From NCBI GenBank assembly GCA_021784635.1, contig JAJYHS010000105.1, forward strand, positions 1-8,934: a DNA stretch of 8,934 bases, written 5' to 3'. Below, in pieces: positions 1 to 8,934 of this stretch. The stretch is from a bacterium. GTDB taxonomy: Bacteria; Bdellovibrionota; Bdellovibrionia; Bdellovibrionales; UBA1609. The notes under the pieces were generated by a model, which saw only the letters and a list, made by a program, of their open reading frames with translations, was not told the origin of the DNA and searched no databases. Numbering within the stretch: the first letter of the stretch is position 1; every line of letters starts with the position of its first letter. The translations under genes and the position numbers were made by a program.

Positions 1-1
1 A

Positions 2-103
2 GCGTGTCTGAAACACATGCTCTATAACTGTGGGCCGACCATTCGTGCCTTTGAATACCGCTACAAACACCAATTCACCGGCACACACGGCGGGTTTAAC
101 TAA
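2..103 (+). CDS. Possible C-terminal end of an unidentified protein (partial)
   Basis: An open frame enters from the left edge and runs 33 codons to a TAA. The residues are rich in aromatic and basic side chains (for example YNCGPTIRAFEYRYKHQF, then GTHGGFN at the end). I do not recognise the family. The length is too short for open-frame statistics to decide, and the opposite strand is also open over 1-88, so the coding strand is uncertain. If real, this gene converges with coaE, leaving a 90-bp gap. The stop codon lies inside the first copy of a repeated 12-mer. Confidence 0.35.
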   Translation, partial: ACLKHMLYNCGPTIRAFEYRYKHQFTGTHGGFN

Positions 104-128
104 ACTGCGTCGATGAGTTTAACTAAAC
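94..128. repeat. Two direct copies of an imperfect palindrome, GTTTAACTAAAC
   Basis: GTTTAACTAAAC occurs at 94-105 and again at 117-128, 23 bp start to start, and each copy is followed by a pyrimidine and GCG. Each copy is itself nearly palindromic (GTTTA, two bases, TAAAC). The spacing is about two helical turns, which would suit a dimeric DNA-binding protein on one face of the helix. It sits between two convergent gene ends, so a promoter operator is not the obvious role. A small local duplication is the alternative. Confidence 0.6.
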
Positions 129-193
129 CGCGAAATAAACGAGCAACGCTGACAGAGGGGTTCGCATAATAAAATCGCGCACAAATTACGAAA
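104..193. other. Short gap between the left-edge frame and the coaE stop
   Basis: This holds the second repeat copy and otherwise nothing I can assign. I looked for a rho-independent terminator for coaE or for the left-edge gene. The best pairing is five bases (GCGAA at 130-134 with TTCGC at 161-165) with a long loop and no T run, which is not convincing. Confidence 0.5.
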
Positions 194-784
194 TTACTCT
201 AACTTCGCAACCAATGCTTTCACTTGCTGGCGTAAATCGGCAAGCGACCCTTCGTTTCGCAAAACATGGGTTGCCCGCGGCAATTTTTCGTCGATCGGCA
301 ACTGCGCTCCCAAACGGCGAGAAATCTCATCATCTGACATGCCTGATCGCTCCCGCAGTCGTTTTGCTTGCAAGTCTCGATGCGCATAAACCAAAACAGT
401 TGCGTCGAATTCGTCTTGCAAATTTTTTTCAAACAAAAGTGGTACGTCATAAAAAGCAAGCTCACAACCTTGCCGCTCAAGCGCGCGGCGCGCTTCGGCG
501 CGCTTTTCTTCTATCAATGGATGTAAAATCGCCTCAAGCTGTTCGCGTTTGTGCTCATCAGAAAAAACGATTTCACCCAATTTTTTACGATCAAGTTCCC
601 CGTTTGGCGTTAAAACATTCCCGCCAAATGTCTTGATAATTTCGCCTAGCCCCGGCGAACCGGGCCGCACAACATCGCGCGCCAGCACATCGGCGTCGAT
701 AACGGACCGACCAAGGTCGCGAAGAATAGCTGAAACAGTACTTTTGCCGGTCGCAATGCCTCCGGTCAGGCCAATCCATTTCAT
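194..784 (-). CDS. coaE: Dephospho-CoA kinase (CoaE)
   Basis: Catalyses the last step of coenzyme A synthesis, the ATP-dependent phosphorylation of the 3'-hydroxyl of dephospho-CoA, in the cytoplasm. The product is 196 residues, normal for the family. Visible hallmarks are the opening MKWIGLTGGIATGKST with the P-loop at about residues 8-16, the conserved DAD at 30-32, DVPLLFE at 113-119 in the substrate region, an Arg-rich lid around 137-160 (RDLQAKRLRERSGMS), and a C-terminal HVLRN at 173-177 matching the usual nucleotide-binding Asn motif. I chose the ATG at 784 because the family begins a few residues before the P-loop. An upstream in-frame start at 841 would add 19 unrelated residues and run into the kinase gene. 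A GGTGG ribosome-binding sequence lies 5 nt before the ATG. The gene is divergent from the kinase-synthetase operon and looks complete. Confidence 0.96.
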   Translation of the reverse strand: MKWIGLTGGIATGKSTVSAILRDLGRSVIDADVLARDVVRPGSPGLGEIIKTFGGNVLTPNGELDRKKLGEIVFSDEHKREQLEAILHPLIEEKRAEARRALERQGCELAFYDVPLLFEKNLQDEFDATVLVYAHRDLQAKRLRERSGMSDDEISRRLGAQLPIDEKLPRATHVLRNEGSLADLRQQVKALVAKLE

Positions 785-789
785 TAAAA

Positions 790-794
790 CCACC
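790..794 (-). promoter_or_regulatory. Ribosome binding site of coaE
   Basis: On the minus strand GGTGG is followed by TTTTA and the ATG at 784. The spacing of 5 nt supports this ATG over the longer reading frame that begins at 841. Confidence 0.6.
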
Positions 795-814
795 AGTTTT
801 CCGATACCTATGAT

Positions 815-820
815 GGAGGA
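815..820 (+). promoter_or_regulatory. Ribosome binding site GGAGGA of the kinase gene
   Basis: A near-perfect Shine-Dalgarno sequence stands 12 nt before the GTG at 833. That spacing is longer than usual, but the nearby ATG triplets at 810 and 813 are out of frame and I found no other in-frame start codon near it. It therefore supports the GTG start. Confidence 0.6.
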
Positions 821-832
821 TTTCAGGCTCCA

Positions 833-2992
833 GTGTCGCAAAAATACGAGTATTTTGGCAAATATATTCTCCTTGAGAAATTCGCAACCGGCGGGATGGC
901 CGAGGTGTGGCTTGCGCGCGCCCCTGGGGCTGGCGGGATCGGCAAATTTGTCGCGATCAAAAAGATTCTTGCGCAGTATTCTGATAATCCTGAGTTTTTA
1001 CAAATGTTCAAAGACGAGGCGACAATCGCGATGAATCTGTCGCACGGTAATATTGTTTCGATATACGAACTCGGGCAAGAAAAGAACCAACTTTTTTTGG
1101 TGATGGATTTTGTCGAAGGGCGAAACCTTCGACAAATTCTCAACAAAATGAAAGGTTCTTCGCATAAATTTTCACTCGATCAAATCGTCTACATGATTAA
1201 AGAGGTCGCTGCGGGGCTCGATCACGCGCACCGCAGTCTCAACAGCGCGACCGGCAAACCGCTCAATATCATCCACCGTGACATGAGTCCGCAAAACATA
1301 ATGATTAGTTTCGAAGGGGAAGTGAAAATCATCGACTTCGGTATCGCCAAAGCCGAAAGTCAAATCGAAAAAACCCGTTCCGGTACGCTCAAAGGCAAAT
1401 TTGGCTATATGAGCCCGGAACAAGCAGAGGGCCAACCTACCGATTTACGAACCGACGTCTTTTCTCTCGGCATCGTGCTGTGGGAGCTTCTCGCCAACGA
1501 CCGACTTTTTATTGCCAATAACGAAATCAATACACTTCGTAAAATTCGTGAATGCAATGTACCTTCTCTTGCGAAACTTAATCCGACTGTTTCGCCCGAA
1601 TTAGAACGAATTGTGATGAAGGCGCTGACGCGTGATCGTAACTTGCGCTACCAAACGGCTGCGGCAATGCACCGGGATCTCAACCGGTTTTTAAATCGAC
1701 AATACCCTGACTTTTCACCGCATGATTTTTCAGTTTTTATTAAAACGCTTTATACGGACGAAATTATTGAACTCCGTAGCCGGCAAGTCGAATACGCGAA
1801 AATCCCGTTTCGCCCGGCCGTTGTCAAAGGCGAAGGCGAAAAAACGATGGTGACTTCATTTCCGCAAATGCCGACGATGAAGACCTCTAAAAACTCCATC
1901 CGCGCTGGCACAGGAGTAAGCATTCAGTCAATTCAAACAATGAAAGCGGAAGGCGAACCTTCCGTCACCGAAACCGAAACGTTTAGCGAGTCAGACATCC
2001 CAGAAGGGACAGTCACAAAGCCGCCCGTTGCGGAGAGCACAGGCGAGAAAAAGCAGATTGAACTGCCAACTGCGGAAAATGGCGCGCCCTTGCTAAACGC
2101 AAGTCTTTTGTCGCAGAATTTGCAACAGCAGATCGTTGTAACCGGCAAAATGCCGATGAATTTGTCAAATGACAGCCCGCTTGTAACGCCAAACGCGACT
2201 CTTGAATCTGACACTCCGGCCCCGTTTCGCCCAGATAAACCGCGACGACAACACAAAAGGCATAAGCGCTCGTCATCAAATCCAGCTCTAAATGTAATGA
2301 TTTTTCTTGCCGCGATGATTGTTACTTACGTTGTCGTTGCGAATTATTTTCCGATGCAGACAAATCATGTCGAAATGGTCGTTCGCAACCTATTCGGAGT
2401 TGCGCAAAATTCACCGACGCCCGCTTCACTGCCGAACAATTCGATTCGCATCAATACTTCGGCTCTCGACACAGCGGTCGGGTTGGCTTCTGTGTCACCC
2501 GAAAAGCCGACGATTCTGCCAACTCCACCGACGGCGGGGCTGACCGTCAACAGCGTACCGTCGGGCGCGGAAATTTATGTCAATGGCACCGACACCGGCC
2601 AAACCACCCCTGGGGTGGTCAACGTTCCGACGAATCAACGTTTTTCAATACGGTTGTCGCTTGATCGATACCTTGATTACAACAAGTATAACCTCAACTT
2701 CAAAATGACTGGCCCGACTTTTACCGCGACACTTCAACCAGCGTTAATCGGTTACATTGACGTGGATGTCAGGCCGCCGATTTATACGCATATTTATATT
2801 AACGGCCGCCGACTCAGCGACAGCGATCTGCCGCTGAGCGATTACGCTATACCGGCTAACTCCCCCGTCACAATACGAGCGATCAACCCCATTACGGGCT
2901 CTTGGGCGGAGCGCACCGTTCGCCTAGAGCAGAACCAACATTTAGCGATTATTCTGCGCCTGCACAGCGGCCGTCGCCCGGCCAGTCGGTAA
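833..2992 (+). CDS. Transmembrane Ser/Thr protein kinase with periplasmic PEGA repeats
   Basis: A 719-residue Hanks-type kinase of the kind common in Myxococcota and Bdellovibrionota. The cytoplasmic kinase domain spans about residues 8-290: nucleotide loop ATGGMAEV at 18-25, ATP-anchoring K43 in VAIKK, helix-C E62, catalytic loop HRDMSPQN at 148-155, DFG at 168-170 and SPE at 194-196 in place of APE. All catalytic residues are present, so it should be active. Residues 330-470 form a low-complexity linker rich in Thr, Ser, Pro and Glu, a likely target of autophosphorylation. A basic stretch (470-479) precedes one membrane helix (about 485-505), which fixes the N-terminus inside. The periplasmic part carries a PEGA module (about 568-637, with SVPSGAEIYVNGTDTG) and a second, more divergent one (about 638-712, with YIDVDVRPPIYTHIYINGRR). 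PEGA domains are thought to bind surface or envelope structures. Translation starts at a GTG. It is the first gene of a probable operon with the synthetase 40 bp downstream. Substrates are unknown. Confidence 0.93.
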   Translation: MSQKYEYFGKYILLEKFATGGMAEVWLARAPGAGGIGKFVAIKKILAQYSDNPEFLQMFKDEATIAMNLSHGNIVSIYELGQEKNQLFLVMDFVEGRNLRQILNKMKGSSHKFSLDQIVYMIKEVAAGLDHAHRSLNSATGKPLNIIHRDMSPQNIMISFEGEVKIIDFGIAKAESQIEKTRSGTLKGKFGYMSPEQAEGQPTDLRTDVFSLGIVLWELLANDRLFIANNEINTLRKIRECNVPSLAKLNPTVSPELERIVMKALTRDRNLRYQTAAAMHRDLNRFLNRQYPDFSPHDFSVFIKTLYTDEIIELRSRQVEYAKIPFRPAVVKGEGEKTMVTSFPQMPTMKTSKNSIRAGTGVSIQSIQTMKAEGEPSVTETETFSESDIPEGTVTKPPVAESTGEKKQIELPTAENGAPLLNASLLSQNLQQQIVVTGKMPMNLSNDSPLVTPNATLESDTPAPFRPDKPRRQHKRHKRSSSNPALNVMIFLAAMIVTYVVVANYFPMQTNHVEMVVRNLFGVAQNSPTPASLPNNSIRINTSALDTAVGLASVSPEKPTILPTPPTAGLTVNSVPSGAEIYVNGTDTGQTTPGVVNVPTNQRFSIRLSLDRYLDYNKYNLNFKMTGPTFTATLQPALIGYIDVDVRPPIYTHIYINGRRLSDSDLPLSDYAIPANSPVTIRAINPITGSWAERTVRLEQNQHLAIILRLHSGRRPASR

Positions 2993-3032
2993 AACCTTTT
3001 CTTTTTTCAAAAATTCTGGCACGTTCTGGGCC

Positions 3033-4835
3033 ATGCAGACTCTATTTAATTACTTGCTCGAGCGGCGCGAAAAATACGCCGATTTTCCGGCTATTCAATT
3101 CAAAGATCAGGGCCGCTGGATACGCTACAATTGGCGGGAATACGTCGCCCTCATCGAGGCATTTGGTGCGGCGCTCATCACGTCCGGCATTATGCCCGGG
3201 GACCGCATCGCCATAATTTCGTCGACACGGCCGGAGTGGATTATCGCTGATCTTGCTATTATGGGGGTCGGCGCTGTGACAGTCCCCGTCTATCCGAATA
3301 ACACCGATGACGACATGGATTTTATAATTAAAAATTCCGGGGCTTCGGCCGTCATTGTTGAAAACGCCAATCAATATGAAAAATGGCGGCGCCTAAAAGG
3401 GCCGCTGCCCGATATCAAATTACTCATCGGAATCGACGCCAAAACTTTTGAAAGTAAGAGCTACACTTCAGCGGCGAGTTCACCGACACATATGGTTTGG
3501 TCTGAAATGCTCGAAACGGGCCGGGAACAACTTAAAGCGGATTCGCGAACTTATTTCGACCGCGCGCGCGAAGTTAAGCTCGACGATTTGGCAACGCTCG
3601 TCTACACGTCCGGCACAACGGGTTCACCTAAAGGCGTTGTACTTTGCCACGAACAAATAATGAGTGAAGTGACGGACGCGTTTTCAATTGTCGCCGTCAC
3701 CCACGAAGACGTAAGCCTCAGTTTTTTACCTTACTCCCACATTCTTGGCCGACTCGAAGCCTGGGGTAATGTCTACGCCGGCTACCTTCTCGCGTTTGCT
3801 GAAAGTATAGAAAAAATTCGCGCAAATCTCATTGAAGTAAAACCGACTTTTATAATTTCTGTTCCGCGCATTTTTGAGAAAATATATGCAAGCCTTCTTG
3901 CGCAAATCGAAAACAACAAAACGAAAAAGCGGGTGTTCGACCGTGCATTTGCAATTGGCCAAAAAGTGAGCGAAGCCGAACAAAATAGATCGCCGCTAAA
4001 TTTACCACTTTTGCTTGAGCACAAAATTGCCGACACATTGGTTTTTTCTAAAGTCAGAGAAAACCTGGGCGGGCGGCTTCGTTTTGCCGTCTCAGGCGGA
4101 GCGCCGCTCAGCGAAGACATTGCACGATTTTTTCACGGACTCGGGCTTCTTATCTGCGAAGGCTACGGCTTAACTGAAACGACCGCTGGGGTCGCATTTA
4201 ATACCCCAATCGCGTATAAAATCGGTACCGTCGGCCGCCCCATTGGCGACGTAACAATAAAATTCGCCGAAGACGGTGAAATTTTAGTTAAATCGAAAAA
4301 GGTTATGCGTGAATATTATAACAACGAAGCCGCGACAAACGAGGTATTTGCCGGTGACTTTTTTAAAACTGGCGATATTGGTTTTCTTGACGACGATGGC
4401 TTTTTACGAATTACAGATCGCAAGAAAGATTTAATTAAAACGGCAAATGGCAAATACGTTGCCCCGCAAAAACTTGAAAATTTATTAAAATCAAACCCGT
4501 ACATTTCGAACGTGCTCATTCACGGCGACAAAAAGAAATATATAATCGCACTAATCACTTTAAATTGGGCAACGATCAAAAAATTTGCCGCTAGCGAAAA
4601 CATCGAGTATGCGAGTCAAGGCGATCTGACGAAAAATTCAGCAATCTATAATTTAATAAAGGACGCTGTTGCCGACGTAAATTCCCGTCTTGCCAGCCAC
4701 GAGTCGATCAAAAAATTTGCGATTTTACCGGGCGAGTTCACTATTGATAGTGGCGAACTTACGCCGAGCTTAAAGGTAAAACGCAAAGTTTGCGACCAGA
4801 AATATTGCGCCGAGATCGAAGCATTGTACAACTAA
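3033..4835 (+). CDS. Long-chain acyl-CoA synthetase (AMP-forming, FadD15/FAA1 type)
   Basis: Activates long-chain fatty acids to acyl-CoA via an acyl-adenylate, feeding lipid synthesis, remodelling or beta-oxidation. The 600-residue length and motifs fit the ANL superfamily group of bacterial FadD15-like and eukaryotic ACSL enzymes. Seen directly: phosphate-binding loop YTSGTTGSPKG at 191-201, LPYSHILGR at 232-240, SGGAPLS at 354-360, the adenine-binding EGYGLTETT at 376-384, the hinge-region TGDIGFLDDDG at 446-456 and DRKKDLIKTANGKYV at 462-476, and a C-terminal GELTPSLKVKRK at 574-585 that holds the probable catalytic lysine (K581). No signal peptide or membrane helix is evident. The Shine-Dalgarno region is weak (CTGGG just before the ATG), consistent with coupled expression from the upstream kinase gene. 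The exact chain-length preference cannot be read from sequence. Confidence 0.93.
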   Translation: MQTLFNYLLERREKYADFPAIQFKDQGRWIRYNWREYVALIEAFGAALITSGIMPGDRIAIISSTRPEWIIADLAIMGVGAVTVPVYPNNTDDDMDFIIKNSGASAVIVENANQYEKWRRLKGPLPDIKLLIGIDAKTFESKSYTSAASSPTHMVWSEMLETGREQLKADSRTYFDRAREVKLDDLATLVYTSGTTGSPKGVVLCHEQIMSEVTDAFSIVAVTHEDVSLSFLPYSHILGRLEAWGNVYAGYLLAFAESIEKIRANLIEVKPTFIISVPRIFEKIYASLLAQIENNKTKKRVFDRAFAIGQKVSEAEQNRSPLNLPLLLEHKIADTLVFSKVRENLGGRLRFAVSGGAPLSEDIARFFHGLGLLICEGYGLTETTAGVAFNTPIAYKIGTVGRPIGDVTIKFAEDGEILVKSKKVMREYYNNEAATNEVFAGDFFKTGDIGFLDDDGFLRITDRKKDLIKTANGKYVAPQKLENLLKSNPYISNVLIHGDKKKYIIALITLNWATIKKFAASENIEYASQGDLTKNSAIYNLIKDAVADVNSRLASHESIKKFAILPGEFTIDSGELTPSLKVKRKVCDQKYCAEIEALYN

Positions 4836-4858
4836 ATCCGCTGTAGTATAGGATCGTC

Positions 4859-5548
4859 ATGGCCAAAGATATTCTTGTCATTGAAGACAGCCCGGAAATC
4901 CGGATCTTGCTTGAATCAAGCCTTGAAGAATATCATACGATTTTCTGTTCAACTCTCAGAGACGCAGCACTGGCTTTAAACAAGCAGCCTTTTCAAATGA
5001 TCATATTGGATATTGGTTTGCCTGACGGAGATGGTTTGAGATTTCTGGCCGAACTTGCCGGAAAACCCGAAACACGATCAACGCCGGTTATGATTCTAAG
5101 TGCGCGCGCGGACACGGCGAACAAAGTCATGGCCTTTTCCGTTGGCGCCGAAGATTTTGTGACGAAGCCGTTTGATCCCATCGAACTTAAAGCCCGGGTT
5201 GCAGCACGCCTTCGAAAATTTGAGAAAGACGCGAGCCGTAGCGAGACGATCAAAGTGGGCGATCTCGAACTTGACTTGCTAAAACAAAAAGTACGGTTGG
5301 TCGGGTCCAAATCCGCTGAGCCGCTTGATCTCACAACCCTTGAGTTTCGACTTCTCACGTATTTTGCAAAGGCACCCGAACACGTCCTTATGCGAGAGAC
5401 TCTGCTTAACGACGTGTGGGGATACGACGTATCCGTCACAGATCGCACGGTTGATACGCACGTAGCCCACCTTCGAAAGAAAATCAGCAACTCGAAGTGC
5501 AAAATCGAAACAGTCGTAGGAGCCGGTTACCGCTTCATTGTCGGCTGA
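4859..5548 (+). CDS. OmpR/PhoB-family response regulator, orphan
   Basis: A 229-residue two-domain transcription factor. The receiver domain (about 1-120) has acidic-pocket residues E9 and D10, phosphoacceptor D51 within ILDIGLPDGDG, switch residue S81 and conserved K103 in TKPF. All the residues needed for phosphotransfer are there. The C-terminal winged-helix DNA-binding domain (about 130-228) shows LTTLEFRLL at 158-166, VWGYD at 186-190 and RTVDTHVAHLRKKI at 196-209, the recognition-helix region, ending in VGAGYRF. It begins 23 bp after the synthetase stop and appears to be the last gene of the operon. No histidine kinase is next to it, so its partner lies elsewhere, or it is modified another way. 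The upstream Ser/Thr kinase is a conceivable but unproven modifier. It converges on the large protease gene with 10 bp between the stop codons. Confidence 0.95.
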   Translation: MAKDILVIEDSPEIRILLESSLEEYHTIFCSTLRDAALALNKQPFQMIILDIGLPDGDGLRFLAELAGKPETRSTPVMILSARADTANKVMAFSVGAEDFVTKPFDPIELKARVAARLRKFEKDASRSETIKVGDLELDLLKQKVRLVGSKSAEPLDLTTLEFRLLTYFAKAPEHVLMRETLLNDVWGYDVSVTDRTVDTHVAHLRKKISNSKCKIETVVGAGYRFIVG

Positions 5549-5558
5549 GCGAAACTGA

Positions 5559-8500
5559 TTACGCACCCTGCAAAATATTTGCACAGTCTGATTCCGTCTT
5601 AGAATGCAATTTTTCGCGAAGTAATTTAATAAACTCGGAAATGTACGCGTTTTGCGCTTCGAGAACTCTTTGTTGCGTCGGACTATCCGCCGACTCCACC
5701 GCCGATTCGCCAAAAAAACGCCGAATATGATCCGTCAAATGGCCGGTATTACCGTTAACCGGCTCAAAACCCACTAACCGGGTAAACTCTTCGCCGTTCA
5801 TTTCCCCTTTTCGCGCGAGCGCCAATATTTTTTCAACATACCACTCTTTTGGATGCAGATTTAGAAAATCAGAAACCATATAGTTCTCCATGGCCCGCAT
5901 TAACTGACCCAAATTCTCAACCAATTTACCGGGCATGTTGTCGATACTCGCATAACGTCCAACGCCTAAATTAAAATTGGTGTCGACAGTGCCGCCCTGA
6001 GGGTCAAATCCAAGTTCGTAAATTGCGGTGTAAAGTTGATAGGTCGCCTGACGGATATCGCTGGACGGCCCACTTGTCACATCAAGAACGCTTGTGTCGT
6101 TACTCGGATTCGGGCTCATGACGATGCGTTCGAATGCTCGTGAAGCAAGCGCCGAATAGACTGAAAAAATCATATTGCGTGCCGAATTGCCCTCAGCACC
6201 GGAACCGGCGGCAAATTTGACGTAACCCCCAACTCCAGGTGTTGGTGGAACAACGACCACATTTTCAATCGCAAGACCCAACCGCAGCCCCATATAGGCA
6301 TGGCCAAATTCGTGAGCGGCGATCCACAAGCGTTGGGCTGGAATTTTTCCTTTTAGCTCCGACGATGGAAATTGTAGAGCGACCCTTCGGCGCAAAACGT
6401 CTTCAACTGGTTTCTCCCCGCCTTTTTCAAGCGGAACCATTTTTACGGCGACCTCAGAAGTGGCGAAATCATAATCGAGAATGATCTTTAGCGGCTCCGC
6501 CTCGATTTCTTTCCGCCGCGGCAGATTTTGTAATGCGGCTTCTAAATCTGAAGCAATTTTATTTTGCACCGAAACGACAGTATAGCGGCCCCCCTCTGAA
6601 GGGATAACCGTCTCTTGTTCAAGATATTTTTCGTAGTTCGGCGCTAATTCGACATCAATTTTAGCGACATTTCTGCCGTTTGAATCGAGCAACCGAGATC
6701 GAACCACACGTTCGACTTGCCGGCGAATGAGTTCGCGAAAGTCGTTTTGATCAAGAGGTTTCATTACGGTAAAACGCGACATCATCCGGCTCACGGTTTC
6801 GGGCAAAAACATTGTTCCCAAAAGTTCTTTGAGCGCCATTGGTGAAAAACTTAGTTTGCGCCACGCCCTCATGACATCGCGAATTGACGTCAATCGCGGG
6901 TCGGCCTTAAAACCAAACCGATCGACCGAAAAATTCATTGTAACCATAATAAACGCGTCGCGAATGTCGATACGCGCGCCCGCGCCAATACGGGACGATG
7001 TCGTAATTTGACCGTCGCCCAGAAGATCTTTAATCACGCCCATAATGGGTCGATTAACAAACGTACCGGTCTGCGGGTCGACTTCAAAAACTTTATCGAG
7101 TTCTTCTAACAATAAAATATATTTGCCGGCATGACCCGATTTAACGGATTGCATTCGTGCCGCTGTGATGTTTTCGTTCAAATACGCCACAAAATCTTTA
7201 ACTGTATCGGGCGAATCAGAGGCAAACTGCTGTAGGTTAACCTTAACAACCGGCAGTTGAAGCTGTTCGGCCACGTTCTTCACGAGTTCTGTTTTACCAA
7301 TGCCCGGAAACCCGCTCAAAATGCGCGCCGATGGCTCAAGTGTCGCCGGCCCTGGCCGACTCAAATATTTTTTCATGTCATCAAGTACAAGTCCGGCAGC
7401 ATCCTTTTGCCCCAGCAGAACGGAATTAATCTTGTCATATATGTCACTACTGATATTTGCGGTCGGAGGATATCGCGCGGCTAACACATCCTTCTTCGTA
7501 ACTCTCGGTTGCCGCGTTTTGTTTGGATATCGCGGCTTTTGCATTGCCAAATTTTTGGGCGCTAAAAACAGCTTTGCACCCGGGTCGTAGGCCGCCTCGA
7601 TAGTAAATGAATCCCGTTTCTTTAATAATCCATCCCTGTTCACTAATGGAGTTACCTGAATATGGGCAACGTTATTAACTATTGAAATATTTAAATCTCT
7701 CGGCCGGTCGACTGTTGCGTCTCCGTGAGGGTCCTTGGCTTTGGTACCAAAGTTAATGAGTTGCTCCGCAAGAGCCCTAACTCTAAATATAGTTTCTCTC
7801 GCCCCTGATGGCGCGTAAATCGCATGAGTATTCAGAAAATCAACGAAGGACGAATCAAAATTCACGCGTACGGATTTTTTTTCTGCCGATTGTGCCGTGG
7901 AGTCGACTACCAATTTAATAATGCGTTCGTAAACCGCTCGGCTCAACGGCTGCACAATAACCGTGTTCGGCGCCAACCGGCTAACCGTATTTGAGCGAAA
8001 CATCTTAGATAGAACGCGATAGCGCGCGCTCGGTTGGGTCCGAATCCATTGGTCGAACTTCAAAAAATCATCGATCGATAAATCGTAAAAATTCTTATTT
8101 TCGCCCAATACTTTTGAGGTGAATAACTCGATATCATTTGGCGAAAAATTCATCGTCGTAATCAGCATCAAATTCGACACATTTACGTTTATCCCGCTAG
8201 CACTGAAGGCTCCTTCTGAAAGAATTGAGTTGATGGTGCCGATCAAAGTCTGCGTTTTTTCGTTTTTGCTCGTGTCGATTTCCGGCACTTTATCCAACTC
8301 ATCAATGACAACAACAAGCGGCTCGTTAACAACCCAATTCCCATTCACTACTCGAAGCGCTCCGTGATTAATAAGGGACAGAAATAAATCGTTAGCAAAA
8401 CTTCGGTTACCTTCATTAGACGCGTAATCTTGGGCATTAAAGATCACAAGAGGTAGACCGATTGACTCAAGCGATTTCAGCATCCCCGTTTTGCCAACTC

Positions 8501-8846
8501 CAGGTAGACCGATTAAGTTAAGTGCAACAGGTTCGCCGGTTCGGTTCGGAAATGACTCGATATATTGCAATAATCGGTCTTGCAAAACAGCGACGGTTTT
8601 TTCTTGCCCGAGAATTTGGCCGTTTAACGTTTTGGCAACAGCGTGAACCTGTTTCTGAAACGCTTCTTTTTTTGCCGTTCCGAACCGAATATCCGCAATC
8701 TGCTTTTTTATATAGTTGGCTTTATGTCCGGCTTTTAGAATCCGCCTTGGTGGCGCCGCATATGCCAATAATGGAGTCAAAACTCCAAGTAATAAAGTGA
8801 CTACTAAAAATTTAAAGCAAGACCTTTTATAAACTGAACCGATCAT
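5559..8846 (-). CDS. Tandem Clp-type AAA+ ATPase fused to an M41 (FtsH-like) zinc protease, with N-terminal signal or anchor
   Basis: A 1095-residue predicted single-chain unfoldase-protease. Residues 8-30 are a basic start and a hydrophobic stretch ending AYA-A, like a signal peptide or membrane anchor. AAA+ module 1: GQ motif near 80, Walker A GLPGVGKT 113-120, Walker B VVVIDELDK 178-186, sensor-1 TMNFS 231-235, probable arginine finger R290, sensor-2 GAR 348-350. Module 2: Walker A GFPGIGKT 512-519, Walker B LLLEELDK 578-585, TMNFS 636-640, R687, GGR 752-754. The layout matches the Clp/HSP100 AAA_2 class and the FtsH second region of homology is not seen. The protease domain (about 838-1029) has zinc motif HEFGH 845-849 (H845, H849, base E846), third ligand D930 in SSDIRQAT, and the family's C-terminal helices (EMNGEEF, 1015-1021). 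No Clp N-domain, ClpB middle domain or FtsH periplasmic domain is visible. Substrate and compartment are unknown. The ATG start is preferred because of the signal-like segment, but the frame is open upstream. Confidence 0.9.
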   Translation of the reverse strand: MIGSVYKRSCFKFLVVTLLLGVLTPLLAYAAPPRRILKAGHKANYIKKQIADIRFGTAKKEAFQKQVHAVAKTLNGQILGQEKTVAVLQDRLLQYIESFPNRTGEPVALNLIGLPGVGKTGMLKSLESIGLPLVIFNAQDYASNEGNRSFANDLFLSLINHGALRVVNGNWVVNEPLVVVIDELDKVPEIDTSKNEKTQTLIGTINSILSEGAFSASGINVNVSNLMLITTMNFSPNDIELFTSKVLGENKNFYDLSIDDFLKFDQWIRTQPSARYRVLSKMFRSNTVSRLAPNTVIVQPLSRAVYERIIKLVVDSTAQSAEKKSVRVNFDSSFVDFLNTHAIYAPSGARETIFRVRALAEQLINFGTKAKDPHGDATVDRPRDLNISIVNNVAHIQVTPLVNRDGLLKKRDSFTIEAAYDPGAKLFLAPKNLAMQKPRYPNKTRQPRVTKKDVLAARYPPTANISSDIYDKINSVLLGQKDAAGLVLDDMKKYLSRPGPATLEPSARILSGFPGIGKTELVKNVAEQLQLPVVKVNLQQFASDSPDTVKDFVAYLNENITAARMQSVKSGHAGKYILLLEELDKVFEVDPQTGTFVNRPIMGVIKDLLGDGQITTSSRIGAGARIDIRDAFIMVTMNFSVDRFGFKADPRLTSIRDVMRAWRKLSFSPMALKELLGTMFLPETVSRMMSRFTVMKPLDQNDFRELIRRQVERVVRSRLLDSNGRNVAKIDVELAPNYEKYLEQETVIPSEGGRYTVVSVQNKIASDLEAALQNLPRRKEIEAEPLKIILDYDFATSEVAVKMVPLEKGGEKPVEDVLRRRVALQFPSSELKGKIPAQRLWIAAHEFGHAYMGLRLGLAIENVVVVPPTPGVGGYVKFAAGSGAEGNSARNMIFSVYSALASRAFERIVMSPNPSNDTSVLDVTSGPSSDIRQATYQLYTAIYELGFDPQGGTVDTNFNLGVGRYASIDNMPGKLVENLGQLMRAMENYMVSDFLNLHPKEWYVEKILALARKGEMNGEEFTRLVGFEPVNGNTGHLTDHIRRFFGESAVESADSPTQQRVLEAQNAYISEFIKLLREKLHSKTESDCANILQGA

Positions 8847-8934
8847 AGTCCCCCCCCGGAACGCAGACTGTTCTACTGTGGCCGTGAATGTAATTGTTTT
8901 AAAATCGGCACGGTAGGATAGCGCCTGGTAGATC
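8847..8934 (-). other. Upstream region of the protease gene, with the reading frame open to the window edge
   Basis: On the minus strand the protease frame continues without a stop for 29 codons before the proposed ATG, up to the end of the window. The translation (YQALSYRADFKTITF and onward) shows no recognisable domain. No clear -35/-10 promoter pair is seen; an AT-rich TTTTAAAA lies at 8897-8904. The stretch may be an untranslated leader plus promoter, the end of an upstream gene, or an N-terminal extension of the protease. Confidence 0.4.
8850..8857 (-). promoter_or_regulatory. Run of eight G before the protease start codon
   Basis: The minus strand reads TCC, eight G, ACT, then the ATG. 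The G run lies where a Shine-Dalgarno sequence should be and could pair with the 16S anti-Shine-Dalgarno by G-C and G-U pairs. Homopolymer runs of this length can slip during replication, so translation of the protease might vary between cells. If the true start is upstream, the same run would be in-frame coding sequence. Confidence 0.45.

What the first reader, a model, noticed from the sequence alone, without database searches (positions are those of the whole stretch)
5559..8846. Clp-type tandem AAA+ motors fused to an FtsH-type M41 peptidase in one chain
Clp unfoldases normally pair with separate ClpP or HslV peptidases, and M41 peptidase normally follows a single FtsH-family AAA domain. 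Here two modules with HSP100 features (GKTEL after Walker A, TMNFS sensor, F-x-x-x-TVSR arginine-finger segment, GAR/GGR sensor 2) precede an M41 domain with all three zinc ligands (H845, H849, D930) and the catalytic Glu (E846). This suggests an independent invention of a self-compartmentalised or membrane-tethered ATP-dependent protease. I know of no characterised protein with this arrangement.
Basis: partly seen in the sequence, partly recalled or inferred. Interest (0 to 1): 0.88.

Follow-up and report, generated by a model that had tools for sequence, protein, structure and literature searches.

The report
Exported Clp-motor zinc protease
A bacterium related to Bdellovibrio encodes one protein that joins two Clp-type ATP-motor domains to an FtsH-type zinc-protease domain behind a predicted export signal, so it would likely unfold and cut proteins outside the cytoplasm, a place said to lack ATP.

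Summary
In detail: the 1095-residue ORF carries two AAA+ modules resembling Clp D2 and then an FtsH-type M41 domain. Family profiles, two AlphaFold models and structure searches agree, although the window protein alone stays under Pfam's M41 cut-off. Motor and zinc residues are conserved in a family of 67 proteins.

Most members start like Sec-exported proteins (crude caller: 56 of 67, against 0 of 28 Clp-type controls), the window protein has no other hydrophobic span, and most end with a lone cysteine. The machine is therefore predicted to work outside the cytoplasm.

The same genome encodes a second, distantly homologous, exported-type Clp+M41 protein. Its family matches 37 of 368 genomes of the phylum (33 matches reach M41), and its long forms carry three motors.

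Against simple threading: the family lacks the GYVG pore-loop segment, and the periplasm is said to lack ATP (PMC5740924, passage). Hexamer, ATPase, proteolysis and export are untested. Eight paper searches found no description. A new variant of a known kind.

The parts
5559..8846 (-). Whole gene: 1095-residue exported-type tandem AAA+ / M41 protein
   Evidence: ORF; 66 other proteins of the family; alignment A1
8757..8846 (-). Residues 1-30, Sec-signal-like segment: basic tip, hydrophobic core, A-Y-A before residue 31
   Evidence: Sequence and a crude rule-based caller; prediction only, no dedicated predictor
7572..8684 (-). Residues 55-425, first AAA+ module with its lid, Clp D2-like
8487..8510 (-). 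Walker A of module 1, residues 113-120, K119
   Evidence: K in 62 of 65 rows, 3 gaps
8298..8312 (-). Walker B of module 1, residues 179-183, E183
   Evidence: E in 63 of 65 rows, 1 D, 1 gap
8181..8210 (-). Beta hairpin before sensor 1, module 1, residues 213-222
   Evidence: Strands 213-216 and 219-222 in the model; aligned with Clp D2, gap in the two FtsH rows
7977..8000 (-). Arginine-finger segment of module 1, residues 283-290 (FRSNTVSR)
   Evidence: R290 in 65 of 65 rows; role recalled from AAA+ proteins
6381..7463 (-). Residues 462-822, second AAA+ module with its lid, Clp D2-like
7290..7313 (-). Walker A of module 2, residues 512-519, K518
   Evidence: K in 65 of 65 rows
7101..7115 (-). 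Walker B of module 2, residues 578-582, E582
   Evidence: E in 65 of 65 rows
6966..7010 (-). Beta hairpin before sensor 1, module 2, residues 613-627
   Evidence: Strands 613-616 and 624-627 in the model
6786..6809 (-). Arginine-finger segment of module 2, residues 680-687 (FLPETVSR)
   Evidence: R687 in 65 of 65 rows
5757..6371 (-). Residues 826-1030, M41 peptidase domain
6300..6314 (-). HEFGH, residues 845-849, two zinc ligands and catalytic Glu
   Evidence: H845, E846, H849 in 65 of 65 rows
6057..6059 (-). D930, third zinc ligand by alignment with FtsH
   Evidence: D in 63 of 65 rows, 2 gaps; alignment to FtsH
5562..5591 (-). C-terminal tail, residues 1086-1095, with the lone cysteine C1088
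   Evidence: Cys within the last 35 residues in 56 of 67 members, the only Cys beyond residue 45 in 44 of 67

Best explanation
It is a single-chain protein with two Clp D2-like ATPase modules, an FtsH-type zinc-protease domain and a predicted Sec signal, which would likely assemble into an exported ring that uses ATP to unfold substrates and feed them to its own protease sites. Shown here: the domain order, the conserved ATPase and zinc residues, the folds at the level of models, and the signal-like start with no other hydrophobic span. Inferred: export, signal cleavage, hexamer formation, ATP hydrolysis, unfolding and zinc-dependent cutting. Two ATPase rings would stack above an M41 tier, so unfolding and cutting need no partner such as ClpP. 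The lone C-terminal cysteine may join chains by disulfides or serve sorting. Clearing damaged proteins from the cell envelope is the likeliest task; the source of ATP is unknown.
For: Folds: Clp-type modules and FtsH-type M41. Family profile against PDB: HSP101 5e-19, ClpB 3.6e-16, FtsH 1e-14. Catalytic residues kept in both motors and the protease. Signal-like starts in 56 of 67 members, 23 of 33 of the second family, 0 of 28 Clp-type controls, 3 of 21 FtsH, 237 of 2000 shuffled starts. No 19-residue window with mean hydropathy over 1.15 beyond residue 60 in the window protein. The second exported-type family in the same genome repeats the theme. HSP101 of Plasmodium shows that an HSP100 can work outside the cytosol (PMC6550532, passages).
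Against: The GYVG pore-loop segment of Clp proteins is absent from both modules in all ten family rows aligned (five proteins). A review says that the periplasm lacks ATP (PMC5740924, passage). The signal caller is my own crude rule; at least one of its 56 calls is wrong (P0016 is a truncated protein starting at Walker A), and many of the 28 controls are near-copies from Corynebacterium. The mature N-terminus is rich in Lys and Arg, which is unusual after a signal. Full-model pTM is 0.59, so the arrangement of domains is unsure. Single-sequence M41 scores are mostly under the Pfam cut-off. No conserved partner gene was seen (by eye).
Confidence: 0.45

Rival explanations
1. Exported but not a threading machine: nucleotide binding works as a switch or scaffold and the M41 domain cuts a few defined envelope proteins without processive unfolding.
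For: No GYVG pore-loop segment in either module; the loop after NAQxY in module 1 is poorly conserved; little ATP expected in the periplasm (PMC5740924, passage).
Against: Walker A, Walker B, arginine-finger and sensor residues are kept in both modules, which suggests hydrolysis; the second family keeps G-Y-x-G in its last module in the 3 of 3 rows aligned and in its first in 1 of 3.
Confidence: 0.25
2. A secreted or surface factor that acts on prey or other cells and uses their ATP.
For: The nearest named relative is a Bdellovibrionales MAG, from an order with predators (predation recalled); HSP101 is a precedent for an HSP100 acting beyond the producer's cytosol (PMC6550532, passages).
Against: Rare in the phylum, 7 of 368 genomes; two proteins of the family are named Elusimicrobia; no secretion gene recurs beside it in the six stretches looked at by eye.
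Confidence: 0.13
3. The hydrophobic start is an uncleaved anchor or start-site artefact and the motors and protease work on the cytoplasmic side, like FtsH.
For: ATP is available there; the segment after the hydrophobic core is strongly basic, which would favour keeping it inside; FtsH itself is anchored.
Against: Starts of relatives look like classical cleavable signals, with A-x-A-type ends; lone-cysteine bodies are typical of exported proteins (the general rule is recalled); the second family has the same kind of start.
Confidence: 0.13

Closest known systems
HSP100 proteins ClpA, ClpB, ClpC (and ClpX)
   Same: Fold of both ATPase modules, hairpin before sensor 1, lid, Walker and arginine-finger residues
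   Different: Two D2-like modules instead of D1+D2, built-in protease instead of ClpP, no GYVG pore segment, signal-like start, NCBIfam scores far under cut-off
FtsH and its mitochondrial kin (AFG3L2, YME1)
   Same: M41 domain: fold, HExxH and third Asp ligand
   Different: FtsH has one AAA domain of another class and anchors facing the ATP-rich side (recalled); here two Clp-like modules and an exported-type start; TIGR01241 scores 23.6 of 600 bits
Second family, own genome contig C114 (L023, P0068) and relatives
   Same: Exported-type start, Clp-like modules, M41, C-terminal Cys; aligns along 833 columns, probability 99.9%, E 1.5e-34
   Different: Much closer to ClpC and ClpB (2.6e-88 and about 2e-87), HEAGH instead of HEFGH, three motors in long forms, first modules not one clade with this family's
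Clp-AAA + FtsH-AAA + M41 hybrids without signal (P0129 Mesoterricola silvestris, P0106, P0131, P0133)
   Same: Clp-type module and M41 in one chain
   Different: Second motor groups with FtsH and the starts show no signal-like segment
Plasmodium HSP101, torsins, mitochondrial CLPB (Skd3)
   Same: Clp-type AAA+ proteins working outside the cytosol (HSP101: PMC6550532, passages; the others recalled); family member P0064 hits Pfam Torsin at 45.6 bits, over cut-off
   Different: Eukaryotic, no protease domain (recalled)

Membership tests
Peptidase family M41 | HExxH plus a third Asp ligand | tested here: met
   H845, E846, H849 65 of 65 rows; D930 63 of 65, 2 gaps
Peptidase family M41 | FtsH protease-domain fold | tested here: met
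Peptidase family M41 | Pfam PF01434 curated cut-off by the window protein itself | tested here: not met
   26.2 against 29.9 bits; second family 62.5 bits
FtsH (TIGR01241) | Curated whole-protein score | tested here: not met
   23.6 against 600 bits
FtsH | One AAA module of the FtsH class | tested here: not met
   Two modules, both Clp-like by fold and profile; the tree alone does not reject grouping them with FtsH (p-AU 0.428)
HSP100 (ClpA, ClpB, ClpC) | Clp-type AAA+ fold with hairpin before sensor 1 and D2-small lid | tested here: met
   Pfam ClpB_D2-small only 17.5 of 21.9 bits
HSP100 (ClpA, ClpB, ClpC) | Curated equivalog scores | tested here: not met
   ClpA 41.6 of 993, ClpB 30.3 of 1232 bits
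HSP100 (ClpA, ClpB, ClpC) | Aromatic GYVG pore loop | tested here: not met
   Absent from both modules in five proteins aligned
ATP-dependent (AAA+) protease as a mechanism | Hexamer, ATP-driven unfolding coupled to proteolysis | not testable with these tools
   Only residues and monomer models were examined
Sec-exported protein | Cleavable N-terminal signal peptide and no other membrane span | tested here: inconclusive
   Signal-like in 56 of 67 by a crude caller with at least one false call; controls 0 of 28 and 3 of 21; no experiment

The most novel reading that the evidence does not exclude
Bacteria run true ATP-fuelled unfoldase-proteases outside the cytoplasmic membrane, in two families built from Clp D2 motors and an FtsH-type peptidase, which means that ATP reaches that compartment in amounts able to drive protein unfolding.
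Probability: 0.33. Interest if true: 0.92.

Novelty: new variant of a known kind. Interest (0 to 1): 0.74.

Why it matters
AAA+ proteases are known from the cytoplasm and from ATP-containing organelle compartments, and envelope proteolysis in bacteria is held to run without ATP (recalled, and PMC5740924 passage on the periplasm). A conserved family with intact motor and protease residues behind export signals would either break that rule and imply ATP outside the cytoplasm, or show an ATPase fold working there in another way. It is also a natural chimera that joins Clp motors to the peptidase of FtsH, a direct test of how freely motors and peptidases can be recombined.

Tried and rejected
Rejected: chance motifs (65-row conservation); a lone oddity or assembly error (66 other proteins, several on contigs over 100 kb); FtsH-type motors (folds and profiles favour Clp; the tree alone does not reject it); a conserved operon partner (none seen by eye in six stretches; in L002 and G262, the same contig by length and genes, the gene follows a clpB-like gene); anti-phage defence (PADLOC hits only AAA parts, best DolB 63.1 bits). 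That no FtsH AAA row is among the 50 shown is not used as evidence.

Led nowhere: eight paper searches aimed at the arrangement (two searches returned no paper, the others capped lists of which I saw titles and starts of abstracts) and two on HSP101 and periplasmic ATP. Passages only were seen of PMC9020784, PMC5740924 and PMC6550532. Promoter and terminator scans gave fewer sites than shuffles. Lone C-terminal Cys as a general tag of exported proteins: 2 of 57 exported-type against 1 of 96 other ORFs in G262 stretches, 7 of 57 against 1 of 104 in G021 stretches; suggestive only. Two of the five clade tests did not finish; a related one was run. One genome-contig scan with the single protein found one relative, L002.

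Full report
Check of the observation. The ORF at 5559-8846 on the minus strand encodes 1095 residues. The frame stays open upstream to the end of the contig, and the window is the whole contig (8934 bases), so an earlier start cannot be excluded; the length fits relatives, and eight G lie 4-11 bases before the ATG. Pfam gives AAA and AAA_2 over cut-off, Peptidase_M41 and ClpB_D2-small under it; NCBIfam gives ClpA, ClpB and FtsH hits far under their cut-offs.

Family. A protein search scored 7994 candidates and returned 67 proteins at E <= 1e-3, the first being the window's own; the others are 32-62% identical over 54-99% of the query. By my count of that listing 39 of 67 rows carry PF01434 in the precomputed column and 28 do not; that column uses a looser rule than the curated cut-off, since the window protein is in it. 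One protein is named Bdellovibrionales and two Elusimicrobia. The window and 64 of the 67 were aligned (A1). Lys of Walker A, Glu of Walker B, R290, R687, R754 and the zinc ligands are invariant or nearly so; R350 is kept in 61 of 65. Among 368 genomes of the phylum 7 have a match at E <= 1e-30, in 5 of 181 genera; the match in G276 is cut by a contig end before M41. The family is rare and patchy. The same-genus genome G262 holds the contig of the named relative L002 (same length and genes), so the window comes from a Bdellovibrionales relative.

Export. The start has a basic tip, a long hydrophobic core and A-Y-A. My crude caller finds signal-like starts in 56 of 67 members, 23 of 33 of the second family, 0 of 28 Clp-type proteins, 3 of 21 FtsH and 237 of 2000 shuffled starts. 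Limits: P0016, a truncated protein, is wrongly among the 56; six of the 11 misses (P0013, P0031, P0057, P0065, P0066, P0067) lack the N-terminal part; many of the 28 controls are near-identical Corynebacterium proteins. A Cys lies in the last 35 residues of 56 of 67 and is the only one beyond residue 45 in 44 of 67; in the second family a tail Cys is in 32 of 33; among controls in 1 of 28 and 1 of 21. The two proteins named Elusimicrobia have a signal-like start but no tail Cys. Export remains a prediction.

The second family. Contig C114 of the same genome encodes another exported-type protein (1163 or 1151 residues by start choice) with two Clp-type modules and an M41 domain over the Pfam cut-off. 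A search returned 89 proteins; the top 33 were aligned (A3), the other 56 being more distant, mostly Clp-type, FtsH or other hybrids. The profile hits ClpC at 2.6e-88 and FtsH M41 at 5.8e-27. HEAGH is in 33 of 33; all 16 members of 1410 residues or more have three Walker A motifs, as has P0085. In P0095 the first two modules match the D1-D2 span of ClpA. It matches 37 of 368 genomes at E <= 1e-100; 33 of the 37 matches run through the M41 part, four (G270, G260, G198, G337) stop before it and could be other Clp proteins or cut genes, and five have an in-frame stop. Four of the 7 genomes with the first family have the second too. The families align along 833 columns. One clade of first modules is rejected (p-AU 0.003); one clade of both M41 groups is neither shown nor rejected (p-AU 0.477).

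How it may work. By analogy with Clp and FtsH, two ATPase rings would sit on a protease tier. Against this, the GYVG segment is absent from both modules of the five proteins aligned; the second family keeps G-Y-x-G in its last module in 3 of 3 rows and in the module before it in 1 of 3. ATP outside the cytoplasm is the main gap (PMC5740924, passage). HSP101 shows that an HSP100 can work outside the cytosol (PMC6550532, passages).

Surroundings. The window also holds a dephospho-CoA kinase gene, a Ser/Thr kinase with PEGA domain, an acyl-CoA ligase and a PhoB-like regulator, none an obvious partner. Elsewhere the genome has two proteins with M41 at 247 and 197 bits and two with ClpB_D2-small at 104 and 78 bits, likely ordinary FtsH and Clp proteins, not examined further.

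Verdict. A real family, undescribed in my searches, of predicted exported single-chain Clp-motor zinc proteases; a new variant of AAA+ protease.

Noticed in passing
L023:1727-5182 (own genome, contig C114): A second exported-type protein with Clp-type modules and M41; long relatives of 1410 residues or more have three motor modules.
   Followed up: partly
P0129 (Mesoterricola silvestris), P0106, P0131, P0133: Another hybrid kind without a signal-like start: one Clp-type module, one FtsH-type AAA module and M41 in one chain. P0129 is named for a described species.
   Followed up: partly
L027, L041, L044, L049 (genome G021): Lone cysteine near the C-terminus in 7 of 57 exported-type ORFs against 1 of 104 others (G262: 2 of 57 against 1 of 96); a possible sorting or linking tag.
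   Followed up: partly
window 8850-8857, minus strand: A run of eight G just before the start codon; it may serve ribosome binding and could vary in length (inference).
   Followed up: no
P0064 residues 43-112: First module of this family member hits Pfam Torsin at 45.6 bits, over cut-off, a link to Clp-type proteins of the ER lumen (ER recalled).
   Followed up: no
window 833-2992: Ser/Thr kinase with a PEGA domain, beside an acyl-CoA ligase and a PhoB-like regulator; no link to the finding was tested.
   Followed up: no
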